From: Clostridia bacterium
GTDB lineage: Bacteria > Bacillota > Clostridia > TANB77 > CAG-465
Reading direction: 5' to 3'
Assembly: GCA_028684095.1 (NCBI GenBank)
Contig: JAQUGQ010000009.1
Span: forward strand, 1 to 58,019
Length of the DNA: 58,019 nt
Numbering within the stretch: the stretch's first letter is position 1; the number at the start of each line of letters is the position of its first letter. The notes beneath the pieces are model-generated. The model did not search any database, was not told the DNA's origin, and saw only the letters and a program-made list of their open reading frames with translations. Below are positions 1 to 58,019 of the stretch, in pieces. Both the position numbers and the translations under genes were made by a program.

Positions 1-75
1 TGTGTATTGTCGTAATATCACTATTATATCATAAAGGGGGATTTTTTTCATTACAGCTAAAAGCTTTTCTATTCT

Positions 76-116
76 CACTGGCATAGCCAGTGGTTGTATA
101 CCTGGGGTAGTTCAAG
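76..116 (+). mobile_element. Possible right end of an IS200/IS605-type element
   Basis: A perfect hairpin, CACTGGC-ATA-GCCAGTG, is followed about 17 bases later by GTAGTTCAAGGGG. Subterminal hairpins followed by a TCAA-type cleavage site are typical of the right end of IS200/IS605 elements, where the 3' part of a TnpB guide (omega) RNA would also lie. No transposase is visible because the window starts here. The call rests on the hairpin plus TTCAA only and is weak. Confidence 0.3.
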
Positions 117-128
117 GGGATAATATAC

Positions 129-168
129 AAAGAACGTGAAATATTCATTTGAAAATTTCACGTTCTTT
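129..168 (-). terminator. Terminator after the HAD hydrolase gene
   Basis: A 14-base perfect stem (AAAGAACGTGAAAT and its complement) with a 12-base loop lies 13 bases past the stop of the minus-strand HAD gene. The plus-strand side ends in TTTT, so it could act in both directions. Confidence 0.75.
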
Positions 169-180
169 TCCTAATACAAT

Positions 181-729
181 TTATTTAAGTACTGACTTTA
201 TAAACTCAAATAAACTATCGCATTCAGCATTGTCAAATTTAAATGCAGTTATATTTTGAAATATATTAGCAGCATCTACAATATTTTGTTTATCATCTAA
301 AAAAATAATTTTATCAGGATTATATTTTTTAGATATATCTATCATTTTCTCAAAAAATTCTAGTTGTGGCTTCGATATCCCTTCTAATGAACTTATAACA
401 ATTAGTTCTTTCTGTATAAATTCAAGACTCTCAGTAAATAAAACGACTTCTTTTGGGCTGTTTGTAGCTATTCCAAAGATAAGATTACAATCTTTAACAT
501 TACCTATTAAATTAGCAAACAAATCTGATTCATAAAGTCTATGACACCGAATAATAACATCTTTAATCTCACTTTCAGTGGGTGGATTTTTTGACATACT
601 AATAATATCTTCTGTTTTAAGTGGTATTCCGTATATACTACAAAATATCAGATAATCCCTTCCTTCTAAAGATTCACCCCGGCATAAAACACCCCCTAAA
701 TCAAAAAATATAACTAATGTTTTAATCAT
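181..729 (-). CDS. HAD-superfamily hydrolase
   Basis: This 182-residue protein is a probable cytosolic phosphatase of the HAD superfamily. The N-terminal nucleophile motif FFDLGGVL has its Asp at residue 10. Motif II is ATNSPKE, motif III is the Lys of KPQLEFFEKM, and motif IV is FLDDKQNIVDAA, where the Asp pair binds magnesium. A helical cap lies between motifs I and II. The second Asp of the usual DxD is Gly, as in other DLGG members, so the exact chemistry is open. An AAGGAGG site precedes the ATG. It is alone, with its own terminator and a divergent neighbour. The substrate cannot be inferred. Confidence 0.8.
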   Translation of the reverse strand: MIKTLVIFFDLGGVLCRGESLEGRDYLIFCSIYGIPLKTEDIISMSKNPPTESEIKDVIIRCHRLYESDLFANLIGNVKDCNLIFGIATNSPKEVVLFTESLEFIQKELIVISSLEGISKPQLEFFEKMIDISKKYNPDKIIFLDDKQNIVDAANIFQNITAFKFDNAECDSLFEFIKSVLK

Positions 730-834
730 ATTAAATTATTCCTCCTTATTAAATTATGGATTAATATAAATTTCTATATAATTATATATTATTTTGATAT
801 TATTCGCCACATCATTTTTTTATGTTACTATTTA

Positions 835-862
835 TTGACTTTTAATATATAAATGATATAAT
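835..862 (+). promoter_or_regulatory. Sigma-A promoter of the transposase-derived gene
   Basis: TTGACT, a 16-base spacer and TATAAT. The predicted transcription start is near 869, only about 10 bases before the likely ATG at 879, so the transcript would be leaderless or nearly so. Confidence 0.65.
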
Positions 863-878
863 ATAATTGGTGAAAATA

Positions 879-1970
879 ATGGAAAAGAAAATAATAGATA
901 TGATTAAAAATAAAGATACGCATACTTCATTCAAAGAATTATCTAAACTAACTAATTATCACGAAAAATCATTAATTAGAATAAATAAAAAAATTAGAGA
1001 TATTGGATATGAAAATTATTTAAATAATTTAAAATTAAAAAGAGGAAATTCATCAAAAATAGATGATGATGAAATCAAATATATTAAAAATATAATAATT
1101 AATACAAAAGGTCCATTTACAAAAAAATATAACGAATACTTAAAAATAGCTCTAAAGGGTAAAGAATATACTTATAGAAGTTTATCTACTATATATAAAA
1201 TATGTATACAGAATAACTTAATTGTTCATAAACAAAAACCCAGAAAAAATACAAAACAAAGAAACATTATAGATATAAATAACATGAAAGATATCGTTAT
1301 TTTCAAAGTTTCTAAAATTAAGTTTAAAAATATAATTTTCTTCGCATATATATTAATTGATTATAGAGAAAATAAAATTCTACATATTGAATTTAGTAAG
1401 AATAGAGATATAATAAAATGTTGTAAAATATTACAGCAATTAATAAACATGTATAATATTCCAGATAATATATACACCAATGGTTCACTACTTTTAAGAA
1501 AAAGTATCTATGGTCAAACATCATTCAGTATAATTTGTAATGATTTAGGAATAAATATATTAGAATATAGAATAAATGAATTTGAAAAAATATATATAAA
1601 AAACAAGAAAATAATTACTGATAATTTATATACATATATTAAGCAAAACAATTTAAATACAATAGAAAAATTAGGTGATTTTGTATCAAAAAAATTTGTT
1701 TTAAATAGTAAAGATTTTAGTTACAAAACTAAGGGAAATTTAAATAACATTTTCACAATCAGATATGTAAGATCTATAATGAGTGATGGTACAATCGAAT
1801 TAAACAACAAAAAATTGAATATATTATCCAATAATACTAAACTATTACGTTATAGCAAAGTTAATGTAATAACTGATTTAGATGGAAATAATATAACTGT
1901 ACAATACAATAATGAAATGTACAAAACAAGTTTAAAAAGAATAAAAATTTCAAAAAAACCATATTATTAA
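879..1970 (+). CDS. Transposase-derived protein (ISNCY/IS1202-like) with lost catalytic triad
   Basis: About 363 residues and very Lys/Asn/Ile-rich. The layout follows ISNCY-type transposases: an N-terminal helix-turn-helix region (about 10-60), an RNase-H-like core (about 140-260) and the C-terminal beta domain with RYVRSIMSDGTIELNNKKLN and a later DLDGN segment. The core keeps the fold landmarks (YILIDYRENKILHIEF, NMYNIPDNIYTNGS), but the expected catalytic Asp positions read KVSK and YTNGS, and the KGRVER-like glutamate segment is not recognisable. No terminal inverted repeats were found at its edges. The frame is intact and has a promoter and a terminator, which suggests a retained gene rather than debris. 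The open frame extends to TTG 867, but ATG 879 is preferred because the promoter's -10 box ends at 862. No ribosome binding site is visible. Confidence 0.55.
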   Translation: MEKKIIDMIKNKDTHTSFKELSKLTNYHEKSLIRINKKIRDIGYENYLNNLKLKRGNSSKIDDDEIKYIKNIIINTKGPFTKKYNEYLKIALKGKEYTYRSLSTIYKICIQNNLIVHKQKPRKNTKQRNIIDINNMKDIVIFKVSKIKFKNIIFFAYILIDYRENKILHIEFSKNRDIIKCCKILQQLINMYNIPDNIYTNGSLLLRKSIYGQTSFSIICNDLGINILEYRINEFEKIYIKNKKIITDNLYTYIKQNNLNTIEKLGDFVSKKFVLNSKDFSYKTKGNLNNIFTIRYVRSIMSDGTIELNNKKLNILSNNTKLLRYSKVNVITDLDGNNITVQYNNEMYKTSLKRIKISKKPYY

Positions 1971-2003
1971 TTCAAAAAAGGAATAAACTATTCCTTTTTT
2001 GAA
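1971..2003. terminator. Bidirectional terminator
   Basis: TTCAAAAAAGGAATA and its complement form a 15-base stem with a 3-base loop between two convergent genes. It has an A run on one side and a T run on the other. Confidence 0.85.
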
Positions 2004-2012
2004 TTTTATTAT

Positions 2013-2639
2013 CTACTCAGATTTTATAACATTATACCTTAAGACTGTTTTTAACTTACTAAGTTCTGTTTTACAAGCATCAGAAATATATATTTCTCTA
2101 TGTCTTAATGTTTTGATAGTCAAATTGTTCTCATTAATAAAATCTTTCATTTTTTGAAAACTCAATGGTTCATCATCATATGAACCATTATGAAGTATTT
2201 GTACTGCTAAACCATCTTCTATAGTTTCAAATTTTACGTTACTTAATAGTGGATGTGGTTTTTTCTTTTTTACTATATCACTTGCCATTGTTGCAATCTC
2301 TTCTGTTACAAAATCAGGTTGCCTAATCATAATTGTGTATACCAATTCATCTTTACTAAATTCACTTGATTGTCTACCTTTTTCAGTTAAGTCCCATAAA
2401 CCTTCCAGTGGATACACAGTATAATCAAAATACCCATCAGGAGTATATCCTTGTTTTGGCATCATTTTAACTGCATATGCTAGTGAGTAAAGAATACCAA
2501 TTCTTTCAGCAAAATCAATACTGTTAGGATTACCTGTACCACTAATTGTAAAGAATTTTTGTTTAGGTACTAGTACTACTGTCGGTTCATTCTTCGGTAA
2601 ATATAACTGTTTTTCTTGTTTTTTCCATTCAAATTTCAT
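2013..2639 (-). CDS. GyrI-like small-molecule-binding domain protein
   Basis: 208 residues. The start, KQLYLPKNEPTVVLVPKQKF followed by FFTISGTGNPN, is typical of the stand-alone GyrI-like family, a beta-alpha fold that binds hydrophobic ligands and is related to the effector domains of AraC/MerR regulators. The repeat unit LEGLWDLTEKGR and the closing EIYISD fit the family. No DNA-binding domain is present, so it is a ligand binder or small hydrolase of unknown substrate. A GGGGG site precedes the ATG. It stands alone between the terminator and a broken kinase gene. Confidence 0.75.
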   Translation of the reverse strand: MKFEWKKQEKQLYLPKNEPTVVLVPKQKFFTISGTGNPNSIDFAERIGILYSLAYAVKMMPKQGYTPDGYFDYTVYPLEGLWDLTEKGRQSSEFSKDELVYTIMIRQPDFVTEEIATMASDIVKKKKPHPLLSNVKFETIEDGLAVQILHNGSYDDEPLSFQKMKDFINENNLTIKTLRHREIYISDACKTELSKLKTVLRYNVIKSE

Positions 2640-2677
2640 ATTATTTCCCCCTTATTACTTAATATCAAATATCTATA

Positions 2678-3539
2678 TTACCTAGATTGCTCTGTTATAT
2701 CTTGACTTACAATTTTATCTCTTACACTTACATTATGTAACTGTGCAAGTAAAGAATAGATTTCACAATCTTTATTTTCTATTTTGGGTAATGCTACACT
2801 CATATCTACCTTTGATATTAAATCAGCATATTCTTTTTCACCTAATTCTTTTTGTATATACTTTGATGTCTCTTTAATACTATATTTTTGAGTGTCCATA
2901 TCTACAAAGAAACGTCCACCTTCTCCTATTTCAAGACCTATATTTTCAACTGTATTTTTTAAATACTGTGTAAATCTTTTTACGTTATATTTTTGAATAA
3001 CTTTTTCTACCATATTTTTATCTTTATTTTCTATTGATTCAGCTATTCCTTTCATTGCATATTCATTTTGTGAAAATGTTAGATCATAATCAAAGTTAGG
3101 CAAAAGTTCAGCGATATTATCTTTTATAACAATCCCCCAATTTTGTCCATGTCTATCTGGATTTGAAGTATAAATATCAGCTACAGTCATTTTTAAAATA
3201 TCTTTCCATACTACTCCAATATTATCTTCGGTTATCCCGTTTACTCGTTAAAAATTTAATTAAATCACTTTTAATTAATGACAATTGTGTTTCACTACTT
3301 ATGCTATCGCCTAAATATAGTTCTTTATCTTTTTGCACATCTTCTGTAACAAGATACATATTACTACCTTCATAGTTCTTTTCGTTTTTAACGTGTTTGG
3401 CACCTAGTTGTTCATATATATTTTCTGATAATTTTGTATAGTACCAATTCATAGTATATTTAACTTTTTTCCAATATTTAATATCACCATTTTCTGAAAC
3501 TTTTTTTACTACATTTCTATTTATTATAGTTTCTTTCAT
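2678..3539 (-). pseudogene. HipA-like kinase, interrupted by a +1 frameshift
   Basis: Two minus-strand frames join to give one HipA-like kinase. The upstream part (3539-3222, 105 residues) starts at a good GGAGGG site and carries the nucleotide-binding segment ending LYLGDSIS...SDLIKFLTSK. The downstream frame holds NGITEDNIGVVWKDILK, then the catalytic NPDRHGQNWG loop and the metal-binding FDYD. Removing one A from the AAA near 3240 restores a continuous reading LTSNGITEDN. Joined, the protein is about 285 residues, a plausible size for a stand-alone catalytic domain. No HipB-type repressor is next to it. It may be a real lesion or a sequencing indel. Confidence 0.65.
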
Positions 3540-3567
3540 ATCCAGCCCTCCATTAATTTACATCAAT

Positions 3568-4371
3568 TCATATATCTCTCTTAACATATTCAATTTGCTT
3601 TATATATTCAGTAATTTTATCTTCAAATGTTTCACCTTCTAAATATTCCAAACCGTATTCAAGTACAATATTTTCTTTATAATTTATTTCATTTATATAT
3701 TTTACTATTTCTTGGATTTTCACATTATTATAATAGAAAGGATGATGATCATCTCTATTATTATCTATATCGTGTATATGTATATTTCGTATTTTATCTG
3801 CGTGCTCATTATCTAAATTTGTATAATCGTTTGAATAATCATATACATAATGTCCCATATCAAATGTAACCCCATTTGTCTTTAAGCTATCTACCATTTC
3901 ATACACTTGATATATATTACACCTTAACATACCATTATGTTCATTTAAATTCTCTATTAACAATTCAATATCAAGTTTATTTCGTTCTATATATTTATTT
4001 ATATGCTTTACGGTTTCAATGGTTTTTATTATAGATTCATATCTACTACCTTCTGTTGCAGGATGCAAAGTTAATTTAATTTTCTCACCATAAATTAATG
4101 CAATTTGGTTATAGTATTGTAAATATCGTTCGATAGTTTCTTTTTCTATATTTTGCATATCAGCAGAATGTAATTGTATTATCCAGTTGTTATTTTTCAT
4201 TATTCTAGAAAGACTTAAACAATATTCTTTCTCTTCTTCATTTGTCATATCTATATATATTTCTATGCCTTTTATAACTTTATTTACATCTAAACTTGTT
4301 ATAGTATTCATTAATTGTTTCGTATCATATTTTAAAAATATTTTACTATTTAAACTAATTAGAAAATTCAT
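3568..4371 (-). CDS. Sugar phosphate isomerase/epimerase-like TIM barrel protein
   Basis: 267 residues of the xylose-isomerase-like TIM barrel (AP endonuclease 2) superfamily. Metal-binding positions are recognisable in order: the His of IQLHSADM, LHPATEG, the Glu of LLIENLNEHNG, the Asp and His of FDMGHYVYD, HIHDID...DDHHPF, and the late Glu of IVLEYG. These enzymes isomerise or epimerise sugars or related hydroxy acids in the cytosol. An AGGAGG site precedes the ATG. It lies between the kinase fragment and the metallopeptidase, 28 and 32 bases away. The substrate is unknown. Confidence 0.8.
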   Translation of the reverse strand: MNFLISLNSKIFLKYDTKQLMNTITSLDVNKVIKGIEIYIDMTNEEEKEYCLSLSRIMKNNNWIIQLHSADMQNIEKETIERYLQYYNQIALIYGEKIKLTLHPATEGSRYESIIKTIETVKHINKYIERNKLDIELLIENLNEHNGMLRCNIYQVYEMVDSLKTNGVTFDMGHYVYDYSNDYTNLDNEHADKIRNIHIHDIDNNRDDHHPFYYNNVKIQEIVKYINEINYKENIVLEYGLEYLEGETFEDKITEYIKQIEYVKRDI

Positions 4372-4403
4372 AATGCCTCCTATTATCTTAATATATTTTA
4401 TAT

Positions 4404-5111
4404 CTACAATAAATACTGTTCACTTAATATCTTTTTTCGTACTTTCCAATCAGGCATAAGTACTGTCATATATTTATAGAATATTTTATTATGACCTAAG
4501 ACAAGAAAATGTATTAATTCATGTAATATAACATATTCTAAACAATTTTTAGGAGCTTTTACAAGTTCATAATTAATTGTAATTTTCTTTTTTGCTCTGT
4601 TACAAGAACCCCATCTTGATTTCATTTTGCGTATTTTCATATCTGGTTTATTTACACCATATTGTCTTATTATATTTAACATACTATCTAAACTTTCTTC
4701 AAATAATTCTATTGCTTTATTATTTATAAATTTATCTATAATACTTTTTTTCTTTTTGTAGTTAGATATATCTGATGTGTATAAATAGATTACATTTTCT
4801 TCTATTTCAACTTTGTTTTTATCATTTTCTAAAACTAAAAGTTTATATTGCATACCTTGAATTTTTATTTCTTCACCATTAATATATTCTTGTAATTCAT
4901 GTTTTGTATGGTAAATATCTATCTTATTCAGATTTTTATAAATCCAATTTTTTTTAAAATTTACAAGTTCTTTTAACTTATCTATACTAATTTTACTATT
5001 CGCAGAGATAGTTATACTTTTATCTTTATTAACCTTTAAGTTAATATTTTTAATCTTTTTTCTCTTAACTTCTATAACTATATTATCAATACAGATTATT
5101 TCTTTAGCCAT
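4404..5111 (-). CDS. YgjP-type (M48-like) metallopeptidase domain protein
   Basis: 235 residues of the YgjP/DUF45 metal-dependent hydrolase family. The zinc motif is HELIHFLVLGHN...F in the C-terminal third, preceded by the family signature KSRWGSCNRAKKKITIN. The N-terminal half is a beta-rich domain with RKKIKNINLKV. There is no signal peptide, so it is cytosolic. Family members are common next to restriction and helicase genes, but none is here. An AAGGTG site precedes the ATG. Confidence 0.85.
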   Translation of the reverse strand: MAKEIICIDNIVIEVKRKKIKNINLKVNKDKSITISANSKISIDKLKELVNFKKNWIYKNLNKIDIYHTKHELQEYINGEEIKIQGMQYKLLVLENDKNKVEIEENVIYLYTSDISNYKKKKSIIDKFINNKAIELFEESLDSMLNIIRQYGVNKPDMKIRKMKSRWGSCNRAKKKITINYELVKAPKNCLEYVILHELIHFLVLGHNKIFYKYMTVLMPDWKVRKKILSEQYLL

Positions 5112-5181
5112 ATTTATTCACCTTAGAGATATTTTATCATAAAAAAGATTGTTTTTCAATTATTTTTATGTGTAAAAAAAA

Positions 5182-5205
5182 ATAACCCTTTAAAAAAAGG
5201 ATTAT
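5182..5205 (-). terminator. Minus-strand terminator in the 5112-5874 gap
   Basis: ATAATCCTTT and AAAGGGTTAT form a stem with one mismatch, followed on the minus strand by about nine T. No intact gene feeds into it; it probably served a lost gene upstream. The rest of the 763-base gap holds the TipAS fragment and AT-rich sequence with no other feature I can support. Confidence 0.6.
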
Positions 5206-5510
5206 CCTATAGTAACTTAAAAATGTTTTTTATATACTTCAACTTAATTATTGAATTTAATATTTATCAACTTAATCATTGTTCTTTATATATTTTCAAC
5301 TTGTATAAAATTTTTATCTATCGTTTCTTAGTTTCTGATCATATTCAAATTATTTGACATACTGGGACGTTTCCCAAAAATTGTTATTGGCTGATTAATT
5401 TTTAATTACAAATATATTATACACTATTTTTAAAGTTATGTCAAGTATTTTAAGATAAAACATCAGAAATACCGTAAAAATGTATAGTTTTCATGTAAAT
5501 TAAATGATTT

Positions 5511-5732
5511 TTAATTAGTTATTATCAACATAATGATTAATAGATCTCTAAAAAATTCTGTACATCCTACTGCAATTTTTTCATAATACTTTTTAAAGCG
5601 TTCATCATCTACATACATTTGTACAAGACCTTTATGTGCTTCTTTAAAATATGTACTCCAAAAGAACATTAACCATTCTTTGTGTAGTTTACAAGCTTGT
5701 AATTTTCTTTTATTTAATGTAAATTTGTTTTA
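5511..5732 (-). pseudogene. C-terminal remnant of a TipAS-domain (MerR-family) regulator
   Basis: The minus-strand frame reads LHKEWLMFFWSTYFKEAHKG followed by LVQMYVDDERFKKYYEKIAV and GCTEFFRDLL, ending at a stop at 5511. This matches the C-terminal end of the TipAS antibiotic-recognition domain found in MerR-family regulators (the pattern YVxDERFxxYYxK...G...FLRD). The frame is closed upstream at about 5733, so the DNA-binding domain and most of TipAS are missing. It is a decayed gene. Confidence 0.6.
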
Positions 5733-5831
5733 TTCAAGCTATATTAAACAAAAAAGTACAATTTGTTTAATATTTATACTTTAATAATGGATTAGACTTA
5801 AAAAATCATATCATAACTATGAGAAAATGAT

Positions 5832-5869
5832 AAAAGTTACAATAAAGCATTTGCTCTATTGTAACTTTT
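5832..5869 (-). terminator. Terminator after dapB
   Basis: AAAAGTTACAATA and its complement form a 13-base stem immediately past the dapB stop codon, with a T run on the outgoing strand. Confidence 0.85.
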
Positions 5870-5874
5870 TAGTA

Positions 5875-6546
5875 TTATTCCAACATATCAGATATTGAAT
5901 ATAATCCATTTTGTTTCATTAGTATCCATTTTGCAGCAGTTATAGCTCCACTTGCAAAACTTTCTCTATTGAATATTTTATGAGAAAGTTCTATTGTTTC
6001 TCCACCTATTCCATAAAAATACAATTCATGTTCACCAACAATATCAAACAGACGTATACTCTCAACATCGATTATTTTATTTGGTCTAACTTCAGTAATA
6101 ACTTTTATCATTTCTTTTGCTGTACCACTAGGACGGTCCTTTTTATACTTATGATGTTTTTCAATTATTCCAATTCTATATTCATCACCTAACACATTTG
6201 CCGCATATTGAATTATCTTAAGATATTTATATGCCCCTATAGAAAAGTTTGCTGATTTTATAATAGGAATAACTTTTGAAAGTTGATTTATGTGTTTAAG
6301 CTGCATATCAGAAAAACCAGTTGTAGCTATTACTAGTGGTTTACCGTTCTTTGTATATGCATCATAATTTTGCATAAATACATTAGCTGTAGTACAGTCT
6401 ATATAGACATCTGCATTTTTAATTGAATCAATCAACTCATTATTATTCTCTATTATTATGCCTTCTATTTTATCATCACTGCTTTGAATCATAGTATATA
6501 CAATACTACCTAATTTACCTTTTCCTCCAACTATACCTATTTTCAT
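5875..6546 (-). CDS. dapB: 4-hydroxy-tetrahydrodipicolinate reductase
   Basis: DapB reduces 4-hydroxy-tetrahydrodipicolinate with NAD(P)H in the lysine and diaminopimelate pathway. The Rossmann motif GIVGGKGKLG is at the N terminus. The catalytic and substrate-binding signature EKHHKYKKDRPSGTA is present, as is the C-terminal GAITAAKWI. At 223 residues it is somewhat shorter than the usual 240-270, as in other clostridial forms. The start is ATG 6546, behind GGAGGTGAC; an upstream GTG overlaps that site and is less likely. It is monocistronic with its own promoter. No other dap gene is nearby, so it is an orphan copy of a pathway gene. Confidence 0.92.
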   Translation of the reverse strand: MKIGIVGGKGKLGSIVYTMIQSSDDKIEGIIIENNNELIDSIKNADVYIDCTTANVFMQNYDAYTKNGKPLVIATTGFSDMQLKHINQLSKVIPIIKSANFSIGAYKYLKIIQYAANVLGDEYRIGIIEKHHKYKKDRPSGTAKEMIKVITEVRPNKIIDVESIRLFDIVGEHELYFYGIGGETIELSHKIFNRESFASGAITAAKWILMKQNGLYSISDMLE

Positions 6547-6597
6547 AATTGTCACCTCCTAACATATTTATTAGGATTGTTTATTTTTTCTAAATAT

Positions 6598-6626
6598 ATT
6601 ATAACATATTACATACTAAATGTAAA
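6598..6626 (-). promoter_or_regulatory. Promoter of dapB
   Basis: Minus-strand TTTACA, 17-base spacer, TATAAT, about 45 bases upstream of the dapB ribosome binding site. No lysine riboswitch-like leader fits in so short a distance. The 6547-6883 stretch otherwise holds only the terminator at 6757. Confidence 0.7.
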
Positions 6627-6756
6627 TACTTGGTATTTATATTTCATGATTACTTTAGTGTTAATTATATTATATTATTTTACTAAATTATATGTATATG
6701 AAACCATATATATACTTTCAAATATATACTACTCTATGCCATAATATAAAAATCAA

Positions 6757-6790
6757 AGGGAACGAGCCCTATCAAATAGGATTCATTCCT
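6757..6790 (-). terminator. Terminator after the phage-tail-like genes
   Basis: An imperfect 15-base stem (AGGAATGAATCCTAT against ATAGGGCTCGTTCCCT) followed on the minus strand by TTTGATTTTTA, about 95 bases past the stop of the 150-residue tail-like gene. Confidence 0.65.
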
Positions 6791-6883
6791 CTAATATAAC
6801 TTAAATTATTTCACTGTCCAAAAAAATGGGTTCAGTTCATATATCTAAGTGTATATTCCGTATTATATTTTTTATGAACTTAT

Positions 6884-7336
6884 TTAATTGAAATGGATTT
6901 GTACAAGTGATAATATATCAGTACCGCTAGTATTATTTTCAAGACTATGGCCAATTTCACGGTTGTACTCAGTCGTACTTGGCACTGTGCTTTGTTGATA
7001 CATTCTTCCAGCAATATCACTTACGCCACACCAATAGCCTCTAGTTGCTACTTCATCATTTTTAAGAAGTACTTGTGCTTTACCGTAAACAACAACTTTT
7101 ACGAGCGAGCCATTGGTAATATCGCTTTCATAGATAACTCCAATTGGCATATTAGAACTTGTTGGAGCTATATCTACAGCATTACTCACTGTAGTTGATG
7201 CAACTACAATTGTACCTTTTATACTTGTTCCTGTATTGTTGATAAAAGTTTGGTAAATTCCACCTTCTAATGTAAAACCATTACTACCACTTCCTATCCT
7301 ATTTTTTAATAGTTCATAACTTACCATGCCACTCAT
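6884..7336 (-). CDS. Phage-like structural protein (decoration or tail-fibre type)
   Basis: 150 residues, beta-rich and Gly/Ser/Thr-rich, with no membrane segment. It begins MSGMVSYELLKNRIGSGSNG, which resembles the SYELFQAKQGVANG start of its neighbour, so the two probably share an attachment segment. The middle, a small barrel (GTIVVASTTVSNAVDIAP, VIYESDITNGSLVKVVVYGK), resembles phage capsid-decoration proteins. GC content is visibly higher than in the surrounding DNA. It starts 3 bases after the stop of the upstream gene. No other phage genes are present. The fold assignment is inference. Confidence 0.5.
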   Translation of the reverse strand: MSGMVSYELLKNRIGSGSNGFTLEGGIYQTFINNTGTSIKGTIVVASTTVSNAVDIAPTSSNMPIGVIYESDITNGSLVKVVVYGKAQVLLKNDEVATRGYWCGVSDIAGRMYQQSTVPSTTEYNREIGHSLENNTSGTDILSLVQIHFN

Positions 7337-7339
7337 ACA

Positions 7340-7678
7340 TTATGGCTCCACTATATATGGAACAGCTGCTTGCTCAGCAGCACTTAACAAATTGTATGCA
7401 GCTTCAGTAATTTGTTGGTTAACCCATGCAGGTACTGCCAACTCATCATTCCAATACCAATACGAAGTAGTTTCAGTTACATATGCATAATCCCCTAATA
7501 ACGCAGATGCATGTGCAAGTATTAATGCAGCACTTGTAGCATAGACTCCTTTATAGGTTTCGACAGCTTGTGGAGGTAGTTGAGAAACTAGAACTTTACC
7601 AGAACCGTCTAGCGTTGCTAATCCATTTGCAACACCTTGTTTCGCTTGAAATAATTCATAACTTATTGAACTTGCCAT
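7340..7678 (-). CDS. Phage tail-fibre-like protein
   Basis: 112 residues. The N-terminal pattern KQGVANGLATLDGSGKVLVS followed by QLPP is the short beta-prism linker typical of phage tail-fibre and collar proteins. The rest (TYKGVYATSAALI...YWYWNDELAVPAW) resembles fibre domains. A very strong GGGGGG site precedes the ATG. It is co-transcribed with the downstream structural gene and follows a possible 30-codon reading frame. Base composition is richer in GC than the neighbours, which suggests a prophage remnant or a captured tail module. Confidence 0.6.
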   Translation of the reverse strand: MASSISYELFQAKQGVANGLATLDGSGKVLVSQLPPQAVETYKGVYATSAALILAHASALLGDYAYVTETTSYWYWNDELAVPAWVNQQITEAAYNLLSAAEQAAVPYIVEP

Positions 7679-7693
7679 TATTTAATCCCCCCT

Positions 7694-7786
7694 TTACGGT
7701 AATATAATCCATAAAACACATGAATTATATTTTAGACTGTAACATAAAAATTTGTAACAGTTTTCTGTGATAAATTTGATTTCCAT
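7694..7786 (-). CDS. Possible 30-residue small protein upstream of the tail-like genes
   Basis: ATG 7786 sits behind a strong AAAGGGGGGA site and opens a 30-codon frame (MEIKFITENCYKFLCYSLKY...) that ends at TAA directly in front of the next gene's GGGGGG site. The tight packing favours translation, but the product is short, AT-composed and unrecognised. It may be a leader peptide or chance. Confidence 0.35.
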   Translation of the reverse strand: MEIKFITENCYKFLCYSLKYNSCVLWIILP

Positions 7787-7903
7787 AAAATCCCCCCTTT
7801 AATTGAAAAATATAATGGAATATTAATCATATTCATCTATATATATTATGTAATAATTCTTATGTTAGTGATTAACTTGTCCTAAATTATGTATAAAAAT
7901 TAC

Positions 7904-8085
7904 TTAATGAAAATATACATTATGTAATATTTCTATTTTCATCCCTAGTAATGCTGTAATCATTACAATAACAAGTGGCAAACTAAGTACAGCCAAAATA
8001 ATCAAATTTGTTTAGTTTTATCTCTATCTTTGCCGAACATGATGCACATGTCATACCAGATATTTTCAAAACCTCTTTTTTTCAT
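7904..8085 (-). pseudogene. copA: Decayed copper-transporting P-type ATPase fragment
   Basis: Behind an AGGAGAG site the frame starts MKK. After removal of one A from an A7 run it reads EVLKISGMTCASCSAKIEIK followed by LNK. This is the N-terminal heavy-metal-binding domain of CopA, with its GMTCASC metal site. The frame then shifts again directly into ILAVLSLPLVIVMITALLGM followed by KIEILHNVYFH and a stop, which matches the first transmembrane region of CopA. The linker is deleted and the rest of the pump, including the DKTGT domain, is absent. This is a remnant, not a chaperone gene. Confidence 0.7.
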
Positions 8086-8138
8086 AGTTTCTCTCCTTAT
8101 ATATTTCACAAAATGCACCCCTTATTTATATTTATCAA

Positions 8139-8795
8139 TTACTCTTTAAGTAATATTTTATTTTTACTTAATATATTTATCACTAATATTAAATAAACAA
8201 CTGATATACAAAATCCTTCTACAACATCACTTGCATAATGAACTCCTAAATATATTCTACTTATTCCTATTAATAATATTAACAACGATAATATAGATAT
8301 TAGAGTAATTTTAATATGTTTAGATTTTACAAATCTGAATACAAGATATATTATAAAACCATAGAATGCCATACTAACCATTGAATGTCCACTTGGAAAA
8401 CTATACCCAGTTTCATCTATAAGTGCAAAACCAATTGGTCTTTCTCTGTTGAATATATTTTTAATTATCCAATTTAACCCAGTTATTAAAATTAAGTTTA
8501 ATGTCATTAATTTTGAATAAATTTTATTTTTCATGAATACAAAAGAACTTATACATATAATTAATACTACTATAGAACTACCAATTTCAGTAATTAATTT
8601 TAAAAATACTGTCATATTGGGAGAAATAATAAGTGATACATATTTATATATATAATCATCAAATATATATATATCATTTTCATATAAGCTATGCATTATA
8701 ATAAAACAAATAACTAGCATAAATATAGCTATTATCCATGTGAAATTTTGGGTGATTATCCTTAAAATTTTAGTTTTAATATTTTGTAATTTCAT
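8139..8795 (-). CDS. PAP2-family membrane phosphatase
   Basis: 218 residues with about six membrane segments. The three PAP2 motifs are present: KNIFNRERP (KxxxxxxRP), PSGH, and SRIYLGVHYASD (SRxxxxxHxxxD), with the second and third His as catalytic residues. Such enzymes dephosphorylate undecaprenyl diphosphate, phosphatidylglycerol phosphate or phosphatidate on the outer face of the membrane. An AGGTAGG site precedes the ATG. It lies downstream of the amidase gene, separated by a terminator. The lipid substrate is not determined by sequence. Confidence 0.88.
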   Translation of the reverse strand: MKLQNIKTKILRIITQNFTWIIAIFMLVICFIIMHSLYENDIYIFDDYIYKYVSLIISPNMTVFLKLITEIGSSIVVLIICISSFVFMKNKIYSKLMTLNLILITGLNWIIKNIFNRERPIGFALIDETGYSFPSGHSMVSMAFYGFIIYLVFRFVKSKHIKITLISILSLLILLIGISRIYLGVHYASDVVEGFCISVVYLILVINILSKNKILLKE

Positions 8796-8883
8796 ATATC
8801 TACCTACCTATCCATATAGTGTATACTATTTATTATATACCATACGACTATTATACAACAATTTATTGTAAAACTCAAGTAAA

Positions 8884-8911
8884 AATTACTTCATAATTTT
8901 ATGAAGTAATT
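8884..8911 (-). terminator. Terminator after the amidase gene
   Basis: AATTACTTCATAA and its complement form a perfect 13-base stem with a 2-base loop, followed by TTTTTAC on the minus strand. Confidence 0.85.
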
Positions 8912-8935
8912 ATATTTTTATATTAATTATAGCTA

Positions 8936-10264
8936 TTATTTTATATTTAAATACTCTTGTATACTTTTAGCTATAGCTTCTACATATGCATTTTTGTTAT
9001 TCAATAAATTATTTAAATCATTTGAATAATTCATAAAGCCTAATTCTAATAAATATCCTTCTGCACCAATATTTGAATTATAATATTTGTTTACCCCATA
9101 TTTGGTATTTCTACCATCAATATATGCATTAGTTGCAATTCCTCCAGTTTCCCTTATCATGAACATATATTGGGTATCTGTTGTAATATTATATTCTTCA
9201 TAACCTAATTCAGATGCATATTTTTTTGCTTCAATAATTTCCTCTTCAATATAATTTCTAACATACACTCCGTCTTGCACTTTATATAATATATTAGGTG
9301 AGTATGTAGTATTTGCAATACTTACTATATTATCTGCTATTAATTTAGGAAAATACAAATTAGAATTAGAAGGTGAATAAACTTCTACTCCTCCAGTTTC
9401 CATATCAACATCACTACTATTTAGATGTATAGAAAAAACATATTTTGATTTTACTAGATTAGGAACAACACCTCTACCCTCTTCACCATATGCATCAATG
9501 TATTTATCTTCTTCTCTAACCAATTTTACTTTTAGTCCTAATTCTTCTAACCTGTTTTTTAAATTCAAAGAATACTCTAATACAATTTCAGATTCATTAT
9601 ATTCATCTTTAACTGCACCTGGATCATTACCTCCATGACCTGGATCTATTACTATATCATATATATCCACAGGCAATTTATTTTTTTTAACTGATATATT
9701 CATATATGAAACTAGAATACCCTTTAATAAATCTTCACTTGAACTTATATTTATCTTATTATTTGTATTATTTTTTGTAATAGTATAATACTCTACATTT
9801 TCATATTCTGTTTTGTTATTTAATAAATAATAATTATCACTTTGAATTTCATCTATATTAGATACAACTTTAAGTAATATATAGTATTCACCTTGTGCTA
9901 TCTCTTCTAAATTTATACCACCATTAATTTCATCTGATGTACTAAATGTAATACCATTTTCATCAATATTATAATCTACATCATAAGATATTTCTGTACT
10001 TTTTATATCTTTTAAAATTAATTTAACTTCATATATATTATTATCTGTTAAATTAATTTTCAATTTTCCATCAATATTTAAATGTGTCCCATAAACTATG
10101 TATTTATTAACCTTTACAAGTTCTGATTGTATATTGTTAATTATATTTTCTGTTAAAGCGTCTATTTCTATATTTGAACTATTATTATTTAATGTAAATA
10201 TTAGTCCCATAATTAGAATAATTATAGTAATTACTAATATTAATATCTTCTTATTTTTTATCAA
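8936..10264 (-). CDS. N-acetylmuramoyl-L-alanine amidase (Amidase_3)
   Basis: 442 residues. A signal-anchor helix (about 5-25) is followed by a roughly 170-residue beta-rich domain and then an Amidase_3 catalytic domain. The zinc and catalytic residues are all visible: His in IDPGHGGNDPGA, Glu in NESEIVLEY, His in FSIHLNSSD, and the catalytic Glu in LLELGFMNYSND. The enzyme cleaves the amide bond between MurNAc and the stem peptide outside the membrane. It starts at TTG behind GGGGTG. It is monocistronic with terminators on both sides. The N-terminal domain may position the enzyme; I do not recognise it. Confidence 0.9.
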   Translation of the reverse strand: MIKNKKILILVITIIILIMGLIFTLNNNSSNIEIDALTENIINNIQSELVKVNKYIVYGTHLNIDGKLKINLTDNNIYEVKLILKDIKSTEISYDVDYNIDENGITFSTSDEINGGINLEEIAQGEYYILLKVVSNIDEIQSDNYYLLNNKTEYENVEYYTITKNNTNNKINISSSEDLLKGILVSYMNISVKKNKLPVDIYDIVIDPGHGGNDPGAVKDEYNESEIVLEYSLNLKNRLEELGLKVKLVREEDKYIDAYGEEGRGVVPNLVKSKYVFSIHLNSSDVDMETGGVEVYSPSNSNLYFPKLIADNIVSIANTTYSPNILYKVQDGVYVRNYIEEEIIEAKKYASELGYEEYNITTDTQYMFMIRETGGIATNAYIDGRNTKYGVNKYYNSNIGAEGYLLELGFMNYSNDLNNLLNNKNAYVEAIAKSIQEYLNIK

Positions 10265-10383
10265 ACATTCACCCCATGTATTAAAACAAACTTATCTATA
10301 TATAGATTATATCATAATTATATATGTAGCATGTGACGGTTTTATGAAAATTTATGTCTTGCTCTAAAAACACAAATAAATAG

Positions 10384-10417
10384 AAAATAACAGATGAATA
10401 TAATTCTATGTTATTTT
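10384..10417 (-). terminator. Terminator after the lipid-cassette operon
   Basis: AAAATAACA and TGTTATTTT enclose a 16-base loop, with T-rich sequence following on the minus strand. A perfect 28-base palindrome at 10444-10471, overlapping the stop codon of the 114-residue gene, lies just before it. Confidence 0.6.
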
Positions 10418-10457
10418 AACTATTTATTAATTATTTTAATATATTTACATATTATAA

Positions 10458-10802
10458 TTATAATATGTAAAGCGCCATACACAACCCAAATGCTATTAAT
10501 GCTACTAAATATACTATAAGAAGTACTTTTAGTCCTTTATAATATGCTGTAACAAACTCACCTTGCACTTTATATATTTTAAGTAATATTGCCACTATAA
10601 TTATTATCGGCATTGAAATTACATTAAATATAATACCTATACTCACTATTAAAAATGATATAGCAACTTGATTCATTGATAGTGACTTATTTTCTACCAT
10701 TTTTTTCTCTTCATCTACATCGTTTTTCTTGAACATAGGTATAATAAAAGCTACTATAAATAATATATAAATCACTATTATTCCTATTACAAATAATTCC
10801 AT
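10458..10802 (-). CDS. Small membrane protein, paralogue of the next gene upstream
   Basis: 114 residues with three hydrophobic segments (about 3-22, 47-75, 90-112). It shares with the 122-residue neighbour the pattern LSxNQxAxxxxIVxIGI, then GEFxTAYxKxxKxL and a final FGLC. The loop after the first helix is charged. The family is not recognised and no catalytic motif is visible. It follows its paralogue after 70 bases without a clear terminator, so it is probably the last gene of the radical SAM operon. A GGGGTAAGG-type site precedes the ATG. Confidence 0.6.
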   Translation of the reverse strand: MELFVIGIIVIYILFIVAFIIPMFKKNDVDEEKKMVENKSLSMNQVAISFLIVSIGIIFNVISMPIIIIVAILLKIYKVQGEFVTAYYKGLKVLLIVYLVALIAFGLCMALYIL

Positions 10803-10872
10803 CGAACCTTACCCCTTTCTTTTTCAAAAATTCAATTAAAAAAGATATATGCTAATCGATTATAAACTTATA

Positions 10873-11241
10873 TCAGCAATACCTACTCCGTGCTGCAACA
10901 AGACACAATCCAAAGGATATTAATACTGCTAAATAAAATATAGTAAGTATTTTGAATGCTTTAAAATATGCTGTAGTAAATTCACCTTTTGATTCAAATA
11001 AACTAATAATTATTCCAATTATCAATATTACAAACATTGTAAATATATGACCTACAATACCAATAAGTACTATAATAATTATTAAAGCAATTTGATTACC
11101 TGATAGGCGTCTTTCATCTTTCTCTTTTTTTGTCATAACATGTGTAGCTTCTCTATTTCTTGCTTTTTTAATATTTAAAGTTAATAATATAACAAAAGTA
11201 AATATAAGTAAAACTAAAAATACAATCATACAATCAATCAT
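10873..11241 (-). CDS. Small membrane protein ending in a C-terminal cysteine
   Basis: 122 residues, three hydrophobic segments, paralogous to the downstream 114-residue protein (shared SGNQIALI and GEFTTAYFKAFK segments). It overlaps the Lgt-like gene by 8 bases, so translation is probably coupled. The last four residues are SRYC, leaving a free C-terminal cysteine, which its paralogue lacks. This is noteworthy because the operon encodes an ICMT-like methyltransferase, a family whose characterised eukaryotic members methylate C-terminal prenyl-cysteines. Any link is speculation. Confidence 0.6.
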   Translation of the reverse strand: MIDCMIVFLVLLIFTFVILLTLNIKKARNREATHVMTKKEKDERRLSGNQIALIIIIVLIGIVGHIFTMFVILIIGIIISLFESKGEFTTAYFKAFKILTIFYLAVLISFGLCLVAARSRYC

Positions 11242-12025
11242 TATTTTCCACCTTCCTTTTCTTAAATAACATAAATACTATTCCAAGTAAGCATATTATT
11301 TGATATATACTTAAAAACATAATTGTCTTTTCTGTTGCTCTTACAAATTCAATTATAAATCTAAATGCAAAATAATATATAACTAAATCTGAAAATAGCT
11401 CTCCATCTTTTAAGTCTTTCTTTTTATATTTTTTTACTACCAAATATACAAATAACATTATACAAAATACTGCTTCATACAGCTGTGTTGGTATTCTTGT
11501 ACCATCTCCAAAATCTATTCCACAAAAATCAGTTTTAATCCCATAACAACAACCAGATAAAAAACATCCTATTCTACCTATTCCCATTGCAAGTGCAGTT
11601 GATGGAGCAATGTTATTACCAAATCTCATACCCTCTATTTTATTTACTTTCTTATATATCCTAATAGCTATATATCCACCTACAAGTCCTCCTACTATTG
11701 ATTTACCAGATAATATAAATAGTTTTAAATTATTGACGTTATCTAATATTTTATCTAAATTTTCTATAATAACTGGTATTTTAGAACCTATAAACCCTCC
11801 AAGTAAAGCCATAATAACTATATCTAATGTATATTTACTTTTTTCTTTTGCTAACTTTTTACCTTCCTCATTTTCACTCTTTATTTTTTTATCAACTATA
11901 GACAATATTATATAACATATAATACCTAGTATTATAGCTAATGATACAAATATTGTATATGTAGAGATGCCCTGTATATTAGTTAATATTCCCCAATTTT
12001 CTGGTGTATAATGATTATCGAACAT
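11234..12025 (-). CDS. Lgt-like phosphatidylglycerol-dependent transferase, non-canonical
   Basis: About 263 residues with seven predicted membrane segments and the Lgt layout. The signature reads GRIGCFLSGCCYG, whereas canonical Lgt has GRIGNFxNGEL; the Arg is kept and Asn is replaced by Cys. The segment that is normally SFHGGLLG reads SIVGGLVGG, so the conserved His is missing. Lgt moves diacylglycerol from phosphatidylglycerol to lipoprotein cysteines. This variant may instead move the lipid to another acceptor. The start is ATG 12025 behind AAGAGGTGG; the earlier GTG lies inside that site. It overlaps both neighbours and sits in the radical SAM operon. Confidence 0.75.
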   Translation of the reverse strand: MFDNHYTPENWGILTNIQGISTYTIFVSLAIILGIICYIILSIVDKKIKSENEEGKKLAKEKSKYTLDIVIMALLGGFIGSKIPVIIENLDKILDNVNNLKLFILSGKSIVGGLVGGYIAIRIYKKVNKIEGMRFGNNIAPSTALAMGIGRIGCFLSGCCYGIKTDFCGIDFGDGTRIPTQLYEAVFCIMLFVYLVVKKYKKKDLKDGELFSDLVIYYFAFRFIIEFVRATEKTIMFLSIYQIICLLGIVFMLFKKRKVENND

Positions 12026-12473
12026 TACACTTTCCACCTCTTATTTTCTTCCCTAATTTACAGCAATTGTTACCAAGTATAATACACTCAAAAAGTTTTT
12101 GAGCAGAGCAATAACCAAAAGCCGCTATTGTTTGAAGAACTATCATTATCCATGTGATTATCCATCCAACAATATCAATTTTAAATATATAGAAAAATAT
12201 AATAGCAATAGCTGTCATTATAGATCCAGTATAATGTGCAAATTTTATGCTTTGTACATTAACAACTTCAACATCTTTTTTCTTAAATAAAATATTACCT
12301 ACAATTACTAAAGGAGCTTTTGAAACACCTAATATTCCAGATAAAATCATAATAATAAATGGAATTACAAGAAGTATCTTAGCTCCTGTTATCCCTATAA
12401 TCCAAAACATTATAGCTATACTAAACCTACAAAATGCAACAGATTTTTTATTTACATTTACCATTTTATTCAT
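12015..12473 (-). CDS. DUF4395-type membrane protein
   Basis: 152 residues with four hydrophobic segments. The N-terminal VNKKSVAFCRFSIAIMFWII and the general layout resemble the DUF4395 family of small membrane proteins of unknown role. The C terminus is Cys- and Lys-rich (CNN-type: NNCCKLGKKIRGGKCNVR). It overlaps the Lgt-like gene by 11 bases and follows the methyltransferase gene by 9 bases, so it is firmly in the operon. No catalytic residues are recognised. Confidence 0.65.
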   Translation of the reverse strand: MNKMVNVNKKSVAFCRFSIAIMFWIIGITGAKILLVIPFIIMILSGILGVSKAPLVIVGNILFKKKDVEVVNVQSIKFAHYTGSIMTAIAIIFFYIFKIDIVGWIITWIMIVLQTIAAFGYCSAQKLFECIILGNNCCKLGKKIRGGKCNVR

Positions 12474-12482
12474 AATATTTAC

Positions 12483-13130
12483 CTACTTTCTCATTATAAA
12501 TTTTGGAAAAAACATTCCTACTTTTTTCCTGTATTCTACATATTTTTCTTTGAATACTTTTTCAAGTTCCGTTTCTTCTTGCTTTGCTCTATAATACATT
12601 GATGGAATGAACACAAATGTAGTAAGTATAATTATTAAAATATTTTCATACATCATACCTACAGAATATAACATCCATATAATTGAAGCATATAGTGGGT
12701 GTCTTACATATCCATATATTCCAGTATCAATTAATTTATGATCCAAATATATTACTACGTTGTTCCCCCAGTTTGTGCCTAAACACTTTCTACCATATAA
12801 ATTTACAAATACACCAAATATATATATAAATATTGCTATAACTTTTAGAAAGATTACATAACTGCCTAATTCCAAACTACCTATTCTATATAATACAACT
12901 ATTGTGCAAATTGCAAAAAATGCTGTCATACTAAATGTCTCTACGGCTGATTTAACCTTTTTTTTCTCAAAACTTTTCTGATTTTCAGCATCTTTAAAAT
13001 TACTATATACTCTTAAATATATAGCTACTAAACCTAGAGCTACTACAAAATTGCACACTAATTCTAGTATTCCAAACTTATTTATATATTCTACAAGTAC
13101 ATTCTTATACATTTCTAAAATATTATTCAT
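12483..13130 (-). CDS. Isoprenylcysteine carboxyl methyltransferase-like (ICMT/PEMT) protein
   Basis: 215 residues, about five membrane segments. The SAM-binding C-terminal signature is clear: GIYGYVRHPLYAS, then RAKQEETELEKVF...YVEYRKKV...FFPKF. This superfamily methylates carboxyl, amine or other groups on membrane-embedded lipids or lipidated molecules. The ATG follows the radical SAM stop codon with no gap, and the ribosome binding site GGGAG lies inside the upstream gene, so the two are translationally coupled. The substrate is unknown. Confidence 0.85.
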   Translation of the reverse strand: MNNILEMYKNVLVEYINKFGILELVCNFVVALGLVAIYLRVYSNFKDAENQKSFEKKKVKSAVETFSMTAFFAICTIVVLYRIGSLELGSYVIFLKVIAIFIYIFGVFVNLYGRKCLGTNWGNNVVIYLDHKLIDTGIYGYVRHPLYASIIWMLYSVGMMYENILIIILTTFVFIPSMYYRAKQEETELEKVFKEKYVEYRKKVGMFFPKFIMRK

Positions 13131-14504
13131 TTATTTTTTCTCCCTATATATAGTGTTGTATGATGAAAATGGTATTTTTTTCATATCCTCTGTTATTACA
13201 TGAACACATTCCTTTTGCATTGATTTTGTATCAAAGTTGTATCTATCTATAAATGAAGAAATACTAATTCTAAATGTATTTTCATTTATATATTCTACTC
13301 TCTTATTCATATCCCATTTTAAAAAATCTTTTGGCACAAAATTTCTAAAGTCTTTCAAAAAACTAAGCACATTACAACAACAACTATTAAATAAAACATT
13401 TTTACCATCTTTTAATGCATCTTCAATCTTAAACATAAATGTATTATTTATATACGGTAAATATTTTTCTACTATATTTCCCCTAGTTATAGGTATGAAA
13501 TTACCATTATTTTTATATAAATATGTAAGGGCTACTCTTTCTACATTACAAGGAAGTGGTATAAAGTCCTCTCTTTTAAGCATTTTTTTAGTCTGATCTT
13601 CTATTTTATTTATAACATCTGTTAAAGTAGATCTATTTTCTCTGCATGTTTCATTCGTATTGTTCTCTTTCCTACCAAAATATGCTACTGGCTGAATATT
13701 CAATCCTCTTATGCATTTATTTTCTAGTGAGTATGATACAACTTGTCCAATTTCATTATCATTAATTCCATTTTCAACTGTCATAACCAAAGTTGTTGGT
13801 ATATTATACTTATTAAGCATATCAATACATTTTTGTTTTAATTCAATATTATTGTTATTTCTTATTTTAAAATATGTCTCTTTATTAAAAGTATCAAATT
13901 GTAGATATATTTCAAAATTACCTACTAATTTAGATAATTCTATTACAAATTCTTCATCTTCTGCTATTCTTACGCCATTTGTATTAAGCATTACATGTTT
14001 AAATCTTTTTTTTGCCGCTTTAATTATATCCAATATTTCAGTATGTAATGTTGGCTCTCCTCCACTTATTTGCAGAATTTCCGCATTTCCATCTTCTGAT
14101 TCTACTACAAAATCCATCATTTCTATTATTTTAGATAATTCTAGGTCTACACCTTTTCCAGAGTTTGCATAACAAGTATTACAATTCATATTACATCTAT
14201 TAGTTACTTCAATTAAAGATATACAACTATGTTGATCATGCATTTCACATAAACCACAATCATACGGACAACCTTTTACAGTTTTTGTTTGTGTTTTACA
14301 TTTGGTTCCTGGTTTATCAAATCTTCTTTTATTTACATAGTAATCTTTATCATGTTCTAAAAGTTCTTTTTGCTCTCCATGAGTATCACAATGTTTTAGT
14401 ATATATACTTTTCCTGATTCAAATATAACCTTAGCTGGTATTACTTTCAAACATTCATTACATAAACTATTAGTATATTCATGATATATATATTCTCTAT
14501 TCAT
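13131..14504 (-). CDS. Tes/MJ0619-like radical SAM enzyme
   Basis: 457 residues. The radical SAM CxxxCxxC motif is at residues 104-111 (TNRCNMNCNTC). It is preceded by additional Cys that fit accessory iron-sulfur sites: CNEC (15-18), CDTHG (39), CPYDCGLCEMH (79-86) and C94. GGEPTLH is the SAM-binding GGE segment, and the C-terminal part has a CCCN cluster and FIPLPC. This N-terminal layout is that of the family containing archaeal tetraether lipid synthase and MJ0619, which activate unreactive carbons on lipid chains or pterins. It is the first gene of an operon with ICMT-like, DUF4395 and Lgt-like membrane proteins, which favours a lipid substrate. AAAGGTAGA precedes the ATG. Confidence 0.85.
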   Translation of the reverse strand: MNREYIYHEYTNSLCNECLKVIPAKVIFESGKVYILKHCDTHGEQKELLEHDKDYYVNKRRFDKPGTKCKTQTKTVKGCPYDCGLCEMHDQHSCISLIEVTNRCNMNCNTCYANSGKGVDLELSKIIEMMDFVVESEDGNAEILQISGGEPTLHTEILDIIKAAKKRFKHVMLNTNGVRIAEDEEFVIELSKLVGNFEIYLQFDTFNKETYFKIRNNNNIELKQKCIDMLNKYNIPTTLVMTVENGINDNEIGQVVSYSLENKCIRGLNIQPVAYFGRKENNTNETCRENRSTLTDVINKIEDQTKKMLKREDFIPLPCNVERVALTYLYKNNGNFIPITRGNIVEKYLPYINNTFMFKIEDALKDGKNVLFNSCCCNVLSFLKDFRNFVPKDFLKWDMNKRVEYINENTFRISISSFIDRYNFDTKSMQKECVHVITEDMKKIPFSSYNTIYREKK

Positions 14505-14647
14505 TTTTTATTCTACCTTTCACATATTTAAATTATATCTTATTTTACTACCTTTTCATTATAAAGTCAATTACAAATAATTAATTTATATAATTATATA
14601 AAAAATTGTAAAAATATGTAGATTAATGTTATATTACAATAAAAAAA

Positions 14648-14680
14648 TTGAAGTATAATTTTTTAAAACTTATACTCCAA
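14648..14680 (-). terminator. Terminator after the DUF4349 gene
   Basis: TTGGAGTATAA pairs with TTATACTTCAA apart from one mismatch, and the minus strand then runs into seven T. Confidence 0.8.
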
Positions 14681-14701
14681 CTATTTTATAATTTATACTA
14701 T

Positions 14702-15616
14702 TTATTTTTTCTTAAATCTAATAATAATATATGCAATGAGAATTATTATTAATACTATTAATATATAAGGTATAATATATACTATAACCATAATTGTATT
14801 TATAAACATTTCTTTTATTTGTAGTAATGAAGATTCGAATGTATCTTTTATTCTACTAAATGTATTCTTTTCAGTTATTTTTGTACTCTCTACTTCTGTT
14901 AATTTAACTGTAACAGTTGAATATGATATTTGATTATCATATGAATCTTTTTGTCTTTGAAGTGATTCTCTTTGTTCTATAACCTTTTGAGTTTGATTAC
15001 TTATTTCAAGTAAATCTTTTGCAACCGTTGCTTTCTTAATCAATTCATTTAATTGTGCTTCTTGAAGTTTGTATGATTCTATTTTAGCTTCTATATCTGC
15101 ATAACTAGATGAAATATCTTGTGCTTCTTCATAATATGAAACAACATTAGCAATTTTTTTAAGTTCTATATTAAAACTTTCAAATTTATCTTTTGAAACC
15201 TTTATTGTCATATCAGCATTTCTTAAATTTGAACTTTGTGTTTTCATAATATCATATATGCTTCCTTGATTTTCTTGCATTTTTACAACATTAGCATTTG
15301 AAGTATTAATCAATTCCTTAATACTCTTTAAACTACTATCGTAATTGTCTGTTTGCATAGTTATATTTGATTTTTTTATAATTTTAGTTACGTCTTGTTT
15401 ATCAAAAGTTTGTTCATCTGGAACTCTGCTCTCTATTGATTGTGCTGATAAACCAGATTCAGGAGAAATAGAATCAAAATTAGGACTTGTTACTGCATTA
15501 CCAGCAGTATTAGTTTCTTGAATATTTTGATTGTAATTAATCACAAAAATAGCTAAGATTACTAAAACAATTATTACTATACTTATAATAAAAACTTTTT
15601 TCCTATTTGTAAACAT
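14702..15616 (-). CDS. DUF4349 membrane-anchored protein
   Basis: 304 residues. An N-terminal signal anchor (about 6-26) and a C-terminal hydrophobic helix (about 275-302) enclose an extracytoplasmic domain with the DUF4349 pattern: SNITMQTDNYDSSLKSIKEL near the start, YYEEAQDISSSYADIEAKIE, and a long coiled coil around LNELIKKATVAKDLLEISNQ. The role of the family is unknown; many members are membrane-anchored in Bacillota. ATG 15616 follows AAAGGTG by nine bases, so the GTG three codons earlier is less likely. It is transcribed separately from the ABC operon upstream. Confidence 0.8.
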   Translation of the reverse strand: MFTNRKKVFIISIVIIVLVILAIFVINYNQNIQETNTAGNAVTSPNFDSISPESGLSAQSIESRVPDEQTFDKQDVTKIIKKSNITMQTDNYDSSLKSIKELINTSNANVVKMQENQGSIYDIMKTQSSNLRNADMTIKVSKDKFESFNIELKKIANVVSYYEEAQDISSSYADIEAKIESYKLQEAQLNELIKKATVAKDLLEISNQTQKVIEQRESLQRQKDSYDNQISYSTVTVKLTEVESTKITEKNTFSRIKDTFESSLLQIKEMFINTIMVIVYIIPYILIVLIIILIAYIIIRFKKK

Positions 15617-15712
15617 TTTTAACACACCTTTCTTTAATAATTTTATTATACATTATCTTATTTTTATTTTCAATAGAATATACTAATAAATTATCATTAA
15701 TTATTATATTTT

Positions 15713-16492
15713 TTATGATCCAACCGATTGATATTTCTTTACACCAAGTTTCCATACTAAATAACAAGGTAATATAAATAATAGTGATGTAAATGGTGCA
15801 AATACATATAATATATTATTGCTTTTCTCAATAACATATAGAAGAGGATAGTAATTTACCATTGAAAGTGGTAATACAAATGTAAAAAAGTTAAGTACCC
15901 ACTTTTTATATATATTTAAAGGATACTGTGCTAAATCTCTTCCTCCATCAGTAAATATATTCATAAGTTCTAAACTTTGAATTGTAAAGAAAGTAAGTCC
16001 TGCCTTTAATATATGTAAACTCGAAAATATTACAACTGTTCCAATAATCATAAAAAACATAGTTATAATTTTATCTACCGATAATAAATATGGACAATAA
16101 TAGAACAATGCTATAAAAACAACTATTGCAAGTATTGCTCTACCTATTTTTACAAATTCTATTTTAGTACCAAGAACTTGAAGGATTATACCGATTGGCC
16201 TTACTAGTATTCTATCAAATTCTGCATTAGATATAATACTACTAAAATTATCGAAACCCCTAAAAAAACATTCACTTATTGAAAATCCAAGATAAGATAT
16301 TACAAAACAAATAAGTACATCTTCAAATGTGTATCCTTGTATATCCCCAAACTTTTCAAATAAAAAATATATAGCAAGAAGTGAAAACATTGAAGAGAAT
16401 GCTTGTCCAATAGCTGTCAATATGAATGACATCTTATACTGCATTAAACTTTTTATATGTATTTTCAAATATGTAAGATATATTTTAAACAT
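15713..16492 (-). CDS. ABC-2 type exporter permease (second subunit)
   Basis: 259 residues with six predicted membrane helices, of the ABC-2 (DUF990-type) permease family. The segment GFDNFSSIISNAEFDRILVR followed by P is a family hallmark in the cytoplasmic loop; its partner has a similar position. It probably forms a heterodimer with the permease encoded directly upstream, powered by the ATPase. Its AAGGAGG ribosome binding site overlaps the 3' end of that gene. The substrate is not evident; relatives export lipids, antibiotics or polysaccharides. Confidence 0.85.
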   Translation of the reverse strand: MFKIYLTYLKIHIKSLMQYKMSFILTAIGQAFSSMFSLLAIYFLFEKFGDIQGYTFEDVLICFVISYLGFSISECFFRGFDNFSSIISNAEFDRILVRPIGIILQVLGTKIEFVKIGRAILAIVVFIALFYYCPYLLSVDKIITMFFMIIGTVVIFSSLHILKAGLTFFTIQSLELMNIFTDGGRDLAQYPLNIYKKWVLNFFTFVLPLSMVNYYPLLYVIEKSNNILYVFAPFTSLLFILPCYLVWKLGVKKYQSVGS

Positions 16493-16493
16493 T

Positions 16494-17300
16494 TTAACCT
16501 CCTTGAATTACTACTTTTTTCATAGAATTTTTCATTAATAATTTTCCTAATGCTATTAAAATAACAATCCAAAATACTTGAATTCCTACTATTTTAATAA
16601 TCTCTAAATTACCAGATATATACCCATTATATATATTATATGGTATATTTTGTATATAGTAAAATGGTGTGTATTTAAGTATTGTTTGTACTATATCTGG
16701 CATAAGTGGAATTGGTATTAAACCTCCACTAAAAAAATCTCCCATTAAACTAAATGTTATTTTTACTCCCAAAGGAGATATTGCAGTTATTGTTAATATA
16801 TATATAATCATAATATATGATAATATAAGAATAGTACTAAAAAACATAGTAATAACAAACCAAACAGCAGCCATTATACTTACAGGTGCTGTCATAGTAA
16901 ATTCTCCGAGAAAAGGAAGCATACATATTAAAAATATTGGTAATGCTCTAAGTACCGTTTTCCCTACCTTAAGTGCAAGTGTTTTTATAAACCATATATC
17001 ATATAAGTTTACTGGTTTGGTTAATTCATAAGCTAAATTACCTGATGATATACTGTCAAAAATATCTTTATCAACACTCCAAAAAGCAAATAACATATAG
17101 AAAGCTTGTTGCAACCAAATATATGTAACTATTTGACTAGATGAAATTGCATTTGTATCAGAATTATTTATAAATGTAGTAAATAACATTATATACATAA
17201 ATCCCCATGCAAATTGTGTGGCTATTCCTGCTAGAGCAGCCACTTTATACTGTATTTCATTTAAAAACTTTATTTTAAAATATGCCAAATATAGTCTCAT
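16494..17300 (-). CDS. ABC-2 type exporter permease (first subunit)
   Basis: 268 residues, six membrane helices, ABC-2 type. The cytoplasmic loop carries DIFDSISSGNLAYELTKPVN followed by LYDIWF, the same position as the partner's RPIG loop. It overlaps the ATPase gene by 4 bases (ATGA-type), so expression is coupled. Order ATPase, permease, permease is typical of exporters of this group. Confidence 0.85.
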   Translation of the reverse strand: MRLYLAYFKIKFLNEIQYKVAALAGIATQFAWGFMYIMLFTTFINNSDTNAISSSQIVTYIWLQQAFYMLFAFWSVDKDIFDSISSGNLAYELTKPVNLYDIWFIKTLALKVGKTVLRALPIFLICMLPFLGEFTMTAPVSIMAAVWFVITMFFSTILILSYIMIIYILTITAISPLGVKITFSLMGDFFSGGLIPIPLMPDIVQTILKYTPFYYIQNIPYNIYNGYISGNLEIIKIVGIQVFWIVILIALGKLLMKNSMKKVVIQGG

Positions 17301-18268
17301 ATGCCATACTCCTGATAAAGTTTTACAACTATATCATCTACTGATGTATTATCTACTTCTAAATCTAATATTTCTATTTTACTAGTTAAAAAAGCTATGG
17401 CTTTAGCTAATGTTAGTATATTTTCATTTAATTCAATTATAATTCTGCCTTTATATTTTTCTATAAATATAAGTCCATCACATAATTGGTCTATGTCCCC
17501 ATTAAATTCTACAGTCAAATATTTTTTACTAAATTTCTTTTTTAAATCAGATAATTTACCATCTAATAGTATTTTACCTTTACCAATTAGTATAATTCTA
17601 TTTGTTAGTGCTTCTATATCTTGTGTATCATGAGTAGTGAGTATTATTGTAGTTTTATCTTCCTTATTAATTTTTTTAATAAATTCTCTTACTGCTATTT
17701 TAGATACTGCATCTAATCCAATTGTTGGTTCATCTAAAAATACAATCTTTGGTTTATGTAAAAATGCAGATGCTATTTCACATCTCATTCTCTGTCCTAA
17801 ACTAAGTTGCCTAGTTGGTATTTTTATAATTTCACCTATATCTAATAACTTAACTAATTTTGTCTTTTGCTGCTTATAAACATCATCTGGTATCTTATAT
17901 ATATTTTTAAGAAGTTCAAAGCTATCATCTACTGGAACATCCCACCAAAGTCCACTTCTGTTTCCAAATACAACTCCAATATCTTTTACATATTTAGTTC
18001 TTTGTTTCCAAGGAATTAAACCTGAAATATTGGCTTGTCCACTATCTGGTGTAAGTATACCTGCCATTATCTTTATAGTGGTTGATTTACCTGCTCCATT
18101 TGGACCAATATATCCTACCATTTCGCCTTCATTAATTTCAAACGAAATATCATCTAGTGCTTTTATCACTTCATAATCTTTCTTAAAAAATGTTTTAAAT
18201 GCATTTTTCATACCTGCGGATCTTTTCCTTACTCTGTAAGTTTTTGTTATGTTCTTTAACTCAATCAT
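17297..18268 (-). CDS. ABC exporter ATP-binding protein
   Basis: 323 residues. Walker A GPNGAGKST is at about 55-63, the signature is LSLGQRMRCEIA, Walker B is KIVFLDEPTIGLD, and the switch His is in LTTHDTQDIEAL. The roughly 80-residue C-terminal extension is typical of drug- or lipid-exporter ATPases of the ABC-2 (NatA/DrrA-like) group. GGGGG precedes the ATG, and the gene has a clear promoter. It heads the three-gene operon down to 15713. Confidence 0.92.
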   Translation of the reverse strand: MIELKNITKTYRVRKRSAGMKNAFKTFFKKDYEVIKALDDISFEINEGEMVGYIGPNGAGKSTTIKIMAGILTPDSGQANISGLIPWKQRTKYVKDIGVVFGNRSGLWWDVPVDDSFELLKNIYKIPDDVYKQQKTKLVKLLDIGEIIKIPTRQLSLGQRMRCEIASAFLHKPKIVFLDEPTIGLDAVSKIAVREFIKKINKEDKTTIILTTHDTQDIEALTNRIILIGKGKILLDGKLSDLKKKFSKKYLTVEFNGDIDQLCDGLIFIEKYKGRIIIELNENILTLAKAIAFLTSKIEILDLEVDNTSVDDIVVKLYQEYGI

Positions 18269-18328
18269 TAAAACATCCCCCTTTTACTAATTTACCTATA
18301 TAAATATGACGTATTTTTTTGTATTAAC

Positions 18329-18357
18329 ATTATACATTATTTTATTATTATTTACAA
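18329..18357 (-). promoter_or_regulatory. Promoter of the ABC exporter operon
   Basis: Minus-strand TTGTAA, 17-base spacer, TATAAT, about 55 bases upstream of the ATPase start codon. The remainder of the 18269-18600 gap carries two hairpins belonging to the next gene. Confidence 0.65.
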
Positions 18358-18545
18358 TAAAATATTAAAATCAATAATTATAATTTTAATATTTTAATTA
18401 TCTAAAGCAAGACTTGTTTTATTGGAGATTTATTTTTTGATATATTTTGTGTTATCTTGAGTGAAAATGACATGTATACCAAATTTCTTCACAAAAGTTA
18501 AAATTAAAGTTTATTGTTTCATCTTAAAAAATAAACTTTTAAAAC

Positions 18546-18593
18546 ACAAACAAAAAAAACTTGAGCAAATTTGCTCAAGTTTTTTTTGTTTGT
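18546..18593. terminator. Strong bidirectional terminator, perfect 48-base palindrome
   Basis: Centre at 18569/18570 with the core CTTGAGCAAATTTGCTCAAG flanked by A8 and T8. A second hairpin, AAAGTTTATT with AATAAACTTT, lies at about 18508-18541. They close the Cys-rich gene on the minus strand. Confidence 0.9.
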
Positions 18594-18600
18594 TGTATAA

Positions 18601-19002
18601 TTACACAGAGACTTCGATATTAATTTTTCCCCCAAAGAAATCTTCATCATCGAAGAAACAGACCCCACCGCAGTCTAAAGCATATGGACAACCAATACAA
18701 ATACAATCATCACAATAGGAATTCTTCTCCTCTTCATCAATATAGTCCAACAAGTCCAAAACATTTTGATCCACCTCGGCTAATTCAACCACTAATTCAG
18801 TTGTGGCGGATATGATAGCTTCTGGATACTCAGAATTGTTTTCTAAAGCATTTGCTGCGGCAAATAAAATCGCATTGCATGATTCCAGCCTTAATAGAAG
18901 AATATTTACCATGTCTTTAGACAGTTCTAGTGATGACCGAACCTGTAAAAAACATTCGGGACATATCCCATTTTCAGAGCATTTGTTACAACCGTCACAC
19001 AT
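18601..19002 (-). CDS. Cys-rich small protein of unknown function
   Basis: 133 residues from ATG 19002, which follows GGGAGG by nine bases; an upstream in-frame ATG has no such site. The N terminus is MCDGCNKCSENGICPECF, with paired CxxC motifs that suggest a zinc or iron-sulfur site. A helical middle follows (about 25-95), then an acidic stretch, and a second cluster CDDCICIGCPYALDCGGVCF. Ten or more cysteines in a cytosolic protein imply metal binding. Base composition is clearly richer in GC than its neighbours, which suggests recent acquisition. It has its own promoter and terminator and follows arsM, but it is transcribed independently. Confidence 0.65.
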   Translation of the reverse strand: MCDGCNKCSENGICPECFLQVRSSLELSKDMVNILLLRLESCNAILFAAANALENNSEYPEAIISATTELVVELAEVDQNVLDLLDYIDEEEKNSYCDDCICIGCPYALDCGGVCFFDDEDFFGGKINIEVSV

Positions 19003-19036
19003 AATTATGCCTCCCTTAAAATTTATTTCTGTCAAT

Positions 19037-19065
19037 ATTATATCACTTCATTTATTAAATATCAA
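19037..19065 (-). promoter_or_regulatory. Promoter of the Cys-rich gene
   Basis: Minus-strand TTGATA, 17-base spacer, TATAAT, about 20 bases upstream of the ribosome binding site. Confidence 0.75.
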
Positions 19066-19115
19066 GGTTTATTTTCATAAAGTGGTAAATTTTCTGTTAA
19101 ATTACGATATATTTC

Positions 19116-19928
19116 TTATATTTTCGCTTTACTACCTTCTATTATATATGAAGCAACATAATCTTCAACATTTTTATTAGGTACCCAAGAATGTATTATT
19201 TCTTTACTATTATCTTTTGGAGTTAACTTTATATTTATGAATCCAGTTTCTTGTAGTATATTTCTAATATTTTCCACATATTCAGCTCCAGCAATACATC
19301 CAGACATCATACTTAAGTCATTTTTAATATCTTCTGGTAATTTTGCAGTAGCAACTACATCTGATACCAACAATCTTCCACCATTTTTTAATACTCTATA
19401 TGCCTCTTTAAATACTTTGTTTTTTTCTTGAGACAAATTTATTACACAATTTGAAATAATAACATCAACTGATAAATCTGCAACTGGTAAATTCTCTATT
19501 TCACCTAATCTAAACTCTACATTTGTATATCCTAATTTTTTTACATTATCACGTGATAATTTTAACATATCATGAGTCATATCAACTCCAATTACAGTAC
19601 CTGTTTCTCCAACTTGTTTTCTTGCTAAAAAACAATCAAATCCCCCGCCACTTCCAAGGTCAAGTACTATTTCACCTTCTTTTAAACTAGCTATAGCAGT
19701 AGGATTGCCACAACCTAAACCCATATTAGCTTTTTCGGGCATACTTTTTAAATCTTCAGTAGAATATCCAATCTTTTTTGAAACTTCTTCTATATCATCT
19801 TCAGTAAAGTTTAATACATCTGTTTCACAGCTACATCCTCCAGCACAACAACCTGCTGATTTTTGTGTAGCTACCTTAGAATAAGTTTTTCTAATATGTT
19901 CTCTTATCTCTTCTTTATTTACATTCAT
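19116..19928 (-). CDS. arsM: Arsenite S-adenosylmethionine methyltransferase
   Basis: 270 residues. ArsM methylates As(III) with SAM to mono- and dimethyl arsenicals. The SAM site is VLDLGSGGGFDC. The family cysteines are visible: the GCCAGGCSC cluster (27-34), C73 in GLGCGNPTAIASL, C161 in ISNCVINL and C211 in SGCIAGAEY; the latter two are the usual arsenic-binding pair. The ATG follows GGGGGG. It is the last gene of the ArsR-controlled cluster and would supply methylarsenicals for the ArsP permease encoded upstream. Confidence 0.93.
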   Translation of the reverse strand: MNVNKEEIREHIRKTYSKVATQKSAGCCAGGCSCETDVLNFTEDDIEEVSKKIGYSTEDLKSMPEKANMGLGCGNPTAIASLKEGEIVLDLGSGGGFDCFLARKQVGETGTVIGVDMTHDMLKLSRDNVKKLGYTNVEFRLGEIENLPVADLSVDVIISNCVINLSQEKNKVFKEAYRVLKNGGRLLVSDVVATAKLPEDIKNDLSMMSGCIAGAEYVENIRNILQETGFINIKLTPKDNSKEIIHSWVPNKNVEDYVASYIIEGSKAKI

Positions 19929-19950
19929 AAAAATCCCCCCATATATTTTT

Positions 19951-20196
19951 TTAATTTTTTATTTCTTCTTGAATATATTTCTTTATTTCTTCTTTACTTG
20001 ATATTCTTCCAAAAACTTTAACTTTTTCATTGACAACTAATGCTGGAGTCCTCATAACGCCATAAGCCATTATTTGTTTTATATCTTCTACCTTTTCAAA
20101 AGAAGCATCTATATTTAATTCTTTTGCCGCTTCTTCTGCAAGTTTATGTAATGTTTTACAATTTGAACAACCCATACCTAATATTTTAATTATCAT
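19951..20196 (-). CDS. Thioredoxin-like redox-active small protein
   Basis: 81 residues from ATG 20196, behind GGGGGG; the open frame continues to an upstream GTG inside that site. The active site is GMGCSNCKTL (CxxC) after a first beta strand MIIKIL, and the cis-Pro motif is RTPALVVNEKV. This is the compact glutaredoxin-like family often encoded beside CcdA and arsenic permeases. It may pass electrons from CcdA or reduce arsenicals. It lies 22 bases upstream of arsM. Confidence 0.85.
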   Translation of the reverse strand: MIIKILGMGCSNCKTLHKLAEEAAKELNIDASFEKVEDIKQIMAYGVMRTPALVVNEKVKVFGRISSKEEIKKYIQEEIKN

Positions 20197-20209
20197 AAAT
20201 TTCACCCCC

Positions 20210-20896
20210 CTAAAAACCTAAATAGAACATATATAACGCAAGTAATATTACTAATGTAGCAAATATGTATTTTAATATATTTGCTATATTACTTGTTTTA
20301 TTTGAATTTACAAAACTTTGCACAAATCCAACTGATGTACCTGCTATTACTACTAAAATACAATGACCTATTGCATATACTAACAATAGAATCCCACCTA
20401 ATAATATATTACCTTTTTCTGCAACAAATGCTAGTATTGCAATCAGTACTGGAGTTGAACATGGCGACGAAAAAATACCACCCATAATACCTAATAAGAA
20501 TGCACCGAAAACTCCTTTACTTTTTTTAGGAACACTACAAGCATTTGATCCTATTTTTATTACTCCAAACATCTGTAATCCTACAGCAAGTAATATTACT
20601 CCGAGTATTATATACCACCAAGTTTCTATACCTATAAACATTCTACCAATTGTTGCAGATAAAACACCTAAAACAGTAAATGTAATTGCTAGACCTAGTG
20701 AAAATACTAATGAATATATAAATGACTTTTTTTTATCATTATCACTATATCCACCTACATATCCTATTATTAAAGGGATTGATGATAGTGCACAAGGTGT
20801 GAATGAAGATAATATACCTGCAATTAAAGCAAATAATATAGCAACCCATATATTTTGTGTTAACAATGTTCCAAATTGTTCAAAAATATTTTCCAT
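20210..20896 (-). CDS. CcdA-type thiol-disulfide membrane transporter
   Basis: 228 residues, six membrane helices. The paired cysteine signatures are FTPCALSSIPLIIGYVGGYS in the first half and FSSPCSTPVLIAILAFV in the second, matching the CcdA/DsbD family that carries reducing equivalents across the membrane. The start codon overlaps the stop of the thioredoxin gene by one base (TAATG). Together with the two thioredoxin-like proteins it forms a complete electron relay next to ArsP and ArsM. Confidence 0.9.
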   Translation of the reverse strand: MENIFEQFGTLLTQNIWVAILFALIAGILSSFTPCALSSIPLIIGYVGGYSDNDKKKSFIYSLVFSLGLAITFTVLGVLSATIGRMFIGIETWWYIILGVILLAVGLQMFGVIKIGSNACSVPKKSKGVFGAFLLGIMGGIFSSPCSTPVLIAILAFVAEKGNILLGGILLLVYAIGHCILVVIAGTSVGFVQSFVNSNKTSNIANILKYIFATLVILLALYMFYLGF

Positions 20897-21348
20897 TACT
20901 TAATCCCCATTTCAATAAGTTTTTCTATTATTTCATCTTCATATAGTACACCTTCATGTCTATATATAATTTTACTTTCAGAATCTAAAAATATTTGTGT
21001 AGGGATTACTTTGATATTATATTTTTGTGCTTGTTCTGAGTTTTTATATACATCTACAATACTCACCACTAGTTTATCTTTATAATCTTTTGATATCTTC
21101 TCTAATATTGGAGCCATTGTTTTACATGGTATACATGTTACAGAACCCAACTCTAGTAACATAGGTAAGTTTTCACTATATATATTAACATCGGTATCTT
21201 TCTTAACTTCTGTATTACTAAGACTATTTTTAGCAATTTGTGATTTTTCAATATTTTTAAATATAAATATTCCTACAATACTTAACACTATCAATACTAC
21301 TATTGTTATTTTAATTATATTTTCCTTGTTTATTACTATACACTTCAT
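20896..21348 (-). CDS. Membrane-anchored thioredoxin-like protein
   Basis: 150 residues. An N-terminal helix (about 10-30) anchors an extracytoplasmic thioredoxin domain with active site VTCIPCKTMAPIL (CIPC) and cis-Pro IPTQIFLD. ATG 21348 follows GGGGG; an earlier in-frame ATG has no binding site. It overlaps the CcdA gene by one base, so the pair is probably coupled: CcdA would reduce this thioredoxin on the outer face. Confidence 0.88.
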   Translation of the reverse strand: MKCIVINKENIIKITIVVLIVLSIVGIFIFKNIEKSQIAKNSLSNTEVKKDTDVNIYSENLPMLLELGSVTCIPCKTMAPILEKISKDYKDKLVVSIVDVYKNSEQAQKYNIKVIPTQIFLDSESKIIYRHEGVLYEDEIIEKLIEMGIK

Positions 21349-21377
21349 ATTTTCCCCCTCGTCTTTCATTGTTTATA

Positions 21378-22382
21378 TTATACTAACAAATATGAAAACA
21401 TATTAAAAATATATCCTATAAATATTATACCAAATGTTACTATTGATATGAATACAATAAGTAATTTAGGTTTTACTACTCTACTTATCATCACCATAGA
21501 TGGTGCAGATAATGTAGTTACACTCATCATAAATGCTAGTACTGTACCTATAGTTATACCTTTTAAAAATAGAGCTTCTGCTATTGGTATTGTTCCAAAT
21601 ATATCAGCATACATTGGTATTCCAACTAATGTTGCAAGTATTACAGCAAATGGATTATTTGATCCTATAATATTTTCTATTACACTTTGTGGAATAAAAT
21701 TATGTATTGCAGCTCCTATTCCAACTCCTATTAATATATACATCCAAACTTTTTTTATAACTAATTTTACTTGTGCAGTTGAATAATCTACTCTTTGTTT
21801 TTTTGTAAGTTCTTCTTCAACAATATCAACATCCTTTATTTCTCTTATGTAATCTTGTATTTGATCTTCCATATGTAATTTATCAATTATAGTTCCTCCA
21901 ATAACTGCAAGAACTAAACCTATAAGAACATATATTATTCCAATTTTAATACCAAAAAATGATATTAATATTAAAAGTGAAGCAATATCTACAAGTGGTG
22001 AAGATATTAAAAATGAAAATGTTATTCCAAGTGGTAGTCCTGCTGATGTAAATCCAATAAAAATAGGAATACTTGAACAACTACAAAATGGTGTTATTGT
22101 TCCAAGTAATGCACCCATTATATTACCTTTAATACCTTTAAATTTACCTAGTATTTTTTTTGTTCTCTCAGGTGGAAAATAACTCTGTATATATGAAACA
22201 AAAAATATTAAAACTGATAATAGTATGAATATTTTTATAACATCATAAATAAAGAAATGAACTCCTCCACCTATATTTGTGCTAATTGACATATTGAATA
22301 CTGTTTCTAGTACCCATTTTATAATATTACTAAGCCATTGCATTTTTAAAAATTGATCACTAAACCATGAAAATATTTGCAT
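21378..22382 (-). CDS. arsP: ArsP-type permease
   Basis: 334 residues, about eight membrane helices. The family motif TPFCSCSSIPIFIGF is followed by SSPLVDIASL, and the second half repeats the fold (VGIPMYADIFGTIPIAEAL). ArsP exports trivalent organoarsenicals; the paired Cys of FCSC bind the metalloid. A loop with DQIQDYIREIKDVDIVEEEL separates the halves. Family members of the wider DUF318 group have other substrates, so arsenic is inferred from arsR and arsM in the same operon. Confidence 0.85.
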   Translation of the reverse strand: MQIFSWFSDQFLKMQWLSNIIKWVLETVFNMSISTNIGGGVHFFIYDVIKIFILLSVLIFFVSYIQSYFPPERTKKILGKFKGIKGNIMGALLGTITPFCSCSSIPIFIGFTSAGLPLGITFSFLISSPLVDIASLLILISFFGIKIGIIYVLIGLVLAVIGGTIIDKLHMEDQIQDYIREIKDVDIVEEELTKKQRVDYSTAQVKLVIKKVWMYILIGVGIGAAIHNFIPQSVIENIIGSNNPFAVILATLVGIPMYADIFGTIPIAEALFLKGITIGTVLAFMMSVTTLSAPSMVMISRVVKPKLLIVFISIVTFGIIFIGYIFNMFSYLLV

Positions 22383-22394
22383 TTAACATTCCTC

Positions 22395-22742
22395 CTAACA
22401 TTTTCCTTTACAACCTCTTGGACATTTTATTCTTATTTTCATATTCTCTATATCACACTTTAATTTATTATCGTTTATCAACTCTTTTTCAATAATATTT
22501 TTTACTATATTATTATATGAATCATTTTTTACTATACTATACTTTATCCAAGATCCATCTTTAGTATCTTCAATAACATTAGTATTTTTCATTATAGTTA
22601 AATGTCTAGAAACTGTTGATTGAGGTAATTTTAAAATATCCACAATTTCACAAACATATAAATCTGAATAGTATAAAATGTTAATAATTCTAAGTCTTAT
22701 TTCATCTGATAATGATTTCATTAATTTTAATGTATTTTCCAT
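22395..22742 (-). CDS. arsR: ArsR-family metalloregulator
   Basis: 115 residues, winged helix-turn-helix. The recognition helix is LPQSTVSRHLTIMKN. The classical ArsR metal motif ELCVCD is represented only by LYVCEI (one Cys), and the C terminus adds CPRGCKGKC with three Cys, so metalloid binding may use the C-terminal cluster. This Cys placement differs from the E. coli type. It is the first gene of the cluster, has a well-defined promoter and operator, and is likely autoregulated. Confidence 0.88.
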   Translation of the reverse strand: MENTLKLMKSLSDEIRLRIINILYYSDLYVCEIVDILKLPQSTVSRHLTIMKNTNVIEDTKDGSWIKYSIVKNDSYNNIVKNIIEKELINDNKLKCDIENMKIRIKCPRGCKGKC

Positions 22743-22763
22743 AATTTTATATCTCCTCGTACA

Positions 22764-22789
22764 AGCATATCCGCATTTCCGAATATGCT
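22764..22789. promoter_or_regulatory. Candidate ArsR operator
   Basis: The 26-base interrupted palindrome AGCATAT-N12-ATATGCT lies between the -10 box and the arsR ribosome binding site. Bases inside the arms (CCG and CGG-like) also pair in part. Its position over the transcription start fits repression by the ArsR dimer. Confidence 0.65.
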
Positions 22790-22792
22790 AAT

Positions 22793-22821
22793 ATTATATG
22801 TTAATTAGTTTATTTTGTCAA
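22793..22821 (-). promoter_or_regulatory. Promoter of the ars operon
   Basis: A perfect minus-strand TTGACA, 17-base spacer, TATAAT. Confidence 0.85.
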
Positions 22822-22842
22822 TATAATATACAAAATAAACTA
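22806..22842. repeat. 13-base perfect inverted repeat flanking the -35 region
   Basis: TAGTTTATTTTGT and its exact complement, 11 bases apart, enclose the upstream part of the ars promoter. It could be a second operator or a weak terminator for the convergent direction; its role is not known. Confidence 0.6.
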
Positions 22843-22851
22843 AAAAAAGTG

Positions 22852-22879
22852 AAAACACCTCTTTTTAAAGAAGTGTTTT
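22852..22879 (-). terminator. Terminator of the fibre operon
   Basis: AAAACACCTCTTT with AAAGAAGTGTTTT (one mismatch) and then seven T on the minus strand, about 40 bases past the stop of the 2267-codon gene. Confidence 0.85.
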
Positions 22880-22919
22880 ACTCTATATTATCAATTAAAG
22901 TTTAACTTGTTATCTAAAA

Positions 22920-25900
22920 TTAAGATATATAATCTCTATATATGTAATAATATATAGCACCTTCATATGCAGCTACATTTGGATTTGGTACATTTAAATA
23001 CATTCCTGAATTTATAGGGAATATGTTAGCACCTAACAACATCGGTGGAACTGATGCAGAAAAATTAATTCTGTTTAAAGTAGTACAATTATCAAAACTA
23101 TTACTTGATATTGCTATAACCGATGTAGGAATTGTAAGTGTTGTTATAACACTTGCACCAGAAAATGCCCCTATCCCTACTACTTTAGTTGTACTTAACA
23201 TAGTATAAGAACCTGTTTTTCTATTAGGATATTTTATTAAATGCGTGTTTGTTTTATTATATAACACACCAGCCGTAGCTGAATAAAATGCATTATTTGA
23301 ATTTACATTTATGGTGGTAATTGAATTATTATTTGCCAAAAATCCATTTTGAATAGTATCTACATATCTAGGTATTGTAATTGTTGTTAAATTAGAAGTA
23401 TTATCAAAAGTTGCTGGTCCTATAGACGTTACATTGTATATATTACCACTAACATTAAATGATTCTGGTATTACTAATGTTGTATCACTACCTGTATAAG
23501 ATATAAGTTCTATCTGGTTTGTATTTATAACATTATACGAGAATGATCCTACATAAGAAACTCTTTCCATTACTTCATCAGGCCAAAGTGGCTCTGTAAA
23601 TCCCGTAGCACCTGTTGGTACAGAAATCGAATGATTATAGTATTTCCATATCCAAACTGTTCTAAATGCAGGAAAACTATTTGCTGTTATAGTAGGGGCT
23701 GTCATTACGCTTAATGTGAAATTTGTCATTGGTCCTGCTGCTCCACCTACACCGCCATAATAAGGATTATAAAATGCATAATCTCCTATTGTAATTATAT
23801 TTTCACCTAATATTACATTGCTGATTCTCATATTACTGTGGAATGCATATTCATCTACTACTTTAACTCCATTGAAAATCACACTAGTTAAATACTCACA
23901 ATTTTCAAAGGCATGCTTTCCTATATATGATAATCTGTTTCCTGTTAACGTGGATATATCTCTATTATTAAATGCATAATCTCCTATATACACCATAGAT
24001 GTTCCTAGTGCAACGGACCATGTTTGTGAACCTACGGAATCTGTATGGAAAAATGCATAATCTCCTATTGATATAACATCCATCGTTTGTGAATCTGCAG
24101 TAAACGAAGTTGGTAAACTATAACCACTCGTTAAATTAGGACCATGATATTCTATTATTTCCCAACCAGTTGCAACTGAATTATCTACTTTTAACTTTGT
24201 TGTAGATTTTATAGAATATTCACCTATATCGTATACTAATGGTGAATTTACATAACTACCATATATTGTACCTGTTCCATAAATAAAATTTTCAAAATCT
24301 ACTGACATTGTGTTTTTATATGCATCTACATAAGTGTAATTTCCAGACAAATCCCCATATGGAACATAAATTCTTAATCTATTCCCTATTTGAGTTCCTG
24401 CATTTAAAAATGCATAATTACCAAATACTATATTCATTGTTCCAGATTGTACATTTCCATTTGTAGAAGAAAAATATATCTGTTCTATTGCTGTATCATT
24501 CTCAAATAAGTTATTTCCTAAGTTAGTTATTGTACCTAAATTAACATAATTTAATAAGTTATTTTCAGCAAATGCATATTGTCCTGCAATAGATAAATTA
24601 TTAAAGCTAATAGTTAATAATCTATTACTTATGAAAGCATAATCTCCAACATTTACAACATTATTAGCTGTAACAGAGCTTACTCCATCTAAACCATTAA
24701 ATGCATAATTTCCTATATTTAATAAATATGGGTGAGATATTGCAAATGAATTATCCGGTATCATTTGAGCAAATTTGTATGCATAATCTCCAATAGATAT
24801 TAAATCATAAGTTTCACTTTCAATAGTTAATGAATTTGGTAATGTGTAGGAACTAGGTATATCCGCTCCATGATATTCTATTATTTCCCAACCAGTTACA
24901 TTTGCTGCACTAGCATTTGTTTTTATTACTTTTCTTACACTAAAAATACCAATATCCCATGGTATATTTGCTTGTTGATAACTACCAATTATATGTCCTT
25001 TTGCAAAGAAGTATTCTTTATACTCAGTTGCAAATAAATCTTTATATACATCTGCATATTGTTTTCCGTTTGGAGCAATTGCATCAGTTACATATATTCT
25101 AATTTTATTATTAGTTAAAGAACCAACATCTGTTATTGCAGTATTATTAAAAGCTAAGTTTAAATCAGTTGACTCAAAAAATATTTGCTCTAGTCTATCT
25201 AAATTGTATAATGAATTTGCATCCATATTTTTTACAGTTCCTAAGTTTATGCTATATAATGTTAACATATTTGCTAAAGCATATTCACCTATTGAATTTA
25301 AATTATCAAAACTTGCATTAGTTAATGACGAATTTTCAAATGCATTATTTCCTAATGTAACTAATGAATTTGCTATTATAGAATTTATTCCTTCTGTTCC
25401 TTTAAATGCATTATCACCAATATTTAGCAAATAATTACTATTTATATCTACACTTAGTCCAGTATCTAATGTTGTATGAATAAATGCATTGTCACCTACC
25501 GATATAACATTCAGTGATAAACTTTCAACATTTATTTCAGTTGGAAAAACATATCCACTCTGTAAGTTTTGTCCATGATACTCGATTATCTCCCAACCGT
25601 TTACATTAACACCATTTGAATTTAATATATCTACTACCTTTATTGAATATTCTCCGATATCATAAGGGATTGGTGTGTTTATATAACTACCAATTATTAT
25701 ACCGCTTTCATACACATATTGTTGATACAGAGGTAGTAATGCTTTATAAAAATCTATACTTGCTTGATCATTTGGTACATATATTCTAAATCTCTTGCTA
25801 GAATTAATTCCTATATTCGAAAAGTTTATTTCATCAATTGTCATATTATTTACATCATTACAATCAAAGAACAATTGCTCTAAATTAATATTATTTGCTA

Positions 25901-28900
25901 TTGCATTTTGTCCTATCACACTTGCCTTACCTATATTCAAACTATATAATGTACTAAGATTATAAAATGCTTCATTTCCAATTGAGTATAAGTTATCAAA
26001 TTCTGCCTTTGTTAATTTTGTAGCAGTAAATGCATTATCACCTATTATTTTTACTTTAGGTGTAATAATTGAATTAATTTTCAATCCATAAAAAGCTTTT
26101 TTACCAATATTAACTATATTTGGGTTACTGATATTTACAGTATTATTCAAAGTAACAGTAGAATTTCTGTAAGCATTATCTCCAATTGATATTACATCTT
26201 TAGTTACTTCATTTATAGTAAATGTAGTTGGTATATTATAAGATGATGTTAAATCTGCTCCTTGATAAGAAACTATTTCCCATCCATTAACATTATTATC
26301 ATAATAATCAGTTAAATTTACTTCTTTTACTGTATATTCTCCAAAATCATATGGAATAGCTACATGATAATAACTTCCTGTTATTGATCCTGTTGTATAT
26401 ATATATTGTTCATTTGATGAAAATAGATCTTTATATAGGCTAAGTATTGTATTACCTTCAGTACTAGTCCCGTTAGGTACATAAATACGAAGTCTACCAT
26501 CTAAATATTGTCCCCACCCACTAAATACAGCAGTATCTCCAACTGTTAAATTAACAACCTCTGCATTATTAATAGTTCTTGTAGTAGTGTTATTAAAATA
26601 AACTTTACCAAGTTGTGGACAATTAAATAGTGCTCTATCACCAATTACTTCAACTTTGCCTAAATTAATTTCATATAAACTTAAACTATCCTTAAAAGCA
26701 TTATTACCTAAATTAATTATATTATCTAATGTTACATATTTTAGTGTTGTTGTTTCAAATGCGCTATTACCTATTGAAGTAATATTATTTCCATATAGAT
26801 TTTCAATTTCTGTATTATAGAAAGAATAATCTCCTATTACATTAACATTTTGTAAATTTATACCTATTATGTTTCTATCATAAAAAGCATAATTTTTTAT
26901 TGTTTTAATATTATCTGATATTATTACTGTTGTTCCAGATATTGGTGTTATTAAATCTCTAAAAGATGAATATCCTAATTCATTTATATTATATTGTTGG
27001 TTGTTATACATTATATTATTTGGTACTGTGAATAAGCTACCAACGCTTATTTCACTTACAAATAAAGATATTCCTACACCATCAATAGTATTATATATAA
27101 AGTAATTTCTTAAATCAGATAAGTTAGAAGTTCTATGCACATATTCATTTGATATATTTGTTGTATTTCTGTAAAGTTCAATAGAACTTTCTGGTACAAA
27201 ATATCTAACTCCATTAACACTATTATCAAAAACTTGGCTAGCAACTTCTGGAGGGTTTAATCCCTCAAAATTAATGTATTTAGAATCTGTAAATGCTAGA
27301 GTTTCAATTAATGTAACAGTTTCAGGTATAGATACAAAATTAAATTTATCTGTTGGCTCAGAAGGAATTGTACCAAGTGTATCATTTTCAAAAGCACTAG
27401 CACCTATCTCTACTAAAGTTTTTGGTAATATGATAGTTTTCAAAGATGCTTTATTAGATAGAGCATTAGCTGGAATTCTATCTAATACACTATCATCTTT
27501 AACTCTTGCATTAGCAATATCTAGATACTCTAGCTGTGGTATTTCGCTACTTTTAAGAAATGTAAAGTTTGTATTTTCCATATAATTAGCATTTACTGTA
27601 TAAACAACTATTTTTTTTATATCCGCAATACTTTGCATTACATCAGGAGATTGACCCTCAGTAAAATATTCAATTAACAAATCTCTAATAGTATCATCTG
27701 CATTTCTTATATAAACTATATATGAGTTTGTTTCTCCAATTATAGGTACTACCGAATCTATTATATCAGTATATGATATATCCGCTTGTCCAAAGCTTTC
27801 AGAACCGCTTACTGTTATATCATTAGATGCTACTCCTTTTACTATTAAAGTATTACCATTATTTGGTCCTAAATATGGAGTTGCAGTTGTAGGTAAAACT
27901 ATTGAACTTCCACCTTCAATTCCTCTAATTATATTTAAGTTGTATATATATATTTGTGGTTTTGTAAATGAATCTAACAATCTCATATCTTGAAATTGAA
28001 CTTGAACTATACTTCCATTGTTTAATATTTCTATATTAGTTGCGTTAGGTTCAGCTACAACATTTCCAACATCTACATTTGGTGCAATTGTGAGTCTTGT
28101 ATTTGACATGATGTGTAAATCTGCTGGAATATTACCTATTTTATTACTTATTATTCTTACATTATCTAGTAATACTCCATCTTCTTCTTCATTTTGTAAG
28201 CCATTCAAGGTAATTTTGTCTCCAACAAATATATCATAAACTCCATTTTGACCAAGAAAATGTATTTTACTTTTTGGTGTATTAATAAATAATTCATTTC
28301 CGATATCAATTTGACCAGTTCCTATAGTGTTAATAATTAATTCTCCAAATTCAACGAAATCATAAACTAAATCTCCTGTTATTGCTAATTTATATCCATT
28401 AGTATCAATATTTAATCTTCTTGATATATTTACTGAACCATCTACATTTATATTTGATGTAAGTTTAACTGTATCTCCTGGTACAGCATTACTAATAGCA
28501 TTTCTAAATTGTAGTTCACTTCCTACTTGCCAAACTTCACCCTCTAAAGGTCCATCTATTTCTGCACCTACTTGTGTTACATACACATTTGTATGAACAG
28601 ACAATGTTTGACCATTATATAGAGCAGTATTGGCTGTTGAATACATGCCATAGTCTAATCTATAATATCTCTTGTTATTTTCAGTAAACTCTGCATCGAG
28701 TTCTATAATTCCATTTTTAATTGAATTTCCTATGATAGAAAGATTAGATACTGGTTGAGAACTATCAAATTCAACACTTTCGTCAAGTGGATTTGCTGCC
28801 GCATATGCTTTTAATTTCGAATCATATTCTGGTGTAATCGCATAAGTCTTTACACTATCAGTTACATCATAAAATCTATAATACATAACACCCGCATTTG

Positions 28901-29723
28901 CAACAGTTCCATCTAATTGAAACGTTATATTATATGCTATATCAAGTGATCCAATATTTTCTATTTCAATAAATTTGCTATTTCTTGATGTAACACCTAA
29001 ATTAGTTTCATATATAGTAGTTGCTACATCATCTATATCTCCTAAAAAAGTTCCAGCATTATCATATTGATTAATTTCACAATCAATATTACCTATACCA
29101 AAAAATGTTCCTTTACTGACATATTCATTGTAAAACCAAGCAAAAACAGAATTACCTATAAGCAATAGCATAACTACTACTACAAGTGCTTTAAAGGATA
29201 ATTCATTTACTTTAAACTTTTTCAAAATATTATACAATTTATATATATAATTTTTATTGTCATCTGATTTATTTTTATTTGCCATTTTGAAAATAAAATT
29301 TTTACAACCATTTGTAAAATTCAAAGCTGAATCTCTAAATCTTAATGACTTTAATTTTGTTATAATTTTAAACTTACTTAAGTTTGATTTATTGTTTTTT
29401 ATTTGTCTAACTTTTTTTACTTTATTTTTTTTATTTGATTGTAGAATAGGATCACTTAATTCTTCTGTATTTATAATATTATTAGGAAAAGTAGCAAACT
29501 TATTAATATTTCTAACTTCTTCATTTTTGTTATTCTTATCAAATTCTAAAATAGAGTCATTAATTAATTCTGTTTTTTCAATATTTTTTGAAAAAACAAT
29601 CTTTTTATTTTCATCAAAATCTTCATAATTTCTATAATTCTCAAGTAATTGCCTTATATTCGTATCATTATCAAAGATAGTTTTATGTTTTTTATCTTCT
29701 TTGTTACTTTTCACTAGTTTCAC
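22920..29723 (-). CDS. Giant TasA-domain/BspA-type leucine-rich-repeat surface protein
   Basis: 2267 residues. In order: a 175-residue basic, low-complexity N-terminal stretch with no membrane segment; a helix at about 178-196 ending NSVFAWF, the SipW-type cleavage context; a TasA/CalY-like beta domain (about 200-390, with IEIENIGSLDIAYNITFQLD); a beta-helix-like domain (about 395-650); then BspA-type repeats (IGDYAF, LGNNAF, TLKYVTLDNI type) to the end. Four super-repeats of about 240 residues each carry RIYVP, GSY...YDIGEYSIK and GWEIIEYHG. There is no LPXTG or C-terminal anchor. It is the last gene of the fibre operon, starting with GTG overlapping the sipW-like stop (an in-frame GTG three codons later, behind AGGTG, is also possible). 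It is most likely an adhesin carried on the fibre. Confidence 0.8.
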   Translation of the reverse strand: MKLVKSNKEDKKHKTIFDNDTNIRQLLENYRNYEDFDENKKIVFSKNIEKTELINDSILEFDKNNKNEEVRNINKFATFPNNIINTEELSDPILQSNKKNKVKKVRQIKNNKSNLSKFKIITKLKSLRFRDSALNFTNGCKNFIFKMANKNKSDDNKNYIYKLYNILKKFKVNELSFKALVVVVMLLLIGNSVFAWFYNEYVSKGTFFGIGNIDCEINQYDNAGTFLGDIDDVATTIYETNLGVTSRNSKFIEIENIGSLDIAYNITFQLDGTVANAGVMYYRFYDVTDSVKTYAITPEYDSKLKAYAAANPLDESVEFDSSQPVSNLSIIGNSIKNGIIELDAEFTENNKRYYRLDYGMYSTANTALYNGQTLSVHTNVYVTQVGAEIDGPLEGEVWQVGSELQFRNAISNAVPGDTVKLTSNINVDGSVNISRRLNIDTNGYKLAITGDLVYDFVEFGELIINTIGTGQIDIGNELFINTPKSKIHFLGQNGVYDIFVGDKITLNGLQNEEEDGVLLDNVRIISNKIGNIPADLHIMSNTRLTIAPNVDVGNVVAEPNATNIEILNNGSIVQVQFQDMRLLDSFTKPQIYIYNLNIIRGIEGGSSIVLPTTATPYLGPNNGNTLIVKGVASNDITVSGSESFGQADISYTDIIDSVVPIIGETNSYIVYIRNADDTIRDLLIEYFTEGQSPDVMQSIADIKKIVVYTVNANYMENTNFTFLKSSEIPQLEYLDIANARVKDDSVLDRIPANALSNKASLKTIILPKTLVEIGASAFENDTLGTIPSEPTDKFNFVSIPETVTLIETLAFTDSKYINFEGLNPPEVASQVFDNSVNGVRYFVPESSIELYRNTTNISNEYVHRTSNLSDLRNYFIYNTIDGVGISLFVSEISVGSLFTVPNNIMYNNQQYNINELGYSSFRDLITPISGTTVIISDNIKTIKNYAFYDRNIIGINLQNVNVIGDYSFYNTEIENLYGNNITSIGNSAFETTTLKYVTLDNIINLGNNAFKDSLSLYEINLGKVEVIGDRALFNCPQLGKVYFNNTTTRTINNAEVVNLTVGDTAVFSGWGQYLDGRLRIYVPNGTSTEGNTILSLYKDLFSSNEQYIYTTGSITGSYYHVAIPYDFGEYTVKEVNLTDYYDNNVNGWEIVSYQGADLTSSYNIPTTFTINEVTKDVISIGDNAYRNSTVTLNNTVNISNPNIVNIGKKAFYGLKINSIITPKVKIIGDNAFTATKLTKAEFDNLYSIGNEAFYNLSTLYSLNIGKASVIGQNAIANNINLEQLFFDCNDVNNMTIDEINFSNIGINSSKRFRIYVPNDQASIDFYKALLPLYQQYVYESGIIIGSYINTPIPYDIGEYSIKVVDILNSNGVNVNGWEIIEYHGQNLQSGYVFPTEINVESLSLNVISVGDNAFIHTTLDTGLSVDINSNYLLNIGDNAFKGTEGINSIIANSLVTLGNNAFENSSLTNASFDNLNSIGEYALANMLTLYSINLGTVKNMDANSLYNLDRLEQIFFESTDLNLAFNNTAITDVGSLTNNKIRIYVTDAIAPNGKQYADVYKDLFATEYKEYFFAKGHIIGSYQQANIPWDIGIFSVRKVIKTNASAANVTGWEIIEYHGADIPSSYTLPNSLTIESETYDLISIGDYAYKFAQMIPDNSFAISHPYLLNIGNYAFNGLDGVSSVTANNVVNVGDYAFISNRLLTISFNNLSIAGQYAFAENNLLNYVNLGTITNLGNNLFENDTAIEQIYFSSTNGNVQSGTMNIVFGNYAFLNAGTQIGNRLRIYVPYGDLSGNYTYVDAYKNTMSVDFENFIYGTGTIYGSYVNSPLVYDIGEYSIKSTTKLKVDNSVATGWEIIEYHGPNLTSGYSLPTSFTADSQTMDVISIGDYAFFHTDSVGSQTWSVALGTSMVYIGDYAFNNRDISTLTGNRLSYIGKHAFENCEYLTSVIFNGVKVVDEYAFHSNMRISNVILGENIITIGDYAFYNPYYGGVGGAAGPMTNFTLSVMTAPTITANSFPAFRTVWIWKYYNHSISVPTGATGFTEPLWPDEVMERVSYVGSFSYNVINTNQIELISYTGSDTTLVIPESFNVSGNIYNVTSIGPATFDNTSNLTTITIPRYVDTIQNGFLANNNSITTINVNSNNAFYSATAGVLYNKTNTHLIKYPNRKTGSYTMLSTTKVVGIGAFSGASVITTLTIPTSVIAISSNSFDNCTTLNRINFSASVPPMLLGANIFPINSGMYLNVPNPNVAAYEGAIYYYIYRDYIS
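24100..26720 (-). repeat. Four tandem super-repeats of about 700-720 bp inside the giant gene
   Basis: The GWEI motif recurs at about 26283, 25598, 24881 and 24161. DNA identity is high locally, for example in the stretch encoding EIIEYHG at 24150 and 24870. Such repeats can recombine and change adhesin length. Confidence 0.7.
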
Positions 29724-30247
29724 CTACTTTTTTTTAATAATAATTTTAATTCTTTCAACTCAGATCTAAATAATATAGCTAAGGGAAGTATTACTATAAA
29801 AATAAATCCAAATACATTTCTCATAAGTCTACTTATAATACTTACTGTAAAAATCTTATAAATTACTACTCCATATACTTGTTCTTGATATACTGCAGGG
29901 TCTAAAATCGGATTAGAAATTCCTTTTGTATAATATATATATCTATCATTTTCTGTTATTATTTGTTCAACTTGATGAGTAATTATTTTATCTTTAAACT
30001 CACTAGTCATACCTTCATATGATATTATATCACCAACTTTTATTTTGCTATAATCAGTCTTTTTAACTATTATCACATCACCAACTTTTAGTTTTGGACT
30101 CATACTAGCAGTTGAAACAGAAAATATTTTCAATCCAAACAAGCCATTACTTCTTGGAAATAGTCTAGTAAATAATACGAGTATTATAAAAGAAATAATT
30201 ATAAAAAATATCAAGTATTTAATTATATTTAAAAATTTTGTTTTCAT
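29720..30247 (-). CDS. sipW-like: SipW-type signal peptidase I (second copy)
   Basis: 175 residues, with an N-terminal helix (about 8-26) and C-terminal hydrophobic helices (about 138-162). The catalytic Ser is in STASMSPKLKVGD. The general base is His in IITHQVEQI, as in SipW and archaeal/ER-type peptidases; bacterial type I enzymes use Lys instead. A conserved Asp follows in the TKGISNPILD segment. These enzymes cleave AWF-type signal segments of TasA-like proteins. Its gene overlaps the giant adhesin gene by 4 bases, so it probably processes that protein. An AGGAGA site precedes the ATG. Confidence 0.9.
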   Translation of the reverse strand: MKTKFLNIIKYLIFFIIISFIILVLFTRLFPRSNGLFGLKIFSVSTASMSPKLKVGDVIIVKKTDYSKIKVGDIISYEGMTSEFKDKIITHQVEQIITENDRYIYYTKGISNPILDPAVYQEQVYGVVIYKIFTVSIISRLMRNVFGFIFIVILPLAILFRSELKELKLLLKKSR

Positions 30248-30278
30248 TAATTTCTCCTGTATTCATATTTAATCTTAT

Positions 30279-30926
30279 TTATGGATTTATAAACATTATT
30301 TTATTAATCGATAAATAAGTATTTTGTATAGCATTTGTAGCATTTTTAACTATAGTTATATTAAAAAATATTGATACCATATCATTTGCGGGTATTTGTA
30401 ATTTATTAAAAAAGTCAAAATAATAATGTTCATTCACTTCATCGTACTCTATCCTATCTTCCAGTTTAAACGTAAATAATTGAGGGCTAGTACATGTAAT
30501 TTGTACTACATCTTTTAACAAATCTATATCTCCATACATTTCTGAAAAAACAATTTTTGTTATTGAAGCAATAGTTTCAACATTATTATATACATCAAAA
30601 CGATATTTTTGAGTAGAACCAGGTTCTAATGTCGCTATTTGTATTAAAGGTTCTGATGGAGATTGTAACTGTTCAACATATTCATTGTCTTTTAGTAAAA
30701 ATAGTTTTACATCCACATCATTATCTGTTACAATAAGCTGACCAGTATAGTCTATATTTTCAGCAGATGAAGCATTTGTAACCATCCAAGCAAATACACC
30801 AAACATAGCCACTATAGCAATATTAAGTAAAATATTCATTATGAGTTTTGGACTTTTTAGTGTATTTACTTTCTTCTTTACTTGTTTTTTCATATTTCTT
30901 GTTGCAAACTTTTTTCTATATTCCAT
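30279..30926 (-). CDS. TasA-like exported protein, short type
   Basis: 215 residues. A basic N terminus and a membrane helix end in FGVFAWMVTNASSA, a SipW-type signal segment at about residue 40-50. The mature part is beta-rich with ATLEPGSTQKYRFDVYNN, which resembles the edge strands of TasA/CalY. It lacks the WxEGxDxDC motif of the other subunits, so it may be a cap, adapter or anchor rather than a polymerising subunit. GAGGT precedes the ATG. Its gene lies between a full subunit gene and the second signal peptidase gene. Confidence 0.7.
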   Translation of the reverse strand: MEYRKKFATRNMKKQVKKKVNTLKSPKLIMNILLNIAIVAMFGVFAWMVTNASSAENIDYTGQLIVTDNDVDVKLFLLKDNEYVEQLQSPSEPLIQIATLEPGSTQKYRFDVYNNVETIASITKIVFSEMYGDIDLLKDVVQITCTSPQLFTFKLEDRIEYDEVNEHYYFDFFNKLQIPANDMVSIFFNITIVKNATNAIQNTYLSINKIMFINP

Positions 30927-30953
30927 ATATTTACCTCATCATAATCCAGTGAT

Positions 30954-32045
30954 TTAGAAATTTACTGTAGTTGCATAAGATTCTGGTGATATACCTGGTT
31001 GCTCAGCAATTCTTACATAAACCGTCGTATAACCCACAAACGACATATATGGATCTGTTACTTTTGTCCATATCGTTGTTTTATCATTAGTTAAAGCCCA
31101 TTCCATATCTGTAGTTAGGTTATTTATTGTATGATTAGAAGTATTAGCTGTGACATTTGGTGCATCTAATAATACATTAGCACTACCAAATTTTAAATAT
31201 ACATCTAACAATGAACTTGCAATAGTGTTAGTACAGTCAACATCGCCGCCTTCTAACCATATTCTAATATTCACTCTTACTTGTGTATTTGCAGGTATTG
31301 TAGTTATTAATTTATTTAAGTCAATAGGGTCATCATCAAATAATCCTCTACCACCATTTTTATTATCAAAAGTTCTAACAATTTGATCCCCAATTAAATC
31401 AGGATCAATATTATTATATATAAAATCACCTATACCAATGACTGCTTCTGTTGTAAATGGTTTATTTATTCCATTTTCTTCTTCATTACCAAAAATCATA
31501 TTAGTTGTAGTAGTTGCATTAGTTATTGTAGCTGCTATTCTTATTGCATCTGCTGCAATTCCTGTAAAACTAGAATCCTTATGCATATATACATGTTTTG
31601 CATATTCTTCTGTTTGTAAATAAAAATCATAATCAATATATCCATATTCGTTTATATTACTTTTGGCTACAACAGTATCTATTTGTACAAATGTAGGATT
31701 TTGAACCCCTAAACCTTGTCCAAAATCAATTCTGAAAAAATTAATATTATCTGCTGATGAAACTTGTTTTAATTCAAAAGATTCGAAATCATTAAATAAT
31801 TGATTAAGACTTAGCGTTGTTCTACTAGGACTATCTGGTGAAAGTTTTATCATAAGTCCATCTGCTACCGTTACTTTTATTTGATTTCCAACTATTTGTG
31901 GATTAGCATTTTCTGAAAACCAAGAATATGAAGAAAATATAAACAAAATGCTTATTCCAAATAGTATAAAAATTTTAGTAAATATTTTACTACTTACATT
32001 AAGTTTAAAAAATTTGTTTTCACATTTATCTTTTGTTATTTTCAT
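30954..32045 (-). CDS. TasA-like fibre subunit
   Basis: 363 residues. The signal segment ends FIFSSYSWFSENANP. The mature protein starts VGNQIKVTVADGLMIKLSPD, a strand order seen in its paralogues (xVxxxxGxxIxxxxDxxxW). Near the C terminus it has RIWLEGGDVDCTN, the W-x-E-G-x-D-x-D-C motif shared by four proteins of this operon. After the motif come more than 80 further residues, an extra C-terminal beta domain (about 280-363) not present in the others. AGGGAATAG precedes the ATG. Confidence 0.75.
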   Translation of the reverse strand: MKITKDKCENKFFKLNVSSKIFTKIFILFGISILFIFSSYSWFSENANPQIVGNQIKVTVADGLMIKLSPDSPSRTTLSLNQLFNDFESFELKQVSSADNINFFRIDFGQGLGVQNPTFVQIDTVVAKSNINEYGYIDYDFYLQTEEYAKHVYMHKDSSFTGIAADAIRIAATITNATTTTNMIFGNEEENGINKPFTTEAVIGIGDFIYNNIDPDLIGDQIVRTFDNKNGGRGLFDDDPIDLNKLITTIPANTQVRVNIRIWLEGGDVDCTNTIASSLLDVYLKFGSANVLLDAPNVTANTSNHTINNLTTDMEWALTNDKTTIWTKVTDPYMSFVGYTTVYVRIAEQPGISPESYATTVNF

Positions 32046-32070
32046 AATCTATTCCCTTCTTCTGTATTAT

Positions 32071-33048
32071 TTAAAATATACCAACAAAACTCAAGAATAT
32101 CTTAAATTGTCCACCTTTTAATGAATATATAGCTTCTCTATCATTTCCCTCTACCCATATTCTTATAGTTACTGCTCTTACATTTTCTTCAATATTTTCA
32201 CTAATAGTGTCAATACTTGTTAATGCAATATCATCTCCACTTGAAAATGTCTCATATGAAGCATTTATGTCTTCAGTAACATTTGTTAAACTTTCTAAGT
32301 AAAAACTATCAAAATCTATAACTTTTGTATATTCATAGTCTTGTGATTCAGTTGAGTCTAAGTATCCATAGTATTTATCATCTACTATTTTAACTTGATA
32401 TCCTTTATTAGGTGCCCAGATTAATTTTGGAGTAGTTTGCTCAATAAATTCTTCATCTATTATATCATTTTCAATAAATGCTATCCTAACTGCTCCTGCT
32501 ATTAAATCTTTGGAAAAATTTCCATCTGGACTTTCTCTTATAATTTCAGTTGAATTAATTAAATTTATTGTATTTTTACCTGCCGCTGGATAAACATCAG
32601 ATTTTTTTTCCAAATATATAGTTGTCGGAGCTAAAGAACGAAACAATACTTTATATTCTAAGTAGTCTTCGTTTTTAATTGCAGGAACAAAATTTATTGG
32701 TGTACCATCATCACTTTTGATATTTGGCTTATAAAAATTAATACCTTCACTTGTAGATTCTTTATACAAAACAAAATCATCAGCAATATCAAACTCTGCT
32801 GTTTTCAACCATGTAATTCCATTATCTAAAGATATTTCTACCTGTTCAGCCCCTGATGTAGTAGCATTTAAATTAGGAACACCTATATCTTTATTATTTG
32901 TAAACCATGCATATGTTGCTATAATGAAAAAAATTACAGCAATAAGTAATTTTGTAACTGAAGAAACTAATTTTTCCTTTAATATTACACTTCTTGGTAT
33001 TAAAGATTTACTTTCTACTGTTACTACATTTTTTATTTTATTTTTCAA
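32071..33048 (-). CDS. TasA-like fibre subunit
   Basis: 325 residues with a TTG start behind GAGGT. The signal segment is FFIIATYAWFTNN at about 40-52. The mature domain begins VEISLDNGITWLKTAEF, in the same position as SMDATNWKASL of the major subunit. The C-terminal motif is RIWVEGNDREAIYSLKGGQF, a variant of WxEGxDxDC that has lost the Cys. Size and composition fit a minor subunit. Confidence 0.78.
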   Translation of the reverse strand: MKNKIKNVVTVESKSLIPRSVILKEKLVSSVTKLLIAVIFFIIATYAWFTNNKDIGVPNLNATTSGAEQVEISLDNGITWLKTAEFDIADDFVLYKESTSEGINFYKPNIKSDDGTPINFVPAIKNEDYLEYKVLFRSLAPTTIYLEKKSDVYPAAGKNTINLINSTEIIRESPDGNFSKDLIAGAVRIAFIENDIIDEEFIEQTTPKLIWAPNKGYQVKIVDDKYYGYLDSTESQDYEYTKVIDFDSFYLESLTNVTEDINASYETFSSGDDIALTSIDTISENIEENVRAVTIRIWVEGNDREAIYSLKGGQFKIFLSFVGIF

Positions 33049-33065
33049 AACTATACCTCGCTTTA

Positions 33066-34190
33066 CTATTTTCGTATTATTTGAATTGCTCTCTTCAAAT
33101 CAACATTATGTCTTTTTATATATTTGCAAAGTTCATTATATATAGTTTTTTGGACTTTGATTTTCTTCTGTTTATACAAACTAAAAGTTTTAGCAAGTAT
33201 TTGCTTAAACTCTGTTGCATCAATATCTTTATTTTCTTTCATGAAATCTTGAATTGACTTATTCAAATAATAGTCGTCTGATTTTTTTTCTTCCGGCTTA
33301 ATATCCTCTTTTTTAGATGTTAAATTATTTAATATATTGTAATTCATAAAAGAAGTTAGTACATATTTAAGTTCAACTTCTTTGTTAGAATCAATAACTA
33401 AATTTTCTTTAACTTCTTTTCTTTCTTTATAATCATATCTTTCTATAAACTCCCATAGCTCAAGTGCTTTCTTAAAATTTGTATTCTTTAAAATAGTATT
33501 AGTCTTTCTAATTGGTGATCTTACAGGCAAAGCGCCCATTAAAGATTTCATTAATGGGCTTTTAATATAATCTTGAACTATTAATTCAATTTTATCAATT
33601 CTTGTATTTATATCTAATCCTTGCCCATTTGATTTTAATGAATCTTCATAAGAATTTGCTTGTAGATTAAGACTTATATTTATTAGTTCACTGTTTACTT
33701 TTGTTTGTGAATTGAAATTAAGTTTCTTATCACTTTTTGAAAAAGATCCTTCTTTAACAGCATCTTTTCTTTGCTTTATAAACATATATAAATTATTAAG
33801 CAATGAAAAGATAAATCTATTTTCATACAAATCATAAGTTTCTTCTTTATGTATATTTAAAACTGCACTTGGTGTTATAAATCCATCATCACTTACACTC
33901 TGAATTAAATTAGTATGTTGTGCCAAATGTCTAATTGTTTCCATTGATATCTTTTTTGCTTTCTCTATAGGTACAATTTCTTCTTCTTGCATTAAAAATT
34001 TCTTTGGAATTCTTACTATAGCATCTAGATATTGAATAGTTTCCTCGATTTTATCTACCCATGAATAATCAAATTGGATACTATGAATATCTGTTTCAAT
34101 CTTATAGTTAGAATTATTTTGAGAAACAAATTCTTGTAACTTGTTTTCATCAATATTATTTACTAAATCTTTCATTCCATCTGTTTCCAC
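33066..34190 (-). CDS. DUF2357-type protein, McrC-like partner without visible nuclease
   Basis: 374 residues, soluble, GTG start behind GAGGT. The DUF2357 signature is recognisable: TPSAVLNIHKEETYDLYENR followed by FIFSLLNNLYMFI at about 120-150, and later MGALPVRSPIRKTNTILKNT with LELWEFIERYDY. DUF2357 is the N-terminal part of McrC-type proteins that pair with McrB-like ATPases. I see no PD-(D/E)xK nuclease residues in the remaining C-terminal 100 residues, which are charged and helical. Its gene starts 19 bases after the McrB-like gene ends, so the two are co-expressed. The function here is unknown; a regulator or adaptor of the ATPase is the natural guess. Confidence 0.7.
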   Translation of the reverse strand: METDGMKDLVNNIDENKLQEFVSQNNSNYKIETDIHSIQFDYSWVDKIEETIQYLDAIVRIPKKFLMQEEEIVPIEKAKKISMETIRHLAQHTNLIQSVSDDGFITPSAVLNIHKEETYDLYENRFIFSLLNNLYMFIKQRKDAVKEGSFSKSDKKLNFNSQTKVNSELINISLNLQANSYEDSLKSNGQGLDINTRIDKIELIVQDYIKSPLMKSLMGALPVRSPIRKTNTILKNTNFKKALELWEFIERYDYKERKEVKENLVIDSNKEVELKYVLTSFMNYNILNNLTSKKEDIKPEEKKSDDYYLNKSIQDFMKENKDIDATEFKQILAKTFSLYKQKKIKVQKTIYNELCKYIKRHNVDLKRAIQIIRK

Positions 34191-34209
34191 TTTAATACCT
34201 CTTACTTTA

Positions 34210-35775
34210 TTACATCATTTTCTTAAGTCTTAATAAGAAACTTTTACATTCATTCATATTATCTTTTCCATATGTTTTACTTAAAAAAGTAATAAAACCA
34301 TCAATTTCATCTCTTATAAAAGACAGATTCAATTGTTCAAATTTTCTTAAAATTTTATGTGCAATTACATAATCTATTGCATCTATTTCAGTACCACCGC
34401 AAGCAATATATGCAGGTACAAATTCTTTTAGTTGCTTTACAATACGATTACCAAAAGCCATACGAAAATGTTCAATAACGTAATCATCCATTTTTGCTAG
34501 ATTATTCATATTTTCATCAGACACATTATATTTAGTATATGCCTCTGCAAACAAACTTTCTAAATATTTACTACTTAATTTTATAGAATCAGTAGGTGGT
34601 GGATCAAATTTTACACCCTTATCATTTATATCTATTGGCATTGCTCTATCATAAACTTTATCAGTTACCATGAATGTAGAATCATCATTATTGATAGTAC
34701 CGATATACCACATATTATCTGGTAATTTTAATTTACCATCAGGAAGTCTTTTTGGATCAGTAGGCCAAACACTTGGCACTAACTCTATTATCCATTCAGC
34801 TCTACTTGGCATTTCTAAAATTGATAACATTTCTGCAAAATAATACTCAACACGGGCTATATTCATCTCATCCAGTATTGTTATATATACTTGATCAATA
34901 TATGTTGCTTCATACATTTTTTTCAAAACTTCTGTTTCAGTAAATTTTTTGGTAAACTCATTAAAAAATCCAAACAACTCTGTTCTATCACGCCATGAAG
35001 GCTGAACAGAAGCAATTACCGCATCGTTTTTCATAAATTTTCCCCAAGCATAAGGTAGTGAAGTTTTTCCTGTTCCAGATATACCTTGTAATATAATAAG
35101 CCTATTAGAAGCAAAAGAAGCTAAAAACAACCTAATTATATCAATTTTATAATATAAACCTAAATGAAAAGCCGCAAAGTTTCTAAACCTTTCGCATATA
35201 TCTATTAATGATAAATCATCATTAGTAGGTTCAGGCACATATGTTTCCATATCCTTATCAATTTGTATAAGTTTAAAGAAACGGCTATCAGTTGTGATAT
35301 CTATTTCCTTTTGCTCATCAGTAGTATCTTCTTTTAATATTGGATTACCTTTTTCATCAAACTCAAAATTTTCATCAGAACTTTCACCTGGCTTTAAACC
35401 AAGCTGAGATACTTTCATTGCAAATAATTTTTCTTTTTCATGTGTTAATTTAAATACATCATCGTTTAATTTTCCTAATTCATCTAATAGACATTCTTGT
35501 TCTACTAGAGATTTTCTTACTCTTATATATTTTTTGAAAAGTAATGCAAATAGTAATATTGCTGAGCCAACAAGTACTATTATTAATATAGCAGCAATAA
35601 CAATAAATATCCATTGACCACCTTTAATATCATTTGAATATCTTCCAATGATATCATAATAGTCACCTATATTTAATATTTGCTTTACCCCATTAAAAAT
35701 CCCATTTAATATTTGACCTATCCCGCCAAAAAATTGTGACATAAAATCAAATAAAAATCTAACGTATAAATCCAT
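34210..35775 (-). CDS. Membrane-anchored McrB-like AAA+ ATPase
   Basis: 521 residues. A hydrophobic or amphipathic N terminus and one transmembrane helix (about 55-80) are followed by a coiled coil (84-120), a linker (120-190) and an AAA+ domain of the McrB/MoxR-like group. Walker A is GISGTGKTS (231-239), Walker B is ITILDEMNIAR (298-308), and the GTINNDDSTFMVTDKVYDRA segment (359-378) corresponds to the NTADRS-like signature of McrB relatives. Canonical McrB is soluble and drives an McrC nuclease on modified DNA; this one is tethered and lies between fibre genes. AAGGAGT precedes the ATG. NTP type (ATP or GTP) cannot be told by eye. Confidence 0.8.
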   Translation of the reverse strand: MDLYVRFLFDFMSQFFGGIGQILNGIFNGVKQILNIGDYYDIIGRYSNDIKGGQWIFIVIAAILIIVLVGSAILLFALLFKKYIRVRKSLVEQECLLDELGKLNDDVFKLTHEKEKLFAMKVSQLGLKPGESSDENFEFDEKGNPILKEDTTDEQKEIDITTDSRFFKLIQIDKDMETYVPEPTNDDLSLIDICERFRNFAAFHLGLYYKIDIIRLFLASFASNRLIILQGISGTGKTSLPYAWGKFMKNDAVIASVQPSWRDRTELFGFFNEFTKKFTETEVLKKMYEATYIDQVYITILDEMNIARVEYYFAEMLSILEMPSRAEWIIELVPSVWPTDPKRLPDGKLKLPDNMWYIGTINNDDSTFMVTDKVYDRAMPIDINDKGVKFDPPPTDSIKLSSKYLESLFAEAYTKYNVSDENMNNLAKMDDYVIEHFRMAFGNRIVKQLKEFVPAYIACGGTEIDAIDYVIAHKILRKFEQLNLSFIRDEIDGFITFLSKTYGKDNMNECKSFLLRLKKMM

Positions 35776-35821
35776 ATGTTGTACTCCTTAAATTGTATTA
35801 CTTTTCAAAATCTAATCTTTT

Positions 35822-36382
35822 TTAACTATTAGTTATATTATCATCTTGTTTGATTCTCACCATAATTAAAACAAAATTTACTAATTGAAATATGAATATC
35901 AGAAATAATGGTAATATAATGCAAACAAAGAAACCTATTTTTGATTTAAAGAAATCTAATAAGTATCCAGCTTTTGAAATTTTAATACCATCAAATTTAG
36001 AAACTATATCTCCTGGTGCTACTTCTTTTTCGTCAATCAATTCATTATTATCACCCTTAGTTACAAAAGATAATACCCCTTTATCATTTTTTGCTTCTTT
36101 AATTCTATGAGTTATTATTACTACTTTTTCTTTTTCAATTGAGAAAAATGAAATTACATCTCCCTCTTTTAAAGTTTTAACATCAGATTTCTCACTAATT
36201 ATTAAATCACCTGTATAAATAGCAGGCTCCATTGAAGCAGATTGTATGCTAAGTGGAATGTATCCAAAAAAATTAGATACTCCTTTTTCTTTTGTATTAA
36301 GAGATATTATTGTAATAGCAGCTGCTATTACAATGAATACCCATATTAATATGTTTAAGATAATCTTAAATTGTTTTTTCAT
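35822..36382 (-). CDS. sipW-like: SipW-type signal peptidase I (first copy)
   Basis: 186 residues with helices at both ends. The catalytic Ser is in QSASMEPAIYTGD, the His base is in IITHRIKEA, and TKGDNNELID carries the conserved Asp; Lys is absent from the dyad position. It belongs to the Ser-His SipW group. Its gene lies directly downstream of the major subunit gene, as sipW accompanies tasA in Bacillus (there in the order tapA-sipW-tasA). It differs in sequence from the second copy, so the two may have separate clients. Confidence 0.92.
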   Translation of the reverse strand: MKKQFKIILNILIWVFIVIAAAITIISLNTKEKGVSNFFGYIPLSIQSASMEPAIYTGDLIISEKSDVKTLKEGDVISFFSIEKEKVVIITHRIKEAKNDKGVLSFVTKGDNNELIDEKEVAPGDIVSKFDGIKISKAGYLLDFFKSKIGFFVCIILPLFLIFIFQLVNFVLIMVRIKQDDNITNS

Positions 36383-36434
36383 TTCTTCACCTCACGCGTA
36401 TATGTTATTATAATTGTTATTTATATAATTAAAA

Positions 36435-37457
36435 TTATGTATTGTTTTTTGATATTTTAATGTTAAATGTTATATCTGAACCAGATGCATTGTTTTCACA
36501 ATCAACATCTTGTCCTTCAATCCATGCATATACTCTAACTTTTGTAACTCCTGCATTTAATGATAAAATTTGTGTAAATGCAGTTGATCCAGCTACTCTT
36601 TGAACTGAAGGTGATACTGAAGGAGTTAAATTATTAAAATATAGTGCATCAACAGAATCTAATTGTACATCATTTAGTGCAGTTATTGGTGCTTTTACTC
36701 CATAATAACTTGCTATTGCTGGACCAGTAGTTGTTGTTGTAATACCATACACATCTAGTGCTGCTATTACACCAGCAGCTGTATGTACATCTGCATTAGG
36801 CTCCCAAAATATAACCTGTGTAGCTCCATCTAGTGCTTGTGCTGCTGCTGCTGTAGAACCAACTGCCACATTACCTTCATCTAAAAGAGCAAATCTTGCA
36901 GCATTTTTCAAACCTACATCTGTATCTTGAAAAATAACGTCTGCTCCTGGTGTTAAATATAATGTTTCTGCATCAGCAGATTGAATGAATAAATCAAATG
37001 CTATAAAATCTCCTGTAAGTCCAGCAACTCCTGATCCATCAGCAGCCTCTGTTGTTTTAGTTGCAGTTAAAATATTATAACCTTCTGTCTCATTTGATGT
37101 AACTGCCCCTTTATACATATTTAAAAATCCAGTAGCAGCATCAATAACTCCTCCAGAAGAAACTGGTACTAATGATGCTGGTACTTGATTTGTATGGCCT
37201 GTATAAGCTACATCTTGTATGTCAGCAGTTGTTAAACTTGCTTTCCAGTTTGTAGCATCCATAGAGATTTGAATACCATTAGATGCTGTAACGTTTACAT
37301 CCAATGAACCAAGTGTAACTGTTGCATTAGCTGTAAACCATGCATAAGTTGATGTTGTTAGCGATATTGCTGTAACTAATAGCGTTAATAAAGCTATTAC
37401 GATCGTACGTCTTGTTACTACTTCCTCTTTTTGTTTTTTAATTTTTATATCTTTCAT
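36435..37457 (-). CDS. Major TasA-like fibre subunit (candidate)
   Basis: 340 residues. The signal segment is a helix ending SLTTSTYAWFTANATVTLGS at about 30-50. The mature protein is Ala/Thr/Gly/Val-rich, poor in Lys, and its DNA is far richer in GC than the rest of the operon, as expected of a highly expressed structural protein. QISMDATNWKASL marks the first strands and VRVYAWIEGQDVDCENNASG the C-terminal WxEGxDxDC motif. These features make it the best candidate for the main polymer. AAAGGA precedes the ATG. Confidence 0.8.
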   Translation of the reverse strand: MKDIKIKKQKEEVVTRRTIVIALLTLLVTAISLTTSTYAWFTANATVTLGSLDVNVTASNGIQISMDATNWKASLTTADIQDVAYTGHTNQVPASLVPVSSGGVIDAATGFLNMYKGAVTSNETEGYNILTATKTTEAADGSGVAGLTGDFIAFDLFIQSADAETLYLTPGADVIFQDTDVGLKNAARFALLDEGNVAVGSTAAAAQALDGATQVIFWEPNADVHTAAGVIAALDVYGITTTTTGPAIASYYGVKAPITALNDVQLDSVDALYFNNLTPSVSPSVQRVAGSTAFTQILSLNAGVTKVRVYAWIEGQDVDCENNASGSDITFNIKISKNNT

Positions 37458-37535
37458 TTTTTTTAATTCCTTTCTTTTGTAAATTACATTTTTAGGCTTT
37501 TACCTTTAAATTAATAAATTAACACGGTTTGAATA

Positions 37536-38300
37536 TTATTCACTTCCTAATTCGTGAATAGTCATCTTAAGTTTCATCTCACCTCCTAAAATGTCATCTT
37601 TGCAATCGGGATCATCACCCTCCAGCCAAATAACTATCGTATATTTATCTATTTCTTCAGGTTCAAAATCTTTTCTTTCTTCTATCATAACCAAACGTTC
37701 TGATAAAAATTTAGTAGTGCCACTTTCTGGTTCCTTAGTTGTCTTACTCTCTTTTGCATATGTTGTTTTTACACCATTTTTGTATACAATAACTCTAATT
37801 GCTTCATCTACATTTTTAATCACTGATATTATTTCAATTATTGATTCATATTGTGCAGATTCAGTTCCAATGTTTTTCACAAAAAATGTGTAACCTATTG
37901 AGTATTTATCATTATGTGGTCCTTCATGTTCTTGAATATCTTGTGGTAGCCAACTTTCAGATATGTTATCCATATATTCCAAATTATCTGCTTTTAATAT
38001 CATAGATGTTTCATGAAAATCTTTATAATTTGATATTTCTATATTTTTTGTTGCATTTAAATTTGGATCTAGGGTTATTGTAAAATTTCCTGTTTCATTT
38101 ACTATATATACTATTCCATATATAAAGGATAAGAATGATAGTAATGCCAACACAAGAATTCCTAAAATTTTAGTAAATATGTTTCTTTTTCGTACTTGTT
38201 TTGCAGTAACCTTTGCATATAGCTTGCCTTTTTCAACTTTTTCAAATGTTCTTTTTACTGTGTTGACTACATCTGGCTTTATATCTTTTGTTTTTTTCAA
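37536..38300 (-). CDS. TasA-like minor subunit with a long N-terminal region
   Basis: 254 residues with a TTG start behind GGAGGGGG. A 40-residue basic cytosolic N terminus precedes one membrane helix (about 45-68); the usual AWF is replaced by NETGNFTITLDPN, so it may not be cleaved and could act as the membrane base of the fibre. The outer domain has GYTFFVKNIGTESAQYESII, like TasA edge strands, and ends in IVIWLEGDDPDCKDDILGGE, the shared motif. It lies just upstream of the major subunit gene. Confidence 0.72.
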   Translation of the reverse strand: MKKTKDIKPDVVNTVKRTFEKVEKGKLYAKVTAKQVRKRNIFTKILGILVLALLSFLSFIYGIVYIVNETGNFTITLDPNLNATKNIEISNYKDFHETSMILKADNLEYMDNISESWLPQDIQEHEGPHNDKYSIGYTFFVKNIGTESAQYESIIEIISVIKNVDEAIRVIVYKNGVKTTYAKESKTTKEPESGTTKFLSERLVMIEERKDFEPEEIDKYTIVIWLEGDDPDCKDDILGGEMKLKMTIHELGSE

Positions 38301-38318
38301 TGCCCCCTCCTCTTATAT

Positions 38319-39440
38319 TTAATGCTTAAGCAAGTAATTTTCACTTACGTATTCTGAAGATTCTAATGAATCTTCAAAAAAAGTTAAGTTGTTATTATTG
38401 CAAAAATCAATTGTATCATTGCTATTGTTTTTTAGTTGTTCGTTTAAAAACAAATAATCAACTGTATTCTTAAATAAATAAGTATTATGGTTTATTTTAT
38501 TCATATCATATATTGCTATTTTAAACCCTAATTTTTTTAAATTCTCGATTACTTCTTTGTTTTTTAGCGAAGATTTATAATCTATATTTAAGCATATTTT
38601 TATTTTAGCTTCGGGATTATTAAGTTTTTTTATAAGTTCCTCTAATAATTCTTCATTTTCGATAAAATCCTCAGGTAACTTTATAAAAAAAATAGGAAGT
38701 TTCTTTTCTATTAGTAATAATTTTATTATAAATATCGTGAGCATTTCTGCTATAATAATGGTAAAATCAAAATCTACTTTCTTTGCTATAATCTGTTCTT
38801 TAACTTCACTAGGTAAATATTTTTCCAAAGATTTCATTTTATAATTAAGCCTTACATTATAAAAATTGGGTTGTATTTCAGAAAAGCTTAAGTTAAATTT
38901 ATCATCTCTTATTCTATTAAAAAACTTTTTATCATCAGAAATATTTTCTTTTATTTTTTCTTCTAGTTCAAGTTGTACATTTTTTATTTGATTTTTAAAT
39001 TCATCATCATATATTTTTGTATTATTCTCTAAAATCTCATCAACTATGGTTGTATATCTAATTTTAGGATTTTCTAATATATTAGTTTTAGTATTAATAT
39101 CTAAAGAAAATAAAATAATTTTTGATATTAAAATTATATAGTCCTTGTTTTCATATATATCACTTACTACTTTATCGTTATCAATAAAATTTATTGTGTA
39201 GTTAATAATCTTTCTAAGTTTTAAATAAGTAATTTCATTATCGTGCAAAAACTTACTCACTTTATATGTGGTTTTTATATTATTTCCTACATCATCATCC
39301 ATATATTTTTCAACAATTTCTTGAAATATTTTAATATTCATGTATTTTTTATCTAAAGCGTTTTTCATTAGTATCTGTGCATATTCAGTAACATTATCTT
39401 TTTTTCTCTGATAATAAATATCAATAATATTATCATCCAT
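38319..39440 (-). CDS. Cytosolic protein with a degenerate EAL-like C-terminal half
   Basis: 373 residues from ATG 39440, which follows GGAGG by six bases; an earlier in-frame ATG overlaps no site. The N-terminal half is helical and unrecognised. The C-terminal half has the strand-helix order of an EAL domain: FIKLPEDFIENEELLEELIK, then ICLNIDYK, then VIENLKKLGFKIAIYDMNKI and DYLFLN, but the catalytic EAL and metal residues are not visible. It could be a c-di-GMP sensor or an inactive scaffold. It is the first gene of the fibre operon. The EAL link is my inference from pattern only. Confidence 0.45.
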   Translation of the reverse strand: MDDNIIDIYYQRKKDNVTEYAQILMKNALDKKYMNIKIFQEIVEKYMDDDVGNNIKTTYKVSKFLHDNEITYLKLRKIINYTINFIDNDKVVSDIYENKDYIILISKIILFSLDINTKTNILENPKIRYTTIVDEILENNTKIYDDEFKNQIKNVQLELEEKIKENISDDKKFFNRIRDDKFNLSFSEIQPNFYNVRLNYKMKSLEKYLPSEVKEQIIAKKVDFDFTIIIAEMLTIFIIKLLLIEKKLPIFFIKLPEDFIENEELLEELIKKLNNPEAKIKICLNIDYKSSLKNKEVIENLKKLGFKIAIYDMNKINHNTYLFKNTVDYLFLNEQLKNNSNDTIDFCNNNNLTFFEDSLESSEYVSENYLLKH

Positions 39441-39534
39441 GCAATACCTCCAACACATTTAGCCCATTAAAAATTCATATCCAAAATATATAAATATTAT
39501 ATATTTTTTCACTAAATATCTTAATTTCTTCAAT

Positions 39535-39563
39535 ATTATATATTAAAAGGTAAAATAAATCAA
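39535..39563 (-). promoter_or_regulatory. Promoter of the fibre operon
   Basis: Minus-strand TTGATT, 17-base spacer, TATAAT. The leader would be about 90 bases before the first ATG. No riboswitch-like structure is evident there. The rest of the 39441-39859 gap holds a hairpin AGACTG-N7-CAGTCT at 39754-39772 and the terminator at 39783; otherwise I see nothing. Confidence 0.7.
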
Positions 39564-39782
39564 GTGATTTTATACAAAATTCCTCATTTTATATTATTAA
39601 TTTACAATTTATGATATAAAACATAAGATATTTAACCGAATTGTAACATAAATGACATATTACGACAGTAAACCATGTAAATTAGTAAGGGTTTTTCAAT
39701 AAATTCAGCTGCAATTAATAAATGTTTTTAAAGTTATAATTCAAATAAAAAACAGACTGTAAACAGCAGTCTAAAATACAAA

Positions 39783-39832
39783 ATAACCTAGTCTAGCTCA
39801 CTATTTAAATGAGTAACAACTAGGTTGTTATT
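39783..39832 (-). terminator. Terminator of the zinc-uptake operon
   Basis: AATAACCTAGT pairs with ACTAGGTTGTTATT (one bulge) around an inner hairpin (CTCAC...GTGAG type). T-rich sequence follows on the minus strand, just past the last gene. Confidence 0.7.
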
Positions 39833-39859
39833 TTCAATAAAATTACCTAAACTATATGT

Positions 39860-40615
39860 TTAATATACATACTCATCTTTAGGTGCATCAATTATTTTAA
39901 CTTGTCCAACATTAAGATATGGTATTTTCTTGCCTTCAAATATTATTGTTTCTATTTTTGCAGTAATATTAACCCATTCCTCGTCTTTAAGCTGTGCATA
40001 ACCTGTGTATTTACATAGATATCCAAAAAGTTGTGCATCAGCTGTGCAGCAATTAATAGTTAATCTACCTGCCACAAAATTATTATTTGTAATACTATCA
40101 TCTCTATATACAAAACCATCAAAAGAAATTTCACTACCTATATAGCTATCCAGATTTTCTGATATATCAATTATTGTTTGAACATAATTAGAATCATCTA
40201 TTACAATCTTTTTAATTTTTATTCTTTCATCTTTTAATTCTACTTTATCTAGCTCATTTGTAATTTCAGTAGCTTTTTTAATATCATTACTTTCAATATT
40301 TTCTGTTGATGATTTCCCAACGTTAATACCTTTATTAGCTATTACAATTGCACTTAAATCTCCATTATTTACAAAAAATATTAATATTATTGGCAATATA
40401 TATATTATATCTGATTTAACAAATCTATTGCTAACAACTTTTTTATTAAATGTATCAGTTACAAAAAAAACTAATAGTATAATTCCACAAGTAATTATAT
40501 ATGGAATCATTCTAGGATGTACAAATTGTGATATAAGTCCAGAAAAGACAACAAAAAGCATTATTATAGCATAACTTAAAATCATTAATCTTTCAAACTG
40601 TTTTTTAAAATTCAA
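39860..40615 (-). CDS. TIGR03943-type (YcgQ-like) membrane protein
   Basis: 251 residues if it begins at TTG 40615, which follows GGGGGG by seven bases; an in-frame ATG upstream overlaps that site. Two or three N-terminal membrane helices are followed by an extracytoplasmic beta domain with the family signature RLTINCCTADAQLFGYLC and WVNITAKIE. This family is always encoded with a DUF318 permease and is associated with zinc or other metal homeostasis. It follows that permease here, in an operon with znuABC. Confidence 0.85.
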   Translation of the reverse strand: MNFKKQFERLMILSYAIIMLFVVFSGLISQFVHPRMIPYIITCGIILLVFFVTDTFNKKVVSNRFVKSDIIYILPIILIFFVNNGDLSAIVIANKGINVGKSSTENIESNDIKKATEITNELDKVELKDERIKIKKIVIDDSNYVQTIIDISENLDSYIGSEISFDGFVYRDDSITNNNFVAGRLTINCCTADAQLFGYLCKYTGYAQLKDEEWVNITAKIETIIFEGKKIPYLNVGQVKIIDAPKDEYVY

Positions 40616-40637
40616 TATATTTCCCCCCAACATAAAA

Positions 40638-41585
40638 TTATATACTTACTATTAATGAAACAATAAATATAAATATAAATATTAATGATATTAATTTAAT
40701 AACAAACTTTTTATTATAGTTACCTAATAACACTATAGTATTTTTAATATCAATCATAGGTCCAAGTAATAAAAAAGCTAAAATCGAATTATTTGAAAAA
40801 TGACTTGTAAATGTTTTTGCAACAAACGAATCAGAAGTTGAGCATAATGAAATTAAATATGCAAATAGCATTAAAATAACTACCGGAATAATTCCATTTC
40901 CATTAATACTAATTAATACTTCTCTAGGAATAAGTACTTGTGCACAGCTAGCTATCAAACATCCTATTATTAAATATTTAGTAATTTCAAAAAATTCATC
41001 TTTTGAATGTTCTATTATTCTTATTAATCTATTACCTATTCTATTTTTATTCGTTTGTGAAAGTTCATTATTATCAACTTGTCCACATTCACATGAACAT
41101 GAGTGTGTATGTATGTGTTTCTTTCTAAAAGTAACTTTTTCATTTAAAAATATTTCATTCTTTTTTGTAGTCATACTAATAATTAGTCCTATAACTATTG
41201 CAATAGCCATTCCCAAAAGAGATCTATATATTACCATACTAGGTATTGTTGCACCAAATGAATATATTGTTGCAATTATAACTATTGGATTAATTATTGG
41301 TGATGCGAGCATAAAAGTAACACCAACATTCAGTGGTATACCTTTTTTTATTAATCTTCTTGCTACAGGTATTACAGCACAGTCGCATACAGGTATCAAA
41401 CATCCCATTACAACTCCAACAAGAGCTCCTAAAATAGGATTTTTAGGCATTACTTTAGGGATAAAATCATCTGATACATATTCTTGTATAATAGCAGAAA
41501 TAATTACTCCTAGCATTATAAACGGAAAAGCTTCTAAAATAATTGAAATAAATATTATAGATATATCTTGTATATATTGAATCAT
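40638..41585 (-). CDS. DUF318-type (YcgR-like) permease
   Basis: 315 residues, about eight membrane helices. The motif GCLIPVCDCAVIPVARRLIK followed by KGIPLNVGVTFMLASPIINP identifies the family related to ArsP. A cytosolic loop carries KKHIHTHSCSCECGQ, a dense His/Cys stretch that would bind zinc. The second half has LCSTSDSFVA. It is probably the transport partner of the TIGR03943 protein. AGGAG precedes the ATG. Distinct from the arsP of the ars cluster, which lacks the His loop. Confidence 0.85.
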   Translation of the reverse strand: MIQYIQDISIIFISIILEAFPFIMLGVIISAIIQEYVSDDFIPKVMPKNPILGALVGVVMGCLIPVCDCAVIPVARRLIKKGIPLNVGVTFMLASPIINPIVIIATIYSFGATIPSMVIYRSLLGMAIAIVIGLIISMTTKKNEIFLNEKVTFRKKHIHTHSCSCECGQVDNNELSQTNKNRIGNRLIRIIEHSKDEFFEITKYLIIGCLIASCAQVLIPREVLISINGNGIIPVVILMLFAYLISLCSTSDSFVAKTFTSHFSNNSILAFLLLGPMIDIKNTIVLLGNYNKKFVIKLISLIFIFIFIVSLIVSI

Positions 41586-41587
41586 AT

Positions 41588-42424
41588 TTATCTCCTACCT
41601 TTTATTATTAATGTTACAAAATATATTATAGAAGCTACAATTACAATTGTAGGTCCTGTAGCAATTCCGTTATAGTATGATAATATAAGTCCAGATATTC
41701 CGGATATAGTTGAAAAACATATTGCAAACACAGTATATTGTCTAATGTTTTTCGAAATATTTTTACTAGCTGCTGCTGGTAATATTAGTAAAGAATTAAT
41801 TATTAATATTCCAACCCATTTTATTGATATCATAACTAAAATTGCAATTATAATTATAAATAGATTTTCAACTAACTTAACTTTAACATCTTTACTTTTA
41901 GCTAACGTATTATCAATACTAATTAATAATAACTTATTTGAAAAAAATATCCAAAATAGTACTATTAATATAAATACAACTATTAAATTTATTAACTCTG
42001 CTTGATTTATACTAAGTATATCACCAATCAAGTAATTTGAATATTTACTAAAATTACCCCCTTGTGAAAGTAATGCTAATCCTATTGCTATTGAAGTAGA
42101 TGAAAAAACACTAATAATTGTATCATTAGATGAATTGTCATTTCCCTTTATTCTATTTATTGCATACGCAAATAAAATTCCAAAAGCTATCATTGCTATT
42201 AATGGATCTTTTAATCCAATAACAACACCAATTGCGATTCCTGTTAAAGCAGAGTGTCCCAATGCATCAGAAAAGAAAGCCATTTTATTATTTACTATCA
42301 TAGTACCAACTAATCCAAAAAGTGGAGCTATAATAAGTATAGCTAAAAATGCATTTTTCATAAATGTATAATCTGACCAAGAAAACGGGAAAATATATTC
42401 CATAATGTTATATATTGCTTCCAA
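41588..42424 (-). CDS. znuB: Zinc/manganese ABC transporter permease
   Basis: 278 residues with eight or nine membrane helices, of the ZnuB/AdcB/TroC family. Family segments KMAFFSDALGHSALTGIAIG and GILIINSLLILPAA are clear. TTG start behind GGGGGG. It works with the ATPase and binding protein encoded directly upstream; zinc rather than manganese is inferred from the adjacent Zur-like regulator. Confidence 0.9.
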   Translation of the reverse strand: MEAIYNIMEYIFPFSWSDYTFMKNAFLAILIIAPLFGLVGTMIVNNKMAFFSDALGHSALTGIAIGVVIGLKDPLIAMIAFGILFAYAINRIKGNDNSSNDTIISVFSSTSIAIGLALLSQGGNFSKYSNYLIGDILSINQAELINLIVVFILIVLFWIFFSNKLLLISIDNTLAKSKDVKVKLVENLFIIIIAILVMISIKWVGILIINSLLILPAAASKNISKNIRQYTVFAICFSTISGISGLILSYYNGIATGPTIVIVASIIYFVTLIIKGRR

Positions 42425-42425
42425 A

Positions 42426-43174
42426 TTATTCCCCCCCTATTTGAATATTATCGCCAAAATATTCTTTAAATTTTTCATTAGAAAAGACTTTACTTGGAGA
42501 ACCTTCACACACAATTGTTTTATCTATCATAATAACTCTATCAGCATATTTTGCGACAAAATTGAAATCATGAGATACAAGAATTATAGCTATATCCATT
42601 TTTTTCTTTAAATCATCAATTAACCTATAAAATATTTCCATACCGTTATTATCAATACCAGAAATCGGTTCATCTAATATTAAAAGTTCAGGATTAGAAA
42701 TAGTAGCAAATGCTAACAAAACTCGCTGAAGTTCTCCTCCAGATAAATCACCTAATTTTTTATCAATCAACATATCTGCTCCAAAGTTTTTTAAATGACC
42801 CTTTACTATATCATATGTTGTTTGTGATCTAAATAGAAATATAGATTTGTTTGTAACACTAGATGCAAAAAAGTCATACACACTCGTAGGATTATTTCTA
42901 TCTATATTTAATTTTTGAGGAACATATCCTATCCTTAATTTATTAATTTTATTATTATTCTTATCAATAAATACTATTTCTCCCTTATGCTTTATTTCAC
43001 CAATTAAAGCTTTTAATAGTGTAGTCTTACCAGCTCCATTTGGTCCAATTATAATGTTTAAATGACCACAGTGAATATGTATATTAATATCTTTGATTAT
43101 ATCAGTTTTACCGTATTTTTACACTAATATTATTTATCTTTGTGCAACAATGACCACATGCATTTTTTACATCC
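42426..43174 (-). pseudogene. znuC: Zinc ABC transporter ATP-binding protein, interrupted by one extra A
   Basis: The frame starts at ATG 43174 behind AGGAGG and reads MDVKNACGHCCTKINNISVK. It then meets an A5 run at 43117-43121; with A4 it continues YGKTDIIKDINIHIHCGHLN and IIIGPNGAGKTTLLKALIG (Walker A). The continuous 3' part from 42881 holds LSGGELQRVLLAFA (signature), LLILDEPISGIDNN (Walker B) and SHDF. All ATPase motifs are intact, so only the one-base shift breaks the gene. In a functional operon this looks more like a sequencing indel than decay. The CGHCC start may bind metal. Confidence 0.8.
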
Positions 43175-43175
43175 A

Positions 43176-44069
43176 TTATTTTAAAGCCTCCTGAAGAACT
43201 TCTAAATTTTTATTCATTATATCAATATATGAATTTTTTGTCAAGTCCCCAGTAACTATTGGATCAAGCATAAAAACTTTTGCTCCTGTTTCTTCTGAAA
43301 TAGTGTCAGCAGAACTCTTAGAATATTGAGGCTCTGCAAATAATACTTGTACATTTGAATCTTTCACTACTTCTATTGTATCAGCTAATTCTTTTGGACT
43401 AGGCTCTGTACCTGGTTCCCTTTCAATTACAGAAATAATATTCAAACCAAATTCTTTAGCAAAATATGGGAATGCCTCGTGAAATGTTATTATATCTTTT
43501 TTAGTTGTACTACTTAAAGCTGTTTTCATTTTTTCAAGTTGCTCTTCTAGTTTTAATATATACTTATTAGCGTTAGAAGTATATTTCTCACCATTTTTAG
43601 GATCCATTATACTTAGACTATCACTTATATTTTTTATTTGCTCAATGTGCTTAGATATACTTACCCAAACATGAGCATTATCTATTCCACTTTCATCTTT
43701 AATTAATTCAATATTCTTACTTGCATATATAAGTTTTAAATTTGGATACGTATTAACAATATTATCCATAAAGCTTTCCATACCTGCACCATTTACAACG
43801 AAAATATCACCACTTTCAATTTTAATCATTTCTTCAGGTGATAATTGATAATCGTGTAAACATCCGGTTGTAGGTTTTGTTAAATTTGTCAGTTCTACAT
43901 CATTAATTCCATAAACAATATTTAATGTTGCAATATACATTGGATAGAAAGATGTTATTATTTTCAATTTTCCATTATCAACTAATTTTTCGTTTTTTCT
44001 CATTATTCCAATTGAAATAAAAACAGCTAGTATTATAACTGCTATTATTATGTACCCATATTTTTTCAT
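43176..44069 (-). CDS. znuA: Zinc ABC transporter substrate-binding protein
   Basis: 297 residues. An N-terminal helix without a lipobox Cys suggests a signal anchor. Metal-ligand segments of cluster A-I proteins are present: CLHDYQLSPEEM, NAHVWVSI, FHEAFPYFAKEFG and the late LDPIVTGD. The SPKELAD segment after EREPGTE is a family hallmark. There is no His-rich loop. AGGAGG precedes the ATG. It is the first gene of the znu operon, divergent from the Fur-family gene. Confidence 0.9.
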   Translation of the reverse strand: MKKYGYIIIAVIILAVFISIGIMRKNEKLVDNGKLKIITSFYPMYIATLNIVYGINDVELTNLTKPTTGCLHDYQLSPEEMIKIESGDIFVVNGAGMESFMDNIVNTYPNLKLIYASKNIELIKDESGIDNAHVWVSISKHIEQIKNISDSLSIMDPKNGEKYTSNANKYILKLEEQLEKMKTALSSTTKKDIITFHEAFPYFAKEFGLNIISVIEREPGTEPSPKELADTIEVVKDSNVQVLFAEPQYSKSSADTISEETGAKVFMLDPIVTGDLTKNSYIDIMNKNLEVLQEALK

Positions 44070-44096
44070 AAAATTTCCTCCTAATCATTTTTTGTT

Positions 44097-44111
44097 TGCA
44101 ATTCACTTGCA
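44097..44111. promoter_or_regulatory. Candidate Zur operator
   Basis: The inverted repeat TGCAATTCACTTGCA lies just downstream of the znuA -10 box, over the predicted transcription start. Placement fits zinc-dependent repression, but it is not the Bacillus Zur consensus. Confidence 0.45.
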
Positions 44112-44117
44112 TTTGGA

Positions 44118-44146
44118 ATTATATCACAAAGATAAATATTTGTCAA
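44118..44146 (-). promoter_or_regulatory. Promoter of the znu operon
   Basis: A perfect minus-strand TTGACA, 17-base spacer, TATAAT. Confidence 0.85.
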
Positions 44147-44161
44147 TTTATTTTATAATTT

Positions 44162-44190
44162 ATTTGACTATATAGTAAAAATAGTTTATA
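44162..44190 (+). promoter_or_regulatory. Promoter of the Fur-family regulator gene
   Basis: Plus-strand TTGACT, 17-base spacer, TATAAT, followed by GAGAGGAAG and the ATG. It lies 15 bases from the divergent znu promoter, so one operator could control both. Confidence 0.8.
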
Positions 44191-44217
44191 ATTACAATAT
44201 ACGAGAGGAAGATTAAA

Positions 44218-44604
44218 ATGAAATTTATAAAAAACACTAAACAAAGACATATTATTTTAAATATTTTAACAGTTTCAAATGTGCCACAAACCGCCGAAGA
44301 TATATATATAAAGGCAATTTTAATAGCACCAAACATTGCAAAAACCACTGTATATAGAAATATTGATTCTCTTTTTTCTAATGGTATAATATCTAGATAT
44401 CGTTTTGATAAAGATAAATATTCATATGAACTTAATACAAATGTACATACACACTATTTACTTTGTAAAAAATGTGGAGAACTCACAAGTCTAAAAAAAT
44501 GTCCTATTTCAAATCTTGAAAATACAATACTTAAAGATACTGGATTTAATGTAACAAACCATTCAATAGAACTTTTTGGTTTCTGTAAAAAATGTAAATC
44601 TTGA
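44218..44604 (+). CDS. zur: Fur-family metalloregulator, probably Zur
   Basis: 128 residues. The winged helix contains TTVYRNIDSLFSNGII, a standard Fur DNA-binding helix. The dimer domain has the HTHYLLCKKCGELTSL metal segment and a C-terminal CKKC, giving two CxxC pairs for a structural zinc. Divergent transcription from znuACB favours Zur over Fur or PerR. It is probably a zinc-dependent repressor of that operon and of itself. Confidence 0.85.
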   Translation: MKFIKNTKQRHIILNILTVSNVPQTAEDIYIKAILIAPNIAKTTVYRNIDSLFSNGIISRYRFDKDKYSYELNTNVHTHYLLCKKCGELTSLKKCPISNLENTILKDTGFNVTNHSIELFGFCKKCKS

Positions 44605-44617
44605 ATTTAATGCTCAT

Positions 44618-44673
44618 TAAAAACAAAGAGATGACTCCTATTTTTGTATAGGAATCATCTCTTTGTTTTTAAA
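44618..44673. terminator. Long bidirectional terminator
   Basis: AAAACAAAGAGATGA and TCCTAT arms pair with their complements around a 6-base loop. The stem reaches the purM stop codon, so it serves both convergent genes. Confidence 0.9.
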
Positions 44674-45868
44674 TATCTCTTGAATATTCTATTAATTTAT
44701 TACCTTTCTTTATTATTACTTGATTTGTATTAGTTTTTTTACTTTTTTCTACATAGCCAATAACTGTTGCATCAACTCCAAATTTTTTAGAAATTTCTAT
44801 TATATCCATTGCACTCTTACAATCAGGTACAATAATATCCATTCCAATACCATTATTAAAAGTCTGCAGCATGTACCTATCCTCTATATCTTCTGTTGCT
44901 TGAATAGTTTCAAATAGAGGTGGTGTTTTAGGTAAACTATATTTCACATATATTATTTCTTTACCAAAATTAATACATTTAGTCATACCACCACCTGAAC
45001 AATGAATTATCCCATGTATATTAATTCCAGGAATATTCAATATTTCCTTTAAAATAGGTAGATATGTCCTAGTAGGGGATAATAATGCTTCACCTATAGT
45101 TAAATCGGTACCTTCAAGCTTATCATGTAAATAATATGGTCCCCGAAAAACTTTACTATCCTCTAATGTATTATCCCATGCCTCTTTATATTTTCTATAA
45201 TATGGATTTAGCATGGAGTTTATTGCTAGTGTTAATCCGTTACTTCTAATTCCAGAGTTATAATTACTTTCATACGTGCTTTGCCCTGTTGAAGAAAGTC
45301 CTACAATGATATCACCACTTTTAATATTAGAACAATCTATCACTTTACTTTTTTCAATATATCCAATAGTAGTTGCATCTAATCCTAAAGTGGTTATATA
45401 ACTTCCAACATCTGCAGTTTCTCCACCTGCCTCAGTGATATAGATACCTAATTCTCTTAAAATTTCAAAGAATCTTATGTACCCATTAATCACTGCTGAA
45501 ATATCCACATCTGATATTCTGTTAGCATTTCTTCCAATATGATTTGAAATAAATATGTTATTTACAATACCAACAGCAGCCATATCATCTATGTTCATAA
45601 CAGTTACATCTTGTGCTAACGAACTAAAATGTTTTAAATAATTTTCATATCCTTCCATTTTCATTAAATATGCTAAATTAGATTTTGTTCCCGCTCCATC
45701 CGAATGTATAACTTGAGCAAAATCACTATTGAACATATTGGGCATATCGATTATTTTACAAAATGCCCCTGGATATAATCCTTTTGATAAATCTTTTGTT
45801 GCCTCGTGCACACCTTTTTTAGTAGCAGAAACTCCTAATGCTTCATAAGGATCCCGTACTTCTGTCAT
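44669..45868 (-). CDS. purM: Phosphoribosylformylglycinamidine cyclo-ligase, long type
   Basis: 399 residues from ATG 45868, behind GGAGAG; an earlier ATG overlaps that site. PurM closes the imidazole ring to form AIR in purine synthesis. The start YEALGVSATKKGVHEATKDL, HSDGAGTKSNLAYL, the Gly-rich AGGETADVGSY and CSGGGMTKC segments are PurM-like. At about 400 residues it is longer than the usual 340-350 and resembles, from memory, the long form common in Bacteroidota. It is not in a pur operon. It may be a transferred or additional copy. Confidence 0.8.
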   Translation of the reverse strand: MTEVRDPYEALGVSATKKGVHEATKDLSKGLYPGAFCKIIDMPNMFNSDFAQVIHSDGAGTKSNLAYLMKMEGYENYLKHFSSLAQDVTVMNIDDMAAVGIVNNIFISNHIGRNANRISDVDISAVINGYIRFFEILRELGIYITEAGGETADVGSYITTLGLDATTIGYIEKSKVIDCSNIKSGDIIVGLSSTGQSTYESNYNSGIRSNGLTLAINSMLNPYYRKYKEAWDNTLEDSKVFRGPYYLHDKLEGTDLTIGEALLSPTRTYLPILKEILNIPGINIHGIIHCSGGGMTKCINFGKEIIYVKYSLPKTPPLFETIQATEDIEDRYMLQTFNNGIGMDIIVPDCKSAMDIIEISKKFGVDATVIGYVEKSKKTNTNQVIIKKGNKLIEYSRDI

Positions 45869-46192
45869 AATAACACTCTCCATTTTAATTTAATATAAAT
45901 ATAAATTATATAACTATATTTAGTATATAACTAAATTTTTAGTCACACAATCTAAATTTACTTAATAATATTATAGCATAACTGTCAAGGGTTATATTTT
46001 TAAAATGTTGTATAAAAAAGTAAATTTTCAATATTTATTTACTATTATATGTGAAATTCACATAAAGTTTACATAATTATTGTTTTTACAAAATAATTAT
46101 GATATAATATATCATAGTTTGATTAGTCACTGCCATATCATTAATATGTATGGGGATATTGTCCACAATTATTATTTTAGGAGGAATGTTAG

Positions 46193-47219
46193 TTGGAATT
46201 ATTTGAAAAGTTAATTAAAAGTATTGGAAATGTTAAAAAAAAGCTATTAGGACCTAAAGAACAAATTACAATTTATGTCTATAATCCTAGAGAACATTCA
46301 CGTGCAGACAAAATCAAACATCAAGAATATTCTAAATCAATTGTTAATGGTGCATTACCTAATGTTCATGTTAGTGATAAGAAATCCTGAACCGGTTAAA
46401 ATATTTGCTGAATTACTCACTCAAATTGATGTTAAGCTTCCTGTTACTTTAAAGAACTTAACTGGTGAATACAATTATACTTTCAATTGTGAAACAAATG
46501 ATGGTAAAATGCTTAATATTACTCTTAAATTTGGTGATGGTTGGGACAGTCCCGATGAAATGCAAATTGAATACAAAGGAAAAACATCAATTTATACCTA
46601 TTCATCTAATAGAATCAAACTAACACTTGAAACTAAAACTATTCTCAAAGATGATGTTAAGTTGTACAATTTCTATTGTGATTTCTTTTGCCACCGCATA
46701 CTAACATTACCTGACAATTATGAATTCAAACTTGAAGTTAATGAAGAACCACAGTCAAATAATACACAATTTCATGTACTACAAAATGCCGAGGCAGTGG
46801 AAAATTATATATTAAGTCTTGCCTCAACCCCTATATACTCTTTTTATACAGTGTATGAAAGAATTAAAGAGTGTTACCAACTTGACAATGATTTAATCAA
46901 AAAGATGAAATATTTTAAGATGGTATTATCTCAAAAAAACAATGATAAAACCTCTAAAATAACTAGAGCTTTCGTTATTTATTATGGCCAGTTGCAGGAA
47001 TATACTGAAACTCAAAATGGTGTTACAATATATTGGTCAAGAAATGGTGATTGGAAATATCAAACACCTAATATATTAGTATCATTTGACCAAAAATCAC
47101 AAAAACCTACAGTGTCAATTATTTGTGAACCAGAAGTAATTGTTGTAAATATCAGTTCTATAATAGAACTTATTGAAACTACCGTTAGAAAAACAATTGA
47201 TACTATAATAATTCCCTAA
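46193..47219 (+). pseudogene. Unknown protein gene split by a one-base shift
   Basis: TTG 46193 follows AGGAGG and opens MELFEKLIKSIGNVKKKLLG ... NVHVSDK, then a premature TGA. Removing one A of AAA near 46383 continues into NPEPVKIFAELLTQIDVKLP and about 270 more residues to 47219. The joined protein is about 341 residues, with a beta-rich middle (EYNYTFNCETNDG, DEMQIEYKGKTSIYTYSS) and no membrane segment. I do not recognise it. A weak promoter (TTGTTT, 17, TATAAT) lies near 46089-46117 and a leader hairpin CCATA-N10-TATGG precedes the site. The rest of the 45869-46192 gap is AT-rich with no further feature. It has its own terminator. Confidence 0.55.
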
Positions 47220-47234
47220 GTAACTGTTTTTTCA

Positions 47235-47272
47235 AAAAAAGTAAGATGTCAAAAATGACATCTTACTTTTTT
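47235..47272. terminator. Bidirectional terminator
   Basis: AAAAAAGTAAGATGTCA and its exact complement with a 4-base loop, between convergent genes. Confidence 0.92.
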
Positions 47273-47303
47273 ATATTTTTTTGTTTATTATTTATTCTAA
47301 ACT

Positions 47304-48443
47304 TCAAAATTTACCTCTATAATTATATAGTTCTTTTACTTCTTCTGGAAATGGTTGTAAAGGTTTAGATATGTCAATACCTAACTCTTCACCTATTGCA
47401 ACTAACAAATACGGTATAATTAACATTGCTTCAATATTCCACTGACTAGACATATACGTGTCCGTTCCGATTTTAATGTAAGGTGTATTATTCTTAGCTG
47501 AAATATAATCTAAAAAAACTTCCAACTTTTCATCATATGGTGTTTTGTATATTGTATTTTGATGTTCGTTTAATTCATTTAAAATATCAACAAATGATAT
47601 TAACCTCCTTAAGTTAATGTTAAGTCCTGACTTTAAAGTGTATAAGGATACATACCTACCATGCGAAAAATTCTTTTTTTCATGTAATATAACATTTGCA
47701 ATTCCTGCTTCAGTAAATTTACTTTCAATATCAAATGCAGTTGGCATTGTATCCCATTCATAAAACACATTTATAATAGGATTTATTTTTATATGCTCTG
47801 CTAATGCTACTATATCCAATGTTTCTACAAATTCTTTTCCTTTCTCAAAGTATTTTTGGTTTCCAGTTTTACAGTTACTACCTAAATTATCAAAAATTAC
47901 AATTGGAGATAATGTAGAAGCCATTGAAATCATACCACGTTCATTTCCTGTGTCATCATTTTCATTATGATATGAAATAATGTTGCTAAATATTGAATTA
48001 TAATTAGAATACATTTCCTCAACATCTGAAATTATTGCTTTTGTAACAAGTATGAATTGAATATTTTTTGCTTTACATACTTCGTATACACTTTGAATAT
48101 CAGGTGTTTTTCCGGAGTATGAAATAGCAATAACCACATTGTAAAATGGTTCATTAATTGGATTAAAAAAGGATTGTCTTAACATTTTAATTGCTGTCTG
48201 AGGTGTAACTACTTCTATTTCTGGTGTTTTACATTCACGTGCCAATATTTGTTTTACAAGTAATGCAGATGGGAATGAACCTCCCGCACCAACAATTAAC
48301 ATTTTCATTGGTCTATTGTCATTTTCTTTTTTTAGTTCATACAACAAATTTCTTAACTTTGATGTTGCATTTGTTTGCTCAGCAAACAAAACTCTATTTG
48401 GCATTAACCGAAGTTGTTCCACACTTACAGCTTTTTTCAACAT
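47304..48443 (-). CDS. SIS-domain protein
   Basis: 379 residues, cytosolic. The sugar-isomerase phosphosugar-binding loop is IVGAGGSFPSALLVKQIL at about 50-67, and the second loop is IAISYSGKTPDIQ. The second half (ESKFTEAGIANVILHEKKNF followed by SHGR) is a second SIS-like lobe; HEKxNFSHGR resembles the substrate lid of GlmS-type isomerases. No glutaminase domain is present. It could act on a sugar phosphate or sense one. AGGAGG precedes the ATG. It is alone between terminators. Confidence 0.78.
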   Translation of the reverse strand: MLKKAVSVEQLRLMPNRVLFAEQTNATSKLRNLLYELKKENDNRPMKMLIVGAGGSFPSALLVKQILARECKTPEIEVVTPQTAIKMLRQSFFNPINEPFYNVVIAISYSGKTPDIQSVYEVCKAKNIQFILVTKAIISDVEEMYSNYNSIFSNIISYHNENDDTGNERGMISMASTLSPIVIFDNLGSNCKTGNQKYFEKGKEFVETLDIVALAEHIKINPIINVFYEWDTMPTAFDIESKFTEAGIANVILHEKKNFSHGRYVSLYTLKSGLNINLRRLISFVDILNELNEHQNTIYKTPYDEKLEVFLDYISAKNNTPYIKIGTDTYMSSQWNIEAMLIIPYLLVAIGEELGIDISKPLQPFPEEVKELYNYRGKF

Positions 48444-48594
48444 AATAATTCCTCCTAAATATAGTTATTTTTAGATATATTAATTTATAATTAGCATATT
48501 ATATCATAAATAACATTATTTATCAATCTTAATACATATTTTTACATATAGATACACTTATATTTTCTCATTTTTTAATTTTTATATAATATAC

Positions 48595-48629
48595 AAAAGT
48601 CAGTCATTATATTCATAACGACTGACTTT
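48595..48629 (-). terminator. Terminator of the transglutaminase-like gene
   Basis: AAAAGTCAGTC and GACTGACTTT pair around a 14-base loop, just past the stop, followed by TTTTGTAT on the minus strand. Confidence 0.8.
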
Positions 48630-48635
48630 CATAAT

Positions 48636-49310
48636 CTAGACTACCATTTCCATGTTTTTTAAAAATTCTTCTTTTTTTCTCACTAATTCTTTCACTTCTG
48701 GCATCTCTAATAGCTCTCTACTATATTGTATTAAACTAATAGTTAATTCAATATAGTATTTGTTTTCTTGCCGCTCATATTCTTTTAGCTCTGTTTCTAA
48801 TATAGCTATAAACAATGGAGCTGTAATATCAATAAAACTGAGATTATCCTCTAACTTTGATTGTTTTTGTTCTACATACCATTCATTTTGCATCATCTGA
48901 GCAGTAGTTTGCTTTTTATTTATTTTCACACCCATAAGCTTATAATATATTTTTTTATCAAATTTCATTCCCCATGTCGTGTCATAAACAAAATTTCCTA
49001 CTTCTACCCAAGAATGATCAAATTTTTCATCACCTCTTGTTTTAGCATATCTTGATAAATCACCATTAACTAAAACACAATCATTAAATATAAATGTTAG
49101 CGTCATTGATCTATCATAACATTTTCCATCAGATAGTCTTCTTGAACCTATTAAAACATTTAAAGGACATCCACCATATTGATATCCCTTTAGTTTTTCA
49201 AATATTTCAAATTCAAAATAACTAATCTTATTCTTTTTCAAACCAATTTTAAATAACTTTTCGAACCGTCTATTGGCCAACATTCTTTTCAATTTTGTCA
49301 TAGATTTCAT
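48636..49310 (-). CDS. Possible transglutaminase-like cysteine hydrolase
   Basis: 224 residues, soluble. A Cys-His-Asp series in the right order and spacing suggests a transglutaminase/papain-like fold: GKCYDRSMTLTFI (Cys), then FDHSWVEVGNFVYDTTWGM (His and Asp). The N terminus is basic and helical and the C terminus is a helical tail. No signal peptide, so it is cytosolic. AGGAGG precedes the ATG. The family is not otherwise recognised, and the catalytic reading is inference. Confidence 0.5.
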   Translation of the reverse strand: MKSMTKLKRMLANRRFEKLFKIGLKKNKISYFEFEIFEKLKGYQYGGCPLNVLIGSRRLSDGKCYDRSMTLTFIFNDCVLVNGDLSRYAKTRGDEKFDHSWVEVGNFVYDTTWGMKFDKKIYYKLMGVKINKKQTTAQMMQNEWYVEQKQSKLEDNLSFIDITAPLFIAILETELKEYERQENKYYIELTISLIQYSRELLEMPEVKELVRKKEEFLKNMEMVV

Positions 49311-49452
49311 CTAGGATTCCTCCTCTAAATTTATAAATAACACATCTTTAATAAATCTATTAAAAATCCACATTTTAAAACCACTCTATTATATCATAAT
49401 TCACAAGATTTTTCAACTATTATCTATATATTATGTCAACATTTATCGATAA

Positions 49453-49490
49453 AATTACCAATTATACAATAAATCGCATAATTGGTAATT
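49453..49490 (-). terminator. Terminator of the large membrane protein gene
   Basis: AATTACCAATTAT and its complement form a 13-base stem with a 12-base loop immediately past the stop codon. Confidence 0.75.
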
Positions 49491-49499
49491 ACTTAAATA

Positions 49500-52214
49500 T
49501 TAATCTTCATAGTTTGATAAAAATTGTTTTAATTTACTAGGTTTATTATTATCGATATTATTTTGCTTACTGCTCTCTCTTTTCATAGCCAAATATACAA
49601 GAGTTGATCCTCCAATAAGTAGATATAACCACCAAGGTATACTTACCCAGAAATCTATCGTACCTTTTAGTACAAATATTATTAAAAATATAGCTGGTAT
49701 TAAAAACATACTTTTATTTCTTATTGAAGATCCTATTATTACTAGTATAAGTAACATTATAGAATAGGTTAATATATCATTAAATTCATATAAAGTTACT
49801 GTTGCAATGAAATACATAATTACTGATACTATATACGTAAATGAATTTTTTACATTATATACTAATTTTTCTATACTAAACACAATAAATAGTATTGGTA
49901 CTTGTATTAGTATCATATTAATAACATTTGTCATATTCAATAAATTTGAAATATATGATATAAAATACATATAAGGAATCAATCCAATTAAAAGTCCAAA
50001 TGATATAATTAATTTTTGTATACTTAAATTTTCATTATTATTTGAGATTGATTTAAGTTCATAATAATTATATATATTTATACCACTCACTATCAGAAGT
50101 ATTAATATATTAAATAAATTAAAAACTTCTTCGGGAATATTTTGAATTGTAGTAATTAAAATTGTATTTATAACAAGTGCACATAGAAGATATATGTTAT
50201 AAGATACTAATTTTCTAAATGTCTTGTTAAAATATAATACTAATAACATTGATTGCATAAATATATACTCTAGTATTCCTGTTATATTTACCATCATAAA
50301 TATATTAGATAATATTATCATAAATAATATATAAAATTTTGACTTTTCTAATAGCTTTCCTGTATTGTCTAATAAACTAAATAGGTAAATCAAAGTTGCT
50401 GCAATAAATGTTGTAAAGTATAAAGGAATTATAGTCAGCCAAGCAGTTAATATTATAAATATTGGAGCTATTATTGTTATATATGATATATTAAGAAGTT
50501 CTAGATCCCAAGTGTTATTTTGTTTGTCACTCTTCAAGTAATCTATATAATTTATAAAAACTACAACTACTAATAGTATTGATAATATAAACTTATATAT
50601 TGCAATTTCTGGATTTATTTCTATAAAAGAACACATGAATGTTATAATTAGAAATAGTGTTCCAACACCTCTATACGTTGTTATTGTTGTGTTATTTTTA
50701 TTTATAATATCAGTTATTTTTGATAATACCCAAGGTATAAAGCATATTATAGAGAAATATAAAATTAAATTTATATTTATATTTTCTGGTAAATATCTGT
50801 ATATAGTAAAAGGTACTATAACAGTGAATATAGATATTGAAATATCTATAATTTTTGAAAATTCTGTTTGTATTTTTTTATAATTTAACTTTTTTTGTAA
50901 AAGTAACATTAAAGTTATTATAGCAAATATTAAAACTTCATAAGATGTGTTTGATAAATTTAAAACTTGAGTAAAACTTATAATGGTTAGTAATGATATA
51001 AATATTGTATTTGTTACGTTCATAAGTAATCTTAATCCATCCCATTTTTTTGCCAAAAGAAATTTTACTTGCATACCCTGAATTACTGCACACACGATAG
51101 CCAATGCATTAAACATGAATGATATATATTCTAAATTAATTATAATATTATTTTGCACTAAATATGAATATATACTACTAAAGAATGCAATTGCTGTAAC
51201 GGCAGTTGCTATACTAAACAAATAACTCTTCTGCTTTATACAAATGTATTTATAGTTTCCAATAATAATTATATAATTTAATAGATATATAATACTTACT
51301 TTATAATTAATGTTATTAAGTATAATAGTAATTGTAGTTATAGTAACTAATGTTATTTTACTGAAAACAACCATTGCACTTGACATACTTTCACTGAATT
51401 TACTTTTAGCTGTAATATTAGTAAATATAACTAATACTATTAGATTATATAACCCCATTGCAATTAATATTATTTCAGTTTTATCTGATATATTAAGGAA
51501 CATGAAATAACCTATTAACATTACATTAATTGCAGCAATATATGAAAATGTTTTTGATAGATACTTCTTAACACTTATAATATATATAGGAAGACATACT
51601 ATTGAACTAAATAATGCAAATAAATATTTTCCCTCTGAATTCAGAGAAAAATAATTTCCAAATACTTCTAAATATCCAGCACATATACACGTTATTGGAA
51701 AGAATAAAGTTCCTAATATCCATAGTGCAAATGCAGTCTTTTCTAATTTCATTTTTTTCTCAGATAAATTACTTGCTCCAAATAACATTCCAGAAAAGCC
51801 AAATAAAAGTATTGCTTTTACCACTCCTGTTAAATCCTCCCATGTAGTTGTTGCAAAAACAAGACCTGCAAACATTATTAGTATAACACCTAAATATAAC
51901 AAAGCTGAAATATTATTTTGTCTGCTCTTCTCTTTCAACTGTTTTACATCATCTACACTACGTTGCTCTATCATTTCAACATAAGGTTCTCTTTCTGAGT
52001 TTTGCTCTTTTTTAATAATTTCTTTTTCTTCATTTAAGTTATAATCTGTGGTTTTACTATTATACACCTTTTTCTTAATATTATTAAATTCTTCTTCTGT
52101 AAGTTGATTTTTATCAACTAGTTGTTTTAATATTTTTATACATGCTGTTTTCATATGATCTTGACTATAAATATATGCTATACAAATTAATACTATAATG
52201 ATGTTTATTCCCAT
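49500..52214 (-). CDS. Very large polytopic membrane protein
   Basis: 904 residues from ATG 52214, behind GAGAGAG; an upstream ATG lacks a site. One short N-terminal helix is followed by a small helical segment LKQLVDKNQLTEEEFNNIKK (SHOCT-like) and an acidic linker, then more than 20 hydrophobic segments to near the C terminus. The middle GDLT-type patterns and LFGASNLSEKKMKLEKTAFA resemble the DUF2157 group of multi-pass proteins, but I am not sure of the family. No catalytic motif is visible. It has no obvious partner gene. Confidence 0.6.
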   Translation of the reverse strand: MGINIIIVLICIAYIYSQDHMKTACIKILKQLVDKNQLTEEEFNNIKKKVYNSKTTDYNLNEEKEIIKKEQNSEREPYVEMIEQRSVDDVKQLKEKSRQNNISALLYLGVILIMFAGLVFATTTWEDLTGVVKAILLFGFSGMLFGASNLSEKKMKLEKTAFALWILGTLFFPITCICAGYLEVFGNYFSLNSEGKYLFALFSSIVCLPIYIISVKKYLSKTFSYIAAINVMLIGYFMFLNISDKTEIILIAMGLYNLIVLVIFTNITAKSKFSESMSSAMVVFSKITLVTITTITIILNNINYKVSIIYLLNYIIIIGNYKYICIKQKSYLFSIATAVTAIAFFSSIYSYLVQNNIIINLEYISFMFNALAIVCAVIQGMQVKFLLAKKWDGLRLLMNVTNTIFISLLTIISFTQVLNLSNTSYEVLIFAIITLMLLLQKKLNYKKIQTEFSKIIDISISIFTVIVPFTIYRYLPENININLILYFSIICFIPWVLSKITDIINKNNTTITTYRGVGTLFLIITFMCSFIEINPEIAIYKFILSILLVVVVFINYIDYLKSDKQNNTWDLELLNISYITIIAPIFIILTAWLTIIPLYFTTFIAATLIYLFSLLDNTGKLLEKSKFYILFMIILSNIFMMVNITGILEYIFMQSMLLVLYFNKTFRKLVSYNIYLLCALVINTILITTIQNIPEEVFNLFNILILLIVSGINIYNYYELKSISNNNENLSIQKLIISFGLLIGLIPYMYFISYISNLLNMTNVINMILIQVPILFIVFSIEKLVYNVKNSFTYIVSVIMYFIATVTLYEFNDILTYSIMLLILVIIGSSIRNKSMFLIPAIFLIIFVLKGTIDFWVSIPWWLYLLIGGSTLVYLAMKRESSKQNNIDNNKPSKLKQFLSNYED

Positions 52215-52311
52215 ATATATCACTCTCTCATTTCTTAATAGTAATTTTATCATATATCAAAAAATATGTCAAATTATTTTAAGTGTTTTATTTGGTTTTA
52301 GGTTAATATTT

Positions 52312-53739
52312 TTACATTGGAGTAATCACACATCTAAATCCTAAACTTTTGTATGCTTTTCCACCTGTATTACTGAAAGCAAAAGCTCCTACTCCTGTAG
52401 TATTAGAATATGTTCCACCTCTATGAAGCCATGGAGCATCTAAAAACATAAAACTAGAATAATCTCCAAACCAAGATTTTGAACCAATACCATTTGATGT
52501 TTCAAAAATTGCATCTCCATTAATTATTTTATTATTTTCTAAATTATAGTTTGATTCATTATCATCATTATTATTATCGAAGTTATATACTGTTTTATAT
52601 TTTGAACTTTTCTGCGCTAAACCATCTTCTAATATGTTTTTACCATACTTTAATAGATTTTCATTTCCATTATTTATATATGCTGATACTCTTTCCCACA
52701 AACCACCTGAAATATCATACACTCCATACACATTGCCAGTTGTGCTTTGATCTGAATTAATCATGATTGCTTCTTTTTCATCTTTTGCTAAACCATCTTT
52801 CCCATTTCCGCCTGCAGTTACTGCATATATAACATCTGTACCTGTAACTATTTTAGATTCATTTACTTTTAATTCAATACCATTTCTTCCATATTTACTA
52901 TGAGAAAGATATGCAATGCAGCCCCATTCACTATTTTTAATCATATGTGAATCTGAATCATTTAAATTTAAACCATATGGATTACCATTTGAATTTAATG
53001 CTTTGCTTATATCATATGAAGATCCGATATTTATATTATTATATGAATATTTATTTGCTTTAAATACTGGAAATACAATTTTTGTTAATTCACTTTTTAC
53101 AGTACCGTAATAATTATTTTCTACCTCTCCTGAAAAAGTAATTTTAGACTCTACTTGCATATCTCCTTGCTCAGTTACTGCGAAGCCAGCTTCGTATTTA
53201 GAAACCCAAAAACCAGTAATTTCACTATCCCATCCACCTATATCTACATTATTTACAAATGATGGATGTACTTTATATTCTTTAGATATTTCTGTCCCAT
53301 TAGCTACGGTATTAGTATTACCTTTTAAAAATATAATATCTATTGGAGGTACTGCAAAAGAAATATCATCACTTATTTTATATGCATACCTAGGTATCCA
53401 AACCCATATAGATCCATCTTTTGTTTTTGCATTTGCCCACTGACTAGTTTTACCATCTGTTAATCCTATTTGCTCTTTATAATCATACCAAGTTGTATCA
53501 GAATTTGGATCTGAAATTTCAACCCAATCATTTTCCACCCATTTTACAGCAATCATTCCATCTACTAACTTAGGTTTATTTATACCTTCTAATTCTACAA
53601 AATCTGCTATATCACCTTTGTTTTCACTAATTTTTATATCAGTGTTAGTTTTCGAAGTACCAACCAAAAAAAGCACAAAAATTATTAGTAATATTAGTAT
53701 AATTATAGCTATAACTATTTTAATTTTTCTATTATTCAT
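52312..53739 (-). CDS. Membrane-anchored FGE/SUMF1-like domain protein
   Basis: 475 residues. One N-terminal helix (about 6-28) anchors an extracytoplasmic domain of the formylglycine-generating-enzyme fold: IWVWIPRYAYKI at the start, TGFWVSKYEAGF, GGLWERVSAYIN, and the closing WLHRGGTYSNTTGVGAFAFS and LGFRCVITPM. The Cys pair that binds copper in true FGE is not seen, so it is more likely a binding or structural member, as in many surface proteins of clostridia. GGGGG precedes the ATG. It lies downstream of the deacetylase gene. Confidence 0.7.
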   Translation of the reverse strand: MNNRKIKIVIAIIILILLIIFVLFLVGTSKTNTDIKISENKGDIADFVELEGINKPKLVDGMIAVKWVENDWVEISDPNSDTTWYDYKEQIGLTDGKTSQWANAKTKDGSIWVWIPRYAYKISDDISFAVPPIDIIFLKGNTNTVANGTEISKEYKVHPSFVNNVDIGGWDSEITGFWVSKYEAGFAVTEQGDMQVESKITFSGEVENNYYGTVKSELTKIVFPVFKANKYSYNNINIGSSYDISKALNSNGNPYGLNLNDSDSHMIKNSEWGCIAYLSHSKYGRNGIELKVNESKIVTGTDVIYAVTAGGNGKDGLAKDEKEAIMINSDQSTTGNVYGVYDISGGLWERVSAYINNGNENLLKYGKNILEDGLAQKSSKYKTVYNFDNNNDDNESNYNLENNKIINGDAIFETSNGIGSKSWFGDYSSFMFLDAPWLHRGGTYSNTTGVGAFAFSNTGGKAYKSLGFRCVITPM

Positions 53740-53814
53740 TATAAAATCCCCCTTTTATATATATTATAATTTATTTTCTATTATTACTTTTCTTTTGAAC
53801 ATTGATAAATCCCG

Positions 53815-54702
53815 CTACCAATTGACATTTACATTTGCTTGTTTTAAGTAATTTATATATGTACTTATAGGCATACTTCTATTTGCATAAATTCTAGGTA
53901 TTTTAAATATATCATGCTTATTTGAATAATATATACCTCCATCCATATTTAAGGCAAAAGTATAATTCTCCTTAGTTATATTTAAAATATAATCATTAAA
54001 CAGTCCGTATGGATAACAGAAAACATTACTATCAATATCAAATTTTTCTTTTAATGCTTTTTTTGAATCAATTAATTCTTTACTTATCACTTCATTTTTA
54101 AGTGAAGTAAGTTTCGGATGAGATAAGGTATGTGATTGTATATCTATAATATTACTTTCCTTCATTTCTTTTATTTGTTCAGTAGTTAAATAATTCTCTC
54201 CATCTATATAATCCGTTATAATATATATACTAGCTTTTAAATTATATTTTTTTAGTAATGGAAATGCATTGTTATAAAAATAAACAAAACAATCATCAAA
54301 TGTTAAAGCTACTGGTTTTTTGTATTTATACATTTTATCAAACTCATTTATATAAACTGTTTCATATCCATTTTCTGATATATATTTAAGTTGTTGTTCT
54401 AATTTTAAAGGTGATACATAGTTTTCAGTATCAGTAGCATTTCCAAAATCATCAGATATAAAATGATACATAAATATAGGTATACTAAAATTAAAATTCT
54501 TGGGTGGAATTAAATATTCTTCAATTTTTTGCTCAGGTTCATATTTTTTAATTGCATATATTTCTACATCATCATTATTAGATAAATTAATTGATACTTT
54601 ATTTAATTTTACAAGTATCAAATAAAGTATCGTGATAATTAATAAAATTAAAACAGAAATAGTCACTTCTTTAAATAATTTTGATTCTAAAATCTTTTTC
54701 AT
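53815..54702 (-). CDS. Polysaccharide deacetylase (CE4), membrane-anchored
   Basis: 295 residues. An N-terminal helix is followed by an 80-residue linker and a NodB domain. The motifs are TFDDCF (catalytic Asp and metal Asp), and SHTLSHPKLT (HxxxH metal ligands), with FCYPYG as motif 3. CE4 enzymes remove acetyl groups from peptidoglycan or exopolysaccharide GlcNAc. AAGGAG precedes the ATG and it has its own promoter. Substrate not determined. Confidence 0.88.
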   Translation of the reverse strand: MKKILESKLFKEVTISVLILLIITILYLILVKLNKVSINLSNNDDVEIYAIKKYEPEQKIEEYLIPPKNFNFSIPIFMYHFISDDFGNATDTENYVSPLKLEQQLKYISENGYETVYINEFDKMYKYKKPVALTFDDCFVYFYNNAFPLLKKYNLKASIYIITDYIDGENYLTTEQIKEMKESNIIDIQSHTLSHPKLTSLKNEVISKELIDSKKALKEKFDIDSNVFCYPYGLFNDYILNITKENYTFALNMDGGIYYSNKHDIFKIPRIYANRSMPISTYINYLKQANVNVNW

Positions 54703-54750
54703 AATTTACTCCTTAAAAATTATATAACTAATAATTTTATATATATATAT

Positions 54751-54779
54751 ATTATACTTTATTATACTAATTTTTTCAA
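54751..54779 (-). promoter_or_regulatory. Promoter of the CE4 deacetylase gene
   Basis: Minus-strand TTGAAA, 17-base spacer, TATAAT, about 35 bases before the ribosome binding site. Confidence 0.65.
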
Positions 54780-54823
54780 CTAAATAAAAGAATATTATCT
54801 ATTATACACTTTACTTTTCAGAA

Positions 54824-55531
54824 TTATTTTCTATTAATCAAAATAGTATAACAACTATTTCCACGATATTTTCCAGTTACCGGTTCAAAATCTTCTTCTC
54901 CATCAAATGTAAATACAGTTAATTCAATTGGCGATATAATATTTTTTGTTTCTTTATCTCCAACTAACTTTACTGATGTACATTGAGTTTTTTCTGTCAT
55001 TTCTGGTTGTGTCACATGGTAATATGCTCTACCTGGAATTAAATTAACATCATCATATAAGTAAAATTGTAATTTAGGAAACATCAAATATGCATGATCA
55101 GGATTTAATATTACATGATCAATTACTTCACCAGTATTTAAAGTAAATTTTATATTATATCCTATTCTATATTTTTCAATATTTGAATATTTATTCCAAT
55201 ATTCCTTCCAAACATACTCAAAAGATTTTCCACTAACTACACTCTCGTTTGTAGGAATAGCATAAAATAATCCCATTATTAGTTCTGCATCCCAAACCGA
55301 AGAATATTCTGTTATTATTTTTTTTTCGTTACCACTTTTTATGTATAATCCAATTTTTATTGGATTATTATCAACATATACTTCTTCTTTGGGTTCTTCT
55401 TTTATATCTTCTACTTGTTTTACTATCACTTCATTTTTTTGTTCATTATTTCGATTGTCAAAATACAAAACCATTAAAGTTGTTATTATTATTAAAACCA
55501 TTGTAATTATTATGAATAGTCTTTTTTTCAA
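54824..55531 (-). CDS. Unknown membrane-anchored extracytoplasmic protein
   Basis: 235 residues, starting at TTG 55531 behind GGAAG (a GTG three codons earlier is almost inside that site). An N-terminal helix (about 4-24) and a charged linker KEEPKEEVYVDNN are followed by a beta-rich domain with VWDAELIMGLFYAIP and DGEEDFEPVTGKYRG. No known motif. It lies upstream of the deacetylase gene but has no shared promoter that I can see. Of unknown function. Confidence 0.6.
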   Translation of the reverse strand: MKKRLFIIITMVLIIITTLMVLYFDNRNNEQKNEVIVKQVEDIKEEPKEEVYVDNNPIKIGLYIKSGNEKKIITEYSSVWDAELIMGLFYAIPTNESVVSGKSFEYVWKEYWNKYSNIEKYRIGYNIKFTLNTGEVIDHVILNPDHAYLMFPKLQFYLYDDVNLIPGRAYYHVTQPEMTEKTQCTSVKLVGDKETKNIISPIELTVFTFDGEEDFEPVTGKYRGNSCYTILINRK

Positions 55532-55641
55532 ATTTATCACTTCCTTTTAACATTATATCATATATTTTTTCATAATTCAATTTATTAAGATTTGTAATTT
55601 TTTTCAATACATATTTATATATTTTGATTCAATTTCAACAA

Positions 55642-55663
55642 AACTGCAGTCAATTTGCAGTCA
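55642..55663. repeat. 22-base direct repeat, left copy
   Basis: Two direct TGCAGTCA octamers separated by a short AT spacer, identical over 22 bases to 57652-57673. A related, diverged copy is at about 56633-56656. The 55532-55921 gap otherwise holds the hairpin at 55813 and AT-rich sequence with no other feature I can support. Confidence 0.75.
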
Positions 55664-55812
55664 TTTAGGGGGTATAAAACATTTATTTATCAAAGATTAT
55701 AAGTGTTTTGGTTTTTTGTGAATTTATGCACCATTTTACAGTTTCATGTGCATCAGTTCATTTACTGTAACATTTTAACTACTCAATTATAAAAATCTAT
55801 ATTTATCAACAA

Positions 55813-55850
55813 AAACATCCAAAACGAGTTATTACTCAAATTGGATGTTT
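55813..55850. terminator. Terminator-like hairpin
   Basis: AAACATCCAA and TTGGATGTTT pair around an inner GAGT-TATT-ACTC stem, about 70 bases past the stop of the 126-residue gene. The T run is short. Confidence 0.55.
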
Positions 55851-55921
55851 ACTATAAGTTTATATTTTTCGTATAAAAAACTTTATTCGGGGTTTTTGGC
55901 ATATTTTAGAAGTTGTTGACT

Positions 55922-56302
55922 TTATTTGGGTTCATTTTCACTTATATATTTTTCACGCTCTTCTCTTTGTTTTTCATCGAACTTCATAAGTTTGTCTCTA
56001 TACTCTTCTTTTTTTGCTTCCTCGTCAAAAAAATCAGAAAATGTCATTATAGTATTTAGGCTTACCTGTTTTGTTCCTATTGTTTCTGTATATCCACAAT
56101 GGCTGCATACTCTAGCGGCAATGTATTTTTTTTCCTGCCTGATAGGACTTCCTACTGCTACCTGCACAGTATCGCCTGGTCTTCTATCTACTCCTCCTGC
56201 CGGTCTTGTTTCATACCTATATACTGGCACGTTTTCTTCAGATAGCCTATTTTCCATGGTGCATTTGTATCCTAACTCTTCACATTTAGTTTTTCCTGCC
56301 AT
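55922..56302 (-). CDS. Small zinc-ribbon-like protein of unknown function
   Basis: 126 residues, charged, soluble. One CxxC at ARVCSHCGYTETIG and an N-terminal CEELGYKC give four Cys, which could bind one zinc. The middle RPAGGVDRRPGDTVQVAVGS is Gly/Arg-rich and the C terminus is a charged helix. Base composition is clearly richer in GC than its surroundings. GGGGG precedes the ATG, and a perfect hairpin lies in the leader. It sits on the tRNA-linked mini-island and may be mobile cargo. Confidence 0.6.
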   Translation of the reverse strand: MAGKTKCEELGYKCTMENRLSEENVPVYRYETRPAGGVDRRPGDTVQVAVGSPIRQEKKYIAARVCSHCGYTETIGTKQVSLNTIMTFSDFFDEEAKKEEYRDKLMKFDEKQREEREKYISENEPK

Positions 56303-56322
56303 AAAACTTCCCCCTTATATTT

Positions 56323-56341
56323 TCGGAGACTTAGTCTCCGA
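56323..56341. promoter_or_regulatory. Leader hairpin of the zinc-ribbon gene
   Basis: TCGGAGAC-TTA-GTCTCCGA, a perfect 8-base stem, ends about 13 bases before the ribosome binding site GGGGG. It could modulate translation or be a weak terminator. Confidence 0.45.
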
Positions 56342-56436
56342 ATTATTTAATTCGAAGAGCATAAAAAATTTACTCTACTCTATTATTATACTACATTTCT
56401 GTTCAAATTTCAAGTTTTATGTAAAGTGCCGTAAAA

Positions 56437-56461
56437 AACACCTCATATTTCTATGAAGTGC
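56437..56461 (-). terminator. Terminator next to the partial tRNA-Cys copy
   Basis: CACTTCATA and TATGAGGTG pair around a 4-base loop and run into TTTTTT on the minus strand. Its position relative to the tRNA-Cys 3' copy is the same as that of the terminator at 57687 relative to the full gene. Confidence 0.7.
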
Positions 56462-56471
56462 TACTTTATTC

Positions 56472-56516
56472 GTGGAGGCGCCAATCAGATTTGAACTGAT
56501 GATCACGGTTTTGCAG
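56472..56516 (-). repeat. Partial tRNA-Cys copy, probable attachment site
   Basis: 45 bases identical to the 3' part of the tRNA-Cys gene (57722-57766), from the encoded CCA end through the anticodon loop. Sequence diverges beyond GCAG. This is the typical footprint of an element integrated at the 3' end of a tRNA gene. Confidence 0.85.
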
Positions 56517-56562
56517 TTTTAATTGTTTCAAAACTCTTAATATCAATTATGCCACTTTAAGG

Positions 56563-56661
56563 TTACACTTCGCCACCTTTAACAATTTCACTTTTCAGCT
56601 TCGCAACGTCTAATATATATTCGACCACCTTGACGTTGCAGTCAAATTTGCTGTCAACTTG
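56563..56661 (-). other. Coding-like remnant inside the mini-island
   Basis: A 32-codon open stretch reads YQVDSKFDCNVKVVEYILDV followed by AKLKSEIVKGGEV and a stop. Codon use is less AT-rich than background and it includes the diverged TGCAGTCA repeat. It may be the tail of a lost integrase or cargo gene; I do not recognise it. Confidence 0.3.
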
Positions 56662-56688
56662 ATATATATATTATAATAATAGATATAA

Positions 56689-57552
56689 TTATTTCAAAAA
56701 ATTCCCTTTATTCTTAATATAGCTATTGTAAATATTTCTATGAATTTCAGAACCAATATTTATAGCTTCATTATTATAGTAAATATACATTTCACTAAAT
56801 CCAGAAATAAATATAGAAATTATATATTCCCCTATATTTGTAGATATAATTCCACCATCATTTCTTACATTATCAATTTCATCTGTTTCCCATGCAATTG
56901 CACCACTTTTTGATGCAATGTATTTTATTTTACTTTCATCTTCTCCTTTAAATAAAACATCATATAAAGGTAAACCTTTTATTAGCATATCATTATTCTT
57001 TTGTTTCTTCAATATATCTAATATTTCGTTACATATATCTTCACTATATAGTTCTTTACTCAAAATTTTATTATATGCCAACGCATATTCATAAGGAGTA
57101 GTTTGCCCCAATTTTTTATATATAGAAAAATCTATTTTATTGAAAATTATAGTTTCCTTAAATCCTAATTTTTGAATTGTATTATTAATATTTTCAATAC
57201 CTAAATAGTCTATTAATTTATTTGTTGCTATATTATCACTACAGATAATCATAAGTATAGCATAATCTTTTGAAGTCATTTTTAATCCAAATTCCAAAGA
57301 AGAAATTATGCCAGAATTTATATTAGAAATATTATCTTCTTTAGTGTATTCCATAATATCTTTTCTGTTTTTTAATCCATCACTAACTTGCCTATAATAT
57401 TCAATTAGTATAAATAACTTAATACAACTAGCAGTTTCAAAAATATCATCACTATGAAACTTTATTTCATTTCCTTTTAAATCATTTGCATATATTCCAA
57501 TTCTATAATTTAGTTTGCTTGCGATATCTATAATTTTCTCTTTTAAATCCAT
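56689..57552 (-). CDS. Serine hydrolase of the class A beta-lactamase fold, without signal peptide
   Basis: 287 residues. The serine motif is ASCIKL (SxxK), the second motif is CSDNIATN (SDN), and the third is ASKSGAI (KSG). The omega-loop Glu of true class A beta-lactamases is not at its expected place; the region reads TTPYEYALAYN, as in the Beta-lactamase2 group. There is no signal peptide, so it is cytosolic, unlike secreted lactamases. GAGGT precedes the ATG. It is the only full gene between the attachment repeats. Activity on beta-lactams is not implied; it could be a peptidase or esterase. Confidence 0.75.
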   Translation of the reverse strand: MDLKEKIIDIASKLNYRIGIYANDLKGNEIKFHSDDIFETASCIKLFILIEYYRQVSDGLKNRKDIMEYTKEDNISNINSGIISSLEFGLKMTSKDYAILMIICSDNIATNKLIDYLGIENINNTIQKLGFKETIIFNKIDFSIYKKLGQTTPYEYALAYNKILSKELYSEDICNEILDILKKQKNNDMLIKGLPLYDVLFKGEDESKIKYIASKSGAIAWETDEIDNVRNDGGIISTNIGEYIISIFISGFSEMYIYYNNEAINIGSEIHRNIYNSYIKNKGNFLK

Positions 57553-57651
57553 ATACTACCTCACTTTATTTAATTTATATTGTACCATATATTTTTATAT
57601 AACAAAAGTATTTTTTATAAATTATATGTAAATAATACAATAAAAGTATAC

Positions 57652-57673
57652 AACTGCAGTCAATTTGCAGTCA
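57652..57673. repeat. 22-base direct repeat, right copy
   Basis: Identical to 55642-55663, 2.0 kb apart, and just past the tRNA-Cys terminator. Confidence 0.75.
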
Positions 57674-57685
57674 AGCGTGGAAAAA

Positions 57686-57716
57686 GCAAGTCTCTAATTT
57701 CTTAGAAACTCGCTGT
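57686..57716 (-). terminator. Terminator of the tRNA genes
   Basis: GCGAGT-CTAA and TTAG-ACTTGC arms with a GAAA loop, then TTTTTCC on the minus strand, directly downstream of tRNA-Cys. Confidence 0.75.
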
Positions 57717-57722
57717 TTATTG

Positions 57723-57796
57723 TGGAGGCGCCAATCAGATTTGAACTGATGATCACGGTTTTGCAGACCATTGCCTTACCACTTGGCTATGGCGCC
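57723..57796 (-). tRNA. tRNA-Cys (GCA)
   Basis: Cloverleaf on the minus strand from GGCGCCA to TGGCGCC plus T and encoded CCA. The anticodon loop is CTGCAAA, anticodon GCA. The T-arm is TCAGTTCAAATCTGA. Its 3' part is duplicated at 56472-56516. Confidence 0.95.
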
Positions 57797-57849
57797 GTTT
57801 ATATATATTATTCTATTTATTTTAAAATATTCCATATATAAAAAAAAAA

Positions 57850-57925
57850 TGGAGCGGGAGACGGGGCTCAAACCCGCGACCTTCGCCTTGGCAAGGCGAC
57901 GCTCTATCAACTGAGCTACTCCCGC
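57850..57925 (-). tRNA. tRNA-Gly (GCC)
   Basis: Minus strand, acceptor GCGGGAG with CTCCCGC, anticodon loop TTGCCAA (GCC), T-arm GCGGGTTTGAGCCCCGT, encoded CCA. Confidence 0.95.
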
Positions 57926-57942
57926 ATCATAAAGATATAATA

Positions 57943-58018
57943 TGGTGGCCAGAGAGGGAATCGAACCCCCGACACGGGGATTTTCAGTCCCCTGCTCTAC
58001 CGACTGAGCTATCTGGCC
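57943..58018 (-). tRNA. tRNA-Phe (GAA)
   Basis: Minus strand, acceptor GGCCAGA with TCTGGCC, anticodon loop CTGAAAA (GAA), encoded CCA. It starts one base from the window edge, and the three tRNA genes are probably one transcript. Confidence 0.95.
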
Positions 58019-58019
58019 T

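Follow-up and report, generated by a model that had tools for sequence, protein, structure and literature searches.

The window analysed here is a 58,019-nucleotide stretch (contig JAQUGQ010000009.1) of a gut-type Clostridia bacterium, in which eleven minus-strand open reading frames (ORFs) run from position 39440 (or 39458) down to 22920. Spacing between these genes ranged from a 4-base overlap to a gap of 78 bases, in agreement with a preliminary description of eleven same-strand genes with short gaps. ORF 1 opens at 39458, and an inner ATG at 39440 corresponds to the start of its homologue in locus L023. A terminator-like hairpin at 22852–22879 closes the operon, and another at 39753–39773, just 5' of the operon, ends the upstream unit (both on the minus strand); terminator-like sites were in excess in the region, with 8 found and 2.8 expected from shuffled sequences. 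The single promoter proposed earlier has a counterpart in a weak TTGATT-17-TATAAT match at 39535–39563 on the minus strand. Promoter-like matches in the region were no more common than in shuffled sequences, however, and this promoter is therefore only plausible. The operon is flanked by separate units on both sides. On the upstream side these genes specify ABC uptake of the zinc type, an ArsP-type permease and a DUF1980 protein, and on the downstream side an ArsR-type regulator, a permease, thioredoxins, DsbD and a methyltransferase. Each of the flanking clusters (43176–39860 and 22742–19116) contains an ArsP_1 permease.

Two of the genes, all of which lie on the minus strand, encode signal peptidases of the SipW/ER type. 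The product of 35822–36382, in which Ser-His type motifs could be read, was matched by the NCBIfam SipW model at 3e-32 and by the archaeal/ER-type model at 3.9e-29; the corresponding values for the product of 29720–30247 were 8.6e-20 and 3.5e-22. The matches fell below the cut-off of the Bacillus SipW equivalog (190 bits) and above that of TIGR02228. Two SipW-type peptidases had also been described initially. Four further genes encode putative fibre subunits, each carrying a hydrophobic leader whose last residues are AWF, SWF or AWM: 36435–37457 (STYAWF), 32071–33048 (TYAWF), 30954–32045 (SYSWF) and 30279–30926 (FAWM). Curated TasA and camelysin models gave no match to these subunits beyond a marginal hit of TIGR04088 (0.0093) to one alignment member, and sequence comparison of the subunits with solved structures returned nothing, TasA included. 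Thus, of the several TasA-like proteins claimed earlier, the SipW-type leaders were recovered and the resemblance to TasA itself was not; we refer to them as TasA-like by leader and context only. The last gene (22920–29723) encodes the predicted giant adhesin, a BspA-type leucine-rich protein of 2267 amino acids with LRR_5/BspA repeats (1.1e-85) and an internal SipW-type leader (VFAWF) that follows about 178 N-terminal residues. In loci of the f3 family (e.g. L058, 5304–8711), the AAA+ unit is immediately preceded, on its own strand, by a second cassette of the SipW type, made up of peptidases and small proteins with leaders.

The two promoter-proximal genes encode proteins of other kinds. The product of 37536–38300 has one transmembrane (TM) segment, no AWF cleavage motif, and a C-terminal WLEGxDxxC-type signature shared with the subunits. 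Across loci its fibre-like ectodomain was most conserved, and the membrane-adjacent, presumably cytoplasmic side was moderately conserved. These features suggest a candidate membrane-held, fibre-like anchor or base. ORF 1 (38319–39440) encodes a degenerate EAL-like protein: Pfam EAL matched at 2.6e-4 with 20.9 bits, below the gathering score of 31.3, and comparison by hhalign with true standalone EAL relatives gave an E-value of 4.9e-5 at a probability of 68%. In the alignment, YDMN occupies the place where DDFG is expected, the EGVE motif is absent, many EAL signature residues are lost, and the catalytic residues of a phosphodiesterase are not present.

In the middle of the operon lies a gene (34210–35775) for an McrB-like AAA+ protein. 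The motifs GISGTGKT (Walker A), DEMN (Walker B) and NNDD were invariant or nearly so in an alignment of the family, and McrB was the sole sequence relative of the AAA+ profile in the PDB (9.4e-8). NNDD was invariant among SipW-linked homologues and aligned to NLDE of the outgroup L069, a correspondence that leaves NxD spacing only; the NxD reading rests on this alignment, because NNDD by itself also fits NxxD. A single strong TM segment begins at about residue 55 (hydropathy 3.29), and an AlphaFold2 model placed residues 52–124 in one helix (pLDDT about 50–76), with the TM segment running into it. Pfam FtsB/DivIC did not match the protein at 0.01; the candidate defence model PDC-M26A matched it at 5.2e-40. 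The structures returned by Foldseek for the AlphaFold2 model were AAA+ proteins of several kinds (MCM, dynein, NorQ, BrxL and McrB), so the kinship with McrB rests on sequence. The N-terminal TM segment was rejected as a divider of SipW-linked from unlinked AAA+ proteins, several relatives of the paired-AAA+ type also having a strong TM segment.

The adjoining gene (33066–34190) encodes a protein matched by Pfam DUF2357 at 1.3e-12, and this match, together with the McrB-like domain and the TM segment, bears out the earlier reading of a membrane-helix AAA+ gene followed by a DUF2357 gene in mid-operon. DUF2357 corresponds to the N-terminal, GTPase-stimulating portion of McrC according to Bell et al. 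(2024; PMC11090510). Nuclease families of Pfam, NCBIfam and PADLOC gave no match to this protein or elsewhere in the operon, and no D...(D/E)xK set was found among the invariant residues of 27 DUF2357 homologues. The AlphaFold2 model (mean pLDDT 72, pTM 0.44; helix 325–373) yielded no convincing solved match by Foldseek and VIA-align at this confidence, and McrC was not listed. DUF2357 proteins of some other loci (L046, 3110–6724; L035, 11662–13995; L034) are enlarged by one to several repeats of about 150 residues (YxYSFxARLI...), which in the L035 protein, the one tested, had no Pfam match. Those of L031 (11669–13789) and relatives (L026–L032) carry a very long, probably helical, Lys/Glu/Ala-rich C-terminal tail.

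To place the AAA+/DUF2357 pair in its genomic context, homologous loci were compared. Among 191 genomes of the order, 19 carried an AAA+ homologue, which was of the fibre type in 18 and a distant relative in one; in the class, distant relatives counted, 26 of 391 genomes did so. A search of 398 genomes of the phylum added no carrier, and the known carriers thus all belong to one class. Twenty-eight AAA+ loci were taken from genome contigs. Thirty-two fibre-type loci were well flanked, having four or more genes upstream and three or more downstream; some are close relatives and they do not represent 32 independent events. A SipW-type peptidase was encoded at position −1 or +2 relative to the AAA+ gene in all 32, and DUF2357 directly followed the AAA+ gene in 31. 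In a tree of the AAA+ proteins, all 53 SipW-linked members fell on one side of a single branch (support 86/99); shuffling the linkage gave a mean of 12 changes, and none of 500 shuffles was as low. Leaders of the AWF/AWM type were enriched near the pair (77 of 553 vs 6 of 261 genes, p = 1.6e-8).

SipW-type peptidases themselves are widespread, occurring in 95 of the 191 genomes of the order, and are therefore no marker of the pair, though all 18 AAA+ genomes of the order had one, compared with 77 of the 173 others (Fisher p = 1.4e-6). Sixteen SipW loci from genomes of the order that lack the AAA+ gene contained no DUF2357 and no EAL-like protein, and gave one marginal match to the anchor-like protein (2e-4). 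The pair therefore marks a distinct sub-type that has additional parts of its own. Most SipW loci of the order lack it, so that it defines this sub-type and is no general need of SipW systems. The preliminary description had named a chance neighbourhood, with the pair absent from most related fibre loci, as the outcome that would overturn it: such absence is indeed the rule among SipW loci of the order, whereas within the SipW-linked clade the peptidase linkage, the single clade on the tree and the position of DUF2357 all identify the pair as an integral part of the fibre locus. We regard it as nearly certain that the pair is a component of the fibre system.

Other components accompany the pair less uniformly. 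The anchor-like protein was found in 26 of the 32 well-flanked fibre-type loci (missing from six), and an EAL-family protein in 27 (missing from five). One clade has an intact membrane GGDEF–EAL protein (EAL 5.9e-56) at position +3 or +4 of the AAA+ gene, and a second has an upstream standalone EAL protein that matches solved EAL proteins, FimX among them, at 2.6e-24. The upstream protein of the f3 family is homologous to the EAL-like protein of the window; its direct profile link to EAL was not significant (E = 0.12), so we discounted that link, and the protein's only tie to EAL runs by way of the homologue in the window. Outside the operon, the same genome encodes two GGDEF and two clear EAL domains. 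We consider the odds of cyclic-di-GMP signalling playing a part throughout the family to be about even, and those for such a role in this window to be lower, the EAL-like protein being very degenerate.

Nine loci with more distant AAA+ relatives and no SipW also lacked the EAL and anchor-like proteins. Five of these (L110–L114) have paired AAA+ matches with DUF2357 and lie beside large proteins with an N-terminal membrane segment, and a transglutaminase domain was present in two of the neighbours tested (903 amino acids in L110 and 1383 in L113). In this sister clade the paired AAA+ genes stand around or beside DUF2357 (L110, 7749–15595; L111, 8012–19501; L112–L114), with, in L110, an L,D-transpeptidase gene ahead of the AAA+ pair. 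Because the sister clade has the pair without SipW, SipW fibres are not its sole client. Plasmids and phages gave only partial relatives, at less than 60% identity, and no near full-length copy; an origin from mobile elements was rejected on this account. One unannotated human faecal phage record (MT835511.1, 40037–41104) encodes a relative of the AAA+ domain that is 35% identical and of the distant type. Phage-dependent release of the fibre, as once suggested for this operon, found no support, a full-length copy being absent from the phages and plasmids searched.

The preliminary description knew of no described system with this composition, but such systems had already been named CoCoPALM, in one passage and without analysis, by Bell et al. 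(2024; PMC11090510). As characterized there, CoCoPALM shares with the window an McrB-like domain of the NxD type joined to a TM segment, an McrC (DUF2357) partner, and an association with proteins of the signal peptidase family, which are regarded as pilus assembly factors. In CoCoPALM the McrB-like domain is said to be preceded by a TM segment plus an FtsB-like coiled coil, and the McrC partner usually carries a coiled coil; the AAA+ and DUF2357 proteins of the window have predicted helices (52–124 and 325–373). The portion of that account available to us does not include subunits with SipW-type leaders, the anchor-like protein, an EAL/GGDEF partner, giant adhesins or the paired-AAA+ sister clade. 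A literature search, outside which most subscription papers lay, returned nothing on CoCoPALM beyond this paper and its preprint. What is new here is the composition, the controls, the cyclic-di-GMP-type partner, the single-pass anchor candidate and the paired-AAA+ transglutaminase sister clade.

Three better-known systems offer further comparisons. E. coli McrBC and the window share an McrB-type AAA+ domain followed by a DUF2357 partner; in contrast to McrBC, the AAA+ N-terminus in the window is a membrane anchor with no recognised DNA-binding domain, the motif is NxD rather than NxxD, and a nuclease domain was not detected. FimX-type GGDEF–EAL proteins of type IV pili resemble the window in that a catalytically degenerate EAL or EAL-like protein stands beside a surface-fibre machine, but FimX serves an unrelated fibre and the EAL-like protein of the window has lost many signature residues. 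The tapA-sipW-tasA operon of Bacillus subtilis has in common with the window a SipW-type peptidase, leader-bearing secreted subunits and a minor-subunit anchor candidate. It has one peptidase, compared with two in the window, and to our knowledge contains no AAA+, DUF2357 or EAL gene; nor do we know of a motor for TasA. B. subtilis TasA fibres are reported to assemble by donor-strand exchange (PMC9674648), with TapA acting as a chaperone (PMC10151520).

Taken as a whole, the data are best explained by a SipW-processed fibre with an McrBC-derived machine that drives or gates its assembly or turnover, a reading to which we assign a probability of roughly 45%. In this scheme the giant adhesin would tip or decorate the SipW-processed surface fibre made by the operon, and the AAA+/DUF2357 pair would drive or gate its assembly (or turnover) from the cytoplasmic face of the membrane. 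The AAA+ protein may form a membrane-tethered ring whose nucleotide hydrolysis is activated by DUF2357, as McrC does for McrB. The ring would act on fibre precursors held in the membrane. Its most plausible point of contact is the single-pass protein encoded at 37536–38300, with its fibre-like ectodomain, lack of a cleavage motif and moderate conservation just inside the membrane; the EAL-family protein could link the machine with cyclic-di-GMP or some derived signal. We infer that the McrBC-derived complex most likely acts in the cytoplasm as an engine, driven by nucleotide, that controls or assembles the fibre. The narrower proposal, in which the pair is a motor that works on membrane precursors during assembly or turnover, we put forward tentatively, at somewhat under even odds. 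Against the overall explanation count the lack of a known motor for TasA, the fold search with DUF2357 that did not return McrC, the sub-threshold EAL match, the indirect tie of the f3 homologue to EAL, the five loci without EAL, the six without the anchor-like protein, and the sister clade without SipW.

It is also conceivable, though unlikely, that the operon serves signalling or mechanosensing, with the EAL, AAA+ and DUF2357 proteins relaying the state of the fibre, such as surface contact, to the cell interior, and hydrolysis resetting a sensor rather than building a fibre. The TM segment and long helix of the AAA+ protein, the single-pass topology of the anchor-like protein and the membrane GGDEF–EAL protein of one clade would all fit such a relay; however, the window shows no evident signal output, and its EAL-like protein is degenerate. 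Rather improbable is the capture of a surface fibre by a conflict (defence) system tethered to the membrane, the pair sensing envelope attack and the fibres or adhesins serving as response or decoy. The PDC-M26A match of the AAA+ protein (5.2e-40) and the patchy distribution of homologues (18 of 191 genomes in the order and 26 of 391 in the class, including distant relatives) accord with defence, as does the kinship of McrB and DUF2357 with Type IV restriction (PMC11090510). According to the same source, however, CoCoNuTs whose McrC nuclease is missing or inactive are always accompanied by another nuclease nearby, while no nuclease or other effector was detected in this operon; furthermore, neither plasmids nor phages yielded a copy of nearly full length, and the fibre parts and EAL-family protein co-vary with the pair. 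Finally, a chance neighbourhood, or a passenger restriction module inserted into a fibre operon, would agree with the absence of the pair from most SipW loci of the order, but can be set aside given the 32/32 linkage, the single clade (53/53) and the nearly constant place of DUF2357.

A conserved fibre operon that includes a membrane-anchored relative of a restriction motor, with no DNA-cutting domain detected in its partner, suggests that a defence machine was recruited to make or regulate a structure on the bacterial surface. A still broader reading, in which Clostridia generally use nuclease-free McrBC as a membrane motor to assemble surface proteins, its single-AAA+ form acting on SipW fibres under cyclic-di-GMP-type control and its paired-AAA+ form on membrane-anchored transglutaminase proteins, is doubtful; if true, it would be the first role of McrBC outside nucleic-acid conflict of which we know. 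CoCoPALM, so far merely named, gains concrete conserved parts, and the question of what McrBC does without a nuclease becomes testable. If the main reading is correct, a restriction-type motor would have been re-used for extracellular architecture, and SipW-type fibres, which are thought to need none, would gain nucleotide-driven assembly.
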